Of a DNA stretch of 64,000 nt, positions 1 to 64,000 are shown piece after piece. The translations under genes and the position numbers were made by a program. Each line of letters opens with the position of its first letter. The first letter of the stretch is position 1. This DNA comes from Mesorhizobium loti. Its GTDB lineage: Bacteria; Pseudomonadota; Alphaproteobacteria; Rhizobiales; Rhizobiaceae. The stretch is from assembly GCF_001510895.1 (NCBI RefSeq), contig NZ_LPWA01000098.1:62001-126000 (forward strand). Reading direction: 5' to 3'. The notes beneath the pieces are model-generated. The model worked only from the letters and a program-made list of their open reading frames with translations, did not search any database and was not told the origin of the DNA.

Positions 1-210
1 CTGCCGCGATCATGGCCTATTGGTTCAGGCAATCATTGCGCAATTGCAGCATGCATCCGACGGCGGCGAACTGGTCGGCCTGCTCACCCACCATCTCGTA
101 CATGATGAATCGGCCTGGCTTTTCCTCGAGCGGCTGTTCACAGTCACCGCACGGACTGAAACCTGCGCATGGCTTCCGATCAGGACATTGATCGGGCGCA
201 GCGCCGGTAA

Positions 211-309
211 CGCAATTCCAGGAAAAGTGTGAGCGGTTTTCCGTTCGGAATTGCGTCCCAAAACAAGCAATTCCAGGAAAAGTGTGAGCGGTTTCCGTCC
301 GGAATTGCG
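211..309. repeat. Two tandem copies of a dispersed palindromic repeat
   Basis: Two near-identical units (211-255 and 267-309) each begin GCAATTCCAGGAAAAGTGTG and end CGGAATTGCG, so their ends are inverted repeats. They are separated by a short CAAAACAA-type linker. A third copy lies at 21142-21186. The unit is noncoding and typical of small intergenic repeats of rhizobia. Short reading frames in positions 1-337 cross these repeats and are not credible genes; no other feature was seen there. Confidence 0.8.
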
Positions 310-337
310 TCAAAACAAGGAGATAGAGGAAAATAGC

Positions 338-1192
338 TCAGCGCTTTTTGTGCAATGAGACTGGAAATTTGAGCGTCTGGCCATCCCGCGCGGCAAAAGC
401 GCCGGCAAACCTGTCTTTGGCCAGTTTCTCGATCTCGTCCAGTTCCTCGTCGGTGCGTGTCGGATCGTGGTGAATCAGCGCAAGCCCCCGCGCACCGGCT
501 GCCTCGCAGAGCTTGACGCCCTGTTGCCAGGTCGAGTGCCCGTTACCGCGACGGCGTTCCATTTCCTCCTCGGTGTAGGTGCAATCGTAAATGACGAGGT
601 CGGCATCTTCGATCAGGTCGAGCACCGCCTGATCGAGTTTGTCCGGCTCGTGCTCGGTGTCTGTGATCACCGCCACGACGCGGCCGCCCCATTCGACCCG
701 GTAACCTATACAGCCGCCCGGATGGAAAAGGCTGCCGGTTCGGACCACCACCCCTTCGCGCGGCCGAAGCACGTCCCCGGATACGAAATCGCGGCAGTCG
801 AGGCTTGCCTTGCAAACATCCATTTTCACCGGGAACCACGGCGGCCGCATGAACTCATCGACCATCTGCCGGGTCGTCATGCGTCCTGCAAGATGCCCGG
901 ACCAAAGCGTAACCTTGACGCTCCGGTCATAGATCGGAGCAAAAGACGGCAGCCCGATGATGTGATCGTAGTGGCAATGGGTGAAAAGCAGGTCGAAATC
1001 GTTCACGCCCGACGCCCGCAGCGCCCAGCCGGCAGGCCGTATGCCAGAGCCCGCGTCGAACAGAAGCGTATGCTTGCCGCATCGCATCTCAATGCAGATT
1101 GTGTTGCCGCCATAGCGAGAGAATTCTGGCCCCGATACCGAAATGCTGCCGCGCACGCCCCAAAACCTGACCAGGAAAACGTCGTCGTCCAT
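338..1192 (-). CDS. MBL-fold metallo-hydrolase (beta-lactamase superfamily)
   Basis: A 284-residue metallo-beta-lactamase-fold hydrolase. The N-terminus (VRFWGVRGSISV, then YGGNT) is typical of the phosphodiesterase-like/RNase Z-like branch. The metal motif HxHxDH is visible as HCHYDH at residues 72-77, followed by a later HPGG and further His and Asp ligands. No signal peptide is seen, so it is probably cytosolic. The ATG at 1190-1192 begins directly at the conserved N-terminus. On the same strand upstream lie a cyclic-nucleotide-binding protein and a split ABC exporter, and the three may form one transcription unit. The substrate cannot be told; a cyclic nucleotide or phosphodiester is a guess from the neighbouring cNMP domain. 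Confidence 0.85.
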   Translation of the reverse strand: MDDDVFLVRFWGVRGSISVSGPEFSRYGGNTICIEMRCGKHTLLFDAGSGIRPAGWALRASGVNDFDLLFTHCHYDHIIGLPSFAPIYDRSVKVTLWSGHLAGRMTTRQMVDEFMRPPWFPVKMDVCKASLDCRDFVSGDVLRPREGVVVRTGSLFHPGGCIGYRVEWGGRVVAVITDTEHEPDKLDQAVLDLIEDADLVIYDCTYTEEEMERRRGNGHSTWQQGVKLCEAAGARGLALIHHDPTRTDEELDEIEKLAKDRFAGAFAARDGQTLKFPVSLHKKR

Positions 1193-1324
1193 GCTAGCCC
1201 TTCGCAGTGCCCTCGCCCATCGTAGCCAAACAACTGCAGCTAGGCGAGACAGGTTTCTCCGGGTGATATTCTCAGCAAGACGCCAGTGCCATCACGACAG
1301 CGAGGATTGATCGCACGTCATTCG

Positions 1325-1774
1325 TTATTTGGCGATTCGTGCGTCGATCAGATCCGCTGTCGTATGGCTTAGGCGATCGGCAAGAACCCGCAATATCTCG
1401 ATGGTCATTTCCGGGAACTCCTTCATAAGCCTCAGAAAATGATCCTTGCGGATTCTCAAGGCTTCCAGCGGACTTGCCGCTCTGACGGTGGCGGTGCGGG
1501 AGCTGTTGCACAATATGGCGATCTCGCCAACAATCGAATTTGGCACCAGTTCGGCAACTTTTATCGGTCCGCTGTCGGAATCGACCAGAATATCCGCCCT
1601 GCCTGAAAGGATGACATAGGCGGCGTCTCCCTCGTCGCCCTGCCGGAAAAGGATCTGGCCGGCGCTGTAGCTCACGCGATCGGAGGTGAACGCAAGCAGC
1701 TTGAGCTTTGTGGGCTCGATGCCAGAGAACAAGGGAACGCGTTGCAGCATTCCAACTTCATCCTTGAGCAGCAT
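1325..1774 (-). CDS. Single-domain cyclic nucleotide-binding (Crp-like) protein
   Basis: About 149 residues made almost wholly of one cNMP-binding beta-roll: LFSGIEPTKLKLLAF, then GQILFRQGDEGDAAYVILSG, then a phosphate-binding-cassette region (VGEIAILCNSSRTATVRA). There is no DNA-binding helix-turn-helix after it, so it is not a Crp/Fnr transcription factor; it more likely acts as a sensor subunit. The ATG at 1774 is preferred because GAGG lies eight bases upstream; a TTG at 1789 is possible. It sits between an MBL hydrolase gene and an ABC exporter gene on the same strand, which suggests cyclic-nucleotide control of the transporter. That link is inferred. Confidence 0.8.
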   Translation of the reverse strand: MLLKDEVGMLQRVPLFSGIEPTKLKLLAFTSDRVSYSAGQILFRQGDEGDAAYVILSGRADILVDSDSGPIKVAELVPNSIVGEIAILCNSSRTATVRAASPLEALRIRKDHFLRLMKEFPEMTIEILRVLADRLSHTTADLIDARIAK

Positions 1775-1875
1775 TGTCGCAAACCTCAAAATTCGCGTTT
1801 GCCAGACTAGATCAACGGACGCTTAGATGAAATCAATTCCCACCGGCAGAATGATCCCATCTGATGCCCGTTGCT

Positions 1876-4589
1876 CTACGACAGCAGTTCCTTGAAGATA
1901 CCCGTCCCTGCCAAAAGTGTCTCGTGTGTTCCGTCTTCCACCAATTGACCCGCGTCGAAGACGATAACGCGATCGAACATCATCCCCATTGCCGGATTCG
2001 TCACGACCCACACAATTGCCGGCGAATGGCCGTCGCACCTGGCTTCCTCGAGCACGTTTCGCAGCACCTTTTCCTGCACGCGCTGGTCGAGCGCCGACAG
2101 CGGCCGGTTGAGAATGAGAAAATCAGGACGCTTGAGCAAGGCCCGGGCAACGTCGAGCTTCTGTCGCTGTCCCGCGGTCAGCCGCCTGCCGCCGGCACCG
2201 ACGTTGAAGTCCAGGCCGACATCCAGAAGTTCGGCATAAAGCCCCAGTTCGTCAAGAATGTCATAGACGATGGACCGTATGCGGTCCGGCGCGTCGGGAT
2301 GGTTGTTGCCCACACGCCCGAACAGGACATTATCCATGACGGTGGCCGCGGCAATGTATTTGCCAGGATCATACCGTTCGATCGCATTTTGCAGCTCGGG
2401 TGGCAGGTTTTCATAGAACGTGTTGCGTGCAGCGACGATCTTGCCCATGAGCTCGTCGCTCAGCAAGCCGAAGCGGTGCCGGGGCTCGATATAGGCAAAG
2501 CTTAAGCTGACGATCATGGCGCGGTCGTTCTCCGAAACCGCCTCGTGGGGACGATTCTTGAGCCGTTGCAGCAAGGTTTCGTAGGTGGGTATCTCCTCGG
2601 CGCTCATGAAGGCGAGCTGCTGGAAGAACTGGTGATCGGGCGGCAGGTCGGCAAACAGCTCGATCGCCTGTTCGGCGATCTCCATGCCCATTTCGTAGAG
2701 TGTGCGGTCGAGGCCGGCTTGCCTCAGCACAGACGCAAAATAGGGATTGGCCGCGAGAGCCCTGTCGGCCAGCTCAGGGCCGGCGGCGGCGCCGAAGAGC
2801 AGGTTTTGGCCGATCGTTGCTTCCTTGTTGTAGGCGCCCGGTTCGAAAGGAACCACCAGTTCGCTCAGCCCTTCGCGTTCCAGCCGGGTTCGCAGCGCAG
2901 CACGCAGTTCGACGATCCGCCTGGCAAGCTCCGTGTGACGCGTGAGGTCGGCCGAAGAGCGCAAGCCGAGATCCAGAATGTCGCGTGACAGAACAACCGC
3001 GTCGAGCACCCGGCGCACGGCTTCAAACAGGTCGTGCGGGCCGGTGGCGCCGGCGGAAGCATAGTTGATCCAGTCGCTCTGGATATCGAGATCCGGATTG
3101 CCCGAGCGGCGCGCCTCGTCGATGTTCCAGCGCTGCTGGTCTGCCGCAGCACCCTCATAAGGCACCGACGTCAAAGGCGCATGCTTCAATCCGTAGAGCA
3201 GGTTGTCGCGGAGGCTTGCCTGGAACAGGAAAACATCCGACGAGGCGTAGGACATGCGCCGGCCGGTCACTGCTTCGGGGAGTTCAAGCAGGTCTCGGCG
3301 CCCGAAGCGACCCTTCCGCTGGCCGGCCAGTTCAGCCGCGCGAAGGCTTCTGCAAGCGCCTCCGCTCCGCCTGTTGCGGTACTGACCAGCGCCACCGTCT
3401 CACCCGGCTTGACCTGGAGAGAGATACGGTCGAGGAGCATTGCACCGCCATCGTCTGCTATGGATAGACTGATCGCCGACAGGGGGCTGGTCATCGGATC
3501 GGGATCGTCGATCGTCAATGCCCCGATTCTGGGCGCGATGAGACCCTCGACGGTGAACTGTTCAACGACCTGCTGATATTTGACCTGGACATCCTGCCGA
3601 TCCTGATCCCAGTCGATCAGTTCCTTCATCGGTCCGGGCAGGTCCTTGTAGGCGCCGATCACGGCCACGAGCTGGCCGACGTCCAGCCGCCCCTGAATGA
3701 CCAGGTACCCGCCGATCATGTAGAATAGAAAGGGCGTGAGCTGCGCGAGAAAATTGTTGAGGAACTTCACCATGAATTTCCATTGGTAAAGATCAAAGCG
3801 GATCTTAAAGATGAGCCCTAGCCGTGCAGCTATGTCGGCGCGCTCGTAGTTTGATGTATCGTGGACGTGAACCGCACCGATGCCGTCGACGATTTCGCCA
3901 ACCCGGCCCGAAAGCGCGCGCGCCGTCAACTGCCGTTTGCGCCCGAGCACGATCAGCCGCCGGCGCATTCGCGGGATGAGCACGATCTGGATCGCCACGA
4001 TCACAACCGCTATCATTCCGAGCCAGAAGTTCTGAACCATGATGAACAGCATGGCCGTCAGCGCCTGGCCGCCGAGCAGCACCGGCTGCAGGAAGGCATC
4101 GCCGATGAAGCCGCCAAGCGGCTCCACCTCGTCCTTCACCATGGTCGCCACTTCGGCGGATTTCACCCGCTTAAAGTAAACCGGCGGAAACCGCAGCACA
4201 CGATCGACCAGATCGAAGCGGATACGCCGCAGCATGCGTTCGCCGAGGCGGCCCTTGTAGGTGTTGATGTAGAGTTTGAACAGGCCGTTGATGATGACTA
4301 GCAAGAGGAACACAAGGCTCAGGGCAAACAGCGTCGCCGTGCGGTCGAGCTGAAAACCGGAGAAGAACTGCACCTCTCCAATGAACGGCAGGTTGTAGTG
4401 TAGCCTCATGAATGACTGGGTCGCGCCCGGCTGCTCGAAGCCCTTGCCTTGGATCGGGCCGTTGACGATCAGCTTCGGCAGGTCGAAGGACATGAAATAC
4501 GGGATCATCGAAAGCAGGACGATCATCAATATCCAGAGCTGCTGCTTCTTGGTGTGCGTCCAGATATAGCGGGCTAGGCTGGGTTCCAT
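1876..4589 (-). pseudogene. ABC transporter (TMD plus split, degenerate ATPase), frameshifted
   Basis: One ABC protein of about 900 residues appears as two reading frames, 4589-3267 and 3270-1876. The first carries an N-terminal six-helix exporter domain and the start of an ATPase domain. The second resumes at the Q-loop region (SYASSDVFLFQASLRDNL). Between them, near 3285, reading the shifted frame gives GGRDLLELPEAVTGRRMSY, so one missing G (GG to G) explains the break. The ATPase is unusual. The Walker A region reads STATGGAEALAE rather than GxxGxGKST, the signature is LTAGQ, and Walker B ends in LILNRP instead of LLDEP. A long insert separates Q-loop and signature. It is probably an exporter-like protein with weak or no ATP hydrolysis. 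The start at 4589 (MEPSLARYIW) was chosen because homologous-looking sequence begins there. Confidence 0.75.
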
Positions 4590-5046
4590 ATGCGACCGCG
4601 GATCCTTCAGTTGGAAGGTTGCAGGGTGGAAAAGCACCTGTTGGCGAATGGCGTACCGGCAATTTCTTCGTCGCCGACGACAAGCTCGAAGTGCATGGAA
4701 ATTGTCCTGCGCTCAACGATGGAAGGAACCTGCGAGGCGGCGCGGTTCAGTTCCGGCGCATGGTCGATGACAACGACATGGGCAGTGCTGGTGAGCGAAG
4801 GAAGCAGTTGGCCAACCGGTTCGCGGCTTCCGTAGGATTTTGGCGAATAGCCAAGCAGCATGGGTCCGCAACCGCGCGGCTGACGCTGATGGATGCACGC
4901 CGATGGTCCGGACAGATGCAACAGGCTCTCTCCGGCACCGGGCAATGGCGAAGCGGCTTGCAGCATTTTCACGTCCGCGAATCAACCAGCCTTGCGGGAG
5001 GCAAGATTGCGTTGTGTCGCCCGAAATCCCAACATACAAGACGAAT
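4590..5046. other. Intergenic stretch without a supported gene
   Basis: Between the ABC gene and the divergent methyltransferase gene. A minus-strand frame (4607-4972) and overlapping plus-strand frames are open, but none shows a recognisable domain or a clear ribosome-binding site. It probably contains the divergent promoters. Confidence 0.4.
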
Positions 5047-5721
5047 ATGATGGATGTCACGCAACCACGCAATGTCGGCATGGACTGGCACGAGCAAGCC
5101 TTGGACCTCACGCGGGGCATTGCTGCCTACGTCAACTGCCCTCTCGTGGCAGGGCTGGCGCGCGTCATCGCCAAGCATCCGAAGGCCGATATCGCCAACG
5201 CCTTCAACCACAAGCAGGTCGCCTGCAAGATGTGGGCGCTCGACAGGCTGTTCGAAAGCTACGGCGGCCGGTTCGGGCGCATATGGATTCTGGGTGGATG
5301 GTACGGCGTATTGCCGGCAATGCTTTTCAACGACGCCCGCTTCGACGCGGCCGCAGTTGATAGCATCGACATCGATCCCGAAGTCGCGCCGGTCGCCCGG
5401 ACCCTCAACCGGGATGCCGGCGACCGGTTCCGGGCGCTGACGGCAGATATGTACGCGGTTGACTATGCGGCCGGGCGGCCCGACCTGATCGTCAATACGA
5501 GTTGCGAACACATAGCCGATCTGCCCGCCTGGCTTGCTCTGCTTCCGCGGGGCACGAATGTGCTGCTGCAATCGAACGATTATTTCAGCGAGCCGACGCA
5601 CATCAATTGCGTGGCTTCACTTGCAGCCTTCGAAGCGATGGCGGCGCTACGGGAGGTGCGGTTCTCGGGCGAACTGCCGACAAAAAATTATACGCGCTTC
5701 ATGCTGATTGGAGCCGTTTGA
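5047..5721 (+). CDS. Class I SAM-dependent methyltransferase-like protein
   Basis: About 224 residues from the ATG at 5047. The open frame extends further upstream (to 4840), but that part is low-complexity and lacks family character. A Rossmann-like core is visible: IWILGGWYGVLPAMLF matches the glycine-rich SAM-binding loop, VDSIDIDPE supplies the acidic residue at the end of strand 2, and LIVNTSCEHI occupies the motif IV position. The glycine loop is GGWYG rather than GxGxG. It is transcribed away from the ABC gene and converges on the glycosyltransferase operon. The substrate is unknown; sugar or lipid modification is suggested only by the neighbours. Confidence 0.65.
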   Translation: MMDVTQPRNVGMDWHEQALDLTRGIAAYVNCPLVAGLARVIAKHPKADIANAFNHKQVACKMWALDRLFESYGGRFGRIWILGGWYGVLPAMLFNDARFDAAAVDSIDIDPEVAPVARTLNRDAGDRFRALTADMYAVDYAAGRPDLIVNTSCEHIADLPAWLALLPRGTNVLLQSNDYFSEPTHINCVASLAAFEAMAALREVRFSGELPTKNYTRFMLIGAV

Positions 5722-5780
5722 TGCATTTCGCCCAAGAGTCCGTAGCGTTCTTGGGACAACATACATAAAAACAAAGACTT

Positions 5781-5860
5781 AAAGCGCGTCACCTGAATCC
5801 GTTTCAACGCGACGCGCTTTAAGGCGCATGGAGCGAACCTGAAAGATCGCGACGCGCTTT
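5781..5860. repeat. Hairpin repeat AAAGCGCGTC...GACGCGCTTT, possible bidirectional terminator
   Basis: AAAGCGCGTC (5781-5790) pairs with GACGCGCTTT (5811-5820), and the right arm is repeated at 5851-5860. It lies between two convergent genes (ends 5721 and 5859). It is preceded by an AAAAACAAAGACTT linker like that found beside the repeats at 309 and 21186, so it is probably the second module of the same composite repeat. Confidence 0.6.
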
Positions 5861-7055
5861 AGCATCCAGCGGCTGTTTGATCATGAGCCTTTCCGGAATC
5901 GGGCCCCGCTTTTAGGGACCATGTTCGATATCGCTCGCGCAGGATTTGCGCCGACCGACCCGCGCCTTCCAGATCGAGACGATGCGCGGGCGGCATCGGT
6001 CCCACAAGCGCCTGTTTGATCGCATGCGCCAAACCTTCAGGCGTTAGGTCCTTTTCCATCAGCACCGTTGCAAGACCGAGTTCTTCGAGGATCAGGGCGC
6101 GTACCGTCTGTTCGGTTTCCCCGCCGGCTGCAAACGGAACGAGCAGGGAGCGACAACCCGCGCGCAGGACATCGCAGACCGTGTTGTAACCCGCCTGCGA
6201 GACCGACAGGCGGGCGCCGGTCAGGAGGCTGGCGAAATCCTCGCGGAACCGGAAGATGGACAAACTCGGCGTGGCATCGCGCGCGATCACGTCAAACTCG
6301 TCTTTCGGCAGGTTTGGGCCGGTGATCAAACACCATTTCCAAGCGTTGTTGGCATTCCGCGCCGCTGCGATGGTGGAACTGACAAGGCTCTTTCCGGCAG
6401 CCCCGCCGCCAACCGACACCAGAACGTCGAAGCGCTCGGAGGCCGCGGGCGGTGGCGGCGCGGCAACGAGTCCTGTGTAGGTAACCTCCGCCCTGATCGC
6501 CCCAGCCAGTGGAAATGTCTTGTCGATGGTTGCGAAAGCCGGATCACCGTGGACCATGACAAGGTCGAAATGCTTGTTGATGAGATCGACCGTTTCCTCG
6601 TTTCGGCCCGGCTTGACGCGCTCCTGAAGGATATCACGGACAGACGTCGCCAGCAGCGGTCTGGGTGACGTCGCGTCGATGGCCTCGATCAGTGGCAAAA
6701 GTTCGAAACGCATCTGCCGGCGTCCAAATGGAAACGCCTCGATAATGACGATATCGGGCCTGCAATCCCGGAATGCCTGCAGCAGCATTTCTGAACGCCA
6801 CTTCTTGAAGGCATCGTCGATGGGTTTGCCCTGCAGGTCGACAAGTCCGGAAAATCCTTCATCACCGGAGGTGACAGGTGGCAGGGCTACAGATTTTACA
6901 CCCGGTCCTGGAAACCCCGCGATCGGCGCTCCGCCGGTCACCACGGTTACGTCAAACCCGTCATCGACCAGAGCCGCCGCAATGCGGCTGGCGCGCGCGA
7001 GATGGCCAATACCGAGGAGGTGCTGGACATAGAAGAAAGCGCGCAGTCGCTTCAT
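5859..7055 (-). CDS. Glycosyltransferase, MurG-like (GT-B, COG4671 type)
   Basis: About 398 residues. The N-terminus FYVQHLLGIGHLARASRIAAAL is the GxGHxxR-type donor/acceptor loop of MurG-like GT-B enzymes. The C-terminal half has VLVSVGGGAAGKSL and SQAGYNTVCDVLRAGC, the UDP-sugar-binding region. The ATG at 7055 overlaps the stop of the upstream gene (ATGA), which fixes the start better than the GTG at 7070. It is the last of three overlapping glycosyltransferase genes and resembles the first one (8298-9512), so the two probably arose by duplication. The acceptor cannot be deduced; a cell-surface or secreted glycan is likely. Confidence 0.85.
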   Translation of the reverse strand: MKRLRAFFYVQHLLGIGHLARASRIAAALVDDGFDVTVVTGGAPIAGFPGPGVKSVALPPVTSGDEGFSGLVDLQGKPIDDAFKKWRSEMLLQAFRDCRPDIVIIEAFPFGRRQMRFELLPLIEAIDATSPRPLLATSVRDILQERVKPGRNEETVDLINKHFDLVMVHGDPAFATIDKTFPLAGAIRAEVTYTGLVAAPPPPAASERFDVLVSVGGGAAGKSLVSSTIAAARNANNAWKWCLITGPNLPKDEFDVIARDATPSLSIFRFREDFASLLTGARLSVSQAGYNTVCDVLRAGCRSLLVPFAAGGETEQTVRALILEELGLATVLMEKDLTPEGLAHAIKQALVGPMPPAHRLDLEGAGRSAQILRERYRTWSLKAGPDSGKAHDQTAAGC

Positions 7056-8296
7056 TCGGCGGCCCGCCACTCCCGCTCGAACAGCTCCTTGAGCTGTCCA
7101 ATGCTTGCCGTATGATCGAAATTGCCGCGCACGCGCCGCTCTGCGGCCTCGCCGAGGCGGGCGCGCAGCACGGGATCACGGATCAGGCGCTCCAGCGCCT
7201 CTGCCAGGGCAACTGGGTTTTCCGTCGGAACCAGCAGCCCGGTTTCATCCGGCGATAAAAGCTCCGGCACGCCGGAAATATCGGTCGACACACAGGCAAG
7301 CCGCTGGCTAGCCGCCTCCACCAGAACATTCGGCAGACCGTCCCGGTCGCCATTCGCGGTGATCCTGCAGGCCAGGGCGAAGATGTCGGCGCGGCGGTAG
7401 TGCTCAAGCACCTCCTCCTGCGCAAGCGCGCCTTTCCAGGAGACACGACTGTCCAGGCCGAGCTTCTGCGCCAGCGCCTTGAGCCGTTCCAGTTCCTCGC
7501 CGCCACCGATATGCTCGAAACGCCACGCCAAATCACCAGGCAAGAGGGCAAGGGCCTCCAGCAAGGTATCGTAACCTTTCTTTTCAACGGCGCGCCCAAC
7601 ACTCAAAACGATAACCGGTTCGTCCGGCGCCGAGCCGTCACGCTCTTTCCGCGCCTCGCCGAAACTGCCGAAGCGATCAAGGTCCAGCCCATGGTAGCTC
7701 AGATGCACAGGCGACTTGCCGTTGGCGAGTTCTTTCAGACGGTCGAAACCGGTTTTCGTGCAAGTGACCGTCCAGCGCGCCGAGGAAAGCTTGCCAGCCA
7801 GATCCCAATCCGCCGAAGTCCAGATGTCCTTGGCATGGGCCGAGCAACTCCAAGGCAGGCCACGAAGCTGGCTGGCATAGCGCGTCACCGATGCCGGCGT
7901 GTGCGCGAAATGTGCATGCAGCCAGGCCGCGCCTTCCGGCCATTCGGCCGCCAGCACGAGCGCTTGGCCGAAGCGGCGCACGCGATTGCGTGTGAAGTCG
8001 CGGGGGATATCGGTAGCCAGCGATCCGAGCGCGCGCCAGAAGCCCGGCCGCAGCAGATAAGCAAACAGCGAGCGAACCACGCGCAGCGGCTCTTCATGCA
8101 GATATTCCGGCAGATAGTGGACGGGCGCTTTGATCTCGTCATGCACGGGCTGGCGTTTTGCGTCGGTCGGCCGCCTGAGCGCGACGAGTATCAGGTCGAA
8201 CCCCGCACGCTCCAGACCGAGCAGTTCCTGCGCGATGAAGGTTTCCGACAGCCGCGGATATCCCTTCAGAACCACGACGATCTTGCGGTGCTGCAA
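7052..8296 (-). CDS. Glycosyltransferase family 4
   Basis: A 414-residue GT-B glycosyltransferase. It starts with VVVLKGYPRLSETFIAQEL, typical of GT4 enzymes acting on exopolysaccharide. The C-terminal GT1/GT4 domain contains VLSVGRAVEKKGYDTLLEAL, then NGDRDGLPNVLVEAAS with the EX7E-type region, and GVPELLSPDETGLLVPTENP. The start is TTG at 8296, one base after the stop of the upstream gene, with GAAGG about eleven bases before it. It shares a four-base overlap with the next gene, so translation is coupled. Sugar donor and product are unknown. Confidence 0.88.
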   Translation of the reverse strand: MQHRKIVVVLKGYPRLSETFIAQELLGLERAGFDLILVALRRPTDAKRQPVHDEIKAPVHYLPEYLHEEPLRVVRSLFAYLLRPGFWRALGSLATDIPRDFTRNRVRRFGQALVLAAEWPEGAAWLHAHFAHTPASVTRYASQLRGLPWSCSAHAKDIWTSADWDLAGKLSSARWTVTCTKTGFDRLKELANGKSPVHLSYHGLDLDRFGSFGEARKERDGSAPDEPVIVLSVGRAVEKKGYDTLLEALALLPGDLAWRFEHIGGGEELERLKALAQKLGLDSRVSWKGALAQEEVLEHYRRADIFALACRITANGDRDGLPNVLVEAASQRLACVSTDISGVPELLSPDETGLLVPTENPVALAEALERLIRDPVLRARLGEAAERRVRGNFDHTASIGQLKELFEREWRAAE

Positions 8297-8297
8297 C

Positions 8298-9512
8298 TCA
8301 GTTCATGCCTTCAATGACCGAAAGGTGGTGGCCGGCCCGCCGGTCGAGCAGTTCCGCGACGATTTGGGAAATGTGAGGCAGCCCTTCCAGCGTCAGATGC
8401 GGATTGCTCTGCGATGGGCGGGGCCGGTCCGGCAACACCTCCAGTGCATCGGCAAACCGCTGGGAATCCTCGGCTTCCTCCGGCAAAAGCATCTCGATGA
8501 GGCCGAGTTCGGCTGCGCGCCGTGCTCGGATCAGTTGTTCCTCGCGGGGCTCGACGCGCGGCACGATCAGCGCCGGCTTGTCGAAAGACAGTATCTCGCA
8601 ATAGGTGTTGTAACCGCCCATCGCCACGACCGCCCTGGCGCCGGCAATCAGTTCTTCCATGCGGTTGTCGAAGTCGATGATCTTGATATAGGGGATCTTG
8701 GCCCCCTTCTTGCGCAGCTTGTTGCGCTTGCGCGCCGGCATGTAAGGCCCAAGCACGATCAGCGCCCTATGCTGCAATTGCGGATCCTGCTGATAGGCGT
8801 CGATGACGTCGTGGATCAGGTCGGCGCCGTCACCGCCGCCACCGGTGGTAACGAGGATATAGTCGCCCTCGGGCCGGTGGCCGGGCAACTCGTTCTGCGG
8901 CAGGCTCCGTTGCAGGAAACCGACGAACTTCATCTTTGCACTGACAGCCGGCGGCACATCCAGGCCGGTCAACGGATCGTAGAAATCCGGCGGACCATAG
9001 ACCCAGACCTTGTCGTAGAACAGGCCTATCTTGCGCATCACGTCCCTGCGCTCCCACTCTGCTTCGAGCAGATGCGGCGCGTCCATCACCTCGCGCAGGC
9101 CAAGCACGAGCGTGGTGCCTCGCGTCTTGAGGTAGGACAGCGTGTCCTCGATCTCACCGCGCAGGCCGAGCGGTTCCTTGTCGACGATGAAGATATCCGG
9201 CCGGAAGGTCTCGGCTGTGTGGCGGATGATCGACTGGCGCATCCTTAGCGTTTCATGCAGATCGATATCCTTTTCCAGCGAGGTGTATTCGCCGTTGCGC
9301 AACTTGATGACGCTGGGGATCTTCACGAAGTCGACACGGGCGCGGTAGTCGAAGGCGCCGGCGATAGTCGCACCCGAAATGATAAGCACCTGAAGTCCGC
9401 GGAAATCCTCGACCAGCGAATGCGCGATCGTCCGGCAGCGCTGCAAGTGGCCGAGCCCGAACGTGTCGTGGCTGTACATGAGAATTCGAGCGTCTTGTAC
9501 GTGCTGGGTCAT
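8298..9512 (-). CDS. Glycosyltransferase, MurG-like (COG4671 type)
   Basis: 404 residues. The N-terminus MYSHDTFGLGHLQRCRTIAH is the typical opening of this predicted glycosyltransferase family. Further on come ILVTTGGGGDGADLI (nucleotide-sugar site) and VAMGGYNTYCEILSFDKPALIVPR (C-terminal donor-binding loop). It is first in a three-gene minus-strand operon and related to the third gene. No membrane segment is evident, so it probably acts at the cytoplasmic face of the membrane. Only a weak GAAAGA precedes the ATG. Confidence 0.87.
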   Translation of the reverse strand: MTQHVQDARILMYSHDTFGLGHLQRCRTIAHSLVEDFRGLQVLIISGATIAGAFDYRARVDFVKIPSVIKLRNGEYTSLEKDIDLHETLRMRQSIIRHTAETFRPDIFIVDKEPLGLRGEIEDTLSYLKTRGTTLVLGLREVMDAPHLLEAEWERRDVMRKIGLFYDKVWVYGPPDFYDPLTGLDVPPAVSAKMKFVGFLQRSLPQNELPGHRPEGDYILVTTGGGGDGADLIHDVIDAYQQDPQLQHRALIVLGPYMPARKRNKLRKKGAKIPYIKIIDFDNRMEELIAGARAVVAMGGYNTYCEILSFDKPALIVPRVEPREEQLIRARRAAELGLIEMLLPEEAEDSQRFADALEVLPDRPRPSQSNPHLTLEGLPHISQIVAELLDRRAGHHLSVIEGMN

Positions 9513-9955
9513 TGTTGAACGTCTTTCAGAATTCTCGCGTTGAGAACCGTGGGCGATCCGGCAGGATTCGAAACCACCCTCGCGGGTCTACCGACCTGTT
9601 TTGAAACATGAGGGCGCAATTTTCAATTTGTATTAGTCGAGGGGGTCCATACGCTAAAGTCAGGAGGCTGCGTCTGCTCAGCTGCCATGCGCATCAGTCC
9701 TTTCGGTTAGGAACGCCTGCCGCCGCCGATCGCTTTGTCCAGTTCACGGCCACGAAGGCGATTTCGGCGTAGAGCGTCTAAAGGCCTGGTCGAGGTCGGA
9801 ATGCCCTGCTCCCGGTGGCTAAATAAACGCTGCCAAGTACCCGGCGCAACTCGGAACGACGACGTCTTGCACCGCAACCTCGGTTTCTTCAAGGTAGGGC
9901 AACAACGGATACAGATGTCGTTGCTTGCCGATTTGACCGGAAGGCTAACAGCGCG
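9513..9955. other. Divergent intergenic region
   Basis: About 440 bases between the glycosyltransferase operon (leftward) and the mscS-like gene (rightward). It should carry both promoters. An open frame on the minus strand (9707-10189) is an antisense shadow of the mscS gene. No conserved box was recognised. Confidence 0.4.
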
Positions 9956-12247
9956 ATGCCGCTCATGATTCGACGAATGGGAGCCAGGAATCTGGCGCGT
10001 CAGGCACAACGTCTCGGGGATCTGACTGCGATGCTGGTCCTGATTGCCAGGCCGCTCGTCCTTGGGGTCGCCCTCCTGTTGGCTGGTCCGGCACAGGCGC
10101 AGGCGCCGGCGACCGTCCCGCCTGAAAAGGTCAAACAGCTGTTCGAGCTTCTCGACGATCCGTCGGTGAAGGCTTGGGTGGCCGAACAACGAAATCGGGA
10201 CGCCGGGCGCACCGGAGCGCCTGCCGAGGCAGGAGCTTCACCGGCCGACGCATCGTCCGTCGCCGTGGCCGCACCAGGCCAGATGAATACGATGGCATCC
10301 TCGACGCTCGATCGGATCAAGCATCATATCGAAAGGATCGTGCAAACTTTGCCAACGCTGCCAGCGCAGTTCGGGCGCGTTCGGGAAGAGACCATGGAGG
10401 ATATGTCCAGCAAGGGGCCTGCCGGCGTGTTCATGCTAATTGCGACGTTCATCGCAGCCGGCCTGGCGCTGACCTGGGCAACGTTCAAATTGACCCGTCC
10501 GTTTCGTCTTTGGATTATCGCGCAACCGAAGGATACGCCCATTGGGCGAGCCAAGAAGATTGGCGGTCGCGCGCTTTATTCCAGCTTGCTGATCGTCTCG
10601 TTCGCATTGGGCAGCGCTGGCGCGTTCATGTTGTTCGACTGGCCAATGCTTATCCGCGAGATTGTACTGACATTTCTGATGGCGGCAGTCGTTACCTGGG
10701 GTGTGCGCCTGTATGTCATGGCCATGCTCATCCCTTCCTTCTGGAAGGTCGAGAGCGCCGTCGAGGTTCGTGCTTTGCCGATCACCAACGAAACGGCCGA
10801 CCATTGGTCCTATTGGCTGCCCCGGATCGTCGGCGTCTTCGCCTTCTTCGGAGCCGCGTTTATCCTCTTGCCGGGTCTCGGCATCGATCAGGACGGAATG
10901 ATGGTCCTGTCAGTGGGCGCCGATTTCGTGCTGCTGCTGCTCTTTCTGCTTGCCATCTGGCGTCGGCCAAGAACGCAGCGAGAAGGCGCGCACCACACGG
11001 CAGCGACATGGTTGTTGACCGCTTATTTCGTCGTTCTATTCCTGCAGCGCATCGCCGGCCTTTATATATTCTTCTGGTTTACCTTCGCCGCATTCTTCCT
11101 GCCTTTGGCAATCGTGCTGGCTCAGCGCGGGGTGAATTTCGTCCTGCGGCCGGGTTCGGAAGACGCTGGCCGGCCTACGATCCCGGCGGTGACGATCGCT
11201 GTCATCGATCGCGGAATCCGGATGATTTTGATCCTGGCGGCGGCTTATTTGCTCGCGCGCGTCTGGGGTCTGGACATGCAGTCCATGCAAGACGGCGATA
11301 CGACGACGACGTTCATATTGCGCGGCTTGATCAATGTCCTGGTCATTGCGCTTGCCGCCGATTTCGGCTGGTCGATCATCAAAGCTTTGATCGAACGAAA
11401 GCTGGGCATCGAAACACCGCACCCGGTGATCGGCAACGAGGACGTCCCGACCTTCGATCCGCAGCAGGCGCGGCTGCACACGCTCTTGCCGATCATCCAA
11501 AACATTCTGCTCGCATTGATCATCGTGATGGCGGTGCTGATGATGCTCGCTTCATTGGGTATCCAGATCGGCCCGCTGATCGCCGGCGCTGGCGTCGTTG
11601 GTGTCGCTGTGGGATTTGGGGCACAAACCATCGTCAAGGACGTCATTTCGGGCGTGTTTTTTCTGCTCGATGATGCGTTTCGTGTCGGCGAATACATTAC
11701 ATCCGGCCGTTATGTGGGAACGGTGGAGAGCTTTTCGCTGCGCTCGGTGAAGCTGCGCCACCATCGCGGCCCGCTGTTCACAATACCTTTCGGTGAACTC
11801 GGGGCAGTCCAGAACCAGAGCCGTGACTGGGTCACCGACAAATTCAACATCACCGTTGGCTATGACACCGATATCGAATTCGCTCGCAAACTGATCAAGC
11901 GTATCGGGCTTGAATTGGCGGAAGATCCCGAGTTCAAACACTGGGTGCTCGAACCGATCAAGATGCAGGGCATACAGGAGTTTGGCGAGTACGGCATCGT
12001 ATTGAGGGTCAAGGTCACAACCCGACCGGGAGGCGCCTTCGGTATGAAAGGCAAATTCTATGTACGCCTCCGCCAAGTCTTCAAGGAGCAGGGCATCGAA
12101 CTCCCATTTCCGACCGTCCACGTCCAGGGGTTGCAGAACCCGCATGGGGCAGAGAATGCGCCGTCGGAGATCACACCCGAGTTAAAAATCGCCGTCGCGC
12201 AGTCGCACGCCAATCGGCGCAGAAAAAAAGCGAGCACAACGGAGTAG
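9956..12247 (+). CDS. Large mechanosensitive channel, MscS family
   Basis: 763 residues if the first ATG is used. A start at 10031 (MLVLIARPLVLGVALLLAGPAQAQ) gives a clean signal peptide and has GGGGA nine bases upstream, so it may be the real start. A periplasmic helical stretch is followed by about ten hydrophobic segments. The MscS core comes at roughly residues 530-640: IGPLIAGAGVVGVAVGFGAQ is the glycine/alanine-rich pore helix TM3, followed by VKDVISGVFFLLDDAFRVGEYI and the beta domain. It should open on membrane tension during hypo-osmotic shock. The gene ends four bases before the left repeat of the island. Confidence 0.9.
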   Translation: MPLMIRRMGARNLARQAQRLGDLTAMLVLIARPLVLGVALLLAGPAQAQAPATVPPEKVKQLFELLDDPSVKAWVAEQRNRDAGRTGAPAEAGASPADASSVAVAAPGQMNTMASSTLDRIKHHIERIVQTLPTLPAQFGRVREETMEDMSSKGPAGVFMLIATFIAAGLALTWATFKLTRPFRLWIIAQPKDTPIGRAKKIGGRALYSSLLIVSFALGSAGAFMLFDWPMLIREIVLTFLMAAVVTWGVRLYVMAMLIPSFWKVESAVEVRALPITNETADHWSYWLPRIVGVFAFFGAAFILLPGLGIDQDGMMVLSVGADFVLLLLFLLAIWRRPRTQREGAHHTAATWLLTAYFVVLFLQRIAGLYIFFWFTFAAFFLPLAIVLAQRGVNFVLRPGSEDAGRPTIPAVTIAVIDRGIRMILILAAAYLLARVWGLDMQSMQDGDTTTTFILRGLINVLVIALAADFGWSIIKALIERKLGIETPHPVIGNEDVPTFDPQQARLHTLLPIIQNILLALIIVMAVLMMLASLGIQIGPLIAGAGVVGVAVGFGAQTIVKDVISGVFFLLDDAFRVGEYITSGRYVGTVESFSLRSVKLRHHRGPLFTIPFGELGAVQNQSRDWVTDKFNITVGYDTDIEFARKLIKRIGLELAEDPEFKHWVLEPIKMQGIQEFGEYGIVLRVKVTTRPGGAFGMKGKFYVRLRQVFKEQGIELPFPTVHVQGLQNPHGAENAPSEITPELKIAVAQSHANRRRKKASTTE

Positions 12248-12251
12248 GAAG

Positions 12252-12421
12252 GAGGGGTTCGAGTCCACGTTATGGGCACGCATAGAATACCCATCAAAAT
12301 CAACTGCCTTACGTGAGTTTTTGGTGCGCCCGGAGGGTATTCTCAAACTGTTGATTTGATTTGCGTTTTCGTGGGCACAAGGCAGACATACTTCCGTATC
12401 GTTCCGTATGGTTCCGCAGCC
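12252..12421. repeat. Left 170-bp direct repeat of island (candidate attL)
   Basis: It begins GAGGGGTTCGAGTCCACGTT, which looks like a tRNA T-arm, and ends CTTCCGTATCGTTCCGTATGG plus GTTCCGCAGCC. A matching copy of almost equal length lies at 18879-19049, with diverged middles that still align (GGTGCGCCCGGAGGGTATTCTC against GGTGGGCCGGATGGAGTGCTC). It starts just after the mscS stop codon. It is likely an attachment site left by a tyrosine recombinase; no complete tRNA gene was found. Confidence 0.65.
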
Positions 12422-12790
12422 GTCATCGGACGAAATCGCTATCTATGCCACCTTGGCGCTAGCTGCCGCGCATCGGCACTGGGTAGGTCTCTACTGGGCC
12501 GATTGCCGACAGGCCGCTTTGGGTTGGGATACACGGGGGTGGACATTCAGGCCGTCGCGAACATCGTCGTAACCTGACCATCTTGGACGTTAAGTCTGAG
12601 GCGCCTCGCTGGCGCGCTTACGTCGATGCTGGGAATTCGATGCAGACACGAGGTTTCAAACTAGCAGGTAAGCGGGCCCATCGATCGTAATCGTTCTCTA
12701 CAACAATTCTCGTTGACTCAGCCTAGCGGGTCAGTAACGTTACAAAAAGCTTGGCATCGATGAGTCCATGCCCTAGTAAACGTCCGTGAT
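12422..12790. other. Noncoding left end of island
   Basis: About 370 bases between the left repeat and the end of the 192-aa gene. Nothing with coding character, strong hairpin or recognised motif was seen. Confidence 0.4.
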
Positions 12791-13369
12791 CTATTTTTTA
12801 CTTCTCGGCCGTTTTCGCGCCTGTGCCGGTGCGACCAGTCCCATACCGACCACCGGATCCTCTTTAGCGTAATCTTCAAGCTTCTTGGCAGTAATCAAGG
12901 ACGCAGGCTGGTATTTGAACTCGCTCCGGGATGGATCTTTCGACCAGTAAGTTCGAAGCTTTGCGATCACTTCGGAAAGGTTAGGCGACTTTCGTATGGC
13001 GTCATTCAGATCAGCTATCGCCGATTCTGAATCGTATGACCAAAAGGTTCTGTAATGATATCGGTAGCCAATTGACCAATACGTTCCCAAGTACCTCGCA
13101 CCCTCAACCTTTTCCACGTTTTGCCGAATAAAAGCCTCGTTGTCTTCCAGGAATTTATGGAATGCGGGCACATCCTGGTAAGGGATGCCAAATGTCCATT
13201 CAATCAGAATACAACCCAGGGCGTAAGGAATAGCCGGCTCGCACGGTGTAAATGAAATAGCCCCGTGCGTGCGAACTTCAACGACAACTGGCTCGACCGC
13301 CGGTGGCGCCGGAATGCCTTGCCGACGTACCAAGCGCTTGACCTGTTCGATAGTCGGATTGCGTGCCAC
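12791..13369 (-). CDS. Hypothetical protein of putative peptide-modification cluster
   Basis: 192 residues from a GTG at 13369, which has a strong GGGAGG nine bases upstream (spacer ACTGGCTA). No family was recognised with certainty. The centre (residues about 40-130) is rich in aromatic residues: FGIPYQDVPAFHKFLEDNEAF, then YLGTYWSIGYRYHYRTFWSY. This could be a ferredoxin-like alpha/beta-barrel (NIPSNAP/EthD type) fold. The tail is basic (ARKRPRSKK). There is no signal peptide. It is the last gene of a four-gene minus-strand set after the PqqD-like gene, 40 bases apart, so it may be a modifying, immunity or regulatory partner of the radical-SAM enzyme. Confidence 0.6.
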   Translation of the reverse strand: MARNPTIEQVKRLVRRQGIPAPPAVEPVVVEVRTHGAISFTPCEPAIPYALGCILIEWTFGIPYQDVPAFHKFLEDNEAFIRQNVEKVEGARYLGTYWSIGYRYHYRTFWSYDSESAIADLNDAIRKSPNLSEVIAKLRTYWSKDPSRSEFKYQPASLITAKKLEDYAKEDPVVGMGLVAPAQARKRPRSKK

Positions 13370-13409
13370 TAGCCAGTCCTCCCGGTCGCCGAATGGTTTC
13401 TCCGGCGCT

Positions 13410-13721
13410 TCAAGCCGGTTCTACAAGCTCTATGACGCCCTGCTGAATGAGATCCTCAATGCCCCGCCGCAGTTCAAGCCGTGCAACTTCGCGCGAGCGC
13501 GAAGGTTCGATTGTAGCAAAATAGCTACGCTCCAGCGACCTCCAACTTCGCCCGTCGCACAATTCCATTATAAGCCACGCAGACGAATTGAGGGTGTATA
13601 GCCTCGGGTTCTCTGGGGTGAACACGATGCAGATACCCATCTCATCGACGGGGCGAATACGTAGGTTTGCGACCTTTCGAAAGGAGACGCGACGGTAAGA
13701 CACGTAAGTCGACTCCGTCAT
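13410..13721 (-). CDS. PqqD-like peptide-binding (RRE) protein
   Basis: 103 residues with the PqqD-family pattern: RPVDEMGICIVFTPENPRLYTLNSSAWLIMELCDG followed by a winged-helix tail (LRRGIEDLIQQGVIELVEPA). In known RiPP (ribosomally made modified peptide) pathways such proteins bind the precursor's leader and present it to a radical-SAM enzyme. The ATG at 13721 has no clear Shine-Dalgarno site and lies 80 bases inside the radical-SAM frame. The base context ATGA at this start would give a normal stop-start overlap if the upstream gene were in another frame near its end, hinting at a missing base there. Function is inferred from family and neighbours. Confidence 0.8.
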   Translation of the reverse strand: MTESTYVSYRRVSFRKVANLRIRPVDEMGICIVFTPENPRLYTLNSSAWLIMELCDGRSWRSLERSYFATIEPSRSREVARLELRRGIEDLIQQGVIELVEPA

Positions 13722-14673
13722 TCAATGTCGAGCAGAACGGATCAGGTGCCCCCCAACGACCATGAAAGGCATAGGCCGCCGAGCGGCATCCTCCGCGTGT
13801 TCCTTCAACGGCATCGCAGGTCGGGCACGACTTTTCGACCATACCGGAGCGCAGTTCTCGGTAGAGGGAATGCTCCCAAGTGTCGAGGAACGGCACCTCG
13901 CGAATATTGCCGTAATCGACGTACTCGCGGAGATAAGCGCAACCAATTGATCGGCCGAATGGATCTACCGCAGCAGCCTGCCAGCAGCAGTTCCGGTCAT
14001 TGGGATGCCACGACTTCATCACGGTAAGCCCAGGTGGTGGTGCAAGCGAGTTGAGCACAGCCATCTGCTCTTGCAGGGACATCGCCAACTCATCCCAGCG
14101 GGACTTAGCTCGTCCCAGAGGATAGAGGCGCAGAATTCCTGCGCGGGGAACACCGAGCTCGTGTGCAAGCTCCAAATACTCTTGCAGTTCGTGCATATTT
14201 CTCCGGTTCAGGATCGTGAGCACATCAGTATCGATGCCAGCCTCGAGCAGGTAGCGAACCGCTTCGCGGGCTTTCTGGAAGCTCCCGCTAACTCCGGTGA
14301 AATAATCGTGCGTCTCGGCTCTCGCTCCCATCAGGTCAATGAGCACACGTCCCATGCCGATCTGCTTTAGGCGATGCGCCATCTCGCGATTGATGAGGGT
14401 TCCGTTGCTCCGCAACATGGTCATCATGCGGCGAGCGCAATGTTCCAAAATTTGAAGAAAATCTTCCCGGAAAAGAGGTTCCCCGCCTTCGAAATAAACG
14501 GAAATAAAATCATTTCTGACCAAATAATCGAGGAACCTCTGCCATTCACCAGTAGTGACTTCAGCAGACGCTTCGCTGGCCTTGCAATCTGCATAACAAT
14601 GCTTGCACTCTAGATTGCAAGTCTGAGTTATCGACAGAGTTATGCTTAGGGGTGAGTTCAGGACGGGTGGCAA
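13642..14673 (-). CDS. Radical SAM/SPASM peptide-modifying enzyme
   Basis: 343 residues. The radical-SAM cluster motif CxxxCxxC is Cys19, Cys23 and Cys26 (CNLECKHC), followed by the SAM-binding EGGEPL motif. A C-terminal SPASM domain has about seven cysteines (NCCWQ, IGCAY then YGN, SCPTCD, GGCRS, DPFC), enough for auxiliary Fe-S clusters. Such enzymes form thioether or carbon-carbon crosslinks in peptides, as in PqqE or sactisynthases. The start is TTG at 14673 with a perfect GGAGG seven bases upstream, 12 bases after the stop of a small ORF. The last 27 residues after DPFC overlap the PqqD-like gene. A missing T in TGCTCGAC would instead end the protein at an ATGA overlap. Confidence 0.88.
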   Translation of the reverse strand: MPPVLNSPLSITLSITQTCNLECKHCYADCKASEASAEVTTGEWQRFLDYLVRNDFISVYFEGGEPLFREDFLQILEHCARRMMTMLRSNGTLINREMAHRLKQIGMGRVLIDLMGARAETHDYFTGVSGSFQKAREAVRYLLEAGIDTDVLTILNRRNMHELQEYLELAHELGVPRAGILRLYPLGRAKSRWDELAMSLQEQMAVLNSLAPPPGLTVMKSWHPNDRNCCWQAAAVDPFGRSIGCAYLREYVDYGNIREVPFLDTWEHSLYRELRSGMVEKSCPTCDAVEGTRGGCRSAAYAFHGRWGAPDPFCSTLNDGVDLRVLPSRLLSKGRKPTYSPRR

Positions 14674-14685
14674 CTCAAGTCCTCC

Positions 14686-14859
14686 TCAGCAAGAATAGCA
14701 CCTCTCGTTGGGGAAATCCAACGCGCTGCCGGCAAGCGCTCCGACGGGCAGCCCTGGAGACATCGCCTCGTTTTGCATCAATCGGTGTACCGAGCCCTGT
14801 TTCGGCACAGAATATGGTCCGAAATTCTTGAGGGTCGAGCCGGCCTTCGTAAGGAGCAT
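14686..14859 (-). CDS. Candidate precursor peptide ending in CYSC
   Basis: A 57-residue frame (MLLTKAGSTLKNFGPYSVPK..., ending LDFPNERCYSC) whose TGA runs straight into the GGAGG of the radical-SAM gene 12 bases downstream. Size, position directly before a radical-SAM/PqqD pair, a Gly/Ala/Pro-rich middle and a cysteine-rich C-terminus fit a RiPP precursor with the core at ERCYSC. Against it: the ATG at 14859 has no visible Shine-Dalgarno site, the frame is open further upstream into an IS5 remnant, and an alternative frame is also open here. A shorter start at Met30 (MQNEAMSPG) is possible. No homolog is known to me. Confidence 0.4.
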   Translation of the reverse strand: MLLTKAGSTLKNFGPYSVPKQGSVHRLMQNEAMSPGLPVGALAGSALDFPNERCYSC

Positions 14860-14894
14860 AACGGAGGCAACCCAGCGGAAAACCCAGGGTGGCC

Positions 14895-15130
14895 TCGGGG
14901 TCGTTCCAGGGCCAGCAGACCTGCGTCGCGCCATAGGGCTGAACCAGGATAGACGGTGCGGACGGCAGGTCGCGCGGGAGAAGTCGCCACGCAATTCCAC
15001 GACGTAGAAGATCGCGTTGATGATTTCACGCGGCGACCAGGCGCGTGGTCGCGCGCGTTCGCACGGTTCGGCATTAACAGCTCGGCCAGAGTCCATTCGG
15101 AGTTTCTAATGTAAGCTGCCACGGCTATGA
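14895..15130 (-). mobile_element. IS5-family transposase remnant
   Basis: Pieces of an IS5-type transposase N-terminus appear in three frames: NSEWTLAELLMP, then SPREIINAIFYV, then RRGIAWRLLPRDLPS, then RTVY and ALWRDAGL. The order and spacing match an intact IS5 transposase start, so at least two frameshifts and a truncation have occurred. No C-terminal DDE region or terminal inverted repeats were found. It lies between the divergent precursor/radical-SAM operon and the cyclase gene, where it may have disturbed or supplied a promoter. Confidence 0.75.
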
Positions 15131-15250
15131 TGTCGCCCGATCCACATCGTGGTTCCAAGAAGGCTTCGACAACCTTTGGAGTCGCACGAATCCCGGCCAC
15201 AGATCCATTTCTCGGGACGGGCACAGGTTTATAAGCTGGAGACGCTCCAT

Positions 15251-18200
15251 ATGCGCTGTCCTCGGTGTCGGTTCGAGAACGGAGTTGGGATGCGGTTCTG
15301 CGGCAACTGCGGAGCACCGCTGACGAACGTACCTTCGCCTCTGTCCGACGACGCCGCACTCGCCTCCGCAGAGCGCAGGCAGATCACTGTCGTGTTTTGC
15401 GACATCGTCGGGTCAACTGCTTTATCGGAGCAACTCGACCCCGAGGATCTCCGCGACCTTTTTGCTACCTATCGATCCACTTGCGATGAGGTGGTCCGCC
15501 ATTGCGGCGGGTGGATAGCTTCATACTTCGGGGACGGTCTTCTCATTTACTTCGGCTATCCCGGTGCAGGCGACGACGATCCGGTAATGGCTGTGCGCGC
15601 TGCGATTGAAATCATCTCACGTTTCCAGCAACGTAGCACTGAAATGGTCGATTGCGCTGGTGCCAGCTTGCAGGTTCGCATCGGCATTCATACCGGATTG
15701 GTGGTTGCTGGCGATCTCCCTAGCGGTTCTGAACGGGAGATCTACTCTATCGTCGGCGAAACTCCCAATCTGGCAGCTCGTCTGCAAGCGCTCGCTGCGC
15801 CCCAGACGGTACTCATCAGCGATGCCACATACGCTCTGGTCAAGCATCGATTTGAATGCCGCTTTTTGGGAGAGCGCCACGTCAAGGGCATTTCGCGTCC
15901 GATTCGGGTCTATGTACCGTGGGCTGAATCAGCCTTCACGTCGCAGGATGCATTTGAAGTTCGAAACCTTACTCCCCTCGTTGGACGCACACGCGAGCTG
16001 GCACACCTCAGAGAAGGTTGGGAGCGCGTACTGCAGGGCAAGGGTCAAGTGGCGTTGATTTGCGGCGACCCAGGATTTGGCAAGTCACGCCTTGTACACG
16101 CTTTTCACGCCAGCATAGCCGACGAGCATTCCATGCTTGCGTGTAACTGCGTGCCGCATTCGTCCGACAGCGCGTTCCTCCCGATTATTAATTTGCTGCA
16201 TCGGCATCTTGCAATTACCTCGTCAGATGGCGCGGCCGAAAGACTCGCGAAACTTGAAACGTCACTAAAGCAATCGCCATTTCGGGTGGAAGAAGCGCTG
16301 CCTCTGATTGCCTCGCTGCTGTCGCTCCCGACTCCTGCCGGATTGGACACGACCAATCTGCTGCCTCGGAGGCGGCGGGAGAGGACGATTGAAATCCTGC
16401 TGACCTGGTTGCTTCGAGAGACGGAGCGTCGCCCAGTTATTCTTGTCGTAGAGGATCTCCATTGGGCCGATCCCTCGACGCTCGACGTCATCAAGCAACT
16501 ACTTCAGCTTGTTCCAACCGTGAAGTTATTTCTCCTCCTGACGTTTCGCCAGGAGTTCGTGCAACCTTGGGTCGATCCCTCGTACGCGATGCGATTTACG
16601 CTTTCGCGCCTCTCCTCTGGTGACACCAACGAGATTATTGCCAACCTGACCAAAGGCACCGAGCTATCACCGGCGTTGGTCAGCCAGCTGATTGAACGGG
16701 CTGACGGCGTGCCGCTATTCGTGGAAGAATTAACGAAGACCGTTATTGAATCTGCGCAGGCCACCGATAGCGCGGCGACTCCCGCCCTCCTCGACGAGGC
16801 TGCCATCCCTGTAACGCTGCGCGACTCCCTGATGGCCCGACTGGATCGGCTGAATTCCATCAAAGCGACCGCGCAGATCGCGGCAACTCTTGGCCGCGAA
16901 TTTCCGTTCGAGTTGCTGAAGGCAGTCACGTCGGCTTCTGAGACAGAGCTGCTGAGCGCTCTATCCCAGTTGGTCGACCGTCAGATTCTGTTACAGCGTG
17001 GTATTCCTCCGCAGGCTTCATATTCTTTCAAGCATGCACTCATTCAGGAGGCAGCCTACCAATCTCTGCTTCGAAGCTCACGGCGCCGCTATCATCTGCG
17101 GGCCGCCGAGGCGCTGGTTGATCAGTTCCCGGATTTCGCCGAGCGGCAACCGGAGCTAATAGCTGGGCATCTCAACCTCGCGGGAGATACAGAGCGCGCC
17201 ATAAACTACTGGCAAACAGCCGGCGAACGAGCACTGAGCCGCTATGCAAACCTCGAGGCAGAAGCTCACTTCCGAAAAGCATTGGCTGCGATCACGAGCC
17301 TTTCTTCCTCGCGCCAGCGCCAGCAACAGGAGGCTTCGCTCTTAATCGGGCTTGGCACTGCGCTGACCGCGATCAGAGGTTGGGCCGCTTCGGAGGCTGA
17401 GCACATCTACGCGAGGGCGCGTTTGCTGTGCCAGACAATCGGAGATACCCCACAGCTCGCGGCTGCCCTTCGAGGTTTGCAGTCGTACTACCAGGTGCGA
17501 GGACCTGTTCAAGCGGCACGAGAAATTGGTGAACAATTCCTTGAGGTGGCAGACCGGGGTAGTGACCGGTCAATTCGAGTCGAAGCTCGACGCGCTCTCG
17601 GCTGGTGTCTCTTCTGCCTCGGCGAATTCACAGCAAGTAGAAAGCAGCTCGAGGCTGCCATCGGCGACTACGATCCAGCGTTGTCGCCCAGAAACGTCGT
17701 TGCATACGGATCCGATGCGGGTGTCGCTGGCCTTGCCAATCTTGCCTGGCTCGAATGGTGCGTAGGTAACTCCGAGTGTGCAGTTGAGCGAAGCCGCGAA
17801 GCGATCCGTCTGGCAGAAGCGCTCGCGCATCCGCTCAGCGTCACCTATGCACTCTGTATGTCGGCAGCCGTCCATCAAGGCCTCCGTCAGCCAAAAATTG
17901 CTGAGGAGCTTGCGACGAGCACCGTTGCGATAGCTACCGAGAATAACCTTTTGTACTGGATGTCCTGGGGCACCATTCTTCGGGGCTGGGCCGTTGCCGA
18001 GCAAGGCTCAACCGATGCAGGGATCAACATGCTGAACGAGGGCATCGAGGCGTACGCCGCAACAGGTGCGGAGCTGTTTCGTGGCTATGCGCTCGGCCTT
18101 CTCGCCGACGCCTGCGGCAAAGCAGGGAAGCCAAGCGAGGGGCTTCGCCATATCAACGAAGCGGTCGTCAGCAGCACGGCCGTAAACGTGCACTTCTTCG

Positions 18201-18382
18201 ATGCGGAACTCTACCGGATCAAAGCGGCCCTTCTTCTACTGTCGGGAAGTGCCCCCAAGGCAGCCACTGAGGCGCTTGAACGCGCGGTAGAGACTGCCCG
18301 TAGCCAGGGTGCGAAGATGCTCGAGCTTCGCGCCCTGAACGATCTGGTACAATTGCGCAGGCGAGCCGGCCCGTCCGTCTGA
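15251..18382 (+). CDS. Zinc-ribbon / class III cyclase / AAA ATPase / TPR regulator
   Basis: 1043 residues. Residues 1-20 form a zinc ribbon (CPRC...FCGNC). Residues about 40-210 form a class III adenylate/guanylate cyclase domain with both metal-binding Asp motifs (VVFCDIVGSTAL and YFGDGLLIYFG) and IGIHTGLVVAGDL. An ATPase module follows, with Walker A GDPGFGKS and Walker B ILVVEDLHWADPS. The C-terminal half is helical TPR-like repeats. The ATG at 15251 starts at the zinc ribbon and has GGAG nine bases upstream. This architecture is common in rhizobia as a stand-alone signalling protein; trigger and target are unknown. It is divergent from the radical-SAM operon inside the island and could regulate it, which is inference. 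Confidence 0.88.
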   Translation: MRCPRCRFENGVGMRFCGNCGAPLTNVPSPLSDDAALASAERRQITVVFCDIVGSTALSEQLDPEDLRDLFATYRSTCDEVVRHCGGWIASYFGDGLLIYFGYPGAGDDDPVMAVRAAIEIISRFQQRSTEMVDCAGASLQVRIGIHTGLVVAGDLPSGSEREIYSIVGETPNLAARLQALAAPQTVLISDATYALVKHRFECRFLGERHVKGISRPIRVYVPWAESAFTSQDAFEVRNLTPLVGRTRELAHLREGWERVLQGKGQVALICGDPGFGKSRLVHAFHASIADEHSMLACNCVPHSSDSAFLPIINLLHRHLAITSSDGAAERLAKLETSLKQSPFRVEEALPLIASLLSLPTPAGLDTTNLLPRRRRERTIEILLTWLLRETERRPVILVVEDLHWADPSTLDVIKQLLQLVPTVKLFLLLTFRQEFVQPWVDPSYAMRFTLSRLSSGDTNEIIANLTKGTELSPALVSQLIERADGVPLFVEELTKTVIESAQATDSAATPALLDEAAIPVTLRDSLMARLDRLNSIKATAQIAATLGREFPFELLKAVTSASETELLSALSQLVDRQILLQRGIPPQASYSFKHALIQEAAYQSLLRSSRRRYHLRAAEALVDQFPDFAERQPELIAGHLNLAGDTERAINYWQTAGERALSRYANLEAEAHFRKALAAITSLSSSRQRQQQEASLLIGLGTALTAIRGWAASEAEHIYARARLLCQTIGDTPQLAAALRGLQSYYQVRGPVQAAREIGEQFLEVADRGSDRSIRVEARRALGWCLFCLGEFTASRKQLEAAIGDYDPALSPRNVVAYGSDAGVAGLANLAWLEWCVGNSECAVERSREAIRLAEALAHPLSVTYALCMSAAVHQGLRQPKIAEELATSTVAIATENNLLYWMSWGTILRGWAVAEQGSTDAGINMLNEGIEAYAATGAELFRGYALGLLADACGKAGKPSEGLRHINEAVVSSTAVNVHFFDAELYRIKAALLLLSGSAPKAATEALERAVETARSQGAKMLELRALNDLVQLRRRAGPSV

Positions 18383-18418
18383 CGATTGACGATCAGAGCG
18401 CGATCGCGACATTGCCTG

Positions 18419-18613
18419 TCAGCAACGCAGCTGGAAGCGCCGAATGTCCTCGGTCGTCGCGGTGTCGGGAGTCCGGCCAAGGAGCGCGGCAAAGCGCCGG
18501 ACATGCCGAACGTCGTCCTGCTGCGTATGCGGTCCCAGGTCCCGCATCAGCATGTCTTGCTGCATTCGCTGGCGAAGCGGCGTGATCGGAGCATCGGTCG
18601 ACAAGGTAGCCAT
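18419..18613 (-). pseudogene. N-terminal stub of a site-specific integrase
   Basis: 64 residues (PLRQRMQQDMLMRDLGPHTQ, then HVRRFAALLGRTPDTATTED) match the SAM-like N-terminal DNA-binding domain of tyrosine integrases that accompany IS91-like elements in rhizobia. The catalytic domain with the R-H-R-Y residues is absent: the frame stops at 18419 and neighbouring frames do not continue it. The ATG has AAGGGAA seven bases upstream. It lies near the right repeat of the island, consistent with decayed mobility. Confidence 0.75.
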
Positions 18614-18646
18614 GGCAAGTTCCCTTCGTTGAAGGGAACTCCATGG
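18610..18646. repeat. Hairpin over the integrase start codon
   Basis: AGTTCCCTTC (18618-18627), a GTT loop and GAAGGGAACT (18631-18640) form a perfect 10-bp stem, flanked on both sides by CCATGG. The integrase ATG and its ribosome-binding site lie within it, so it could limit translation. It may also be the end of the former element. Confidence 0.6.
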
Positions 18647-18878
18647 TCAGACGCAGGCTTTAACTGCTCAAGGCCTATGAATACGCGTCATCTCAGAACC
18701 TCGCGACTCTCCCGCGAAGCGGGTTCGTGCATGAGGCGCAAAGTTGCCGTTCGAGAGGCCGGGAGCGAGGCTGAATTTAGTACACCAACATATGCCCTGC
18801 GCTTCGGCAAACTTCCTCCCTACCCTTCCGATTCTGTGGCACTCCCAGAGATTTTTTGCGACCGGATTCATAAAACCC

Positions 18879-19049
18879 GAGGGGGTTCGAGTCCACGTTT
18901 TGGGCCCGCTCGGAAAAATATAACAATTTGAATAATTTAATGGAGTATTCTGGTGGGCCGGATGGAGTGCTCAAGTTATTGATTTAATTGATTATTTAGC
19001 GGTCTTGAATCAGAAATCTTCCCGTATCGTTCCGTATGGTTCTGCGACC
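18879..19049. repeat. Right 171-bp direct repeat of island (candidate attR)
   Basis: It starts GAGGGGGTTCGAGTCCACGTT and ends CCCGTATCGTTCCGTATGG plus TTCTGCGACC, mirroring the left copy at 12252-12421 in order, orientation and length. The middle is AT-richer than the surroundings. The two repeats enclose about 6.5 kb. Confidence 0.65.
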
Positions 19050-19176
19050 TGCTGCACGTTCGAATTTCGCGAGGATATGCTTCCTTGACGCCAATTTCGG
19101 ATTTCAGGCATTGAAGAAGGGCTCGCTCGCGCCGTTTTTAGGCTAAGATTGTTCCAACTGGCGGGAGGTCCGTCCC

Positions 19177-21104
19177 TTGCGAGAAGAGCAACGCAGGCTT
19201 GCGGCGATTTTGGCTGCCGACGTGGCAGGTTACTCGCGGCTGATGGCGTCCGACGAGTCGGGAACGCTGGGACGGCTGAGGCGGCTCCGAGCCGAGGTGT
19301 TCGAGCCCAAAATCGCCCGGTTCCACGGACGCATCGTCGGCTCCGCCGGGGACAGCCTGCTGATCGAGTTTGGGAGCGCGGTTAACGCCGTGCAGTGTGC
19401 GATCGAGCTGCAGCGCGAGCTGGGCGGCGAGAACGCCGGCCTCCCCGAAAACCGGCGTATGGCGTTCCGTATGGGCGTAAACCTCGGCGACGTGATCGTC
19501 GAAGACGACACGATATACGGAGACGGTGTGAACATCGCGGCACGGCTTGAAAAGCTCGCGGACCTGGCGGCGTTTGCATTGAGCGCGCCATTTACGATCA
19601 AGTAAAAGGCAAACTCGAATACGTCTATGCGGATATCGGCGAGCAACGGGTTCACAACATTGCGGAGCCGGTGCGCGGCTACCGTGTCATGTCCATTGAG
19701 CAATCCTCCACCAGCTCGTCCGTGCCGTCGGCCAAGGATGCGCTTCCGTTCCGCAACCGACCGTCGATCGCCGTGCTGCCTTTCACCAACATGAGCGGCG
19801 ACCCAGAGCAGGAATACTTCTCTGACGGCATCACCGAGGACATCATTACGGACCTCAGCAAGGTCGGGGCGCTGGCAGTCACCGCGCGCAACACGACCTT
19901 TGCCCTCAAGGGCAAGTCGATGGACGTCAGCGAAGCGGCGCGGCAATTGCGCGTTTCGCATGTGCTGGAAGGTAGCGTGCGCAAGGCGGGTAGTCGCGTT
20001 CGCATCACCGCGCAGCTGATCGACGGGATGAGTGGGCATCATGTGTGGGCCGAGCGCTATGACCGTGATCTCAACGACATATTTGCGCTCCAAGACGAGA
20101 TTGCGCGGGCCATCGTCGATGCCCTGAAGATCCGGCTGATGCCGGCCGAGCATGCTGCCATCGGCAAGCGCACGACAGAGAATGTCGAAGCCTATCAATA
20201 TTACTTGATGGGACGGCAGCATTTCTTGCGCCTGGGCCGTCGCAATCACCTTTCCGCCCGACGCCTCTACCAGCGGGCGCTCGAGATCGATCCCGAATAC
20301 GCGCTGGCGCGGGCCGGGCTGGCGCTGGCTGAAGGCATGTTGCTGAGATCCGGAGATCCCAGCGCAAACCTTGTCACCTTAAGCGCCGAGGCGCAGCGCG
20401 CGCTGGCCTTGGACAGGACGCTGGCGGAAGCTCACGTGGCCGACGCGATGGCGCATTTCCAGAAGGAGCAAATCGAGCTCGCAGGCGCCGCCTGCCGGCG
20501 AGCAATCGCGCTCGATCCCGATCTCTACGAGGCGCACAGGACCTTGGGCGACGTGCTGCGCATGGAGCGCAAGTTTGCAGAGGCCGCGGCCGCCTATGAG
20601 AAGGCGGCGGAGGTTGATCGCAACAGCTATGGTGCGATGTGCATGCTCTGGGATTGCCGCAAGACCCTGGGCGGCGAGGAGGAAGCCCACAGGCTTTCAG
20701 GGGAGTTGCTGACCCGCATCGAGAAAGCCATGCAGCTCTATCCGGACGATGGGGCAGCCTATGCCTATGGTTGTTACATCCTCCACAATCTCGGCCTGGA
20801 CGAACGAGCCCTCCAGTGGGCCGAGCGCGCGATTACCATCGACCCGGAGGACTATAACAGCCACTACAATGTCGCGTGTTTCCTGGCGGCGATCGGTGCC
20901 GTCGAAAAGGCGATCGACACGCTGGAGCACTGCGTGCCGCAGCTTGGATTGCAGCAAGTGCACTGGATGGCGCAGGACGTGGATATGAATCCTCTGCGCG
21001 ATCATCCGCGCTATCGGGCGCTGATCAAGCGCCTGGAGGTCAGTTTGGCGAAGGCAGAAGGCCAATCAGGAAGCGGAACCGAAGGACGGCCTTCCGGCGC
21101 TTAG
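19177..21104 (+). pseudogene. Class III adenylate cyclase with TPR repeats, frameshifted
   Basis: Two frames (19177-19605 and up to 21104) together make one protein of about 640 residues. The N-terminus is a cyclase domain (LAAILAADVAGYSRLMASDE, GSAGDSLLIEFGS, FRMGVNLGDVIVEDDTIYGDGVNIAARLE). In the middle, PSIAVLPFTNMSGDPEQEYF starts the TolB-like/CadC-type domain, followed by TPR repeats. Near 19563 the intact family sequence (ADPGGVCI) is recovered if one C is added to GACCTGG, so a CCC to CC loss causes the break. The TTG start at 19177 has GGGAGG eight bases upstream. This is a very common rhizobial signalling family. The break may be an assembly error. Confidence 0.8.
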
Positions 21105-21141
21105 CGCCATTTCCCGCTCGGGACTGCGAGACGGCTTTAGA

Positions 21142-21240
21142 GCAATTCCAGGAAAAGTGTGTAACAGTTTTCCGTCCGGAATTGCGTAAAAACAATACTT
21201 AGAGCGGCTCAGCGATTCCGTGAAACGCTGAACCGCTCTA
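21142..21240. repeat. Composite intergenic repeat (two palindromic modules)
   Basis: Module 1 (21142-21186) is the GCAATTCC...GGAATTGCG palindrome seen at 211-309. After a TAAAAACAATACTT linker comes module 2 (about 21199-21240), where AGAGCGGCTCAGCG pairs with CGCTGAACCGCTCT. Module 2 may act as a terminator for the cyclase gene. Confidence 0.75.
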
Positions 21241-21812
21241 GGTCATGACTTCCGATTCCGAAAGGCCGCGTCGCGCCGGTCAGTGACGCTGCGCCGCCGA
21301 GCGACGCAAGCCGCGTGCTGCCGGCTTCCGGGCAATCTCACCGACTGATTACGCCACGACCCGCTGCGATGTCTCCCCGCGCCTTCCTGGGAGATACCGC
21401 ACCCGTCACGTCATAGGCAGATCAAAGCGGCAGTTGAGGCGGCGCTCACCCTGGACGACTTCCAGAAGGTGCATCGCCCGGTATCATGCATCCAAGTCGA
21501 CAAGGATATCTGACGGTTGTTCGGTTCCGGCCGCGCCAGATCTGTCTGCACTATCCGTTAGCTCTGCGTGAGACGTCTGAATTCCGATAGAAGCGACAAA
21601 CGCAGCCGCGCATTGATCATGCCCCGCACGAAGCAGGCGCGTCGCGATCCATTTAGCAATAATTTGGCACGATTTGCGCCGCTTCACTGGTGCAGCCAAA
21701 AAAAGCAGGACACTTTAAGAATTAACGACGTGTTCGTCGCGCCAAGACTGTCCAGCGTTGCGCCAGACTGTGTTGACCGTTCAACAGTCCTCGATACACA
21801 AGGGTCTCAACA
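21241..21812. other. Intergenic region with no recognised gene
   Basis: About 570 bases before hupE. Short open frames are present on both strands without domain similarity or ribosome-binding sites. No clear operator or terminator was seen beyond the repeat to its left. Confidence 0.4.
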
Positions 21813-22403
21813 ATGCTCGCCTCCATGATCAGGAAAGGGGTGTTGTCGGCTATCTGCCTCAGTGCTGCAGCACCTGCGTACGCCCACATCAGGGTCGGTT
21901 CCACCTCGTCTTTTTCGGCCGGGTTCGGGCACCCGCTGTCGGGACTGGATCACATGACTGTCATGATCGCTGTCGGATTGTGGGCAGCGCTGAAAGGCGG
22001 CAGGGCGACTTGGGCATGGCCTGCGGCCTTTATCGGTGTGATGCTGGTGGGTGCCGCACTGGGCATGCTGAATATGCCGGTGCCGTTCGTCGAGCCTGGA
22101 ATTCTCGCTTCAGTTGTGACATTCGGGCTCATGGTGACGACGGCGGTCGACCTGCCGGTCGCGGCAGGCGTCGTCATGATTGGTGTGTTTGCGCTATTCC
22201 ACGGTCACGCCCACGGCAGTGAGGTGCCTGAGAGCGCCAGCGGCCTCGAATACATGGCTGGGTTCGCATTGGCGACAGCAATGCTGCACAGCGTTGGCAT
22301 ATCCGCGGCAGCCAGCCTCGGCCTCCGATTTCGCGGTCTGGTACGGGCGGCAGGAGCAGTCAGCGCCGTATTCGGCGCGGGTCTGGCGCTCGGCATAATC
22401 TGA
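21813..22403 (+). CDS. hupE: HupE/UreJ-family nickel/cobalt permease
   Basis: 196 residues with an N-terminal signal sequence ending APAYAH, then six to seven hydrophobic helices. Metal-binding family motifs are visible: GFGHPLSGLDHM after the mature N-terminal His, and FALFHGHAHGSE in a middle helix. HupE proteins import nickel (or cobalt) across the inner membrane. No hydrogenase or urease gene lies nearby, so it may serve a general nickel or cobalt supply. The start could be 21813 or the second ATG at 21825. An AAGGG lies upstream of the first. Confidence 0.88.
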   Translation: MLASMIRKGVLSAICLSAAAPAYAHIRVGSTSSFSAGFGHPLSGLDHMTVMIAVGLWAALKGGRATWAWPAAFIGVMLVGAALGMLNMPVPFVEPGILASVVTFGLMVTTAVDLPVAAGVVMIGVFALFHGHAHGSEVPESASGLEYMAGFALATAMLHSVGISAAASLGLRFRGLVRAAGAVSAVFGAGLALGII

Positions 22404-22581
22404 GATTCCTTGACCTTTGACGAGGTGATCTCAGCCGACGGCAGCAATCGAACGGATAAACATCGTATACGGCCTGGTTGGTGAAATGCCCCAGGTCGGC
22501 GAAACTGCGGGTACTGTGACAGACCGTATTCGCCAAAGACATCTTCTTACGAAGGTAGGGAGCGGCCGGAAACGAGGCCGG

Positions 22582-22686
22582 CTACGCTCGGCTCACGTCC
22601 GCGCTGGGCGGCCTTATCGTGGCTACAAACACCACGGGGCACAGCGCTACGATGGCAAACGTAACGAAGCTCAATACGTCTTTCAT
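22582..22686 (-). CDS. Possible 34-residue single-span membrane peptide
   Basis: A short ORF (MKDVLSFVTFAIVALCPVVF, then VATIRPP, ending in DVSRA) with GGAG four bases before the ATG at 22686. Residues 5-24 form one hydrophobic helix. It follows the molybdenum-hydroxylase large subunit on the same strand by about 80 bases and could be the last gene of that operon. No family is recognised. The rest of 22404-22767 shows nothing else. Confidence 0.35.
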   Translation of the reverse strand: MKDVLSFVTFAIVALCPVVFVATIRPPSADVSRA

Positions 22687-22767
22687 AGCACTCCAGTTCA
22701 TCTCCAAGCTGGCGTCGGCATTTTCAATTTGCAGTTCGAATGCCGTCAGGGCAACGCAACGTTGATC

Positions 22768-25044
22768 TCATTTTTGCGACGCGAGTGCCGCCAGCACGGC
22801 GGCCGGCCGGATGGGCAGGTGGCGCAGACGGATCCCGGTTGCAGCGAAGATGGCATTGCCGATGGCGGGCGCGACGACCGTCGTACCGGGCTCGCCGAGA
22901 CCGACCGGAGCCTCGGTGCTGTCGATGAATTCGATGTCGAGATCCGGCACGTCATTGATGCGCAGAGGCGTGTAGCTGTCGAAATTCGTGTCCTTCACCT
23001 CGCCTTTGTCGATTTCGGTTCCCTCATGGAGCGCCATGCTGAGGCCCCATAGAACGCTGCCTTCGACTTGCGCGAGCGCACCATCCGGGTGGACGAGGGT
23101 GCCCGCATCGACGACGATCGTAAGCTTTTCGACGAAAACGGCACCGTTGCTGCGGTCAACGCGAACGCGCGCGACGCAGGCTACCCATGTGGGCATCGAT
23201 CGTGCCTGACCGAATGTGGTGGCGACGCCAAACCCCGTATCCATCGGCATGACAGCGCCCCATCCGGCCTTCTCCGCCACTCGCTTGAGGACTGCTGCCT
23301 GACGCTTCGCTCCGCCCACTGCGTTGGGCGTCGACCCGGCATTGCGGCCGGCGCCGTCCAATAGCCCGGCTCGGAATGCGACCGCGTCTGCGCCAGCCAT
23401 CCGTGCGGCCTCGTCCATGAAGGTCTCGACTGCCCAGTTGGTCCAACCTGGCCCCACGGCTCGCAGATAGCCGGGACGAAACGCACGATTGGCAAGGTCG
23501 TTCTCGAGCGCGCGGACGCGTTGCGCGCCCACGCTGTACCAGTGGTCTGCGCCGTCGATGGCGAATGGATCGAATGGGTTTCCATCGGGCGCCTTAGGCA
23601 TGTTCGCCGGCGGCACATAGACCGAGGTCGGCCAACCGGCTGACGCGTGATGCTCCATGGCCGCGACCTTCCCACGGGCATCGAATGCCAGCCGCAATTT
23701 CTGGATCGACGGCGAACGAAATGAGTCGAAGCGCATGTCATCCTGGCGCGTCAGTACGAGCTTCACGGGCTTGCCAAGAGCCTTCGCGGCCAGCGCGGCA
23801 GGGACGGCATAATCGGTGTTGAGCCTGCGCCCGAATGCTCCGCCAAGTAGGTAGCTGCGCAGGACAATGCGATCCTGCGCGAGGTCGAGCGCCCGTGCCA
23901 GCACGGGCAGAATCGTGCTCTGTGCCTGGCTACCGGTATGGATCTCGAAACGGCCGTCCTTCTCGAAGGCGAGGGCGTTCACCGGTTCGAGCTGGGCATG
24001 GAGAACGCTGCTGGTTGTGTACGTCCGCTCGAGCGTGGAGGCGGCTGCGCGAAAGGCGGAATCGACCTCGTGGTCGTCAACCACGAGCGCTCCCCCGTCC
24101 GGTGCAGCGATCTGCGTTGCGCCGTAATCGAGGATGTCCTGCTCCGACACCTTCGCAGCATCACCCGCGGCCCAATCGACCTTGACCAGGTCGGCGGCGC
24201 GGATCGCCGCCGGATAGGATGTCGCGCACACGACGACCCAACCGGGCACCGTGTTCGAGGGGTCTTCGAGCACGATGCTTGTGAGATATCCCTTGATTCG
24301 CTTCGCCGCGGAATCATCGACGGCGCGGACCGCCGAACCGTAACGCGTCGGAGGAATCTTTGGCCGGGCATAGACCATGCCTTCAACGGCCGCATCGATT
24401 CCGTAACGCGCGGTGCCGTTGATCTTCGCGGGGACATCGAGAGCGTCGCTCTTTTGCCCGATAAGACGTCGCTCTGAGGCCGGCTTGATCGGCAGCTTCG
24501 CGAGTTGTTCCGACGTAAATTCGCGTGCCGGCCTGCCGCGTCGGACGATTTCGCCATAGGTGATGGACTGGCCTTCGGTAGACACGGCGCCCCGGCGCGC
24601 AACACATTGCGACGAGCTCACCCCGAGCAGCCTTGCCCCGGCGTCGATGAGAGCGATGCGGCCTGCAGCGCCAGCACGGCTGTAAACCGGGAAATCGACC
24701 CAGACCGACTTGCTGCCGCCGGTCTGCATGTAGCCCCATTTTGGGTCGGTATCGACCAGCAGGATGCGAACGTTGCTCCAGTCGACCTCGAGTTCATCAG
24801 CGAGGACGCGGGCGATGGCAGTGCCGATGTGCTGACCCATCTCCGCACGGACGATGTTCACGGTCACGATGCCATCGCGATCTAGGCTGTACCAAATCGT
24901 GGGCTCGAAGGGGTTCGGCCCCGGCTCCCGCGCGGTGCCTTGCACCGGCGCGAATCCGAATGTGACGGCAGCGCCTGCCATGCCGACCAGAAATGCGCGT
25001 CGCGAAAGCGTAATTTGCTTCTCCAGCTTAATCATCACTGGCAA
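22768..25044 (-). CDS. Molybdenum hydroxylase large subunit (isoquinoline 1-oxidoreductase beta / aldehyde dehydrogenase type)
   Basis: 758 residues. The N-terminus (SRRAFLVGMAGAAVTFGF) is a twin-Arg-like signal without the second conserved position, so export is probable. The body matches the IorB/xanthine-dehydrogenase family, in which duplicated molybdopterin-binding halves are typical: IGTAIARVLADELEVDW, LLGGAFGRRLNTDYAVPAAL, RAVGPGWTNWAVETFMDEAA and the C-terminal VGLGEPGTTVVAPAIGNAIF with the catalytic Glu region GEPG. It works with the [2Fe-2S] subunit gene directly upstream (17-base overlap) and the triheme cytochrome c as electron acceptor. The substrate is likely an aldehyde or N-heterocycle and cannot be fixed from sequence. 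Confidence 0.87.
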   Translation of the reverse strand: MPVMIKLEKQITLSRRAFLVGMAGAAVTFGFAPVQGTAREPGPNPFEPTIWYSLDRDGIVTVNIVRAEMGQHIGTAIARVLADELEVDWSNVRILLVDTDPKWGYMQTGGSKSVWVDFPVYSRAGAAGRIALIDAGARLLGVSSSQCVARRGAVSTEGQSITYGEIVRRGRPAREFTSEQLAKLPIKPASERRLIGQKSDALDVPAKINGTARYGIDAAVEGMVYARPKIPPTRYGSAVRAVDDSAAKRIKGYLTSIVLEDPSNTVPGWVVVCATSYPAAIRAADLVKVDWAAGDAAKVSEQDILDYGATQIAAPDGGALVVDDHEVDSAFRAAASTLERTYTTSSVLHAQLEPVNALAFEKDGRFEIHTGSQAQSTILPVLARALDLAQDRIVLRSYLLGGAFGRRLNTDYAVPAALAAKALGKPVKLVLTRQDDMRFDSFRSPSIQKLRLAFDARGKVAAMEHHASAGWPTSVYVPPANMPKAPDGNPFDPFAIDGADHWYSVGAQRVRALENDLANRAFRPGYLRAVGPGWTNWAVETFMDEAARMAGADAVAFRAGLLDGAGRNAGSTPNAVGGAKRQAAVLKRVAEKAGWGAVMPMDTGFGVATTFGQARSMPTWVACVARVRVDRSNGAVFVEKLTIVVDAGTLVHPDGALAQVEGSVLWGLSMALHEGTEIDKGEVKDTNFDSYTPLRINDVPDLDIEFIDSTEAPVGLGEPGTTVVAPAIGNAIFAATGIRLRHLPIRPAAVLAALASQK

Positions 25045-25501
25045 CCTTCCGTAATTCAGCGGCGGCCTGTTTGACCGCGTTGCGGATGCGGACGTAGGTC
25101 ATGCATCGGCACAGGTTCCCGGCCATGACCGCATCGATGTCCTGATCGGTCGGGAAGGGGAAGTCTTTGATTAGCGAGGCCGCCTGCATGATCTGGCCCG
25201 ACTGGCAGTAGCCGCATTGAGGCACCTGAAGGTTGGCCCACGCCTTTTGCACTGGATGCTGGCTCTCGGGATCGAGTCCCTCGATCGTGGTGACCTTGGC
25301 GCCATCCACGCTGGCAAGCGGAGTGATGCACGAGCGTGTGGGGCGGCCGCCCACGTGGACTGTGCAGGCGCCGCACATGCCGATCCCGCAGCCGAACTTC
25401 GTACCGGTGAGACCGATAACGTCGCGGATCACCCACAACAAGGGCGTGTCCTCTTCGGCGTCGACGGTGACCGCACGGCCATTGATATGAAATGAGGTCA
25501 T
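25028..25501 (-). CDS. [2Fe-2S] subunit of molybdenum hydroxylase (IorA type)
   Basis: 157 residues. The N-terminal plant-type ferredoxin domain carries GCGIGMCGACTVHVGG and a later Cys. The C-terminal helical [2Fe-2S] domain has CGYCQSGQIM and NLCRCMTYVRI. It passes electrons from the molybdopterin subunit to an acceptor, here probably the cytochrome c encoded just upstream. Length and motif order are normal for the family. It lies between the cytochrome gene (17-base gap) and the large subunit (overlap), so the three genes are one complex. Confidence 0.93.
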   Translation of the reverse strand: MTSFHINGRAVTVDAEEDTPLLWVIRDVIGLTGTKFGCGIGMCGACTVHVGGRPTRSCITPLASVDGAKVTTIEGLDPESQHPVQKAWANLQVPQCGYCQSGQIMQAASLIKDFPFPTDQDIDAVMAGNLCRCMTYVRIRNAVKQAAAELRKVASDD

Positions 25502-25518
25502 GTTGGTTCTCCGCTGGA

Positions 25519-26817
25519 TTATTCGGCTGTGCCGCTCTCCCGGCGGATTTCCGCGACCTTTGCTGCGAGATCCGGCCAGGGCGGAAGGCTGGTGCGTGTC
25601 CGCCGCAGATAGGCGGCAATGCGGGCAATGTCGGCATCGCCCAGCGCGCCGCCGAAAGCAGGCATGACGACATCAGGCATTCCTTCCTTGGCGCTGATTC
25701 CGCGCAGGATCGCCTGGATTAGATTGCTTGGGTCAGAAAGATGCACGGCACTGTTGAGTGCCAAGTCAGGCCGTGCCGCGAGTGGCGCGTTGGTTGCGTT
25801 GTAGTGGCAGGACGCGCAAGCGGTAGTGTAGAGCCGCGCATCGGGATCGAACGGCGTGCCCTGCTTGGCCAATGCGCTGGACATCGCAAGACTCACTGCG
25901 CCGGAGACGTACGGCAGCTCATCCGCCGCCTTGTCGAGATCGGCAAAATAGGTCGCGAGCGCGTGGATGTCAGAGTCCGGCAGCGCAACGAGCCCCTGCA
26001 CGACAGGGAACATCGGCCCGGCGGCGGTTCCGTGCAGCTTGCTCGTGCCCGTGCGCAGGTAGTCGTAGAGTTCTTGGTGCGTCCAGGGTGCTGGCGTGGG
26101 GTTTGCGGCCGTCAATGGTGGCGCGACCCAGTTGTCGATCACCGCGCCGCCGTAAGCGTCGTTCGGCTTCTCTGCTCCCAGCAGGTTGCGAGGCGTATGG
26201 CACGCGGCGCAGTGGCTCAAGCCCTCCGCTAGGTAGGCGCCGCGATTCCACTCCGCGTCCTTGGTAACGTCCGCTTCGAAGCGACCGGGCCGGAAAAACA
26301 GCAGTTTCCATCCAGCCTGCAGGTAGCGGATGTTGAACGGAAACGGGATGCCGTTCGGGCGCCGGTCGGCGTGAACCGGCGTTCTGGTCATGAAGTAGGC
26401 GTAGAGAGCACGCACGTCATCGTCGGAGAGTTTTGTGAAATGGTCGTAGGAGAACACCGGCAGGAGATGCGACCCGTCGCGTGAGACGCCTTCATGCATG
26501 GCACGCTTGAAGGCCGCCTCCGACCAGGTGCCAATGCCGGTCTCCGGATCGGGCGTGATATTGGTCGAATAGATCGCGCCGAACGGGGTTGCCATTTCGT
26601 AGCCGCCTGCAAACTTCTCGCCGCCCTTTGCGGTGTGGCACGCCGCGCAATAGCCGCCGCCCGCAAGAGCCTCACCCTTCGCGACCAACTCTGGCGCGAA
26701 GCTGCTTGCCGCCGGCCGCGCGACTGGAGCGATGGCAGGCCTCCACGCCAACGCGCCGAATCCTGCAAACCCGAGGCATCCGAGTACGACGATCGCGATG
26801 AACAGCTTCCTGAACAC
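25519..26817 (-). CDS. Triheme membrane-anchored cytochrome c
   Basis: 432 residues. The N-terminal hydrophobic stretch (LFIAIVVLGCLGFAGFGALA) is a signal or anchor. Three CxxCH heme sites are visible: CAACH at residues 57-61, CAACH near 205 and CASCH near 337, each followed by a distal Met region. This layout is that of alcohol/aldehyde dehydrogenase cytochrome subunits, which pass electrons from the periplasmic enzyme to ubiquinone or an oxidase. It is immediately upstream of the IorA/IorB-type genes. The downstream DyP and DUF4331 genes are upstream in the same operon. Confidence 0.92.
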   Translation of the reverse strand: MFRKLFIAIVVLGCLGFAGFGALAWRPAIAPVARPAASSFAPELVAKGEALAGGGYCAACHTAKGGEKFAGGYEMATPFGAIYSTNITPDPETGIGTWSEAAFKRAMHEGVSRDGSHLLPVFSYDHFTKLSDDDVRALYAYFMTRTPVHADRRPNGIPFPFNIRYLQAGWKLLFFRPGRFEADVTKDAEWNRGAYLAEGLSHCAACHTPRNLLGAEKPNDAYGGAVIDNWVAPPLTAANPTPAPWTHQELYDYLRTGTSKLHGTAAGPMFPVVQGLVALPDSDIHALATYFADLDKAADELPYVSGAVSLAMSSALAKQGTPFDPDARLYTTACASCHYNATNAPLAARPDLALNSAVHLSDPSNLIQAILRGISAKEGMPDVVMPAFGGALGDADIARIAAYLRRTRTSLPPWPDLAAKVAEIRRESGTAE

Positions 26818-26843
26818 GGCAAACTCCTAAAGCCTTTCGTGCG

Positions 26844-27026
26844 TCAGGCCGCGCGCCCGAATTGCCAGAAGGCGACCAGGCCTACGACAAGCGCGAACAG
26901 CATGCATATGACGGCATCGCTGCCCGCCGGCATGCTCATTCCGTCCGGATGCGTGTGTGACGCGAGTGAGTCATGTGCCTGCGCCGGCATGCTGAATGTG
27001 ACCAGAAGCGCGACGAGCTTCGTCAT
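26844..27026 (-). CDS. Small His-rich periplasmic/membrane protein
   Basis: 60 residues: a short signal peptide (LVALLVTFSMPAQA), a His/Asp/Met-rich stretch (HDSLASHTHPDGMSMP) and one transmembrane helix (VICMLFALVVGLVAFW). The His/Met-rich part suggests metal binding, perhaps copper, but this is inference. The start codon overlaps the stop of the EthD-like gene (ATGA), so it is co-translated in the operon. No named family was recognised. Confidence 0.6.
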   Translation of the reverse strand: MTKLVALLVTFSMPAQAHDSLASHTHPDGMSMPAGSDAVICMLFALVVGLVAFWQFGRAA

Positions 27027-27421
27027 CGGATCACCTGATCGGATCGGTATGGCGACGAACCTCGATCTATCGGGATTCCCGGAGCCTCGGTCTCGTCCTT
27101 GGCGGAGTTCTCGACCACCACCTCACTGATCTGGTGAATCGACACCACGTCGGTAAAGTTGGCCACATCTGCCCTGATTTCCTGGGCATGCGGTCCGAAC
27201 GACGACTGGTACGCGTCGAGCGATTCACACAGCAGGTGACACATGGCGACATACACGCCGAGTGGCTTTCCATCCTTATCCGCAAACCCCCTGTCGATCG
27301 CGTAGTATTTCAAGGCCGCACCCATCCGGCGCTTGATGAGGGGGAGGTGCTTCGTACGGTAGTAATCGTGGTCGAACCGAACGCCCGGCTTGCTGGGATA
27401 AATGACGCTAACTTTGATCAT
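27023..27421 (-). CDS. EthD-family protein
   Basis: 132 residues. IKVSVIYPSKPGVRFDHDYY then KHLPLIKRRMG is the EthD pattern (dimeric alpha/beta-barrel). Conserved DYYRTKH and VAMCHLLCESLDAYQSSFG follow. Family members help degrade ethers or act as small ring-cleaving or accessory proteins. It continues past the usual about 100 residues with an acidic tail. It belongs to the oxidoreductase operon and overlaps the next gene by four bases. Confidence 0.82.
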   Translation of the reverse strand: MIKVSVIYPSKPGVRFDHDYYRTKHLPLIKRRMGAALKYYAIDRGFADKDGKPLGVYVAMCHLLCESLDAYQSSFGPHAQEIRADVANFTDVVSIHQISEVVVENSAKDETEAPGIPIDRGSSPYRSDQVIR

Positions 27422-27591
27422 CGTTGCTCCTCCAGATCGTCATACGGCAGCTCCCGGGCCGCGCGGTTGACGGAATTCGGCTGCGCCTCGCGGCATCCAT
27501 GAGTTAAGCCATGCGGACCCGCGCGCGTGAGTGAAGGCTGCCAAAGAACTGCAAATCGATGCGAAGCGACGGTGACCGTGTTTCCCACGCT

Positions 27592-28662
27592 TCACGCGTC
27601 GAATAGACCGCTTTCGGCTGCGGCCTCATCGGAGATAGCCACAATTGCATCCGCCTGTTTGACAGCACGGCGCGTGGGACGATTGGCGACATTTGCGCGC
27701 GCGAGCTCTAGCGCCCGCACGTGATCGTTGCCGCTGCCCGCGTAGAACTCCGCGGCATGGTCCGCGAAAGCGAGCAGATGTTTCTCCAGGAGTTGATCGA
27801 AGCCGGACCGCGCGTCATCGAGCTGTCTCTCGGCCTCGTCCAACCTGCCTTGCGCAGTCAGCACATCGGCAAGGCGCCAATTGACCTCTGGATCGCGGCT
27901 CGAAAGCGCTGGCAACAGCAACGCTTCTGCTTCACGGGTCCGGTCTTGGCTCGCGTAGATCTCCGCTAGGTGAACACGCGCTTTCACATAACCCGGCAAG
28001 TAAGCAATCGCACGTCGATACCAGACCTCGGCAAGAGCGGGGTCCGGCACTGGGACGAGTTCTCCCCACAGCATGCCGAGTTGAAAGCAGACCCCCGCCA
28101 GCGGGAACGGCGAAACGTCATCATACGAGGAGAACGCCTGCCGATAGACGGCGTCCGCCTCGGCGAAGCCTTCGAGATCGGCAAGCAGGGCGCCGAGAGG
28201 GACCAGATCGTCGAGCCGGCCGCTCACGGTAGCGATCCGGCGGCGCGCCGCGAGCACCGCATCGGGCTTCGCACCACGGGCCTGATCGATCGCCAACGTT
28301 TGGCGCTCAATCGTCTCGGGGGGCGCGCCTGTCTGCGCTGCAAGCGCGAGATAGCCGCGAGCTTCGTCGAAGCGATGCGCTGTCGAGGCGACCTCGGCTT
28401 GAACAAGGGCTGCACGAGACGGGTCGACCGCATTTGCAAATTTCAGGGCGAGCCCATCCAGACGGTCGAGCGCGTCCAGATCACCAAAGAATTGCAATAC
28501 CAAACGCTCATCGTCGACAATCTCCTCCCCCACGCCCGGTAGCCGCGGGTTGTGCGTGAAGCGTGCCCATGCGCCACGGCGCGCGCTCTCCAGGTTGATC
28601 GCGGCGATCTCTCCGTGGGTCGCGAATGGATCGGGTTGTTCAAGGCTCACGAGTGCAGTCAT
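27592..28662 (-). CDS. TPR-repeat protein of the oxidoreductase operon
   Basis: About 356 residues from the ATG at 28662, which overlaps the stop of the preceding gene (ATGA). After an N-terminal region of about 80 residues it consists of helical TPR-like repeats (LVQAEVASTAHRFDEARGYL, EVWYRRAIAYLPGYVKARVHL, VNWRLADVLTAQGRLDEAERQL). There is no catalytic motif, signal peptide or membrane helix. TPR proteins usually hold complexes together, so it may assemble the DyP/DUF4331 proteins. The 170 bases after it hold no gene. Confidence 0.75.
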   Translation of the reverse strand: MTALVSLEQPDPFATHGEIAAINLESARRGAWARFTHNPRLPGVGEEIVDDERLVLQFFGDLDALDRLDGLALKFANAVDPSRAALVQAEVASTAHRFDEARGYLALAAQTGAPPETIERQTLAIDQARGAKPDAVLAARRRIATVSGRLDDLVPLGALLADLEGFAEADAVYRQAFSSYDDVSPFPLAGVCFQLGMLWGELVPVPDPALAEVWYRRAIAYLPGYVKARVHLAEIYASQDRTREAEALLLPALSSRDPEVNWRLADVLTAQGRLDEAERQLDDARSGFDQLLEKHLLAFADHAAEFYAGSGNDHVRALELARANVANRPTRRAVKQADAIVAISDEAAAESGLFDA

Positions 28663-30157
28663 TCCGCGGCTCCGAAGCGCGGCTTCAGACTTTCGAGGCC
28701 GGTCTTGAACCACGTCGACACCATGACTTTTACGGCCCTGTCGGTCTTATTGGTTGCAAGAAATTCCGCACGCCAATCGACGACGCTGCCGCTGCCCTTC
28801 GGCTTCACCTCGAGTGTGCCGGTGTAATGGGAAACACCCATGCCGGTGATGTTCGAGTAGCGGAGGGACCGCTTGGCGTCGTCGATCGCCTCAAGGCGTT
28901 CGACAATTTGCTGGCCGTCGAGCGTTAGGATGGTGCCGAGCTGACCGATGCCTGCGCCGGTTAAATTGACCCTTGCGATCAGTGGATGCCAACCGCCTCC
29001 GAACTCTCCGATCAGCGACCACACGTCCTCTGGCGTCGCCGCAAGCTCAACCGATTCAGCGACGGTCTGCGGTTCCGTGTTCGGCGTTGCGAAGTATGGG
29101 AAGACTTTCGTGCCAGGCTTCGTCGCCCCGGTCGCGCCGCCTTGAAGGAACTCCCGATCGCGATTGACCAGCCAGGTGAGCAGGATGTCGATCGAGTTCG
29201 TATCGACCGTACGGCCGCCTCCCGTTTGGTAAGCAAGCCCGTTGATCGTGCTCTTCTCGATCTCGAGGTGGCTTTCGTCGTTGATCGGCTTTGCCACATC
29301 GAACAACAGAAAATCGTCGAGGAAGACATTGGCGTTGGCAGCAAGCGCTTCGGGCGTCCAATCGGCCTTGCCGTCATGCATGTCCCAGTTGGCGAGGCTG
29401 TCCTTCAATCGCTGCAAGAACAGTGGCTGCAGCTCCTTTGAAATCGCAAAGGGCGTCTGCTGATTCCACAGGTCGCGCAAATCTTGGATTCCGGATAGCG
29501 CCGGATTGTTAAGCCGAATATTCGTCTGCTCGGGACGTCCGATCCAATCGATACGGGGGATTGGAGGTGCTATAAGGCTTCGCTGCTGTGGGGGCACTGT
29601 TTCCGCGATAGCGCCGAATAACGAGCCCTTGGTGGGGTCGAGCACGCGGCGCGTGTCGAACTCGACGGCGATGCAGAGAACATTGGTGTTCTGCAGCAGA
29701 TTTGGAAGCTTCTTGAGGTCCGCGACTGCCCAGGCGAGGTAGAAGGGGTCGGAGCGCAGGCCGGCGAACACGCGGATATTACCCTCGGGTGTCGACGCTC
29801 CTGTCTCATGGTTCACCGTGAGTGGCAGCTCGACACCGCCCGGCAGGATGCAAACGCCGCGCTGGATCGCTTTCCCTGCGGCATCGCGCTTTAGAACGTC
29901 GAACCGAAAGCTGAAACGGATCTCGTCGTCTGCGGGCTGAAACTTCGCGCTGTTACCAACACCTGCAACGGTCACGCGGCGAACGGCGATCGAGTAGTTG
30001 ATGATGTTCGAGAAATTGCATCTTCGCCGGCAGAGGGGAAGACGCACGCAGCGAGGACGGTGTGCGCCGGGTTCTCCGGACTCGTAAACGCGAACAGGTC
30101 GGTCAGATCGGCCGCGGGATCGCCGATCGACCGCGGGCCGTCAACGTGGTCGGACAT
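28659..30157 (-). pseudogene. DUF4331-SRPBCC fusion protein, frameshifted
   Basis: One protein of about 500 residues in two frames. The first 50 residues (MSDHVDGPRSIGDPAADLTD, then FAFTSPENP) start the DUF4331 domain from the ATG at 30157, with GGAGG six bases upstream. Near 30014 a single missing base moves the reading to the frame beginning FSNIINYSIAVRRVTV. The DUF4331 domain ends near residue 340, followed by an SRPBCC (START-like) domain (VAESVELAATPEDVWSLIGEFGG). SRPBCC domains bind hydrophobic ligands. Reading order and overlap with the TPR gene support one operon. The break is probably a read error. Confidence 0.78.
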
Positions 30158-30169
30158 GGTTAGCCTCCA

Positions 30170-31537
30170 TCATCGGCCTAGATCCGCGATCCATCGCAGT
30201 GCGCGCAGCCCGGGCATGAAGCAATATTCACCGGCGCGGACGGAAACGAAGCGCGGCAACCCGTGCAGGCGACGCCGAACCGGAACTCTGGGGATGGTGA
30301 AGATGCCTTCGCCATCGTTGTTGCCGATCAGCGGATCCTGCTCGGTCCCGTGGCTGATAAAGTTGCCGTCGGTCACCCACTGCGACTGAATAAACTCGAA
30401 TTGCCGGTGCAGATGCGCGCCGATCAGCAGGAAGACGCCGCCGCGCTCCGCGCCGTCATCCTCAAGTACGCCCTCCGGCAAGGGTGGTCCGTAGTTTGTG
30501 CCGCGGCGCAGGAAATGGTGGAGATTGACGGCGACAACGTCGTTTTTCAGGGCATCGCGCGGATTCACACGACGAATGTGCGCACTGAAGGGGCATTTCA
30601 TTCCCTTCATGTCATCGGCGTAGCTGAAGTCATTGTTGCGGTTCCCATCTATGCCCAGCGCGGGATCGTCGCGGTCCGGAGCCAGCGCCAGGGGTGCGCC
30701 GCTGCGCCATCGACCCACCATTTTTGCGGCAATCAGCTCCTCTTCCTCCGGCGACGAGGCCTCGGCCCGCAGGTATCGACGGAACGCGGCGACATCCATG
30801 TGGAATTTGCGCATCGCGATGAATGTGCCGTTGCGGCGCAGCTCCAGGGGAATCGGGACGTTGGCGGTTTCCCCGCGCTCGTCGGGATAGCCCATGACGA
30901 ACTCACCGGCCTTGACCGACGCTTCTGTACCGGCTTCCGCTGGACCGCTTCCTTCAGCGTGGGGATTGTGCAATCCATCCTTGAAGCCGAACGGGTTGCG
31001 TCCGTCCGGCAGTTCACCGAACTGCATGCGGTACACAACCGAAATTTGATCGAGGTCCTTGTGACTCTTGTGCGCGAGGTCAAGGACCGTCTCAAGGTCC
31101 TGATCGCTTTTGGCATATACTGCCAAGGCAACGTGCGCGTCCGCTGTTCCGAAAGGGTATTCCCAGTTGGCCGGCGCATTGGCGCCGAAATCATTTAGGA
31201 TCGCAGCACGCGCCGCCATGCCCTGCCGGAATTCGATCGGAAAACTATCGAGGGAGGCCTGCGGCACACCCAATGCCTTCAGTCCCTCGAGCGTGAAGGA
31301 AATCCCCAGCCAGCCGGGCAATGATGGCACCCACCATTCATCAGCCGGCGCGACGTGAGGAAGTATCCGGCGCAGCATCTCCCGTCCTTGATCGGCGTTG
31401 CCGATGCGGAGAACGACGTATTCTCCGCAGTAGGGTTTGGGGCGCGGGCGCAGTACGGCTGCCTGGATGTCGCTCGTTTCGAGTGCCGGAGATGGGGTCG
31501 AAAGAGTGTTGGCGGCAGATTCTTCGGAGGACAACAT
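30170..31537 (-). CDS. DyP-type heme peroxidase
   Basis: 455 residues. The diagnostic GxxDG motif is GFKDG at residues 184-188, with Asp187 as the distal catalytic residue. The probable proximal heme ligand is His320 in CPFSAHIRRVNPRD, and the distal Arg is in FLRRGTNYG. The C-terminus (FEFIQSQWV...DPLIGN) is also family-typical. DyP enzymes use H2O2 to oxidise dyes, phenolics and other bulky substrates. There is no twin-Arg or Sec signal, and no encapsulin gene is adjacent. The gene precedes the DUF4331 gene by a 12-base gap. Its pairing with a molybdenum hydroxylase is unusual. Confidence 0.92.
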   Translation of the reverse strand: MLSSEESAANTLSTPSPALETSDIQAAVLRPRPKPYCGEYVVLRIGNADQGREMLRRILPHVAPADEWWVPSLPGWLGISFTLEGLKALGVPQASLDSFPIEFRQGMAARAAILNDFGANAPANWEYPFGTADAHVALAVYAKSDQDLETVLDLAHKSHKDLDQISVVYRMQFGELPDGRNPFGFKDGLHNPHAEGSGPAEAGTEASVKAGEFVMGYPDERGETANVPIPLELRRNGTFIAMRKFHMDVAAFRRYLRAEASSPEEEELIAAKMVGRWRSGAPLALAPDRDDPALGIDGNRNNDFSYADDMKGMKCPFSAHIRRVNPRDALKNDVVAVNLHHFLRRGTNYGPPLPEGVLEDDGAERGGVFLLIGAHLHRQFEFIQSQWVTDGNFISHGTEQDPLIGNNDGEGIFTIPRVPVRRRLHGLPRFVSVRAGEYCFMPGLRALRWIADLGR

Positions 31538-31600
31538 GTGAGCACCTTCCAGGGATCCGGTCCATTGCGGACCGGACCCCGAGCGAACGATGGGTGGCGG

Positions 31601-32218
31601 CTATTGAAGCTTGTCGAGAAAATCCTCAGCCGCCTTGCCGACGCGCTTCACGCGGTGGATGTCGCGCACAGTCAGGTCCGGATGGGCGACGTACCAGCCT
31701 TCTGCCGTGATCTGGTGCTCGGCGATCCAGTCCTTCACCTTCGGGCTGTGAATCCCGGGCCAGCCTTCCCAGCAGGAAAACAGCACGTCCATCTCGTTGG
31801 GAATCTTCACCACGAAGTCCTCGATGTAGACGTCCCAGTCGCCGTCATAGGCTGTGGCGAACAGCAGCTTGGTATCATTGTCAAGAAACACGAAACGCAT
31901 GTCGTGGACGGTGCCCACTCGGTCCGTGTCGTCGAAGTTGCCGTTCCGCAATTGCAGCAATGCGCGGAGTCGTGCGGCGCCACCCGGTGCGAGCGGAGCG
32001 ATCACGGTCAACTCCGAGACAGTGCCCTGGCGGACGCCGGTCCGGCCTGCGCTTTCCATCCGCGATCGCGGCTGCGCGGCCGTCGACGCCAGATCCCGGA
32101 TCGTGTTCTCGAGTGCCGTCTGCGCGAACTGCGGCGCGTCGGCGTAAAGCGCCCGGAGCTTCTGGATTTTCTTCTCTGTCTCAGCCTCCTGGGGTTTGGT
32201 CAGCGTATTCGTTGCCAT
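31601..32218 (-). CDS. Unknown protein, first gene of DyP operon
   Basis: 205 residues. AAAGGAG lies ten bases before the ATG. The middle (SELTVIAPLAPGGAARLRALL, then THDMRFVFLDN-like and FATAYDGDWDVYIEDFV) looks like a ferredoxin-like alpha/beta-barrel, as in EthD or DyP-related proteins. The end (TAEGWYVAHPDLTVRDI) is conserved-looking. No signal peptide. Its place at the head of the operon, just before the DyP gene, suggests a partner or redox-cofactor-handling role, which is inference. Confidence 0.65.
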   Translation of the reverse strand: MATNTLTKPQEAETEKKIQKLRALYADAPQFAQTALENTIRDLASTAAQPRSRMESAGRTGVRQGTVSELTVIAPLAPGGAARLRALLQLRNGNFDDTDRVGTVHDMRFVFLDNDTKLLFATAYDGDWDVYIEDFVVKIPNEMDVLFSCWEGWPGIHSPKVKDWIAEHQITAEGWYVAHPDLTVRDIHRVKRVGKAAEDFLDKLQ

Positions 32219-32279
32219 GGCGGTATTCTCCTTTCGGTTTGGATGCTTGGCTGCCTTTAATTGACCCGCATGCGTTCCT

Positions 32280-32325
32280 GACGCCAGTGAAGCCCGGCAA
32301 ATCGCGCCAAATTGCTGCTAATGAG
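32280..32325 (+). promoter_or_regulatory. 46-bp conserved noncoding element, copy 1
   Basis: GACGCCAGTGAAGCCCGGCA followed by AATCGCGCCAAATTGCTGCTAATGAG matches 40 of 46 bases of the reverse strand at 52597-52642. It lies 62 bases upstream of the first gene of the DyP operon. Shared placement before two unrelated operons suggests a regulator site; it could also be a trace of a mobile element. Confidence 0.5.
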
Positions 32326-32635
32326 CAAAGGGGGTTCCGAGCTTTTCGGATGAGGCAAAATCAACGGATGGCTGGCATTTCTCAGCCGATCGGGTACGGT
32401 TTTGCGGGCCGGAAGAGGCCGCGCAGATGGCCCCCATAGAAGCTTGACTTGCCGAGTTCAATTTGGAGTCGCAACCAGGCAGTTGCCACGCGGCTTGACC
32501 CGCGCGGCTGGCCTGACGCGTGCCAGATCTGCCCGGCAACCGCCTTGGGTCGCCTCGGCCTCGTGAAGGCTCATCCAGTTTAGGATTGCAGATGGCGATC
32601 GGCGCCTGTTCTGCCCCGACGTTGTCGCCGCGCGA
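32326..32635. other. Intergenic region between DyP operon and hemA
   Basis: About 310 bases without a credible gene. Open frames are shadows. No terminator for hemA was clearly seen. Confidence 0.4.
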
Positions 32636-33848
32636 TCACGCCACCGCCCTCGCCAGCGCGCATCGCGACCACAGTTCCGACAGCGCGTTGATGAGGTGGT
32701 CGATGTCGGCGTCGGTGTGCAGCGGCGAGGGCGTGATCCTCAGCCGCTCCGTCTTGCGCGGCACGGTCGGATAGTTGATCGGCTGCACGTAGACGCCGTA
32801 GTCGTCAAGCAGCATGTCGCTGATCCATTTGCACTTGGCAGCGTCGCCTACCATAACCGGCACGATGTGGCTGGGGTTCGGCATATAGGGGATGCCGAGC
32901 TTGTCCAGCCGAGTGCGCACCTTGGCGACACGGTCGCGCTGTAGCTCGCGCTCGACATTGCTCGTCTTAAGGTGACGCACAGCGGTCAGCGCCCCAGCCG
33001 CCACATGCGGCGGCAGTGACGTGGTGAAGATGAAACCCGAGCCGAAGCTGCGGATGAAGTCGCAGAGCGCGGCCGACCCCGTGATGTAGCCGCCGACCAC
33101 GCCAAACGCCTTGGCCAGCGTGCCCTCGATGATCGAGATGCCGTGCATCAGCCCCTCGCGCTCGGCAAGGCCGCCGCCGCGCGGGCCGTACATGCCAACC
33201 GCATGCACCTCGTCGAGATAGGTGAGCGCGTGGTGCTTGTCGGCGACGTCGCAGATCGCGGCGATCGGCGCGATGTCGCCGTCCATCGAATAGACGCTCT
33301 CGAAGGCGATGATCTTCGGCACCTCGCGGCCGAGTTCGGAGAGCTGCCGGTCGAGGTCCTTTGGATCGTTGTGCTTGAAGATGCGCTTCTCGGCCTTGGA
33401 GTGGCGGATGCCCTCGATCATCGAGCATGGTTCTTCTCGTCGGAGAAGATCACCGCGCCGGGGAGCTGGGCGCCGAGCGTGCCGAGCGTCGTCCAGTTGG
33501 AGACGTAGCCCGAGGTGAAGAGTAGTGCGGCTTCCTTGCCATGCAGGTCGGCGAGCTCGCGTTCGAGCAGCACGTGATAGTGGTTGGTTCCGGAGATGTT
33601 GCGGGTGCCGCCAGCGCCGCGCCCGAGCGATCCAGCGCCTCGTGCATGGCGGCGATCACGTCAGGGTTCTGGCCCATGCCGAGATAGTCGTTGGAGCACC
33701 ACACCGTGACTTCGCGAGCCCTGCCATTCGAATGGCGGACGGCGTGCGGGAAATCGCCTCGCTTGCGCTCCAGATCGGCGAACACTCGGTAGCGGCCTTC
33801 CTTGTGGAGGCCGTCCAGCTTGCCGACGAAAAACGCTTCGAAATCCAT
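32636..33848 (-). pseudogene. hemA: 5-aminolevulinate synthase, two frameshifts
   Basis: ALA synthase joins glycine and succinyl-CoA to 5-aminolevulinate, the first heme precursor in alphaproteobacteria. The start is taken at MDFEAFFVGKLDG (33848). Family regions include [16 protein letters not shown], the substrate motif [12 protein letters not shown] and the PLP-lysine motif [13 protein letters not shown]. Two one-base losses break it. One is near 33610, where GCGGCGCTGG should be GCGGGCGCTGG to give SGAGAGGTRN. The other is near 33427, where CATGCTCGATG should be CATGCTTCGATG to give NHASMIEG. All catalytic residues are otherwise present, so the gene is probably intact in the organism. Confidence 0.87.
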
Positions 33849-33980
33849 GCGAGGCCGGAGCTCCCGTCGCGCAAATCCGACCCGAACGAACGTTTCCTGA
33901 GACCTCGTCGCCAATTCCTACACTCCTCTCTTGATTTACGCGGAGCGTCAGCGCCCGTAAAAGGCAGCCCTGGCGCCGGT

Positions 33981-34802
33981 CTAGATCAAACTGTTGTGGT
34001 TGGGGAGCCTCTTGCGCAATTGAGCAAGCGCCGTCTTTTCGATCTGGCGCACGCGCTCGGCAGAAATGTGCATGTCGTTCGCGACGGTTCGAAGCGTCTC
34101 GACCTCCTCATCGAGATGCCGACGTTGAACAACCAGCCGTTCCCGAGGGCCGAGCGAGTTGAGCGCATTTGCCAGCCGATCCTGCAACCGCTGGCCGTCG
34201 ATCGTACGTTCGGCAACCAGATCCGGACCCTCTTGATCCGAGGGGATGATTTCAGCTGCCGATTGCCCGTCGGGTGTGATCGAGGCGTCGAGCGAAACGA
34301 AGTTCGACGGGAGCAACTTCGGCCTCCGCTTCAAGCGCCGGCTGGACAGAATGTTCCTATTGGCGATCATGTAAGTGCTCACAGCCGACAGCATCCACCA
34401 ACGGGCGTAGGTCCCGAAGCGAAAACCCTTGTTGGGATCAAAGCGACGCGCAGCCTCCAGCAGACCACATCGGGCCTCTTGCTTGGCGTCCTCGACCGAA
34501 AGACCGCTCCTGCGAAGGTCGTTGGCAATAGTGCTCACAAGCGGCTCATATGCCAGGACCAGCTTGTGCAGTGCGCGGTCGTCGCCCCCGTATTTCCAGC
34601 AACAAAAGAGCGAGAGTTCCTCCTCCTGGCCCATTAGGCCGCCTGTGTTACTCGGGACTGCTCTTCCCGCAGATTTTCTGTGGTCGGTTCGTCCGAATGT
34701 AACCAGATGAGCATGCTTCCTCATAACCGATGCCCGAGCATCGGCAGACGCAGGCTCATTTTCGTTCGGCGCAAACGCCACCTGCTCCAGACGTGCGTTC
34801 AT
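33981..34802 (-). CDS. Alternative sigma-70 factor, RpoH-like
   Basis: 273 residues. Region 2 is clear (YEPLVSTIANDLRR, VEDAKQEARCGLLEAARRFDP, FRFGTYARWWMLSAVSTYMI) and region 4 ends with ISAERVRQIEKTALAQLRKRL, a helix-turn-helix. There is no region 1.1 or long nonconserved insert, so it is a group 3 sigma factor nearest RpoH, though the aromatic region 2.4 differs (YARWWML rather than YAMWWIR). A start at 34634 (MGQEEEL) would remove an odd N-terminal tail of 56 residues. It follows the 112-aa gene by three bases. It probably controls stress genes. Confidence 0.85.
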   Translation of the reverse strand: MNARLEQVAFAPNENEPASADARASVMRKHAHLVTFGRTDHRKSAGRAVPSNTGGLMGQEEELSLFCCWKYGGDDRALHKLVLAYEPLVSTIANDLRRSGLSVEDAKQEARCGLLEAARRFDPNKGFRFGTYARWWMLSAVSTYMIANRNILSSRRLKRRPKLLPSNFVSLDASITPDGQSAAEIIPSDQEGPDLVAERTIDGQRLQDRLANALNSLGPRERLVVQRRHLDEEVETLRTVANDMHISAERVRQIEKTALAQLRKRLPNHNSLI

Positions 34803-34805
34803 GGC

Positions 34806-35144
34806 TTAGAAACCCTTCGGCGGCACAAAGAGACATATCGTGTGGCCAGCATCGATGCCGGCCTGGTGCGCGCACCAGTGATACTCGCCGTCCGGCGAGT
34901 TCTTCACGCGCTTGTCGCCATAGGCGACAATCTCGCCGGTGCTCTGGATCACATAGCCCTGCGGCTTCTCGCTGATCGACTTGGCCTCGACCTCTTGGCA
35001 GTCCATGTTCGCACAGCAGGCCCAGGGATATGTCCATCCGGTCGGCGCTTGATGCGCGCTGGCGGGAGACGCCGTGAGTGCGGAGGCGGCAAGCCAGGCA
35101 AGAGCGACGGCACTCGTGCAGGATGCGGCATGTAAGTGGAGCAT
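34806..35144 (-). CDS. Small secreted cysteine-containing protein
   Basis: 112 residues with a signal peptide (AVALAWLAASALTASPASAH). The mature part has CCANMDC and WCAHQAG...CLFVPPKG, about five cysteines that could form disulfides in the periplasm. It resembles small unnamed exported proteins common in rhizobia; function is unknown. It ends three bases before the sigma-factor start, so the two are likely co-transcribed. Confidence 0.7.
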   Translation of the reverse strand: MLHLHAASCTSAVALAWLAASALTASPASAHQAPTGWTYPWACCANMDCQEVEAKSISEKPQGYVIQSTGEIVAYGDKRVKNSPDGEYHWCAHQAGIDAGHTICLFVPPKGF

Positions 35145-35259
35145 GACGTTCCTCCGGGTTTCGCATTCACCGGTTGAGCTGACGACCCTTGGGGGTAGTC
35201 GGCTGCCTGGATGTCAGATGCCTCGCGTGATGACCCTGCTCATCGGCGGCGGCCGAAGA

Positions 35260-35439
35260 TCAACGATACCGGTGCGGCTCACGCAGGATCGGCAGCACCT
35301 GCCTCGTTTCCACCATCGCATCGCGCCGTGCGGAGGCCGGGCCCGGTCCGCGCATGTAATGAAGCTCAGGTCGGTAGCTGGGCGCCGCGAATTCGCGAGC
35401 GTTGGAAAACCAGTCTGTGAGAAGTGTGCGGAGGTTCAT
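35260..35439 (-). CDS. Possible 59-residue small protein
   Basis: From the ATG at 35439 (MNLRTLLTDWFSNAREFAAP), with AAGGA eight bases upstream. It is positively charged at the end (ILREPHRYR) and has no recognised domain. It lies between the histidine kinase gene and the secreted-protein gene. A longer start at 35502 would overlap the kinase. The ribosome-binding site is the main support. Confidence 0.4.
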   Translation of the reverse strand: MNLRTLLTDWFSNAREFAAPSYRPELHYMRGPGPASARRDAMVETRQVLPILREPHRYR

Positions 35440-35465
35440 TGTAACATTCCTTCTCGTCGGTAGCG

Positions 35466-36257
35466 TCAGTCGGCGAACCAGCTCGACATCGCCGGGAGCC
35501 ACAGGTCGATCGTGGTGCCTTTTCCAAGCGTGCTTGTGATTGAGAGCCCGCCGCCCAGACCTTCGATAAGTTGCCTGACGGTCGCCAAGCCCAGACCGGT
35601 CCCATTGGTCTTCGTCGAGAAATTCGGCTGTCCAGCCATCCTCAGCGTCTCGTCACTCATTCCGATGCCGCAATCGATGACGGAAAGGCGGATCATCCGC
35701 TCGTATCTGTGAGCGTGGGCCGCCGGTGGTAGCTCCAGCGTGGCCGAGACAGTCACGATTCCGCCCTTAGGCATCGCGTCGCGCGCATTCAGAACCAGGT
35801 TGAAGAGAGCCCGCTCCACGAACTGCCGGTCGACAAAGGCGCGCGGGAGATTCTCGGCAGTTGCGATCTTGAGCCCAATGTTCGGTGAGAGGGCGCTGAT
35901 GAGAGCCGCCTCGAGCAGCTCGAACAACTCGCCAATGTCAACCGGTTCGGGCTTTACAGGCCGCGGATTGGCGAAATCGAGAAGTTGGCGAGCAAGGATC
36001 TTTGCGCTAAATGCGCAATATATCGCGGCATCGATCTTCCGCAGTTGCCTGGGCGTACCCGCCCCTCGGCCTTGCAGTTCATCAAGGACGGAGACCACCG
36101 GCGTGAGCAGGTTGTTGAAATCGTGAACGATGGACGCCAGGAGCAGCCGCGGGTCGGCCGCCATGACGGGAGTCTCTCCCGAGCGGCTACGGCTGGACTT
36201 TGACGGCACCGGCGCCTGCGAAAGATCGAAAGCCGTTGTATGGTCTGTTGCGAGCAT
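35466..36257 (-). CDS. Soluble sensor histidine kinase
   Basis: About 263 residues. The phosphoacceptor region is SIVHDFNNLLTPVVSVLDEL. The ATPase domain shows an N-box (FNLVLNARDAMPKGG), G1 (VIDCGIGMSDET) and G2 (GTGLGLATVRQLIEGLGG). There is no membrane helix or sensing domain, so the input comes from another protein. The ATG at 36257 has GGGAGG about five bases upstream and is preferred over 36377. No response regulator is adjacent; the FixJ-like and receiver proteins at 44.8-46.2 kb are possible partners. The upstream element at 36336-36390 is shared with the regulator at 44.6 kb. Confidence 0.85.
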   Translation of the reverse strand: MLATDHTTAFDLSQAPVPSKSSRSRSGETPVMAADPRLLLASIVHDFNNLLTPVVSVLDELQGRGAGTPRQLRKIDAAIYCAFSAKILARQLLDFANPRPVKPEPVDIGELFELLEAALISALSPNIGLKIATAENLPRAFVDRQFVERALFNLVLNARDAMPKGGIVTVSATLELPPAAHAHRYERMIRLSVIDCGIGMSDETLRMAGQPNFSTKTNGTGLGLATVRQLIEGLGGGLSITSTLGKGTTIDLWLPAMSSWFAD

Positions 36258-36335
36258 GCCAACCTCCCGTGTTTTGGAAGAACATTCGCGGCTACCTTGC
36301 GAGCTGTAATTTGATGGTTTTGTCCTCGGTAAGCT

Positions 36336-36390
36336 ATTGCACGCGGGTGGCGCGCTGCTGTCGATACGTAACGTCAACTAAACCTAAGTT
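36336..36390 (-). promoter_or_regulatory. Two-block conserved element, copy 1 (upstream of histidine kinase)
   Basis: On the plus strand ATTGCACGCGGGTGGCGC (36336-36353) is followed after exactly 19 bases by GTCAACTAAACCTAAGTT (36373-36390). The same blocks with the same 19-base spacing occur at 44684-44738. It is about 80 bases upstream of the kinase start, so a shared regulator or sigma-factor promoter is likely. Confidence 0.6.
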
Positions 36391-36551
36391 CAGTGCCGGC
36401 GGTTGGGCTTCGCGTTTCGCAACCGCGCCTCATGAAGCTGCGGATGCTTTGGTCAATCGCAAAGGTTAGCTGATCTATACGGCCGGCGCATTTTGCCGGA
36501 CGGGCGTGGAAGAACTCCGCGATTACTCGCAGGTCTCGCAGATGGGCGCGG

Positions 36552-38072
36552 TCAGAGGTTGAACAGATGCCTGATGCGGGCGGTTACGCCGGAAGCTGAT
36601 TTCGCGACCGCAGCGCCGCGCAACTGGCGAAATTTGAACTGTTCTGCGGCCGTCCGCTTCGACAGCAGCGAACCGAGTTCGTCGGCGATGGCCGGTCGGT
36701 CCCGCATCAAGGCTCCCAGCCCCTCCTGCGTGATCTCGTAGACGGCCACGGATGTCAGCGCGGTGATCGATCCGTGCTCGCCGGCGCCAGTCAGCAGACC
36801 GCCTTCGCCGAAGAAATCGCCGGGGGCCAGCCGGTCCAGCTCGGCCACCACACCTGAGCCGCTGTCGTCGCGCTTTGTGACAAGGGCCACGCCGCTACGG
36901 AGGATCATCAGGGACTTCAACACGGTTCCCTGTTCGACCAGGACGTCGCCGTTGCGGAAGTCACGGCGCGTCATCGTCGAAGCGAGGGCTTCCTTCTCTT
37001 CCTCGGTCAGGTGCGCGAACAGCGAAATGGAATCGAGTAGCTTGAGCTGGGTGGCACGCAAGCCGCCGGGCATAGCGGCCGAAGATGGTGCCGCTACACC
37101 GGCCACGCTGTCAGGCGGCTGCGCAAGTGCCAATGCCGCCGCCTTGGCGTGGCGATAGGTCAGATCGAAGATTTCGGTCTTCGCCTTGCCGACTGTTGCC
37201 ACGTCCGCCACCCTGAACGACAGCTCGAGCTCGACTGCGTCCACATCGAGCGAGATCACGTGGACCGAGGGCTCGGGGACCATCATGATCGAGGTGCTGC
37301 TGAGCAGGACCGAACGCATCACCTCGACCATCGCCGACGGTGCTATCGTCGGTCGGAACCGTACCCTGAGCGTCACACCGTGGCTGGGCTCGGGACTGCT
37401 GAGATTGGTGAGCCTCGCCCTGGCGAGATCGCTGTTGGGAACGATGACTAGGTCGTTGGTGCCGGTCAGCAGATGCGTTGCCCGCCAGTTGGTCTCGACG
37501 ACCTTGCCTTCGATCGAATTGCCGAGCGCGAGCCAGTCGCCGATCCCGTACGGCCTTGCGAGGTTGAGCGCGATCCCCGAGAAGACGTCGGCGAGCGTGC
37601 TCTGCAGGGCAAGGCCGAGGATCACCGCGACGACGCCGGAGGTGGCGATCAGCGTGCCCACCGGAGCATCGAAGACGTAAGCGACGACCGACAGCACCGC
37701 CCCGACATAGATGATGCCGACGACCAGGTCCTGCAGCAATTGTCCCTCGCGGGCCCGCCGCTCGAAGATCAGGAAGGCACGGACGACGCTGATCAGCGAC
37801 CAGGCCGCACTCGTCCACCAGACGATCTTGGCAAGGTCAATAAAGAAACGCTGCAGCGGCAAGGCATTCGGCGGCCCGGGTTGATAGGGGACGATCCCGT
37901 TGGAGGTGAGCAGCAACGTCAGCGCGACGAAGAACGCGATCTGAACGACAAAGCGGCGTCTGGGGTGATTACGCTGGATCAGCCGCGTCGCCACCGCGCC
38001 TACCAACGCGAGCGCCCCGGTCTGCACGATCGGATCGGCGATTGTGGCGGCAATTTCGCCATAGTTCAGCAT
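36552..38072 (-). CDS. Mechanosensitive channel with C-terminal cyclic-nucleotide domain
   Basis: About 506 residues. Four hydrophobic segments are followed by the MscS pore helix (TLIATSGVVAVILGLALQSTLADV) and beta domain (GIDWLALGNSIEG-like, NWRATHLLTGTNDLVIVPNS). The C-terminus (about 360-500) is a cNMP-binding domain: LTEEEKEALASTMTRRDF, GDVLVEQGTVLKSLMILRSG, GDFFGEGGLLTG. The ATG at 38072 has GAGGGG about five bases upstream, better than the ATG at 38093. This MscS-cNMP type is known in rhizobia and Synechocystis-like channels. It is a second MscS-family gene in the window. Confidence 0.9.
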   Translation of the reverse strand: MLNYGEIAATIADPIVQTGALALVGAVATRLIQRNHPRRRFVVQIAFFVALTLLLTSNGIVPYQPGPPNALPLQRFFIDLAKIVWWTSAAWSLISVVRAFLIFERRAREGQLLQDLVVGIIYVGAVLSVVAYVFDAPVGTLIATSGVVAVILGLALQSTLADVFSGIALNLARPYGIGDWLALGNSIEGKVVETNWRATHLLTGTNDLVIVPNSDLARARLTNLSSPEPSHGVTLRVRFRPTIAPSAMVEVMRSVLLSSTSIMMVPEPSVHVISLDVDAVELELSFRVADVATVGKAKTEIFDLTYRHAKAAALALAQPPDSVAGVAAPSSAAMPGGLRATQLKLLDSISLFAHLTEEEKEALASTMTRRDFRNGDVLVEQGTVLKSLMILRSGVALVTKRDDSGSGVVAELDRLAPGDFFGEGGLLTGAGEHGSITALTSVAVYEITQEGLGALMRDRPAIADELGSLLSKRTAAEQFKFRQLRGAAVAKSASGVTARIRHLFNL

Positions 38073-38196
38073 CGGTCCCCTCAGCGCGGCCATTGCAACA
38101 AATCAGTCGAACGAGCACTCTCTGTAAGTCTGGGGCCGGCGATCAATACCAAAGCATTTCGGCGTGATGGCCTCACGATCGCGCGGCCGACTCAGC

Positions 38197-39432
38197 TCAG
38201 AAACCTGGCGGCGCTTTCTTCCACTTCACACCCCTGCGGCCCATCTCGTAGCCGGTCTCATAGAGCGACCGCATGTAATGGTTGTCGAACGGGGTCTTCT
38301 GTTCGACTGTGAAGTCGATCGGGATGTCGATGTAGTTGTAGTCGATTCCGTCACGCTTGGAGATGGCGTAGAGGCGGTAGAGGTCGCCGATTCCTTGCGT
38401 CTTGATCAGCGACGAGACCGCCTTCTCGGTGATGTCCGGTAAGGTGAACTTGACAATGTTGGCTTCCGGCGTGGTGCGGCCGTTGCGGATCACATAGAGC
38501 CGCGCCTTGACCCTGGTGTGAAACGTCTGGTCGAGCTCATGCAGCGTCAGGCCGGCGGGCATAAGAAAGACCTCGTTGCTGGTGCCGCCGTCGACGTGCA
38601 TCTCGTGATAGGTTTTGCCGGCAGCCGTCACTTGCAATTCGACCGGGGGAAAGATGCCGGGAACGGATGTAGAGGCAAGGACGACCTGCTTGAATAGCTT
38701 CAGGCGATCGGGTTGGTTGCTCGCCGCGATCGCCCCCATGTCCCAGATAACCGCGCGATCGGCATCGAGGTTGGTCGTACCGATGAATAGCCGTCGGCCC
38801 TTCTTGGACTCGCGCGCAATCTTATACAGAACGTCTTCGGTGATATACTTATCCAGCATCTTCGCGAGCGGCGCGTTGCTGGTAAATGAGCCGCTCGACA
38901 GTGCGCCGAGCAAACTACGCTTGGTGTATATCTTGGGATCGTCGATGGTCGTGAACGCCTCCTTGAGCTCATCGTCATAGGCCGGGCCGAGGAAGGCCAA
39001 CGGCGCGATCAACGAGCCCGTGCTGATCCCGGTCACGATATCGAAATGCGGCCTGGTTCCGGCCTTCTCCCAGCCGGCGAGAATGCCCGCGCCAAACGCA
39101 CCGCTACTGCCACCGCCCGAAAGGGTGAGAGCGTTGAGCTCATTCGGTTTGATGGATGGATCTGTCCGCGCTGACTTCAAGCGCTCGTTGTGAAAGACGA
39201 CAAGCCGCTTCGCGGAATAGCTGGCATAGGAGTCGCCCCATTCGCGGATGTCTTGCGGATAGCTACGCACCTCAGCTGAAGACATATATTGGGTAGGGAC
39301 CCCGTCGCGCGTGCCAATGCAGGCGCAAAGCTGTGTCGCACACAAGGCAGCCACGATCGTCGGCAGCAGGGCTTTCGCCCTGGCAAAGCCTCGTGCCGTG
39401 ACGAACGGCAGTGTGTCCCCGTGTGTCGGCAT
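38197..39432 (-). CDS. Patatin-like phospholipase, probable lipoprotein
   Basis: 411 residues. The N-terminal signal ends with LCAC, a lipobox-like site, so it is probably lipid-anchored in the periplasm. The patatin fold has LTLSGGGSSGAFGAG (oxyanion loop), the nucleophile elbow GISTGS, and the catalytic Asp motif HVDGGTSN. It should hydrolyse phospholipids or lysolipids. A long C-terminal region follows. It is downstream of the HlyD/ABC-2 genes, in the same direction, with a 22-base gap, and may be co-transcribed with them. Confidence 0.88.
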   Translation of the reverse strand: MPTHGDTLPFVTARGFARAKALLPTIVAALCATQLCACIGTRDGVPTQYMSSAEVRSYPQDIREWGDSYASYSAKRLVVFHNERLKSARTDPSIKPNELNALTLSGGGSSGAFGAGILAGWEKAGTRPHFDIVTGISTGSLIAPLAFLGPAYDDELKEAFTTIDDPKIYTKRSLLGALSSGSFTSNAPLAKMLDKYITEDVLYKIARESKKGRRLFIGTTNLDADRAVIWDMGAIAASNQPDRLKLFKQVVLASTSVPGIFPPVELQVTAAGKTYHEMHVDGGTSNEVFLMPAGLTLHELDQTFHTRVKARLYVIRNGRTTPEANIVKFTLPDITEKAVSSLIKTQGIGDLYRLYAISKRDGIDYNYIDIPIDFTVEQKTPFDNHYMRSLYETGYEMGRRGVKWKKAPPGF

Positions 39433-39454
39433 TTGTCCTCGCTCCCTCTGCAGC

Positions 39455-40438
39455 TCATTGTGGCCCGGCCAGCCACACCGTCATGCCGGCCTCCAGCCCG
39501 TCGACGGTGCCGGTCGGGTCGAGACGCAGGCGGAACGCGTTGAGGTCATGGTCGCCGACGGCGCGGGCGGCGCGCCAGGTAGCGAACTCGCCGAGCGGCC
39601 TGAGCTCCGTCACACGCGCATCGACCGTGCGGCCATCCTGCACGGACAGCGCGACTTTCGTGCCCATGGTCAGGCCTTGCATGGCATCCTCACGCAAGGT
39701 GAAGGCAAACCACGGCTGCCCATCGGCTTCCAGCGTCATGACCGGCTTTCCCGGGCCGATGATCTCGCCCGGCTCGGCAACGCGGATGCCGACCGTACCG
39801 TCGATCGGGGCAGTGAGCACCGTCTTGTCCAACTGCGCCTGGAGGTCCGCGACCGTCGCTTCGGCCAGCGCAACCTTCGCGTCAGCGACGGCGCGTTCCT
39901 CGATGGTCGGTCCGGCACTCGCCTCTGCCGCCTCGGCGCGTTTCAGGTCGAGATCGGCCTGCGCCTTGGCAAGCGATGCGGTGCTCTCGTCCAGCTTCTG
40001 CTTGCTGGCAAAGTCCTTGCCGGCAAGTTTCACCGCGCGGTCATGTTGCTGTTGCGCGAGCATGAGATTGGCCTCGGCAGTCTGGATCGCCTGGTTGGCG
40101 ATATCGACTTCCTCCTTGCGCACACCGGAATAGACGTTGTCGCGGTCGGCCTTGGCGCTTGCCGCTGCCGATTTGGCCTCGCCCGCCGATGCGGCGAGCT
40201 CCGGGTTGTTGAGAGTCGCGAGCAGGTCGCCCCGATGTACACGGTCGCCCGGCTTCACTGCGATCGTGGCCAGGCGACCCGTCGCGTCGGGCGCGATACG
40301 GATTTCGGTCTGGCGGACCATGCCTGGGATCGGCGGTTGCGAGCCGTCCTCGGCGAGCGCCTCGGAAGCCGGGAAGGCAGAGGCCGCCAGGGCGGCAAGG
40401 GCGGCTATGGCCGTCAAGACTTTGGCGTCAGTCGGCAT
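39455..40438 (-). CDS. HlyD-family periplasmic adaptor (first)
   Basis: 327 residues with a signal peptide (LTAIAALAALAASAFPASEA). The barrel-sandwich hybrid halves (RLATIAVKPGDRVHRGDLLATL and APIDGTVGIRVAEPGEIIGPG) flank a long coiled-coil hairpin (residues about 80-200). It bridges inner-membrane transporter and outer-membrane channel. The start lies 11 bases inside the ABC-2 permease gene end. No outer membrane TolC gene is nearby. Smaller than the second adaptor (42767-43962). Confidence 0.88.
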   Translation of the reverse strand: MPTDAKVLTAIAALAALAASAFPASEALAEDGSQPPIPGMVRQTEIRIAPDATGRLATIAVKPGDRVHRGDLLATLNNPELAASAGEAKSAAASAKADRDNVYSGVRKEEVDIANQAIQTAEANLMLAQQQHDRAVKLAGKDFASKQKLDESTASLAKAQADLDLKRAEAAEASAGPTIEERAVADAKVALAEATVADLQAQLDKTVLTAPIDGTVGIRVAEPGEIIGPGKPVMTLEADGQPWFAFTLREDAMQGLTMGTKVALSVQDGRTVDARVTELRPLGEFATWRAARAVGDHDLNAFRLRLDPTGTVDGLEAGMTVWLAGPQ

Positions 40439-42770
40439 GTGAGGCTCTCCCCATCGTCATGACCCGCGCAGCGAGGATCGCTAGCAGCGCGTAGATACCG
40501 GTCAGCAGCCACAGGCGCATCCAGTCATGCGCCACGTCGGCGAGCGAGGCGCCCATCTGGTTGACGCGCACCAGCGCGTCGACGCCGGATGTGCTCGGCA
40601 GAACGACGCTCGCCGTCCTGATGAGCGGCGGGATCGCTTCGAGCGGCCAGGCGACGCCGATCTGGAAGAAGACCGGCAGGCTGATGGCGATCAGCAGGAT
40701 CACCGCGGTTTCCGAGCGCTTGAACCAGCTGCCGACGAACTGGCCGAGGAAACTGATCGACAGAATGAAGGGAATGGCAAGGACCAGCAGATCGAGCACG
40801 TGGTCGCTCGCGGAGAAGCCGTAGACGCGCGGCAAGACGACGAGGAACAGCACAAAACCCGGCAAGGCGAGCAGCAGGTGGGCGAGGCTCTGGCCGATGA
40901 CTGATGCGACCGTGCCCCTTTGGCGACGCGCCTCATGGCCGCCCTGCTGGAAAGCCGCGCCGGCGACTGTCGCCGAACCCATCAGCAGCGTCTGCTGCAG
41001 GATGAGAAGAAAGGCCGCGGGAACGATGTAGCTGGCGTAGCCGCCGGTCGGATTGAAGAGCGGCTGCGCCAGCACCTCGACCGGGGAGGTCCGAGTCAGT
41101 GCGGCCCGGTAAAGGCTGCCGTCCGGTCGGGCGCTGCGTGCGGCAAGGTCTGCCCTGACGGCGCCGACCGCCTCCTGAATGCCCTGAAACGTCCTGTTGT
41201 AGAGCAGGAAGTAGGTCGAGTCGACGAAGGCCGGCAGGCCTGCCTTGTCGCCCTTCAGCACGTCGCGTTCGGTGCCGGCCGGAATGCCGAGAATGCCGAA
41301 AACCTCGCGGCGCGCCAGCGCCGCTTGCGCTTCGACAAGCGTGGTCGGCCGGAATGCCACCGCGGTCGCCTCGTCGGCATCGAGCGCCTGGATGATCGTG
41401 CGGCTGACGTCCGAATTGTCGTCGTCGACGACGGCAACGGGAACGTCCTTGATCAGCTGGCCGAGATAGGGCTGCGGGTAGAAAATCCCATAGATCACGG
41501 GAGCCATCACGATCAGCCCGAACGCCGCCCTGTTGCCGAGCACGCGCCCGTATTCGTCGCCGAAGGCGCCGGCTATTCCGCGCCTCGGTGGCCTGCCGAC
41601 TGCAGCCGCTGGTGCCGGCTCCGGCGTCGGACGGCGAGCAAGAGCGTAAAGGCACAGCCAGGAGATGCCGAAGTAGAGGACCGCCAACCCGGCCAGCATG
41701 ACGAAAGGCTGGGCGGAGTCGCGCAACGGCACGCCGCGCGCCGCCTGGTCGAACAGGAGCTGGACGTACCAGCGCAGCGGCAGCAGCGTGCCCCAGCCAC
41801 GCGCAAAGCCGTTCATCGCCAGAACGGGAAAGCCGACGCCGGCGAAGCCGAAAGCGGGCGAGCAGATGATACCGGTGAGGGTCAGGCCGAAGGCCAGGTT
41901 CTTCACGAGAAGCTGGAGGAGCGCACCAAGCGACAGGTAGCCGATGATGAGGAGACAAGCCGCCGCCACGATCATGGCCGGGTCGCCCCGGTACGGTATC
42001 TCGTAGAAGCCGTGAATGATCACGAGGCCGACGGCCATCATGACCAGGAAGATGCAGAAATAGGGCGCGAGCTTACCGACCAGCGCCGTAAGCGGACTGC
42101 CGCCGGCGGTCGCCAGCCATGCGCGCACGCTGCGCGAGCCGAATTCCGAGCCGACCGCATAGCCGCCGGCGATCGCGATGACGATGTGCAGCACTGTCGG
42201 CAGGATCGCCCTCAGCAGGAACTGCGCGTAGTTTAGCGCGGGATTGGTGAGCACATATTGCTCCACCACCAGCGGGCCGGGCGCAAAGCCCGAGCTCCTC
42301 GCTCCGGCCGGCAAGTCGGCGACGGTCGCCGAAACCGCCGCCTGCAGGGCCCCGGAGGCGACGTTGCCCGGCGTGAAGAACTGCTTGTTGAAGAAGATGA
42401 CGAGCTGCGGCCGTTTCCCGTCGGTGATGTCGCGCTCGAGATTTTGCGGGATGTACACCGCGGCGATCGCCTTGCCCGAGCGGACCGAGTGCATGGCCCC
42501 GTTGAGGTCCGACGAGCGCTCCTCGACCGTCACGCCGGGTGCGGAGCTGATAGCCTGGACGAAATTCTCCGAGGTCTTGGTCCGGTCCTGATCGACGACG
42601 TCGACCCTAAGGTCGCGGATCACCGCATTGCTGAAGGTGGCGGCGAGCAGCGCAAACGCAATCAGCGGAATGCCGATGACCAGCAGCAACGCCACCCTGT
42701 CGCGCCAGATCCAGACGACCTCGCGGGCGACGACGTCCAGAATGCCGGCTCGGCGGGCCATTGGCATCAC
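40428..42770 (-). CDS. Fused tandem ABC-2 type permease
   Basis: 780 residues made of two ABC-2 membrane units in tandem. The first unit (residues 1-385) begins with VVAREVVWIWRDRVALLLVIG. The second (about 400-780) begins with FGDEYGRVLGNRAAFGLIVM. Each has an N-terminal helix, a large periplasmic loop and a cluster of C-terminal helices. Such permeases, paired with HlyD adaptors, make YbhFSR-type exporters. Two units in one chain form a complete membrane pore, but no ATP-binding subunit gene is next to it; the ATPase must be encoded elsewhere or be missing. The ends overlap both adaptors. Confidence 0.85.
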   Translation of the reverse strand: MMPMARRAGILDVVAREVVWIWRDRVALLLVIGIPLIAFALLAATFSNAVIRDLRVDVVDQDRTKTSENFVQAISSAPGVTVEERSSDLNGAMHSVRSGKAIAAVYIPQNLERDITDGKRPQLVIFFNKQFFTPGNVASGALQAAVSATVADLPAGARSSGFAPGPLVVEQYVLTNPALNYAQFLLRAILPTVLHIVIAIAGGYAVGSEFGSRSVRAWLATAGGSPLTALVGKLAPYFCIFLVMMAVGLVIIHGFYEIPYRGDPAMIVAAACLLIIGYLSLGALLQLLVKNLAFGLTLTGIICSPAFGFAGVGFPVLAMNGFARGWGTLLPLRWYVQLLFDQAARGVPLRDSAQPFVMLAGLAVLYFGISWLCLYALARRPTPEPAPAAAVGRPPRRGIAGAFGDEYGRVLGNRAAFGLIVMAPVIYGIFYPQPYLGQLIKDVPVAVVDDDNSDVSRTIIQALDADEATAVAFRPTTLVEAQAALARREVFGILGIPAGTERDVLKGDKAGLPAFVDSTYFLLYNRTFQGIQEAVGAVRADLAARSARPDGSLYRAALTRTSPVEVLAQPLFNPTGGYASYIVPAAFLLILQQTLLMGSATVAGAAFQQGGHEARRQRGTVASVIGQSLAHLLLALPGFVLFLVVLPRVYGFSASDHVLDLLVLAIPFILSISFLGQFVGSWFKRSETAVILLIAISLPVFFQIGVAWPLEAIPPLIRTASVVLPSTSGVDALVRVNQMGASLADVAHDWMRLWLLTGIYALLAILAARVMTMGRASHAD

Positions 42771-43962
42771 CGCACCGCGTTCCAGTCGGCGTAGGCACTC
42801 ATCCCGGGCCTGAGCTCGGGAGTCTTATCGACCGGATAGGCGCGCACCTCGAAGGTCCTCAGATCGAAGTCGCCGGTCGCGCGCGTTGCCCGCCAGCCGG
42901 CATATTCGCCGCGGGTCGCGATCGTGCGGATCTCGACGGTGACCGGCTTGTCGCCGAGCGCGGGTACCTTGACGGTGAAGCGGTCGCCGATCTTCAACCC
43001 CTTCACCAGGTCCTCGCGCAGGTCGAAGCGCACCCAGACGTCGCCGAGGTCGACCAGCGACAGCAGCGGAACTCCGGGCGAGACATATTCGCCGAGCTCC
43101 GCGCTGATCTGGTATACTTGCCCTGAGATCGGCGCCTTGACGGTCAGTTCGCCGACCTGCGCCTGCAGCGTGGAGATCGCTGCGTCTGCCTTGGCGACCG
43201 CTGCCTGCGCGACGCCACGCTCCTCGACCGTGTAGCCGGCAACCGCTTCGTCATAAGCTAGCTTGGCCTGTTCTAGAGTACGCGTCGCGACGTCGAGGGA
43301 GGCCGTGGCCTCGTCCAGCTTTGCGATCGATTCGTAGCCGCCTTGCGTGATCTGCTTTACCCGGTCGTAGGTCTGCTGCGCGAGCGTCAGATTGGCCTGG
43401 GCCGAAGCAACCGCGGCCTTGCGCTCGGCGACCACCTCGGCGCGCGTGCCGACCTGGATGCGCGTATAGTCGGCGGCGGCGACCACCTTGGCGGCCTCGG
43501 CCTCCCTGAGCTTCATCAGCAGCTCCGGATTGTCGATCGCGACCAGCAGCTGCCCTGCGGTGATATTGTCGCCGCGCTCAGCCGGCCGCTGGGCCACGCG
43601 ACCATCGACGCGCGCCGCAATGTCGATGCGGGTCGCGTCGCCTCTCCCTGGACGAGCAAGGCCTGCGGCTGCGCGAGGTACCAGAGGGAGAGCCCGGCAA
43701 TGCCCGACACTGTGAGTACAACGACGATCGCCGCGCCCTTCGAGGCTTTGGGAGCGGCTTTTGGACCTGGCTGCGTCTCAGCGGGCTCGGAAACAGGGCG
43801 AGCCAACGGTGCCGGCGGGGCGGGTGGCTCGGATCGCTGCATCGGTTGAGCCGTGGCGGCGAGGGACGGTGCGGGCGACGTCGCAAGAGGCGTCGACGCC
43901 ATAACGTGCTCAGAGGTCGCCTCTCCGGTGACCGGCTTATCATCAGATGAAGGCATCGACAT
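42767..43962 (-). pseudogene. HlyD-family adaptor (second), frameshifted
   Basis: Two frames together give a 398-residue adaptor. It has a long Pro/Ala-rich N-terminus (residues 1-75), one transmembrane helix (AAIVVVLTVSGIAGLSLWYL) and then the periplasmic part with coiled coils and the second lipoyl half (APISGQVYQISAELGEYVSPG). Near 43640, GAGGCGACGCGACC probably lost one G from GAGGCGGACGCGACC; the restored reading VQGEADATRIDIAARVDGRV fits HlyD proteins. The stop overlaps the permease start. It is the first gene of the export operon. Confidence 0.82.
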
Positions 43963-44087
43963 GTGGCTCTGCTACCTCGCTGGTTGTGGGAACCTCGAAG
44001 CCGGCTTCGGCGACGCAGATCCCGCCAATGACCTTGGCGTTGTCGTTCGCCGCGGCGCCGATGGCGGCGGTAGCCGCTTGGCAACCC

Positions 44088-44639
44088 TCACGCTGCGCCG
44101 CAATTCTGATTTTCGTCCGGTTGGGGCCGGTCGACGACCGCGATCGAAGCGACAAAACTGTAGCCTCGCCCCGGAATGTTGATGATGAACCGATGTCCGT
44201 CCCGGCCGTCGCGTAGCATGCGACGCAATGCAGAAATATGAACTGTGAGATTAGCCGGTTCGACGAAAATATTCGGCCAGACTCGCGCCATCAATTCCTG
44301 CTTGCTGACCACTTCTCCCGGTCGCTCGAGCAAAATGATGAGGATTTCCAAAGCGCGGCTGCCGAGGGGCACCGGACTGTCGCCTTCCAGGAGGAGAAAC
44401 TGTGTCGGGAGAAGGCGAAACGGGCCGAACGAAACCGCAGTTGGAACCGTGAGGAGCGCTCCGGTTCTTCTGCTGGCGAATGCCCGGTCGATGTTGGGAA
44501 TTTTGCGGCCGTCTGCTCCCGGCACGAATTGCGCTGCTGCCGGCGGCTGTTCCCAGGGAAAACGTCCGAAAACCACCGTCGATGACCCGGGTGTAAACAT
44601 CGGGAACCTCGCTTGCGTTGGAAGAGATGCTCGCGGCAA
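44088..44639 (-). CDS. Winged-helix DNA-binding regulator without receiver
   Basis: 183 residues. The C-terminal OmpR/PhoB-type DNA-binding domain is clear: LGSRALEILIILLERPGEVV, KQELMARVWPNIFVEPANLT, then HISALRRMLRD and IINIPGRGYSFVA. The first 75 residues have no phosphorylation Asp or other domain. It is likely a transcription regulator controlled by something other than phosphorylation. It is upstream of the HlyD export operon in the same direction and is a candidate controller. The two-block element lies about 45-100 bases upstream of its start. The start at 44639 is not firmly fixed. Confidence 0.8.
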   Translation of the reverse strand: MPRASLPTQARFPMFTPGSSTVVFGRFPWEQPPAAAQFVPGADGRKIPNIDRAFASRRTGALLTVPTAVSFGPFRLLPTQFLLLEGDSPVPLGSRALEILIILLERPGEVVSKQELMARVWPNIFVEPANLTVHISALRRMLRDGRDGHRFIINIPGRGYSFVASIAVVDRPQPDENQNCGAA

Positions 44640-44683
44640 AGATCGTCGTCAGGCCAATTTGGCGATGATGGGCGCCGCGAACC

Positions 44684-44738
44684 ATTGCACGCAGGTGGCG
44701 CTGAATGCCCGATAGGCTGTGTCGACTAAACCTAAGTT
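44684..44738 (-). promoter_or_regulatory. Two-block conserved element, copy 2 (upstream of winged-helix regulator)
   Basis: ATTGCACGCAGGTGGCGC (44684-44701), a 19-base spacer, then GTCGACTAAACCTAAGTT (44721-44738). It differs from copy 1 at only two block positions. It lies between the FixJ-like gene and the winged-helix gene, placed to control the latter. A weaker GTAAACTTTGGCTTA match lies at about 45675-45695 on the same strand. Confidence 0.6.
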
Positions 44739-44837
44739 TACCGACCGGGTCGCGGCAGCCTTCTGTCGGACCGATGGTTCTCCTGGACAATAGCTGGGTG
44801 TAGTCAGAATGTCAGTGCTGCGCCGAAGCGGCTCAGC

Positions 44838-45473
44838 TCAGGGGCGTTGCGGCTTACCGGGCACCAGATTGAGCTTGTCAGCCATGCGGCCCAATTCAGG
44901 AAGCGAACCGGCCTTCATCTTCTGCATTGCCCTACTGCGATGCACCTTCACGGTAGCTTCGGCGATCCCGATATCATGGGCGATCTGCTTGCTGAGCCGG
45001 CCGGAAGCGACCTGGATGACGATCTCGCGCTCCCTCGGGCTCAGCGAGTCGAACCGCTGCCTCAGGGCGGCTAGGTCCTTCTCATTCTCACGGCGCGCAC
45101 GATCGCGAGAGAGGCCAAGCTGAATCGCGTCGAGGAGGTCCTGATCGCGAAACGGCTTGGTCAGGAATTCGATAGCACCGCGCTTCATCGCTTGCACGGA
45201 CATCGGGATGTCGCCGTGGCCGGTGATGAAGATGATAGGGAGCTCCCTGTTTGCCTCAGCAAGCTCGCGCTGCAGATCAAGACCGCTTTGCCCCGGCAAT
45301 CTGACGTCGAGCACCAGGCAGGTGGGGCCATCCGGTGCAGCGGAAGCCAAGAAATCGGCAATGGACCCGAACAGCTGAACATTTATGCTGACTGACCGCA
45401 GCAAACGTCCGAGCGAAGCTCGCAGGTCCGGATCGTCGTCGATGACAAGGACGGTGGAGCTTGCGTCAGGCAT
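44838..45473 (-). CDS. FixJ-family response regulator
   Basis: 211 residues. Receiver domain (residues 1-125): VLVIDDDPDLRASLGRLL, phospho-Asp in LVLDVRLPGQSGLDL, Thr in IFITGHGDIPMSVQAM and Lys in EFLTKPFRDQDLL. LuxR-type helix-turn-helix (about 140-200): LSPREREIVIQVASGRLSKQ, AHDIGIAEATVKVHRSR. It is a phospho-activated transcription regulator. The cognate kinase is likely the 2092-residue hub or the soluble kinase at 35.5 kb; both lack a receiver. It is divergent from the next receiver gene. Confidence 0.93.
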   Translation of the reverse strand: MPDASSTVLVIDDDPDLRASLGRLLRSVSINVQLFGSIADFLASAAPDGPTCLVLDVRLPGQSGLDLQRELAEANRELPIIFITGHGDIPMSVQAMKRGAIEFLTKPFRDQDLLDAIQLGLSRDRARRENEKDLAALRQRFDSLSPREREIVIQVASGRLSKQIAHDIGIAEATVKVHRSRAMQKMKAGSLPELGRMADKLNLVPGKPQRP

Positions 45474-45808
45474 CGTCGCCGCTCGAGTTAAGGATCACCG
45501 GAGAGAGGCTCTGTCTCGATTCGCTGATGTGGCCTTTGCCCGCAACTTGTAATCCCGATTGTTTGACCTGAACAGCCTCGATCCTTCTTGGGGCACGCCA
45601 GGCGATAGACCAAGGTTTAAGCGTGGCGAGACGGTTCAGCGACCGATCTGGGGCGACGGGCGCACAACTGAGCTTCCGGCATAAGCCAAAGTTTACAAGG
45701 AACCGACCTCGCAGCCGTGGCATTGTTTGCACAGATCACGTCGACGTGCGAAGCGACGGGCAATATTGGCTGCTTACACGGCCGTTCAAGCGAACTGCCA
45801 AAGGCGGC
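45474..45808. other. Divergent regulatory region
   Basis: About 335 bases between two divergent response regulator genes, with a partial copy of the AACTTAGG-type block near 45680. An open minus-strand frame (45466-45732) runs into the FixJ-like start but has no domain or ribosome-binding site. Confidence 0.4.
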
Positions 45809-46201
45809 ATGATGAAGAACTTCTTGGTTGCAGTTGTTGACGATGATCGGTTCTTTCGCGAGTCAATGCGACGGCTCATGAGGTCGTTCGGCTTCACCGT
45901 CGAGGCGTTCTCATCGGCGGCCGATTTCCTGGCGTCCTCTCGCCTGCCGGAAACTGCCTGCCTCGTTGCCGACATCCACATGCCCGCCATGTCCGGGATC
46001 GAACTGCATGGGCACCTTGTCGGTCAAGGACGGGCGATCCCGACGATCTTCGTGACCGCCTACCCAAATGATGCCGACCGGGCTCGCGCATTGAACGATG
46101 GCGTCGTCTGCTATCTGCGCAAGCCGGTGGATGCGGATGATCTCAAGCGGTGCGTCAGCTTGATTATCGGGGCAGGAGGCACCACAGCCGGAGATTCATG
46201 A
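45809..46201 (+). CDS. Single-domain receiver protein (CheY/FixJ-N type)
   Basis: About 130 residues. VAVVDDDRFFRESMRRLMRS, phospho-Asp in LVADIHMPAMSGIEL, Thr in IFVTAYPNDADRA and Lys in CYLRKPVDADDL define a receiver domain. There is no output domain. The ATG at 45809 follows AAGGCGG. Its stop overlaps the end of the huge kinase gene by six bases in convergent direction. It may be a phosphate carrier or sink for that kinase. Confidence 0.88.
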   Translation: MMKNFLVAVVDDDRFFRESMRRLMRSFGFTVEAFSSAADFLASSRLPETACLVADIHMPAMSGIELHGHLVGQGRAIPTIFVTAYPNDADRARALNDGVVCYLRKPVDADDLKRCVSLIIGAGGTTAGDS

Positions 46202-49200
46202 TCTCAGCTCTGCGCCGGGCAAGGTAAACCGAAACACCGCGCCACGAGGTTCGTTTGGCTCAACCCAAAACCGGCCGCCGTGGGCATCGATGATGGAGCG
46301 GCATATCGACAGGCCCATCCCAGTCCCGCTGGGTTTGGTGGTGTAGAACGCGTCGAAAATGCGCTCCACCTGCGATGAGTCGATGCCCAGTCCAGTGTCG
46401 TAGACGGCCACCAGGACCTCCGTGCCGACTTGCCCGGTGCTGATCAACAGCTCCCGGGGCTCAATCTCTACGGCCTCGATCGCCTCGACCCCGTTCAGGA
46501 TTAGGTTGAGGATCACTTGCTGCACCTGAACCCGATCCCCCTCGACGAGACGCGATCCGTCGGCGAAGCGGACCTGCACCGAGACGGCATGTCTGTTGGT
46601 CACGCTGCGCGCCAATACGATTACTTCATTGACTGCAGAATTGAGGTCGAAACGCTCCTTTCGTGGCGGCGCCTTCTTCATGTGCTCGCGAATTCGATCG
46701 ATGATGTCTCCGGCCCGATCGATATCGCCGACAACACTGGCGAGAGCTTCCTTGACTTCGCTCAAATCCGGCGGCCGCATGTCAAGGAAATTCTGAGCCG
46801 CACGGGTGTTGTTGCGCGCGCTGGCGATAGGCTGGGTGATTTCGTGCGACAGCGAGGCAGCCAGCTCTCCCATCGTGCTCACGCGGTTCATGTGCGCGAA
46901 ATCCGACTGCATCTGCTGCAATCGCGACGTCGCCCGTATCCGATCCTCGATGTCGGTCAGCAGAACGTACCAGCGGACAAGACGTCCGGAGTCATCCCGG
47001 ATTGGGGCGAAGCGGGCCTCGAACCACCGATATTCGGCGTCGAAGCGTCTCAGACGTGTTTCGTAACGGAACGGAATACCGGCGGCTATCGACTTTTTAA
47101 ATATCTCGAGGACACGGGGCAGGTCTTCAGGATGTACGATATTGATTGTTCCCCAGTCCTTCAACTCTTCCGCCGGCCGGCCAAAATACTCGAGCACTTG
47201 GCGATTGACGGCTTCGAGCTCACCATTCGGGGCCGCGACTGCAACAAGGCCGGCTATTCCATCAAGAACCGAGCGCAAGCTTCGCTCGCTCTCGCGCAAC
47301 GCTTCTTCTGCACGCTTGCGATCCTCAATGTCCGTCACGAGAAGATACCACCGGGTAATGCGCCCGGAGCCATCGCGGAACGGGACACCCCGGGTATCAA
47401 ACCACCGATATTCGCCGTCGAAACGACGGTTGCGATGCACAGATTCGAACGGCTTCCCCGAGGCGATCGATCTCCCCACAATTTCAACAACACGGGGGAG
47501 ATCCTCGCGATGTATCGTCTCGTTTATTCCCCAGTTCTTCAGCTCTTCGAGTGACTTGCCAAAATATTCAAGGAGTGGGCGATTTACGGATTCAAGCTCA
47601 CCGTTCGGTGCCAATACCCCGACAAGACCAGGTATCCCGTCAATTACCGAGCGCAGGCTGCGCTCGCTCTCTCGTAGCGCTTCTTCGGCGCGCTTGCGCT
47701 CGGTCAGGTCGAGGACGAACGCAAACCCTTCGACCCGAAGCTCGTCGAATGCAGCGAACCCCATCAGCACTGGTATGCGGCTGCCATCTTTGCGCAAATA
47801 TTCTTTCTCGAATGGCTGGGCTCTCCCGGTCACCCTCAACTCCTCGACTGTCAATGCGTCGCGCTCGCGCCATTCCGGTAGCGACAGTATAGACCTGCTT
47901 AGCCGCCCGGCGGCCAGGTCGTCGCGGTCATATCCCACCATATTGAGGAAAGCGTCATTGGCCTCGACGATCTGCACATCATCGAAGCTCGGGCCGGCGA
48001 CTTTCCAGACGAAGGTGCCGATAATGTTAGCGTCGACCAGACGCCGAATCTTCCGTTCGCGATCTGCCAGAGCCCGAAAGAGTCCTATGTTCTCCAGCGA
48101 GATAGCTGCCTGCGATGCCAGCACCTTCAGCACGGTGAGACGACTACGGGTGAACGCGTGGGGTGTCAGATTGTTTTCAAGGTAGAGAATGCCGACGAAT
48201 CTTCCCTGGTTGATCAGGGGAAGACATAGAATGGAACGGGCGCGACGCTCTCTGATGAAAGGATCGGCAGAAAAAGGGTTGTGAGACGACGCATCATCTA
48301 GCAGCACGGTCTCACCCGTGCGCAGGCTATACCTAACCAGGGACTCAGGCAGCGACACCCCGGCAGTTCGTTCCCGCACGTCAACGGCTACTTCGTCTCC
48401 TTGAGCAGTCGCTTCCGCGTATATCAACAGTTCGTCGCTTCGCGGGCAGATCAGGAGGCCCCGGTCAGCGCCGGCGTGTTGGAGGGCCACGCGAACGAGC
48501 CTGTCGATGAGCCTTTCGAGCACGACCTCGCCCGAGAGTGCTTGGGAGATTTCGACAACGGTCGAGATATCGAGCTGTTCGACCCGTTCCTCGATTGTGC
48601 TCGTTGGGCCCGACATGCGCTCATCATGCCTCAGCCACGGATGGAGCTGTTCGAGTTGCCGCACCTTGCCGTCTGCTCCCCAGCGGAGATAGCCATGTCG
48701 CGCGTTCGCCAAGTAGAGGTGTGCGATGTCGTCGAAGCCTCGGGCGGCGTAAAAGCGGGCCGCCACCTCGTGGGCGATCGCCTCGTTATGGACAAAGCCG
48801 TTTGTGCGTGCGGACGCGATCGCGCGCTCGTACAGGTCCATGGCCTCGAGCGGGCGTCCTTCGATGCGTGCAATCTCAGCACCGACCAGTGCTGCACGAT
48901 CCTCGAAGTTCTGCGGACAATTCGCAGCCCAGGCCCGTAGCTGCCGCTCGTGCTCGTCGAGCGCTTCACGATGCGTGGCATATGGATCGGACCCCAGCGG
49001 CTCGCAGCATGCGGCGCGAGCCAATGCAGCGTAGAAATGGCATTCCGCCTCCTCCGCGGGAAAGAGCGAAAGTGCCGCGGACTTCGCGTACCACGACTCT
49101 GCCTTCTCCGCCGCCACCACCGCTGACAGGTAGTCGCGGGCCAAGAAACGCGCCTGGAGCTTTCGGATCCAATAGTAACACTCCAGGAAGGCGCGAGCGG

Positions 49201-52200
49201 GTTGACCCGTGATCCGCTCCTCGAAGGAGCGCTCCGTGAACGCGCCATCGTCGAGGGAGCCGAATTTCGCATTTTTCCCGCGTAGCGTCCGGGCAAGCGC
49301 CAGTGGCGCGGAAAGTCTGTCCAAGAAAAAGCCGAATCTCTGCACGAACTCCAATTGGTCCTGAGCTTCACGCTCGAATTGATCGAGTGGATCGCCCAAC
49401 GCAACGAGGATGGAACTGAGGCCGCGCGACGCGAGTGAGGCATATGTCGCGTCGCTGTGATCTTTCGCCATCTGAAAGGCGCGACGCGACGGATCGATGC
49501 CCTCCCTAAGGGGACGTGTCCAAGGGACCACGATCGCGAAAGCGACATAGGCTCGTGCCCCAAAGTGCGTCAGCCCGCGACGTTCGACCAGGTCGCAGGC
49601 CAACTTCCCAAATCGATAGCCTTCATCGTAGTGGCCGAAGCGGGGACCGGCGATCATGGCCACAGTCACATAGTTCACTGGCGCTGCTTCGCTGTTGCCA
49701 TGCTCCAGATTGAGATTGGCGGCCATGCAGACGCCGAGCGCATATAAGTTCTTGTCGGTGTACAACGCCGGCAAAACAAGGCTGGTGAGCACATCGAGCG
49801 TCGCACGGGCTTGCGGATCCTGCATCGTTGGCAGCTCAACGAGATCTTCGATCGAGCGATCGCCGAGCAATGACCAGATGCGTTCGTATTCGCGGCGCGC
49901 TTCTGCCTCGGTCGGGTGGGCTGACCAATCGATCCCCACATGCCGCAAGCATTCCAGAGCTATCGTCACCCCCTTTTCGCCCGCCCCAAGCATCACGTAC
50001 AGATCCACGCGCCGGTGTGCCACCAGGCATCGTTGGATCGTATCGATAGTGCGCGTTGCCAGCACCGCCAGTCGCTTCTCGGCCTCCTCCTGTGCGCCCA
50101 CACAGACCTCGCAATCGGCTCGGTTCAACTCCAATTCAAAGGCCAGGCCCTGTCGGCGCTCCCAAACGTCGTCCGACAACAGCCCCGCGCCGGCGGTCAG
50201 ATACGCCAGCGCGGAGGCATAAGCTGTCGATGCCTTGGCGCGTTTGCCAGCGGTCAGGTTGAGCTCTGCAAGCTGCTCGCTTTCAGCACGTGATGTGATC
50301 AGTGGAGTGCCGCGGTTGAGCTGGTTGACGATTTCAAAGATCGCCGCATCGCGTCTCTCCGCTGGTATCTGCGCCACGAGCGTCCGACCGATCTTAAGAT
50401 GCGCCTCCGCACGGGCCACTTCCGGGATCAGTGCATAAGAGGCTTCTTGCATCCGGTCGTGAACGAACTTGTAGGACGTCCCGACCCGCTCGATCAATTG
50501 TTGGCGCAAGGCCTCCCCCAAAGCGGCGTGCACTTGATTTTCGGGCATTTCCAGAACGATCGAGAGCTTGGAAATGTCGGCGACATTGCCCAGACAGGCG
50601 AATTGCCGCAAAGCGCCCTGCGTGTCGGGCGGCAGCCGGGTCAGCCTTTCGGCCAAGAGTTCCATGACGTTGTCTGTGTAGCGTTTGGCGTGAATAGCTC
50701 CGAGCTCCCACGACCATCGCGCCGCTTCGTGATCAAAGGCCAGGAGGCCCTCATCGGTGAGCATATGCAGAAACTGGATCACGAACAACGGATTGCCGTC
50801 GGTCTTAGCGCGAACCAACTCTGCGAGGGGAGAACCATGCTCCACATCGCAGAGAAGCGTGTCCGCGACAAGGTTTCCCAGATCGTTGGTCGTTAGCGGG
50901 GCTAGTTTGATATCCTGTACCGTTCCGATTGTCCGGATCGTCTCGAGCTTACGCATGAGCGGATGTGATGGGGTAACTTCGTTGTCGCGGAAGGCCCCGA
51001 TTATTAGAAGATTGCGAACGTCGGACCGGCACACTAGGTCTTCCAGCAGGTCGAGTGTTGCCGCATCGAGCCACTGCAGGTCGTCGAGGAAGAGCGCCAG
51101 CGGATGCTCCGGCTGAGCAAAGACGCCGATGAACTGCTGAAGGACCGCATGGAAGCGCCGTTTTGCGTCTTGCGGCGGAAGCTCGCCGACCGCCAACGCC
51201 TCGCCGGTCAGGAGCCTCAGCTCGGGGACGAGATCCAGCATCAACCTTGCGTTCGGACCGAGCGCCTCTCTTAGCTTGCCGCGCCAGGGCGCAAGGTCCT
51301 CGTCGCTCTTGCCGAGCAGCGGCCGGACCAGGCTTTGGAGCGCCTGTGCCAGCGTCGCGTAGGGAACGTCGCGTTTGAGCTGATCGAACTTGCCGGAAGC
51401 GAAGAGTCCGCGCGGGGGTACGAGCACCGGCTGGAGCTCGTTGACGACCGAGGACTTGCCAATGCCTGAATAGCCGGAGACCAGGATCAATTCTGGAGCA
51501 CCACCATTGACGATGCGGTCGAAGGCGGCAAGCAAGGTCTCTACTTCGCGACCACGCCCATACAGCTTCTCGGGTATTAACAGGCGATCCGGCGTATCGT
51601 GTTCGCCGAGTGGAAAATCGACTATCCGGCCCTGCGCCCCGAATTTTGTCAGGCAGCTGCGGAGATCGCTTTCTAGGCCGGCTGCTGTTTGGTAACGGTC
51701 CTCGGCTTGTTTTGCGAGCAGCTTCATCACGATTGCTGAGACGGCGCCGGGAATTTCTCTGACCCGCGTGGCAGGTGGAATCGGCAGCCTAGCGATATGA
51801 CAGTGAAGCCATTCCATCGGGTCCGCGGCAGCAAACGGCAGTGAACCAGTAAGCATCTTGTAGAAGGTGACGCCGAGCGCGTAGAGGTCGCTGCGGGAAT
51901 CGACCGACCGATTCATCCGTCCGGTCTGCTCGGGCGCCATGTAGGCGAGCGTGCCGGCGATCGTCTCGGGCGGATGAGGCGACTGGCGTTCACGCGGCAA
52001 TCGTGACGCCATGCCGAAACCGGTGAGCCGCACCTCGTTGGTTGCCGTGTTGAGAAGAATGTTGGCTGGCTTGATGTCCTTGTGAACGAGACCACGCTGG
52101 TGAAGCTTCCCCACAGCAGCCGCAATTGCGGCAGCGAGGTCCAAGAAGCGCACCACGTCCATGGGTGTGCCTAGCAGCCTCTCGAGCGGCTCGCCGTCGA

Positions 52201-52474
52201 CATCCTCAAGCACGAGAATGGTCTGACCGGAGCGGTGCAACAGGTCCAGCGGCCGTACTGCCCATGGCCCTTTGAGCTCATCCTTCAGCTCGTATTCATG
52301 AATAAGGCGATCGAGGCTTGGGCGCGACAGGTGCTCCCCCGCGGGCAGGACCATCAGTACGCTGCGCCGCTCCCCGCAGGCGTCGAGATGCCAACCACGC
52401 CGGAAGACGCGTTCACCGTCCTCCCACAAAACAGGAGACTCGCTATCCGAGTACGAGCCATCGAGCGAATGCAT
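46196..52474 (-). CDS. Giant kinase-ATPase-GAF-PAS histidine kinase hub
   Basis: 2092 residues. The N-terminus (10-280) is a Ser/Thr-kinase-like domain with HKDIKPANILL at about 131, but DFG is TGFG and the usual beta3 lysine is not evident, so activity is doubtful. Walker A GYSGIGKSS is near 334-342 and Walker B FLDDLQWLDA later, an AAA-type ATPase. A long helical TPR-like region follows (about 600-1300), then GAF (LERLIDRLVRVALQHAGADR), three PAS domains, and a histidine kinase with His near 1877 (SLSHEITQPI), N-box NLILNGVEAIE and G2 GTGMGLSIC. It is a known multi-domain architecture in rhizobia; inputs unknown. Likely partners are the receiver proteins nearby. Confidence 0.92.
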   Translation of the reverse strand: MHSLDGSYSDSESPVLWEDGERVFRRGWHLDACGERRSVLMVLPAGEHLSRPSLDRLIHEYELKDELKGPWAVRPLDLLHRSGQTILVLEDVDGEPLERLLGTPMDVVRFLDLAAAIAAAVGKLHQRGLVHKDIKPANILLNTATNEVRLTGFGMASRLPRERQSPHPPETIAGTLAYMAPEQTGRMNRSVDSRSDLYALGVTFYKMLTGSLPFAAADPMEWLHCHIARLPIPPATRVREIPGAVSAIVMKLLAKQAEDRYQTAAGLESDLRSCLTKFGAQGRIVDFPLGEHDTPDRLLIPEKLYGRGREVETLLAAFDRIVNGGAPELILVSGYSGIGKSSVVNELQPVLVPPRGLFASGKFDQLKRDVPYATLAQALQSLVRPLLGKSDEDLAPWRGKLREALGPNARLMLDLVPELRLLTGEALAVGELPPQDAKRRFHAVLQQFIGVFAQPEHPLALFLDDLQWLDAATLDLLEDLVCRSDVRNLLIIGAFRDNEVTPSHPLMRKLETIRTIGTVQDIKLAPLTTNDLGNLVADTLLCDVEHGSPLAELVRAKTDGNPLFVIQFLHMLTDEGLLAFDHEAARWSWELGAIHAKRYTDNVMELLAERLTRLPPDTQGALRQFACLGNVADISKLSIVLEMPENQVHAALGEALRQQLIERVGTSYKFVHDRMQEASYALIPEVARAEAHLKIGRTLVAQIPAERRDAAIFEIVNQLNRGTPLITSRAESEQLAELNLTAGKRAKASTAYASALAYLTAGAGLLSDDVWERRQGLAFELELNRADCEVCVGAQEEAEKRLAVLATRTIDTIQRCLVAHRRVDLYVMLGAGEKGVTIALECLRHVGIDWSAHPTEAEARREYERIWSLLGDRSIEDLVELPTMQDPQARATLDVLTSLVLPALYTDKNLYALGVCMAANLNLEHGNSEAAPVNYVTVAMIAGPRFGHYDEGYRFGKLACDLVERRGLTHFGARAYVAFAIVVPWTRPLREGIDPSRRAFQMAKDHSDATYASLASRGLSSILVALGDPLDQFEREAQDQLEFVQRFGFFLDRLSAPLALARTLRGKNAKFGSLDDGAFTERSFEERITGQPARAFLECYYWIRKLQARFLARDYLSAVVAAEKAESWYAKSAALSLFPAEEAECHFYAALARAACCEPLGSDPYATHREALDEHERQLRAWAANCPQNFEDRAALVGAEIARIEGRPLEAMDLYERAIASARTNGFVHNEAIAHEVAARFYAARGFDDIAHLYLANARHGYLRWGADGKVRQLEQLHPWLRHDERMSGPTSTIEERVEQLDISTVVEISQALSGEVVLERLIDRLVRVALQHAGADRGLLICPRSDELLIYAEATAQGDEVAVDVRERTAGVSLPESLVRYSLRTGETVLLDDASSHNPFSADPFIRERRARSILCLPLINQGRFVGILYLENNLTPHAFTRSRLTVLKVLASQAAISLENIGLFRALADRERKIRRLVDANIIGTFVWKVAGPSFDDVQIVEANDAFLNMVGYDRDDLAAGRLSRSILSLPEWRERDALTVEELRVTGRAQPFEKEYLRKDGSRIPVLMGFAAFDELRVEGFAFVLDLTERKRAEEALRESERSLRSVIDGIPGLVGVLAPNGELESVNRPLLEYFGKSLEELKNWGINETIHREDLPRVVEIVGRSIASGKPFESVHRNRRFDGEYRWFDTRGVPFRDGSGRITRWYLLVTDIEDRKRAEEALRESERSLRSVLDGIAGLVAVAAPNGELEAVNRQVLEYFGRPAEELKDWGTINIVHPEDLPRVLEIFKKSIAAGIPFRYETRLRRFDAEYRWFEARFAPIRDDSGRLVRWYVLLTDIEDRIRATSRLQQMQSDFAHMNRVSTMGELAASLSHEITQPIASARNNTRAAQNFLDMRPPDLSEVKEALASVVGDIDRAGDIIDRIREHMKKAPPRKERFDLNSAVNEVIVLARSVTNRHAVSVQVRFADGSRLVEGDRVQVQQVILNLILNGVEAIEAVEIEPRELLISTGQVGTEVLVAVYDTGLGIDSSQVERIFDAFYTTKPSGTGMGLSICRSIIDAHGGRFWVEPNEPRGAVFRFTLPGAELRS

Positions 52475-53034
52475 CTGTCAGACTCCGGGCTGGGTCTGAA
52501 TACTTCCAATCGACCAAGCTTGCCCGCGTCACGCGCCTGAGCCCTCTCTCTGTCGAGCGGAAATCGTACCCCATGGGCCCCGGAGACGCCTTGCACCTCA
52601 TTAGCAGCAATTTGGCGGAATTTACAGAGCTTTACTGGCGTCGGCAGCGCTTGTGGAGCACCTAAGGGCAAGAAGCGCTGACTATTCAAGTTCACAGACC
52701 AAAGAGCAGTCAGCGCAACCATAGCCGTACATTGCGACGGAGACCGGGGCACAAGATCCTCGAACCGGCGCGAACGCCGGACGGCTAGTCTCGGAGCTTG
52801 GCGCCGTCCGCCACGCTGTCGCGCTACAGCGCCAGAGATGGCTCGTGCGCCTTCAGCGGCCATAGGATCGTTCACGGCCAAATCCCCGATCTGCCGCTTT
52901 CGAAGAATTTGCAGTGATTTGGTGGCCTTTACTCACGTCTTTGTGGCCTCCGAGTAATTCTTGAGAAGCGACAGCGACTGTCGCCAATACATGGCCGGTG
53001 ACGTTGCAAGAGAACCTCCGTTGAGGAATCTACC
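52475..53034. other. Intergenic region between kinase hub and cyo operon
   Basis: About 560 bases with divergent promoters expected. It holds the 46-bp element (52597-52642) and an AGCGCTT...AAGCGCT hairpin (52648-52681). GAGGAA lies six bases before the cyoE start. A minus-strand open frame (52354-52881) has no family features. Confidence 0.45.
52597..52642 (-). promoter_or_regulatory. 46-bp conserved noncoding element, copy 2
   Basis: On the minus strand it reads GACGCCAGTAAAGCTCTGTA then AATTCCGCCAAATTGCTGCTAATGAG, 40 of 46 identical to 32280-32325. It lies about 120 bases before the kinase hub start. Its orientation relative to the gene is opposite to copy 1. Confidence 0.5.
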
Positions 53035-53952
53035 ATGAAGACCACCGCGATTAACTTGTCGCCCTCCTGGTTGGCTTCACTGCCCAGCTTAGCCGCGCGA
53101 CTACGAGCTTTCGTCGCGTTGATGAAGCCGCGCGTGATGTCGCTCGCGGTTTTCACAGCGCTCGTGGGGCTGCTGATTGCCCCGGTCCGCCCCGATCCGT
53201 TTCTTGGGTTGATCGCAATTCTGGCGATCGCCGTAGGCGGCGGTTCCGCCGGCGTTCTCAATATGTGGTACGAGGCGGACATCGACGCGCTGATGAGCCG
53301 CACGGCCGGGCGTCCGATTCCCCGCGGGTCGGTCTCGCGGTCCGAAGCGCTGGCATTCGGATTGATCCTCGCATCCAGTGCCATCGCGCTCCTCGGCCTT
53401 GCACTCAATCTCCTGGCCGCCGCACTGCTCGCCTTCACCATCTTCTTCTATGTTGTGATTTACACGATGTGGCTCAAGCGACGCACGCCGCAGAACATCG
53501 TGATCGGCGGCGCTGCCGGCGCGCTGCCTCCGGTGATCGGCTGGGCGGCCGCAACCGGAAGCGTCGGGCTCGAGCCGCTCGTCCTGTTCCTGATCGTGTT
53601 CTTGTGGACGCCGCCGCATTTCTGGGCGCTATCGCTCAATCGTGTCGGCGACTATGCGCGGGCCGGTGTCCCCATGTTGCCCGTGGTCAGCGGCCGGCCC
53701 GAGACCACGCGGCAGATCCTGATTTACAGCATCCTGCTGTTTCCGAGTTCGCTGCTGCCGTGGGCACTTGGTTTTGGTGGCGCAATCTATGGCGCGGTCG
53801 CCGTAATTAGCGGAGCGATATTCGTTGCGCTGGCGGTTCGATTGGCCAGGTGCAGAGGAGGCGATCGACGGCCTGCATATCGCCTGTTCGTGTTTTCCAT
53901 CCTGTACCTGTCGGTGCTGTTCGCGTCACTGCTGATCGGCAAGGGGGTCTGA
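53035..53952 (+). CDS. cyoE: Protoheme IX farnesyltransferase
   Basis: 305 residues. It makes heme O from heme B for the oxidase. It is an integral membrane prenyltransferase with about eight helices. The diphosphate-binding motif is [20 protein letters not shown] (NxxxDxxxD, with R-P-I), and the second motif is [17 protein letters not shown]. The ATG at 53035 has GAGGAA six bases upstream. It is the first gene of the cyo operon, whereas in E. coli cyoE comes last. It could equally be called ctaB. Confidence 0.93.
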
Positions 53953-53953
53953 A

Positions 53954-54832
53954 ATGCGGTACCCTGCACTGGCAAGCCTTCTCGCTGGCGCTCTGACGCT
54001 CGGTGGTTGTTCTGAAGGCGTGCTCGACCCCAGAGGTCCGGTCGCCGCCGCCGAGCGCCTCATCATGCTCAATTCGACTGCCATCATGCTGGCGATCGTG
54101 ATCCCCACGATGATCGCCACGCTCGGCACAGCCTATTGGTTTCGCGCCTCCAACGAGCGCGCACGCTACCTGCCGGATTTCGAATATTCCGGCCGGCTGG
54201 AGCTGCTGGTCTGGTCGATCCCAATCATGACCGTGATCCTGGTGGGCGGTGTCGCCTGGATCAGCACATACGACCTCGATCCGCCCAAGGCGATTGCAGC
54301 CGCGGAAAAGCCGGTCAAGATCCAGGTCGTCGCGCTCGATTGGAAGTGGCTGTTCATTTATCCCGACGAGGGGATCGCGGCCGTCAACCAGCTGACCGTC
54401 CCCGTGGGCACGCCGATCAGCTTCGAGCTGACCTCCGCCGGCGTGATGAACAGCTTCTTCGTGCCTCAGCTCGGCGGCCAGATCTACACGATGGCCGGGA
54501 TGACGACGCGCCTTAATCTCCGCGCGGATCATCCGGGGACCTATCGGGGGATGTCGGCGAATTACAGCGGCGCGGGATTTTCCGACATGCACTTCAATGT
54601 CGAGGCGGTTCCAGCTGAAAAATATGCGGCGTGGGTGGCCGCCGAGCGTGGCAGCGGCCCGGTACTCGATGAGCAGACCTACGGCACGTTGGCGAAGCCT
54701 AGCCAGGCTGTCACCCCGTTCACCTATGGCACCGTAGCCCACGACCTGTTTCGCGGCATCCTAAGGACCGCAATGCAGGCCGGCGATCCGCTGTGCGTCA
54801 CCGATCTCGCGTCAGAGAGGATAGCAAGATGA
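53954..54832 (+). CDS. cyoA: Cytochrome bo-type quinol oxidase subunit II
   Basis: 292 residues. The signal peptide ends with a lipobox (TLGGC), so it is a lipoprotein. Two membrane helices follow ([38 protein letters not shown]). The periplasmic cupredoxin domain has [16 protein letters not shown] and [16 protein letters not shown]. At the position of the CuA site the cysteines are missing, which indicates a quinol rather than cytochrome c oxidase. It follows cyoE by one base and overlaps cyoB by four. Confidence 0.94.
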
Positions 54833-56817
54833 ATCTCCTCGGCAAACTGGACTGGAGCGCAATTCCTTTCGACCAGCCGATCGTCATGGGCGCCTCGGGC
54901 GGTATGATCCTCGGCATTGGGGCCGTCATCGCCTGGGTCCTTTTGAAGGGCTATGTGCCTTACCTCTGGCGGGAATGGATCACCTCCGTCGATCACAAGC
55001 GTATCGGCGTCATGTATATCGTGCTGGCACTGCTCATGCTGCTGCGCGGCTTCTCCGATGCGATCATGATGCGCACCCAGCAGGCGATCGCGGCCGGCGA
55101 TGCGCAGGGCTACCTGCCGCCGGAACATTACGACCAGATCTTTTCTGCGCACGGCACCATCATGATCTTCTTTGTGGCGATGCCTCTGGTGATCGGCTTG
55201 ATGAACTTCGCCGTCCCGTTGCAGCTCGGCATCCGCGACGTGGCCTTCCCGACGTTGAATTCGATCAGCATGTGGCTGACGGCGTCGGGCATCCTTTTGA
55301 TAAACGTCTCGCTGTTCGTCGGTGAGTTCGCGCGGACCGGCTGGGTTGCCTATCCTCCCCTCAGCGAGCTGCAGTTCTCGCCTGGGGTCGGCGTCGATTA
55401 TTATCTGTGGTCCTTGCAGATCTCAGGCGTCGGCACGCTGCTGACAGGAATCAATTTCGTCACCACGATCCTTAAAACACGGGCGCCCGGCATGGGCTAT
55501 ATGCGCATGCCCGTGTTCTGTTGGACGGCCCTTGCCTCCAACCTGATGATTGTTGCCGTCTTTCCCATCCTGACCGCGACGTTCGCGATGCTGCTGCTCG
55601 ACCGTTACCTCGGCTTCCACTTCTTTTCGATCGACGGCGGTGGCAACGCGATGATGTATGTCAACCTGTTCTGGATGTGGGGCCACCCCGAAGTCTACAT
55701 TCTCGTCCTCCCGGCGTTCGGCGTCTTCTCCGAGGTAAGCGCAACGTTCTCTGGCAAGCCGCTGTTCGGTTACCGTTCGATGGTCGCGGCGACCATGGCG
55801 ATCTGCGTCCTCTCCTGCATGGTTTGGCTGCACCACTTCTTCACGATGGGCGCGAGCGCAAACGTCAACGCCATCTTCGGCATGGCGAGCATGATCATCG
55901 GCGTGCCGACCGGGGTCAAAATCTTCAATTGGCTGTTCACGATGTACGGCGGCCGCGTCCGCTTTACGTCGCCTGTCCTGTGGACCATCGGCTTCATGGT
56001 GACGTTCGTCCTGGGCGGGCTGACCGGAGTGCTGCTCGCCGTGCCGGCCGTTGATTGGACGGTGCACAACAGCATGTTCCTGATTGCCCATTTCCATCAC
56101 GTCATCATCCCGGGCGTCGTGTTTGGCGCCTTCGCCGGCTACATTTACTGGTTCCCCAAGGCCTTCGGCTTCAGGCTCGACGAACGCTGGGGCAAGGCTG
56201 CGTTCTGGTGCTGGTTCATCGGCTTCCATCTCGCATTCATGCCCCTCTACGTGGTCGGCCTCATGGGAATGACCCGGCGCTTGCAGCACTACGACGTCCT
56301 CTCCTGGCAGCCGTGGCTGCTGGTCGCCGAAGTCGGCGCCGTCGTGATCTTTGCCGGAATCGCTTGCCAGATCGTGCAACTCGTCGTCTCGATCCGGCAC
56401 CGCGAGGAACTTCGCGACGTGACCGGAGATCCCTGGAACGCTCGCACACTCGAGTGGTCGATCGCGTCACCACCGCCGGCCTGGAACTTTGCCCTCCTGC
56501 CCCAAGTCGCGGGACGAGACGCCTTTTGGGCCCAGAAGAAGCTAGCGCCCGCGACACAGGCTGGTCCGACGCAGGCGCGCAATTACGAGCCGATCGAGGT
56601 GCCGAAAAACACGGCGGCCGGCTTCGTCAATGCCTTCTTTGCCGTGGTCACTGGCTTTGCGCTGATCTGGCACATCTGGTGGATGGCCGCTCTCGGGCTC
56701 CTCGGCGCATTCGCAACCTTCCTCGCATTCTCATTTCGCGACGAGGAAGAGGTCGAGGTGTCGGCCAAGACGATTGCCGAATTCGATCGCACCCACAAGG
56801 CGGAGGTCGCGCTATGA
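54829..56817 (+). CDS. cyoB: Cytochrome bo-type quinol oxidase subunit I
   Basis: 662 residues from the ATG at 54829. Heme-copper oxidase landmarks: [11 protein letters not shown] (low-spin heme His), [11 protein letters not shown] (CuB His cross-linked Tyr), HHFFTMG (CuB His pair) and [11 protein letters not shown] (heme o3 and b His). Fifteen helices are expected, as in E. coli. It takes electrons from ubiquinol to O2, pumping protons. Start and stop overlap the neighbouring genes by four bases, so subunits are co-translated. Confidence 0.96.
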
Positions 56818-57446
56818 ACGTCGCTGTCGGCATCGAAGACGGAGAACAGACCGCATTTGCTCCCGCAAGTGAAGCCGGTCCCGCGCCGAAGCGGATCGTG
56901 GCCGCCTTCGGCTTCTGGATCTTCCTGCTGAGTGACATCGTGATGTTCTCGGCACTGTTTGCGGCCTATGCAGTGCTGGCGCATGCAACAGCGGGAGGCC
57001 CGACTGCTGCCCAGCTGTTCAGTCAAACCAAAGTTGCAATGGAGACCGCCTGCCTTCTGGTCTCGAGCTTCACCTGCGGGATGATGTCACTGTCGATCAA
57101 TGCGCGGCGACGGGCTGATACCTACCTCTTTGCATTGGTCACCTTCCTGCTCGGCGCCGCATTCGTCGCTCTCGAGGTGCACGAGTTCGCCGACATGATT
57201 GCCAGTGGCGCGGGTCCGGAGCGCAGCGCTTTTCTTTCCTCACTCTTCACCCTTGTCGGCTGCCATGGATTGCACGTGACCGCTGGACTGGTTTGGCTGG
57301 CGGTGATGATGGCGCAAGTCGCAGTCCTCGGCTTTCGCGCCAGCGTGGTGCGGCGACTGCTGTGCTTCGCCCTGTTCTGGCATGCGCTCGATATCATCTG
57401 GGTTTGGCTGTTTACGGCCGTCTATCTGATAGGAGTTCAACCATGA
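56814..57446 (+). CDS. cyoC: Cytochrome bo-type quinol oxidase subunit III
   Basis: 210 residues. Five helices are visible ([51 protein letters not shown]; then [17 protein letters not shown]; and [19 protein letters not shown]). The Glu and His of family positions HEFADM and GLHVTAG are kept. It stabilises subunit I. The ATG at 56814 overlaps the stop of cyoB (ATGA) and its own stop overlaps cyoD. Confidence 0.95.
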
Positions 57447-57838
57447 CTGATGCCCCCTACGATCGCGCGCCTGGGGAAGCCCCGACATCTCCCGAGACAG
57501 AGAGCACGATGCCAACCGACGTTGCCATCTATGGCATCGGTTTTGCCCTCGCCGTGATCCTCACGGCCACCTCCTTCTGGGTCGCCAACACGTCGATGAT
57601 TTGGGCGCTCGGCATTCCCATCGGCCTTGTCGTTCTCGCCATCGCCCAGATGGGAGTTCATCTGGTCTTCTTCCTGCACATCACCACAGCCCCGGACAAC
57701 ACGAACAATGTGCTGGCGCTGGCGTTTGGTATGTTCATCGTCATACTGGTGGTCGCTGGATCGCTTTGGATCACAACAAATCTGAACGAGAATTTGATGT
57801 TGTCGCCGGATATGATGAATTTGCAGATGCAGCGCTGA
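57443..57838 (+). CDS. cyoD: Cytochrome bo-type quinol oxidase subunit IV
   Basis: 131 residues from the ATG at 57443, with AGGAG eight bases upstream. Three helices (DVAIYGIGFALAVILTATSF; ALGIPIGLVVLAIAQMGVHL; ALAFGMFIVILVVAGSLWIT) and LVFFLHI match CyoD. The C-terminus (LMLSPDMMNLQMQR) is longer than in E. coli. Last gene of the operon; no clear terminator seen. Confidence 0.93.
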   Translation: MTDAPYDRAPGEAPTSPETESTMPTDVAIYGIGFALAVILTATSFWVANTSMIWALGIPIGLVVLAIAQMGVHLVFFLHITTAPDNTNNVLALAFGMFIVILVVAGSLWITTNLNENLMLSPDMMNLQMQR

Positions 57839-57969
57839 CCATGAGGTGATGGTCGGACCGAGTGTTCAGCGGAAAGCTCAGCAGCCGACGTGGGCGTGTT
57901 GATCGCTCCCGCTGCCTTTTTAGGTCGAGCGAAAACGGCCATCATGGCACAAGGTGCAGCGACGTGGAC

Positions 57970-58285
57970 CCAAGTTCTCTTGGAAGGCGCATCGCCCAAT
58001 GCATGATCGAGAACAGCACCCAGTTGGGGTCCCTTCAAGCATAGAGTCGGCAGACCTTGCAAATGTCAGCCAGCCGTCGGTGACGCGGTTTGCGATGGCG
58101 CTCGGCTTTGACGGCTATCTCGAAATGCGCCGGTTCATGAGGTCCGTCCAGACTGCCGAAGAAACGGCCGGCGAAGCGAGACGAACAGATACCAGACCGC
58201 CATTCTCGCCGAAGTCAACAATCTGACGGAACTCGCCCAGTCGCTGGCCGACGCTGCTCGACGCATTGCGCTTAGGTCGTAGTGG
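57970..58285 (+). pseudogene. Remnant of RpiR-family regulator
   Basis: Scattered over three frames are RIAQCMIENSTQLG, then LANVSQPSVTRFAMALGFDG and YLEMRRFMRSVQTAEE, then ILAEVNNLTELAQSLADAAR. These match, in order, the N-terminal helix-turn-helix and linker of an RpiR/MurR-type regulator. The sugar-binding SIS domain is missing. Frame changes every 60-100 bases indicate real decay. It probably once controlled a nearby catabolic operon. Confidence 0.7.
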
Positions 58286-58950
58286 AAGATGTCCGCTTCG
58301 GGCAGTCGTCGGAATTCTCGGAACGGCGGAGACCAGGCGCAAAGCTGCCATTCCGCCGCAGACAAATGGGCTGGGTGAGTGGCAGGATCGGCTTCTTGAA
58401 TCAACTTCGGCGAACTGCCCCGTAAGCTATTGGCAAATAACGATTATGTTAGTCGCCGAGGGTGTGATACTTCCAAGGAAAATCAATGCTTTACGGGATG
58501 GTTAGCCAATCCATATTCTTCGTATGATCTCGTATGGTCTGGCGAACCTACGGACCAGGAGGAGGACTGGCTTTCAGTTCAAGCGCCGTCGCAGTCTCGT
58601 CCAACAAAACGGGCCGATGAACGCATGTTGACCAAGGGTGTGAAGCGACTGGTTTTGGATAGTGGGGTAAGAAAGCCGACCTTGCATCAGCCGAAGCAAA
58701 CCACCGGACCCGCCGACGCCTCGTTTGTTTTTGCCGGAACACCCGCGCGGCATGCCGGGATACTCCGGATCTGCGCGCGGCCGCGAACTCCCGCTAATCC
58801 CCCGAAATATCGGTGACAGGGAAAAGCAGGTCTTGGAATGGGTGACGCGGTCGGCCGAGATGTGAGTGACACGGCCGTGGATGCTAAATTCTGCAAGTCA
58901 AGCTAAGAGAGGCGATACACCTCGACGACATGAGCGTCCCAAAGGCAGTG
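58286..58950. other. Intergenic region without a supported gene
   Basis: About 660 bases between two regulator remnants. Open frames (for instance 58430-58816) show no recognisable domain. A CTTCGTATG...CTCGTATGG sequence near 58518 faintly resembles the island repeat ends but not their spacing. Confidence 0.4.
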
Positions 58951-59390
58951 TCATGCGCTTACAAGTCTCATAATCGTGTCGATATTGAACTTCAGGCGCT
59001 CATTCAGAGCATCCTTCTCCATCAGTCACGCTCGAAAATAATCGAACCGGCGAATCGGTTTGTCAGATAATAGTATCCGATCGCCGCGATCGTGATGTTC
59101 AACTGCACGGGGTCGATCCCGGCGCGAAAATCTCCGCTGCTGACGCCTCTTTCGAATATGCCGGAGACCATGGCAACAAATTTTCGGGTCTCCGCCTTAA
59201 CCAGCTCAGACCTCTTCAAATGCTTGGCACGACGGAGATTCTCGCTGTTTACCAAAGTGATAAACTCGAGATTCTTCAAGTAGTATTGCCATGTGAACCA
59301 AACAAGACGCTCAAGAGCATCCTTGGGTTCCAGATACAGCATGCAACAAAATCGCTCACGCTGTTGCACCGACACCCGCATCGGCGCACG
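58951..59390 (-). pseudogene. TetR-family regulator lacking its DNA-binding domain
   Basis: The C-terminal ligand-binding part of a TetR regulator of the RutR-like kind: YLEPKDALERLVWFTWQYYL, ITLVNSENLRRAKHLKRSEL, GIDPVQLNITIAAIGYYYLT. Near 59025 one missing C (GACCTGATGG to GACTGATGG) stops the frame early; the restored end is MEKDALNERLKFNIDTIMRL and a stop at 58951. Upstream of about 59390 no helix-turn-helix is found, so the N-terminus is truly lost. It follows the amidase gene and may once have controlled that operon. Confidence 0.72.
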
Positions 59391-59488
59391 TCCGCTGTTA
59401 GGGCATGCATATGTGCTAGCTTGGGACCGGATCTGGGCGCACAAGCTCCCTTTGGGTGCAATCAATAAAGATCGCTTACTGCTCACAT

Positions 59489-61293
59489 CTAGTGGGCCGC
59501 ATGTCCACCGCGATCAACGTAGCTCCGCCAGCCGCCATAGGCGGAGATGTCGGTTGCCGTGGACAGGCCTGCTGACTCTGCCAGGAAGCCTTTCGCCGAG
59601 GTGCCGTCCTCGAGTTCGATGGTGCCGATGCCGAGGGGTGCCGGAATGGCAGCGACGAAACGTCCGAAGGCTTCGGCGCAAAGGCGCCAAACCTCGACTT
59701 CGATAGCCGCGCCGCCGCCGCCGACCCGGACCAGGCCGGGCTTGGGGACGGTCTGGCCGGCAAGGTCATAGAGTCTGTACGTTGGCACGGTCCTTGCGGT
59801 CCTGCTGAACGATGCGCCGAGATCCTTCAGCTGGCCATTAAGCGGCATTCCCGAAAGATGCGCGCCGACCACGACCAATTCGATCCCGTCTTCCGCCGCT
59901 TCGGCAACGGCTCCGACAATCGGCTGTCGCCATCCGGTCGCGCCGAGAGAAACACCGCTTGCGGCGTGAAGACCGCGTGCGACCGCCGCGACGAGGCCAT
60001 CCCGTCCGGCGGCCGCAAGCAGGGTCACGCTCATCGGCAGACCATCGTCGCGCGTCCCGGTCGGCACAGCAATGCCGCACATGTCGAGCAGGTTGACGAA
60101 ATTGGTGTAGGTGCCCAGCCGGCTGTTGGTGGCGATCGGATCGGCAAGCACGGCGTCGACTGTGTAGTGCGTCGGCGCGGTCGGCACGCAGAACAAATCG
60201 ACGGAGGCGATGACCGGCGCAAGCCGCGCCTTGTAGGCCTGCAAGGCATAGAACCCGCGGAAAGCGTCGGCGGCCGACAGGTTTCTGGCGCCGCCGATGA
60301 TCTTGCGCGTCACGGGATGAAGGGAAACTTCATTCGCCTCGAAGAAATCGTGGATCGCCGCGTAGCGTTCCGCCACCCAGGCGCTTCGTAGAGAAGGTCG
60401 GCTGTGGCGTAGAAGTCGCCGAACGGTATCTCGACAAGCCTGGCGCCGAGCGCCTCCAACGCGGCGAGAGCAGCCTCGAAGCCGGCCTGCATCGATGCGT
60501 CGCCGAAGAACTTCAGGTCGGCCTTTGCCGGGACGCCGACTTTCAGCACCGGCGGTCGGGCGGCCAGCTGCTGGACGGCGATGTCGCGCGAATAGGGATC
60601 GGCGGTATCGTGCGCGGCTGCGACCGAGAGCACGGCATAGGCGTCGCCGACCGTCAGAGCGAAGACGGAGACACAGTCGAGCGTCCGGCAGGCCGGCACG
60701 ACGCCCGTCGTCGACAAGGCGCCAACGGTAGGCTTCAGCCCGACGATGTTGTTGAGGCCGGCCGGGATACGGCCGGAGCCCGCGGTGTCGGTGCCGAGCG
60801 CGAAGGAGACGATGCCGCGCGCCGTCGCCACAGCCGAGCCGGAGGAGGAGCCGCCCGGCACCAGACAGGGATCCGTCGCATTCCTCGGGATCGGCCAGGG
60901 CGTGCGCACGCCGACGAGACCGGTGGCGAACTGATCGAGATTGGTCTTGCCAACGACCAGGGCCCCGGCAGCCTTGAGCTTCGCCACCACGGTGGCGTCA
61001 CGGGCGGGCGTATAGGCAAATTCGGCGCAGGCGGCCGTGGTCGGCATGCCGGCGACATCGATATTGTCTTTGACGGCGAAAGGGATGCCCCAGAGCGGCT
61101 TGGCCACGGGATCGAACGACCCGAACGCCTCGGCCTGGGCCAGCATCTCGGCTCGTGTCGGGAGATGGATGAAGATGCCTGGGTCGGCAGCCGCCGCGAT
61201 GCGAGCCAGCACAGTATCGATCACCTCGGCTATGCCAAGCCCGCTTTGGTAGGCCGTGTGCAGGCTGCCGATATCGAAGCGGATGTCGCTCAT
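59489..61293 (-). pseudogene. atzF: Allophanate hydrolase-type amidase, frameshifted
   Basis: About 601 residues after correction. The amidase signature has the catalytic Lys in PFAVKDNIDVAG and the Ser pair in GGSSSGSAVATARG with GTDTAGSGRIPA. A C-terminal domain (GMPLNGQLKDLGASF, YRLYDLAGQTVPKPGLVRVG) is typical of AtzF-type allophanate hydrolases, which release ammonia and CO2 from allophanate. The ATG at 61293 has GGGGGAG upstream and overlaps the cupin stop (ATGA). Near 60378, GAAGCGCCTGG lost one C from GAAGCGCCCTGG (restoring EAPWVAERY). The cysteine hydrolase upstream supports a biuret or urea-derivative route. Confidence 0.82.
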
Positions 61294-61640
61294 TTCGTCT
61301 CCCCCAGAATGATCACCGGCAGGTCCCACTGGATCAGCACGACGCAGCCCTCCTTCGTCCACACCGAGTGCTCGGTGCCGACCGGGTTGAGGATCACGCT
61401 GCCCGCCGGATAGTCGCCGTTCTCGTCGCTCTGGGTGCCTTCCAGCACGACAATGGTTTCCAGCCCGGCATGGCGGTGGCGCGGCACGCCGGCGCCAGCC
61501 TGATATTTGAGCAGCGCGACCGACGGTTCGACCGGGCCGCCCTTGAGAAGCCAGTGCGCGCCGATGCCGTGGCGGAAATGCTCGAACGCCAGAGTGCGCC
61601 AGCCACCGTTGACGAGGCCGGCAAAGGCAAGATTAGGCAT
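61290..61640 (-). CDS. Cupin-domain protein
   Basis: 116 residues from the ATG at 61640, inside the stop region of the preceding gene. Cupin motif 1 is VPRHRHAGLETIVVLEG with two His and Glu, and motif 2 is NPVGTEHSVWT. It may bind a metal and act as a small isomerase or sensor. Such genes often lie beside amidase and cysteine hydrolase genes in nitrogen catabolic operons. Its role here is unknown. Confidence 0.85.
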   Translation of the reverse strand: MPNLAFAGLVNGGWRTLAFEHFRHGIGAHWLLKGGPVEPSVALLKYQAGAGVPRHRHAGLETIVVLEGTQSDENGDYPAGSVILNPVGTEHSVWTKEGCVVLIQWDLPVIILGETK

Positions 61641-62301
61641 TCGCAATTCCCTCGAGCACCTGATCGGTGGTCGCCGTCCAGCCGACGATGGCGCCTTGCG
61701 CCCGGATCATGGCGAGCGCGGCCGCCTTGAATTCGGGAAAGTAGCTTTCCGTCGCATCCTCGGCGACCAGGCATTCATAGCCGCGGTCGTTGGCCTCGCG
61801 CACCGTCGTCTGCACGCAGACTTCTGTCGTCACGCCGGCAAAGACAAGTTGCCGGGCGCCGATTCGCTTGAGGTCATCGCCGAGACCGGTCGCGTAGAAG
61901 GCGCCCTTGCCGGGTTTCTCGATGACGATCTCGCCGGGCAAAGGCGCGAGTTCCTCGAGGATCGCGGTGCCCAGCTCGCCGGCGATCAGCACACGGCCCA
62001 TCGGACCGGCGTCGCCGATGCGGATCGACGGGTTGCCGCGGTTGCGCTTGGCGGGCGGCAGGTCCGAAAGGTCGGGCCTGTGGCACTCCATGGTATGGAT
62101 CACCGGCAGGCCGGCGGCGCGAAACCCTTCGATCAGCCGCTTCACAGTCGGCACGATCGCCGTGACCCGGCTGACGTCGTTGCCGAGGCTGGCGCCGAAG
62201 CCACCCGGCTCGGCGAAGTCGCGCTGCATGTCGATGACGATGAGCGCCGTCGTTTCGGGCTTGAACGCAAAGGCGAAGGGCTGTGCTTCGATTTCCGCCA
62301 T
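61633..62301 (-). CDS. Cysteine hydrolase (isochorismatase family), biuret hydrolase-like
   Basis: 222 residues. The catalytic triad of the family is visible: Asp24 in VIDMQRDF, Lys129 in EKPGKGAF and Cys162 in GVTTEVCVQTT. The spacing fits amidohydrolases such as biuret hydrolase of Rhizobium, which turns biuret into allophanate. The amidase gene just downstream would then process allophanate. N-carbamoyl-amide or ureidoacrylate substrates are alternatives. The start overlaps the ABC gene stop (TGATG). Confidence 0.83.
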   Translation of the reverse strand: MAEIEAQPFAFAFKPETTALIVIDMQRDFAEPGGFGASLGNDVSRVTAIVPTVKRLIEGFRAAGLPVIHTMECHRPDLSDLPPAKRNRGNPSIRIGDAGPMGRVLIAGELGTAILEELAPLPGEIVIEKPGKGAFYATGLGDDLKRIGARQLVFAGVTTEVCVQTTVREANDRGYECLVAEDATESYFPEFKAAALAMIRAQGAIVGWTATTDQVLEGIANA

Positions 62302-63830
62302 CAGTGATGCCCCGCCATGTGCTCGCCGATGGTCTGCACGCTCGCCTGCGCGATCGGCGTCTCGTAAACCAGCGCGCCGTCCGACATGACTAGGATGCGA
62401 TCCGAGAGTTCCAGGAGCTCGTCGAGATCTTCCGACATCAGGAGCACCGCGGCGCCTGCGTTGCGCGCCTTCATGATGCGGGCGCGGATTTCGGCGACGG
62501 CGGAAAAATCGAGGCCGAAGCAGGGGTTGGACACGATCAAAAGGTCGACCTCGCCGGTGAGCTCGCGGGCGAGCACGGCGCGCTGGACATTGCCGCCCGA
62601 CAGCGAAGCGATCGGCGAAGAGAGCGATGCCGTCTTGACCTTGAACTGCTCGACCAGACGGGCGCTGAAGGATTTGATGGCGCCGGCGCTGATCCAGCTC
62701 ACGGGTCTGCCGTTGCCGTCGACGTCGAAGGTGCGGAAGGCGATGTTCTCGGCCACCGTCATCTTGGGCGCGCAGGCATTCTTCAGCGGCTCCTCCGGGA
62801 TGAGGCGGACGTTCAGCGCGCGCGCCTCGGCGCGCGTCGCCGCATAGGCGGTGCCGCGCACCATGACCTCACCCTGATCACGGGCGCGCTGGCCGGCCAG
62901 CACTTCCAGGAACTCCTTCTGGCCGTTGCCGGAGATACCGGCGATGCCGACAATCTCTCCCGAACGCACGCCGAGATCGGCGATGTCGATCGACTTGAGG
63001 CCGGTGCGGTCCGGTGCCTTCAGCGCCTCCACCTTCAGCACGATCTCGGCGTCCGGCTTCGGCGCCGCGCGGCTGTCGAGCGCGGCGATCGGCTGGTCGC
63101 CGATCATCATCGCGGCCATGGCCTTGTGGGTGAGATCGGAGACCTTGCCGGTCCCGGTGAGCCTGCCCTTGCGCAGCACCGTGATGTCGTCGGCGAATGC
63201 GGTGACTTCGTGGAACTTGTGCGAGATCATCAGCACGGTGAGGTCGCCGGCCTTGGTCATGCCGCGCACCAGGCCAAGCACTTCCTGCGCCTCGCCCGGG
63301 GTGAGCACGGATGTCGGCTCGTCCAGCACCAGGAAATTGCGGCCGAGATAAAGCTGCTTGATGATCTCCAGCTTCTGCTTCTCGCCGGCGGCGAGCTCGG
63401 CCACCTTGACGTCGAGCGGCACTTTGAACGGCATGCCGCTCATGAAGGCGGCAAGCTCGCCGCGTTCCTTGCGCCAGTCGATGACGCCCGGCACTTTTTC
63501 GCGCGAGATGACCAGGTTCTCGGCGCCCGTCAGGGACGGCACCAGCGTAAAATGCTGGTAGACCATGCCCAGGCCGAGCGCCGAGGCGTCCCTGGGGCTG
63601 GCGATCGCGACCTGGCGTCCATCGACCAGCATGTCGCCCGATGTCGGGTGGTAGAAGCCCATCATGCATTTGACCAGCGTCGACTTGCCGGCGCCGTTTT
63701 CGCCGAGCAGGGCATGGAAGGAGCCTGCCGGCACCTTGATCGAGACATCGTCCAGCGCCGTGAAGGCGCCGAAGCGCATGGTCATGCCGATGGTCTCAAC
63801 GCCGATCGCCTTTCTATGCATTCCGCTCAT
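62301..63830 (-). CDS. BMP-type ABC transporter ATP-binding protein
   Basis: 509 residues with two ATPase halves. First half: Walker A GENGAGKST, Q-loop VYQHF, signature VAELAAGEKQKLEI, Walker B FLVLDEPTSVLTP. Second half: GISGNGQKEF, LSGGNVQRAVLARE, and a degenerate Walker B (LLIVSNPCFGLD). This layout is that of basic-membrane-protein (nucleoside/sugar-type) importers, whose second half is commonly degenerate. The permease and substrate-binding genes are not in the window and are expected farther right. It should import the substrate of the operon. Confidence 0.92.
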   Translation of the reverse strand: MSGMHRKAIGVETIGMTMRFGAFTALDDVSIKVPAGSFHALLGENGAGKSTLVKCMMGFYHPTSGDMLVDGRQVAIASPRDASALGLGMVYQHFTLVPSLTGAENLVISREKVPGVIDWRKERGELAAFMSGMPFKVPLDVKVAELAAGEKQKLEIIKQLYLGRNFLVLDEPTSVLTPGEAQEVLGLVRGMTKAGDLTVLMISHKFHEVTAFADDITVLRKGRLTGTGKVSDLTHKAMAAMMIGDQPIAALDSRAAPKPDAEIVLKVEALKAPDRTGLKSIDIADLGVRSGEIVGIAGISGNGQKEFLEVLAGQRARDQGEVMVRGTAYAATRAEARALNVRLIPEEPLKNACAPKMTVAENIAFRTFDVDGNGRPVSWISAGAIKSFSARLVEQFKVKTASLSSPIASLSGGNVQRAVLARELTGEVDLLIVSNPCFGLDFSAVAEIRARIMKARNAGAAVLLMSEDLDELLELSDRILVMSDGALVYETPIAQASVQTIGEHMAGHH

Positions 63831-63840
63831 CGCCGGCTCC

Positions 63841-64000
63841 TCACGGCAACTGCGCGACGAGCGCGGCGGAGTTCGACACCGCGCCGAACACGCCGCCCTG
63901 CATCTCGATCATCTTGATCGCCGCCAGATGGTTGCCGTAGTCGGTCGCCCCGCAGCAATCCTCCAGCATCACGCATTCGAAGCCGCGGTCGTTGGCCTCG
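63841..64000 (-). CDS. Cysteine hydrolase (isochorismatase family), C-terminal end
   Basis: Partial: only the last 52 residues are in the window, EANDRGFECVMLEDCCGATD then GNHLAAIKMIEMQGGVFGAV and a stop at 63841. This is the C-terminus of a second cysteine hydrolase of the biuret-hydrolase-like kind, 10 bases before the ABC gene. The catalytic Cys should lie just beyond the right edge. Confidence 0.8.
   Translation of the reverse strand, partial: EANDRGFECVMLEDCCGATDYGNHLAAIKMIEMQGGVFGAVSNSAALVAQLP

Follow-up and report, generated by a model that had tools for sequence, protein, structure and literature searches.

A conserved radical SAM/PqqD-like gene block from Mesorhizobium loti with an unusually large candidate precursor protein

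The window, a stretch of 64,000 nucleotides of Mesorhizobium loti contig NZ_LPWA01000098.1, carries a compact block of three genes on the minus strand. The radical SAM (rSAM)/SPASM enzyme gene (13642-14673) encodes 343 aa from a TTG start, and its end is overlapped by the gene of a PqqD-like protein of 103 aa (13410-13721). The third gene (12791-13369) begins with GTG and encodes a 192-aa protein, the proposed precursor or substrate, in which a putative leader, a putative core, a predicted ferredoxin-like domain and a basic tail were distinguished. As originally predicted, this gene is preceded by a strong Shine-Dalgarno sequence (GGGAGGA), and similar sites stand before several of its homologues. 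Comparison of the window with Mesorhizobium sp. CU3, the nearest relative, gave dN/dS values of 0.10, 0.17 and 0.15 for the rSAM, PqqD-like and 192-aa genes, respectively, indicating purifying selection. A divergent intergenic region (14674-15250) separates the block from a plus-strand gene (15251-18382) for a zinc ribbon/class III nucleotide cyclase/AAA_16/TPR protein, whose start was picked by comparison with CU3. A scan for promoters and terminators gave no signal above chance.

The block had been described as four minus-strand ORFs in operon-like order, headed by a 57-aa peptide that was taken to be a gene and the likely substrate of the enzyme. The rSAM, PqqD-like and 192-aa genes proved to be real and to follow the predicted order, but the 57-aa ORF (14686-14859, minus strand), which lies inside the intergenic region, was rejected as a gene and as a precursor. 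Its position directly upstream of the rSAM gene and the tblastn alignment with CU3 (46% over 35 aa, E 9.5e-6) would speak for a precursor. However, only about the last 10 codons, beside the rSAM Shine-Dalgarno sequence, stay alike in CU3, where the corresponding stretch has an in-frame stop and +1/-1 indels that offset each other, and elsewhere (Microvirga ossetica and 12 further loci) the best match was not significant (E 0.20). The 136-aa ORF enclosing it gave a weak match, short of the cut-off, to DUF4096 (E 0.015), a family of IS4/5 transposases, which may mark a transposase remnant. A role of the 57-aa ORF as the precursor is thus extremely improbable.

The assignment of the first gene to the rSAM/SPASM enzymes, with about seven SPASM cysteines, was borne out. 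The protein scored 81.2 bits with Pfam Radical_SAM (cut-off 29.5, E 1.2e-22) and 26.1 bits with Pfam SPASM (cut-off 21.5, E 1.1e-5), and seven cysteines were located in its SPASM half at positions 229, 230, 245, 283, 286, 296 and 314. The rSAM cysteines (CX3CX2C) and a fourth cysteine (C30) were invariant in the 15 homologues aligned, as were five cysteines of the SPASM half, which keeps the pattern C230-x9-G-x4-C245, C283-x2-C286, C296. Position 229 is serine in seven of the 15. The full seven-cysteine SPASM pattern is not found in this family: one standard cysteine, which lies between the positions equivalent to C286 and C296, is absent from all 15 sequences, and the last one (position 314) is cysteine in six and aspartate in nine of them. 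Comparison with known subfamilies placed the family in a clade of its own. In a tree of 26 rSAM sequences the 15 members were grouped together with support of 100/99 on a branch of 1.48, apart from the 11 others (two MftC, two PqqE, one NirJ, one TIGR04053 and five other rSAM proteins; no AhbD).

Among the 25 NCBIfam models listed of 89 matched, none reached its cut-off with the window rSAM/PqqD-like pair. The highest scores of the rSAM enzyme among the matches listed were those of AhbD (163.5 bits) and NirJ2 (150.2 bits), which might point to a non-peptide branch, either tetrapyrrole-type (AhbD/NirJ-like) or another. Such a placement appears very unlikely, because both scores are far under the cut-offs of 500 and the best stretches stop at residues 208 and 196, whereas MftC, the top nearly full-length match among those listed, spans residues 5-315 (144.1 bits, cut-off 265). 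The separate clade, in a tree lacking an AhbD row, and the PqqD-like gene adjacent to the rSAM gene at all loci also argue against it. The tree and the scores of the models listed agree with the earlier remark that the combination is not recognisable as a named class (PQQ, mycofactocin or sactipeptide).

The PqqD-like protein had been predicted to accompany the rSAM enzyme, and in the window it reached the Pfam PqqD cut-off (24.3 bits against 23.4, E 4e-5). The homologue at locus L002, the other of the two proteins scanned, fell slightly under it (21.4 bits). A PqqD-like frame adjoins the rSAM gene at all 15 loci compared and was aligned for 14 of them, L027 being omitted because it has no start codon at the usual position. 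The protein is a putative leader-binding RiPP recognition element.

The 15 loci, from 14 genomes or records, are that of the window, L010, L002 and L024-L035. At every one of them the genes of the rSAM enzyme, the PqqD-like protein and a homologue of the 192-aa protein (hereafter the third protein) are arranged in the same order on one strand. The original prediction of conserved co-occurrence and order therefore holds for these three families, and no rSAM homologue lacking its PqqD-like and third-protein neighbours was seen among the 15 loci; the small-peptide neighbour, however, is not conserved. Nine loci (L024, L027-L031 and L033-L035) were found with the rSAM profile alone, and the third protein adjoins in all nine. 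A two-row profile of the third protein had matches in four genomes, its own among them, out of 397 from the order, and led to genomes G228, G251 and G327, each with an adjacent rSAM gene. At thresholds of E<=1e-60 for rSAM and E<=1e-3 for the third protein, the two profiles matched the same 7 of 146 genomes in genus g35 and the same 3 of 103 in family f2 (249 genomes in total, apparently identical samples for both profiles), the three f2 genomes holding four loci. Since the third-protein profile was built from loci already found, the new information in this comparison is the absence of the third protein from the other g35 and f2 genomes.

The rSAM profile had few matches elsewhere. At E<=1e-60, two genomes were matched in the class sample of 385, one of them its own, and three in the phylum sample of 398, none of them new. 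Matches in the class, g35 and f2 samples, listed at E<=1e-60, scored at least 490 bits. Among 101 relatives searched at a cut of 1e-25, only two other rSAM matches were obtained, with about 97 bits, and these grouped with PqqE in the tree. The 192-aa protein as a single query matched only its own genome among the 101. One match (56%, in M. ossetica) was found in 72,556 plasmid records, and one relative (CU3, 88%) among 43 stretches of the genome collection that matched one of two patterns; viral contigs yielded 31 pattern matches and no relatives.

The third proteins are 163-297 aa in length. The description of the 192-aa protein as an unknown was sustained: Pfam gave nothing above the cut-off for it (best E 0.16), and NCBIfam had no match at E values as high as 1. 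When all 15 members were searched, ten sequence families were each matched by a single one of them (best E 0.005), and a PDB profile search gave no usable match (best E 0.5). Alignment of the 15 third proteins revealed 12 invariant positions including the start, among them P23, V32 and R33 in an N-terminal segment outside the predicted domain. These residues belong to a motif P-x7-[EQD]-VR-[ST] (in its looser form P-x8-VR[ST]) that is present in all 15. The valine of the first copy lies at residue 30-32, a nearly fixed position that depends in part on the start codons chosen for some homologues. In 1000 composition shuffles VR[ST] was found in a mean of 1.9 and a maximum of 7 of the 15 proteins against 15 observed, a result not readable as a probability because the sequences are related.

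In the window protein the motif occurs once, as P23-x8-V32-R33-T34, within the proposed core (residues 23-42; 13244-13303, minus strand). It is preceded by the proposed leader (residues 1-22; 13304-13369, minus strand), for which a helix was predicted at residues 7-16 in a low-confidence model (pLDDT <50 there). Tandem copies spaced 28-30 residues apart were found at three loci, five in L032 and three each in L033 and L034, bringing the N-terminal copies in the 15 proteins to 23. A DNA repeat array was also detected in L009, which spans the L032 gene. All three loci with repeated motifs belong to f2, whose fourth locus (L035) has a single copy. One extra VR[ST] in the tail of the L002 protein looks like a chance occurrence. 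Between the window and CU3, 8 synonymous and 0 nonsynonymous differences were counted in residues 27-63, a region selected after the motif was seen; the corresponding counts for residues 64-190 were about 32 and 23. Cysteine is not an invariant residue anywhere in the third proteins: the core stretches contain none in L002, L024 and L032-L035 and one each in the window, L010 and L025-L031.

Duplication of the motif segment alone commonly marks a multi-core precursor. Because the 192-aa protein co-occurs with the rSAM enzyme and its motif multiplies in three homologues, it is better read as a substrate than as the partner protein of the original prediction. With one to five VR(S/T) copies per protein, this protein family, and not a tiny peptide, would be the probable substrate of the rSAM enzyme. 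We therefore consider it probable, from sequence comparison, that the three-gene block is an rSAM peptide-modification system with the 192-aa protein as its substrate, and propose it as a candidate new family of RiPP-like proteins modified by an rSAM/PqqD pair, whose precursor is unusually large. The single motif copy and the lack of an adjacent protease in the window count against this assignment, as do the weak fold models, the restriction of the repeats to three f2 loci and the weak link to the cyclase.

The 192-aa protein was modelled with AlphaFold from two sequences, with pLDDT values of 49 for the whole protein and 64 for residues 44-150. The models showed, at low confidence, a beta-alpha-beta-beta-alpha arrangement, which suggests a ferredoxin-like fold for residues ~51-142 (12944-13219, minus strand). 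In Foldseek searches with these weak models NIPSNAP entries headed both lists, with best E values of 6.8e-3 (probability 1.00) and 2.2e-2 and none below 0.001. VIA-align superposed the low-confidence whole model on NIPSNAP 5k9f with Z 7.1 over 89 residues at 2.7 A. The predicted domain is likely of the NIPSNAP/ABM type; this label is not proven, because HMG-CoA reductase domains scored higher with the domain-only model (up to Z 8.0, compared with 6.8 for 5k9f) and other ferredoxin-like folds reached similar scores. The 192-aa protein differs from NIPSNAP/ABM proteins in its additional leader and core and in the lack of a sequence-family match. Conserved residues in the predicted domain are W58, F70, E78, Y93, G95, T96, T108 and W110.

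The predicted fold, common to ABM monooxygenases and NIPSNAP proteins, and these conserved aromatic and polar residues could also indicate an accessory enzyme or scaffold, for example an oxygenase. In that case the true precursor would be a different peptide, perhaps one encoded at another site. RiPP precursors are as a rule far shorter than 192 aa. Mean conservation in ten representatives was 0.57 for residues 23-42, 0.37 for residues 1-22 and 0.24 for the tail, against 0.62 for domain residues 87-112; the higher value of the domain fits an accessory enzyme too and counts against a substrate. However, tandem duplication of the motif segment alone, outside the domain, is hard to square with an enzyme. 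Moreover, no small ORF recurred between lineages in a comparison of 287 ORFs (20-150 aa) that lie no more than 1.5 kb from one of the 15 blocks and overlap known genes by at most 30%, a range in which a peptide inside those genes or farther away would be missed. Two pairs between lineages were obtained at E<=0.01 (2.3e-4 and 1e-3), both short and neither recurring. We regard an accessory-enzyme role as quite unlikely.

If the 192-aa protein is the substrate, a mechanism can be outlined by analogy with PqqE/PqqD and MftC/MftB, in which the PqqD-like protein would bind the N-terminal helical leader and present the motif to the rSAM enzyme. A 5'-deoxyadenosyl radical would then abstract hydrogen from one of the V-R-[S/T] residues, and the modification introduced at that site would most likely be a cross-link or a side-chain change centred on Val-Arg, the exact type not being readable from sequence. 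We infer modification of a ribosomal substrate from the co-occurrence and the motif repeats; the chemistry, the fate of the product and the role of the cyclase are put forward conditionally.

Pairs of rSAM and PqqD-like proteins are already known, and the MftB of mycofactocin is itself PqqD-like. Mycofactocin (MftA/MftB/MftC) resembles the present block in having an rSAM/SPASM enzyme and a chaperone gene beside a ribosomal substrate, and MftC was the best nearly full-length match among those listed. Its cut-off was not reached, however, and the window rSAM family forms a separate clade. Whereas the mftA gene of Thermomicrobium is 162 bases long, the third proteins are 163-297 aa with an internal motif and a predicted folded domain. 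The PQQ system (PqqA/D/E) shares the rSAM/SPASM and PqqD logic, and a Pfam PqqD match was found here, but the scores for PqqE (105.3, cut-off 381.35) and PQQ_PqqD (13.8, cut-off 46) were below threshold and the tree again separates the enzymes. The GeoRSP rSAM and PqqD-family models were likewise far from their cut-offs (135.4 against 400 and 13.7 against 100). Sactipeptides and ranthipeptides depend on substrate cysteines for their thioether links, whereas the third proteins have no invariant cysteine, and the StsB and PapB scores were 98.5 (cut-off 625) and 61.3 bits (cut-off 340).

Repeat-bearing rSAM precursors are also known. The poly-cyclopropylglycine RiPP TvgA/TvgB comprises an rSAM enzyme and a substrate with a tandem TVGG repeat, and the genes named are those of the precursor, the rSAM enzyme, a dioxygenase and two transporters (PMC9062424). 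The tandem short motif of an rSAM substrate is common to both systems, but the repeat is TVGG and not VR[ST], and the parts of that article available to us mention neither a PqqD-like gene nor a folded C-terminal domain (PMC9062424). The accessible portions of PMC8939145 and PMC3023750 contained no match to the three-gene set. No description of the combination of rSAM, PqqD-like and third protein, or of the VR[S/T] motif, was found in the accessible parts of the literature searched, mostly open-access articles with few preprints. If the proposal is correct, it would add a substrate architecture (a leader, one to five repeated cores and a folded domain) that RiPP mining centred on small peptides would miss, and an rSAM clade lacking one standard SPASM cysteine and acting on VR[S/T].

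The cyclase-AAA_16 gene adjoins the block at 12 of the 15 loci, window included; zinc ribbon and TPR domains were recognised in some of these genes. It is divergent from the block at all adjoining loci except L030, and lies beyond the subtilase in L024 and L035. Genomes G327 and G1049 have no adjacent cyclase. The family is large and paralogous, with as many as 14 matches within a single genome, and adjacency alone is therefore weak evidence. In five of six other genomes tested (G251, G228, G931, G543 and G1050) the adjacent cyclase was the genome's best match to that of the window; in G951 it was not, having 33% identity and lying on the same strand as the block. Genome G003, of the same genus and without the block, encodes a cyclase (39%, 702 bits) that equals most of the adjacent ones in similarity; a resemblance of this degree is thus no mark of the rSAM system. 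The cyclase-AAA-TPR protein may regulate or sense the system, and its position suggests that a modified peptide could be linked to signalling by nucleotides. No Pfam match at E<=1e-4 was obtained for several long ORFs in the flanks, and part of these could be shadow ORFs.

At five of the 15 loci (L024 and L032-L035) the rSAM gene is immediately preceded by an S8 subtilase gene; a search of the ORFs of all 15 found no adjacent subtilase at the other ten, window included. D327, H434 and S820, which we take to be the catalytic triad, are invariant in the five subtilases. A genome-wide search with a subtilase profile, which left out G942, G866 and G830, gave no match at E<=1e-10 in the window's genome (assembly 93% complete), G251 or G931. 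Where a subtilase is present it would cut out the modified units; at the other loci, including that of the window, the product may stay on the protein or be cut by an unlinked protease. A possible though doubtful version of the substrate reading is that the ferredoxin-like protein would retain a protein-derived cofactor or a cross-link made by the rSAM enzyme and act as a redox or sensor protein, with no peptide released. The ten loci without an adjacent subtilase, the conserved domain and the frequent cyclase neighbour are consistent with this version, whereas the five loci with a subtilase and the three with repeated motif units suit excised products. Combining the modification system with its neighbours, we tentatively suggest, as a rather improbable whole, a new ribosomal product class. 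In it, a trio of subtilase, rSAM/SPASM and PqqD-like proteins would turn tandem VR[ST] units between the helical leader and the ferredoxin-like domain into small modified peptides sensed by, or signalling through, the cyclase-AAA-TPR protein. Rhizobia such as the host of the window would keep a reduced version with a single core and no protease, the modified protein itself being the signal. A related subtilase is encoded elsewhere in G951 and a fragment of one in G228, both away from the cassette.

Downstream of the cassette on the Microvirga ossetica plasmid (L002, a locus with the three-gene block), xanthine-dehydrogenase-type genes with XdhC and molybdopterin genes followed immediately at 9793-16449. 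A gene row on the Indioceanicola profundi plasmid NZ_CP030128.1 (L063, 2916-7350) comprised an NTF2-like 175-aa protein, a radical SAM enzyme, a PqqD protein and two more radical SAM enzymes, and was adjoined by a TIR protein. This row is a further radical SAM/PqqD cluster, in which the candidate substrate may be a folded-domain protein.

In the window, the divergent intergenic region showed weak similarity to an IS4/5-type transposase at 14686-15096 on the minus strand (DUF4096, E 0.015, below the cut-off). A second adenylate-cyclase-like gene was located at 19177-21104 on the plus strand and, as judged by eye, was apparently broken into two ORFs (19177-19605 and 19671-21104).

A match to a related subtilase was located apart from the cassette in G951, a block-carrying genome (L061, approximately 6578-8056). 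In the ORF listing at this match, one stretch resembled an MBL-fold hydrolase by eye.
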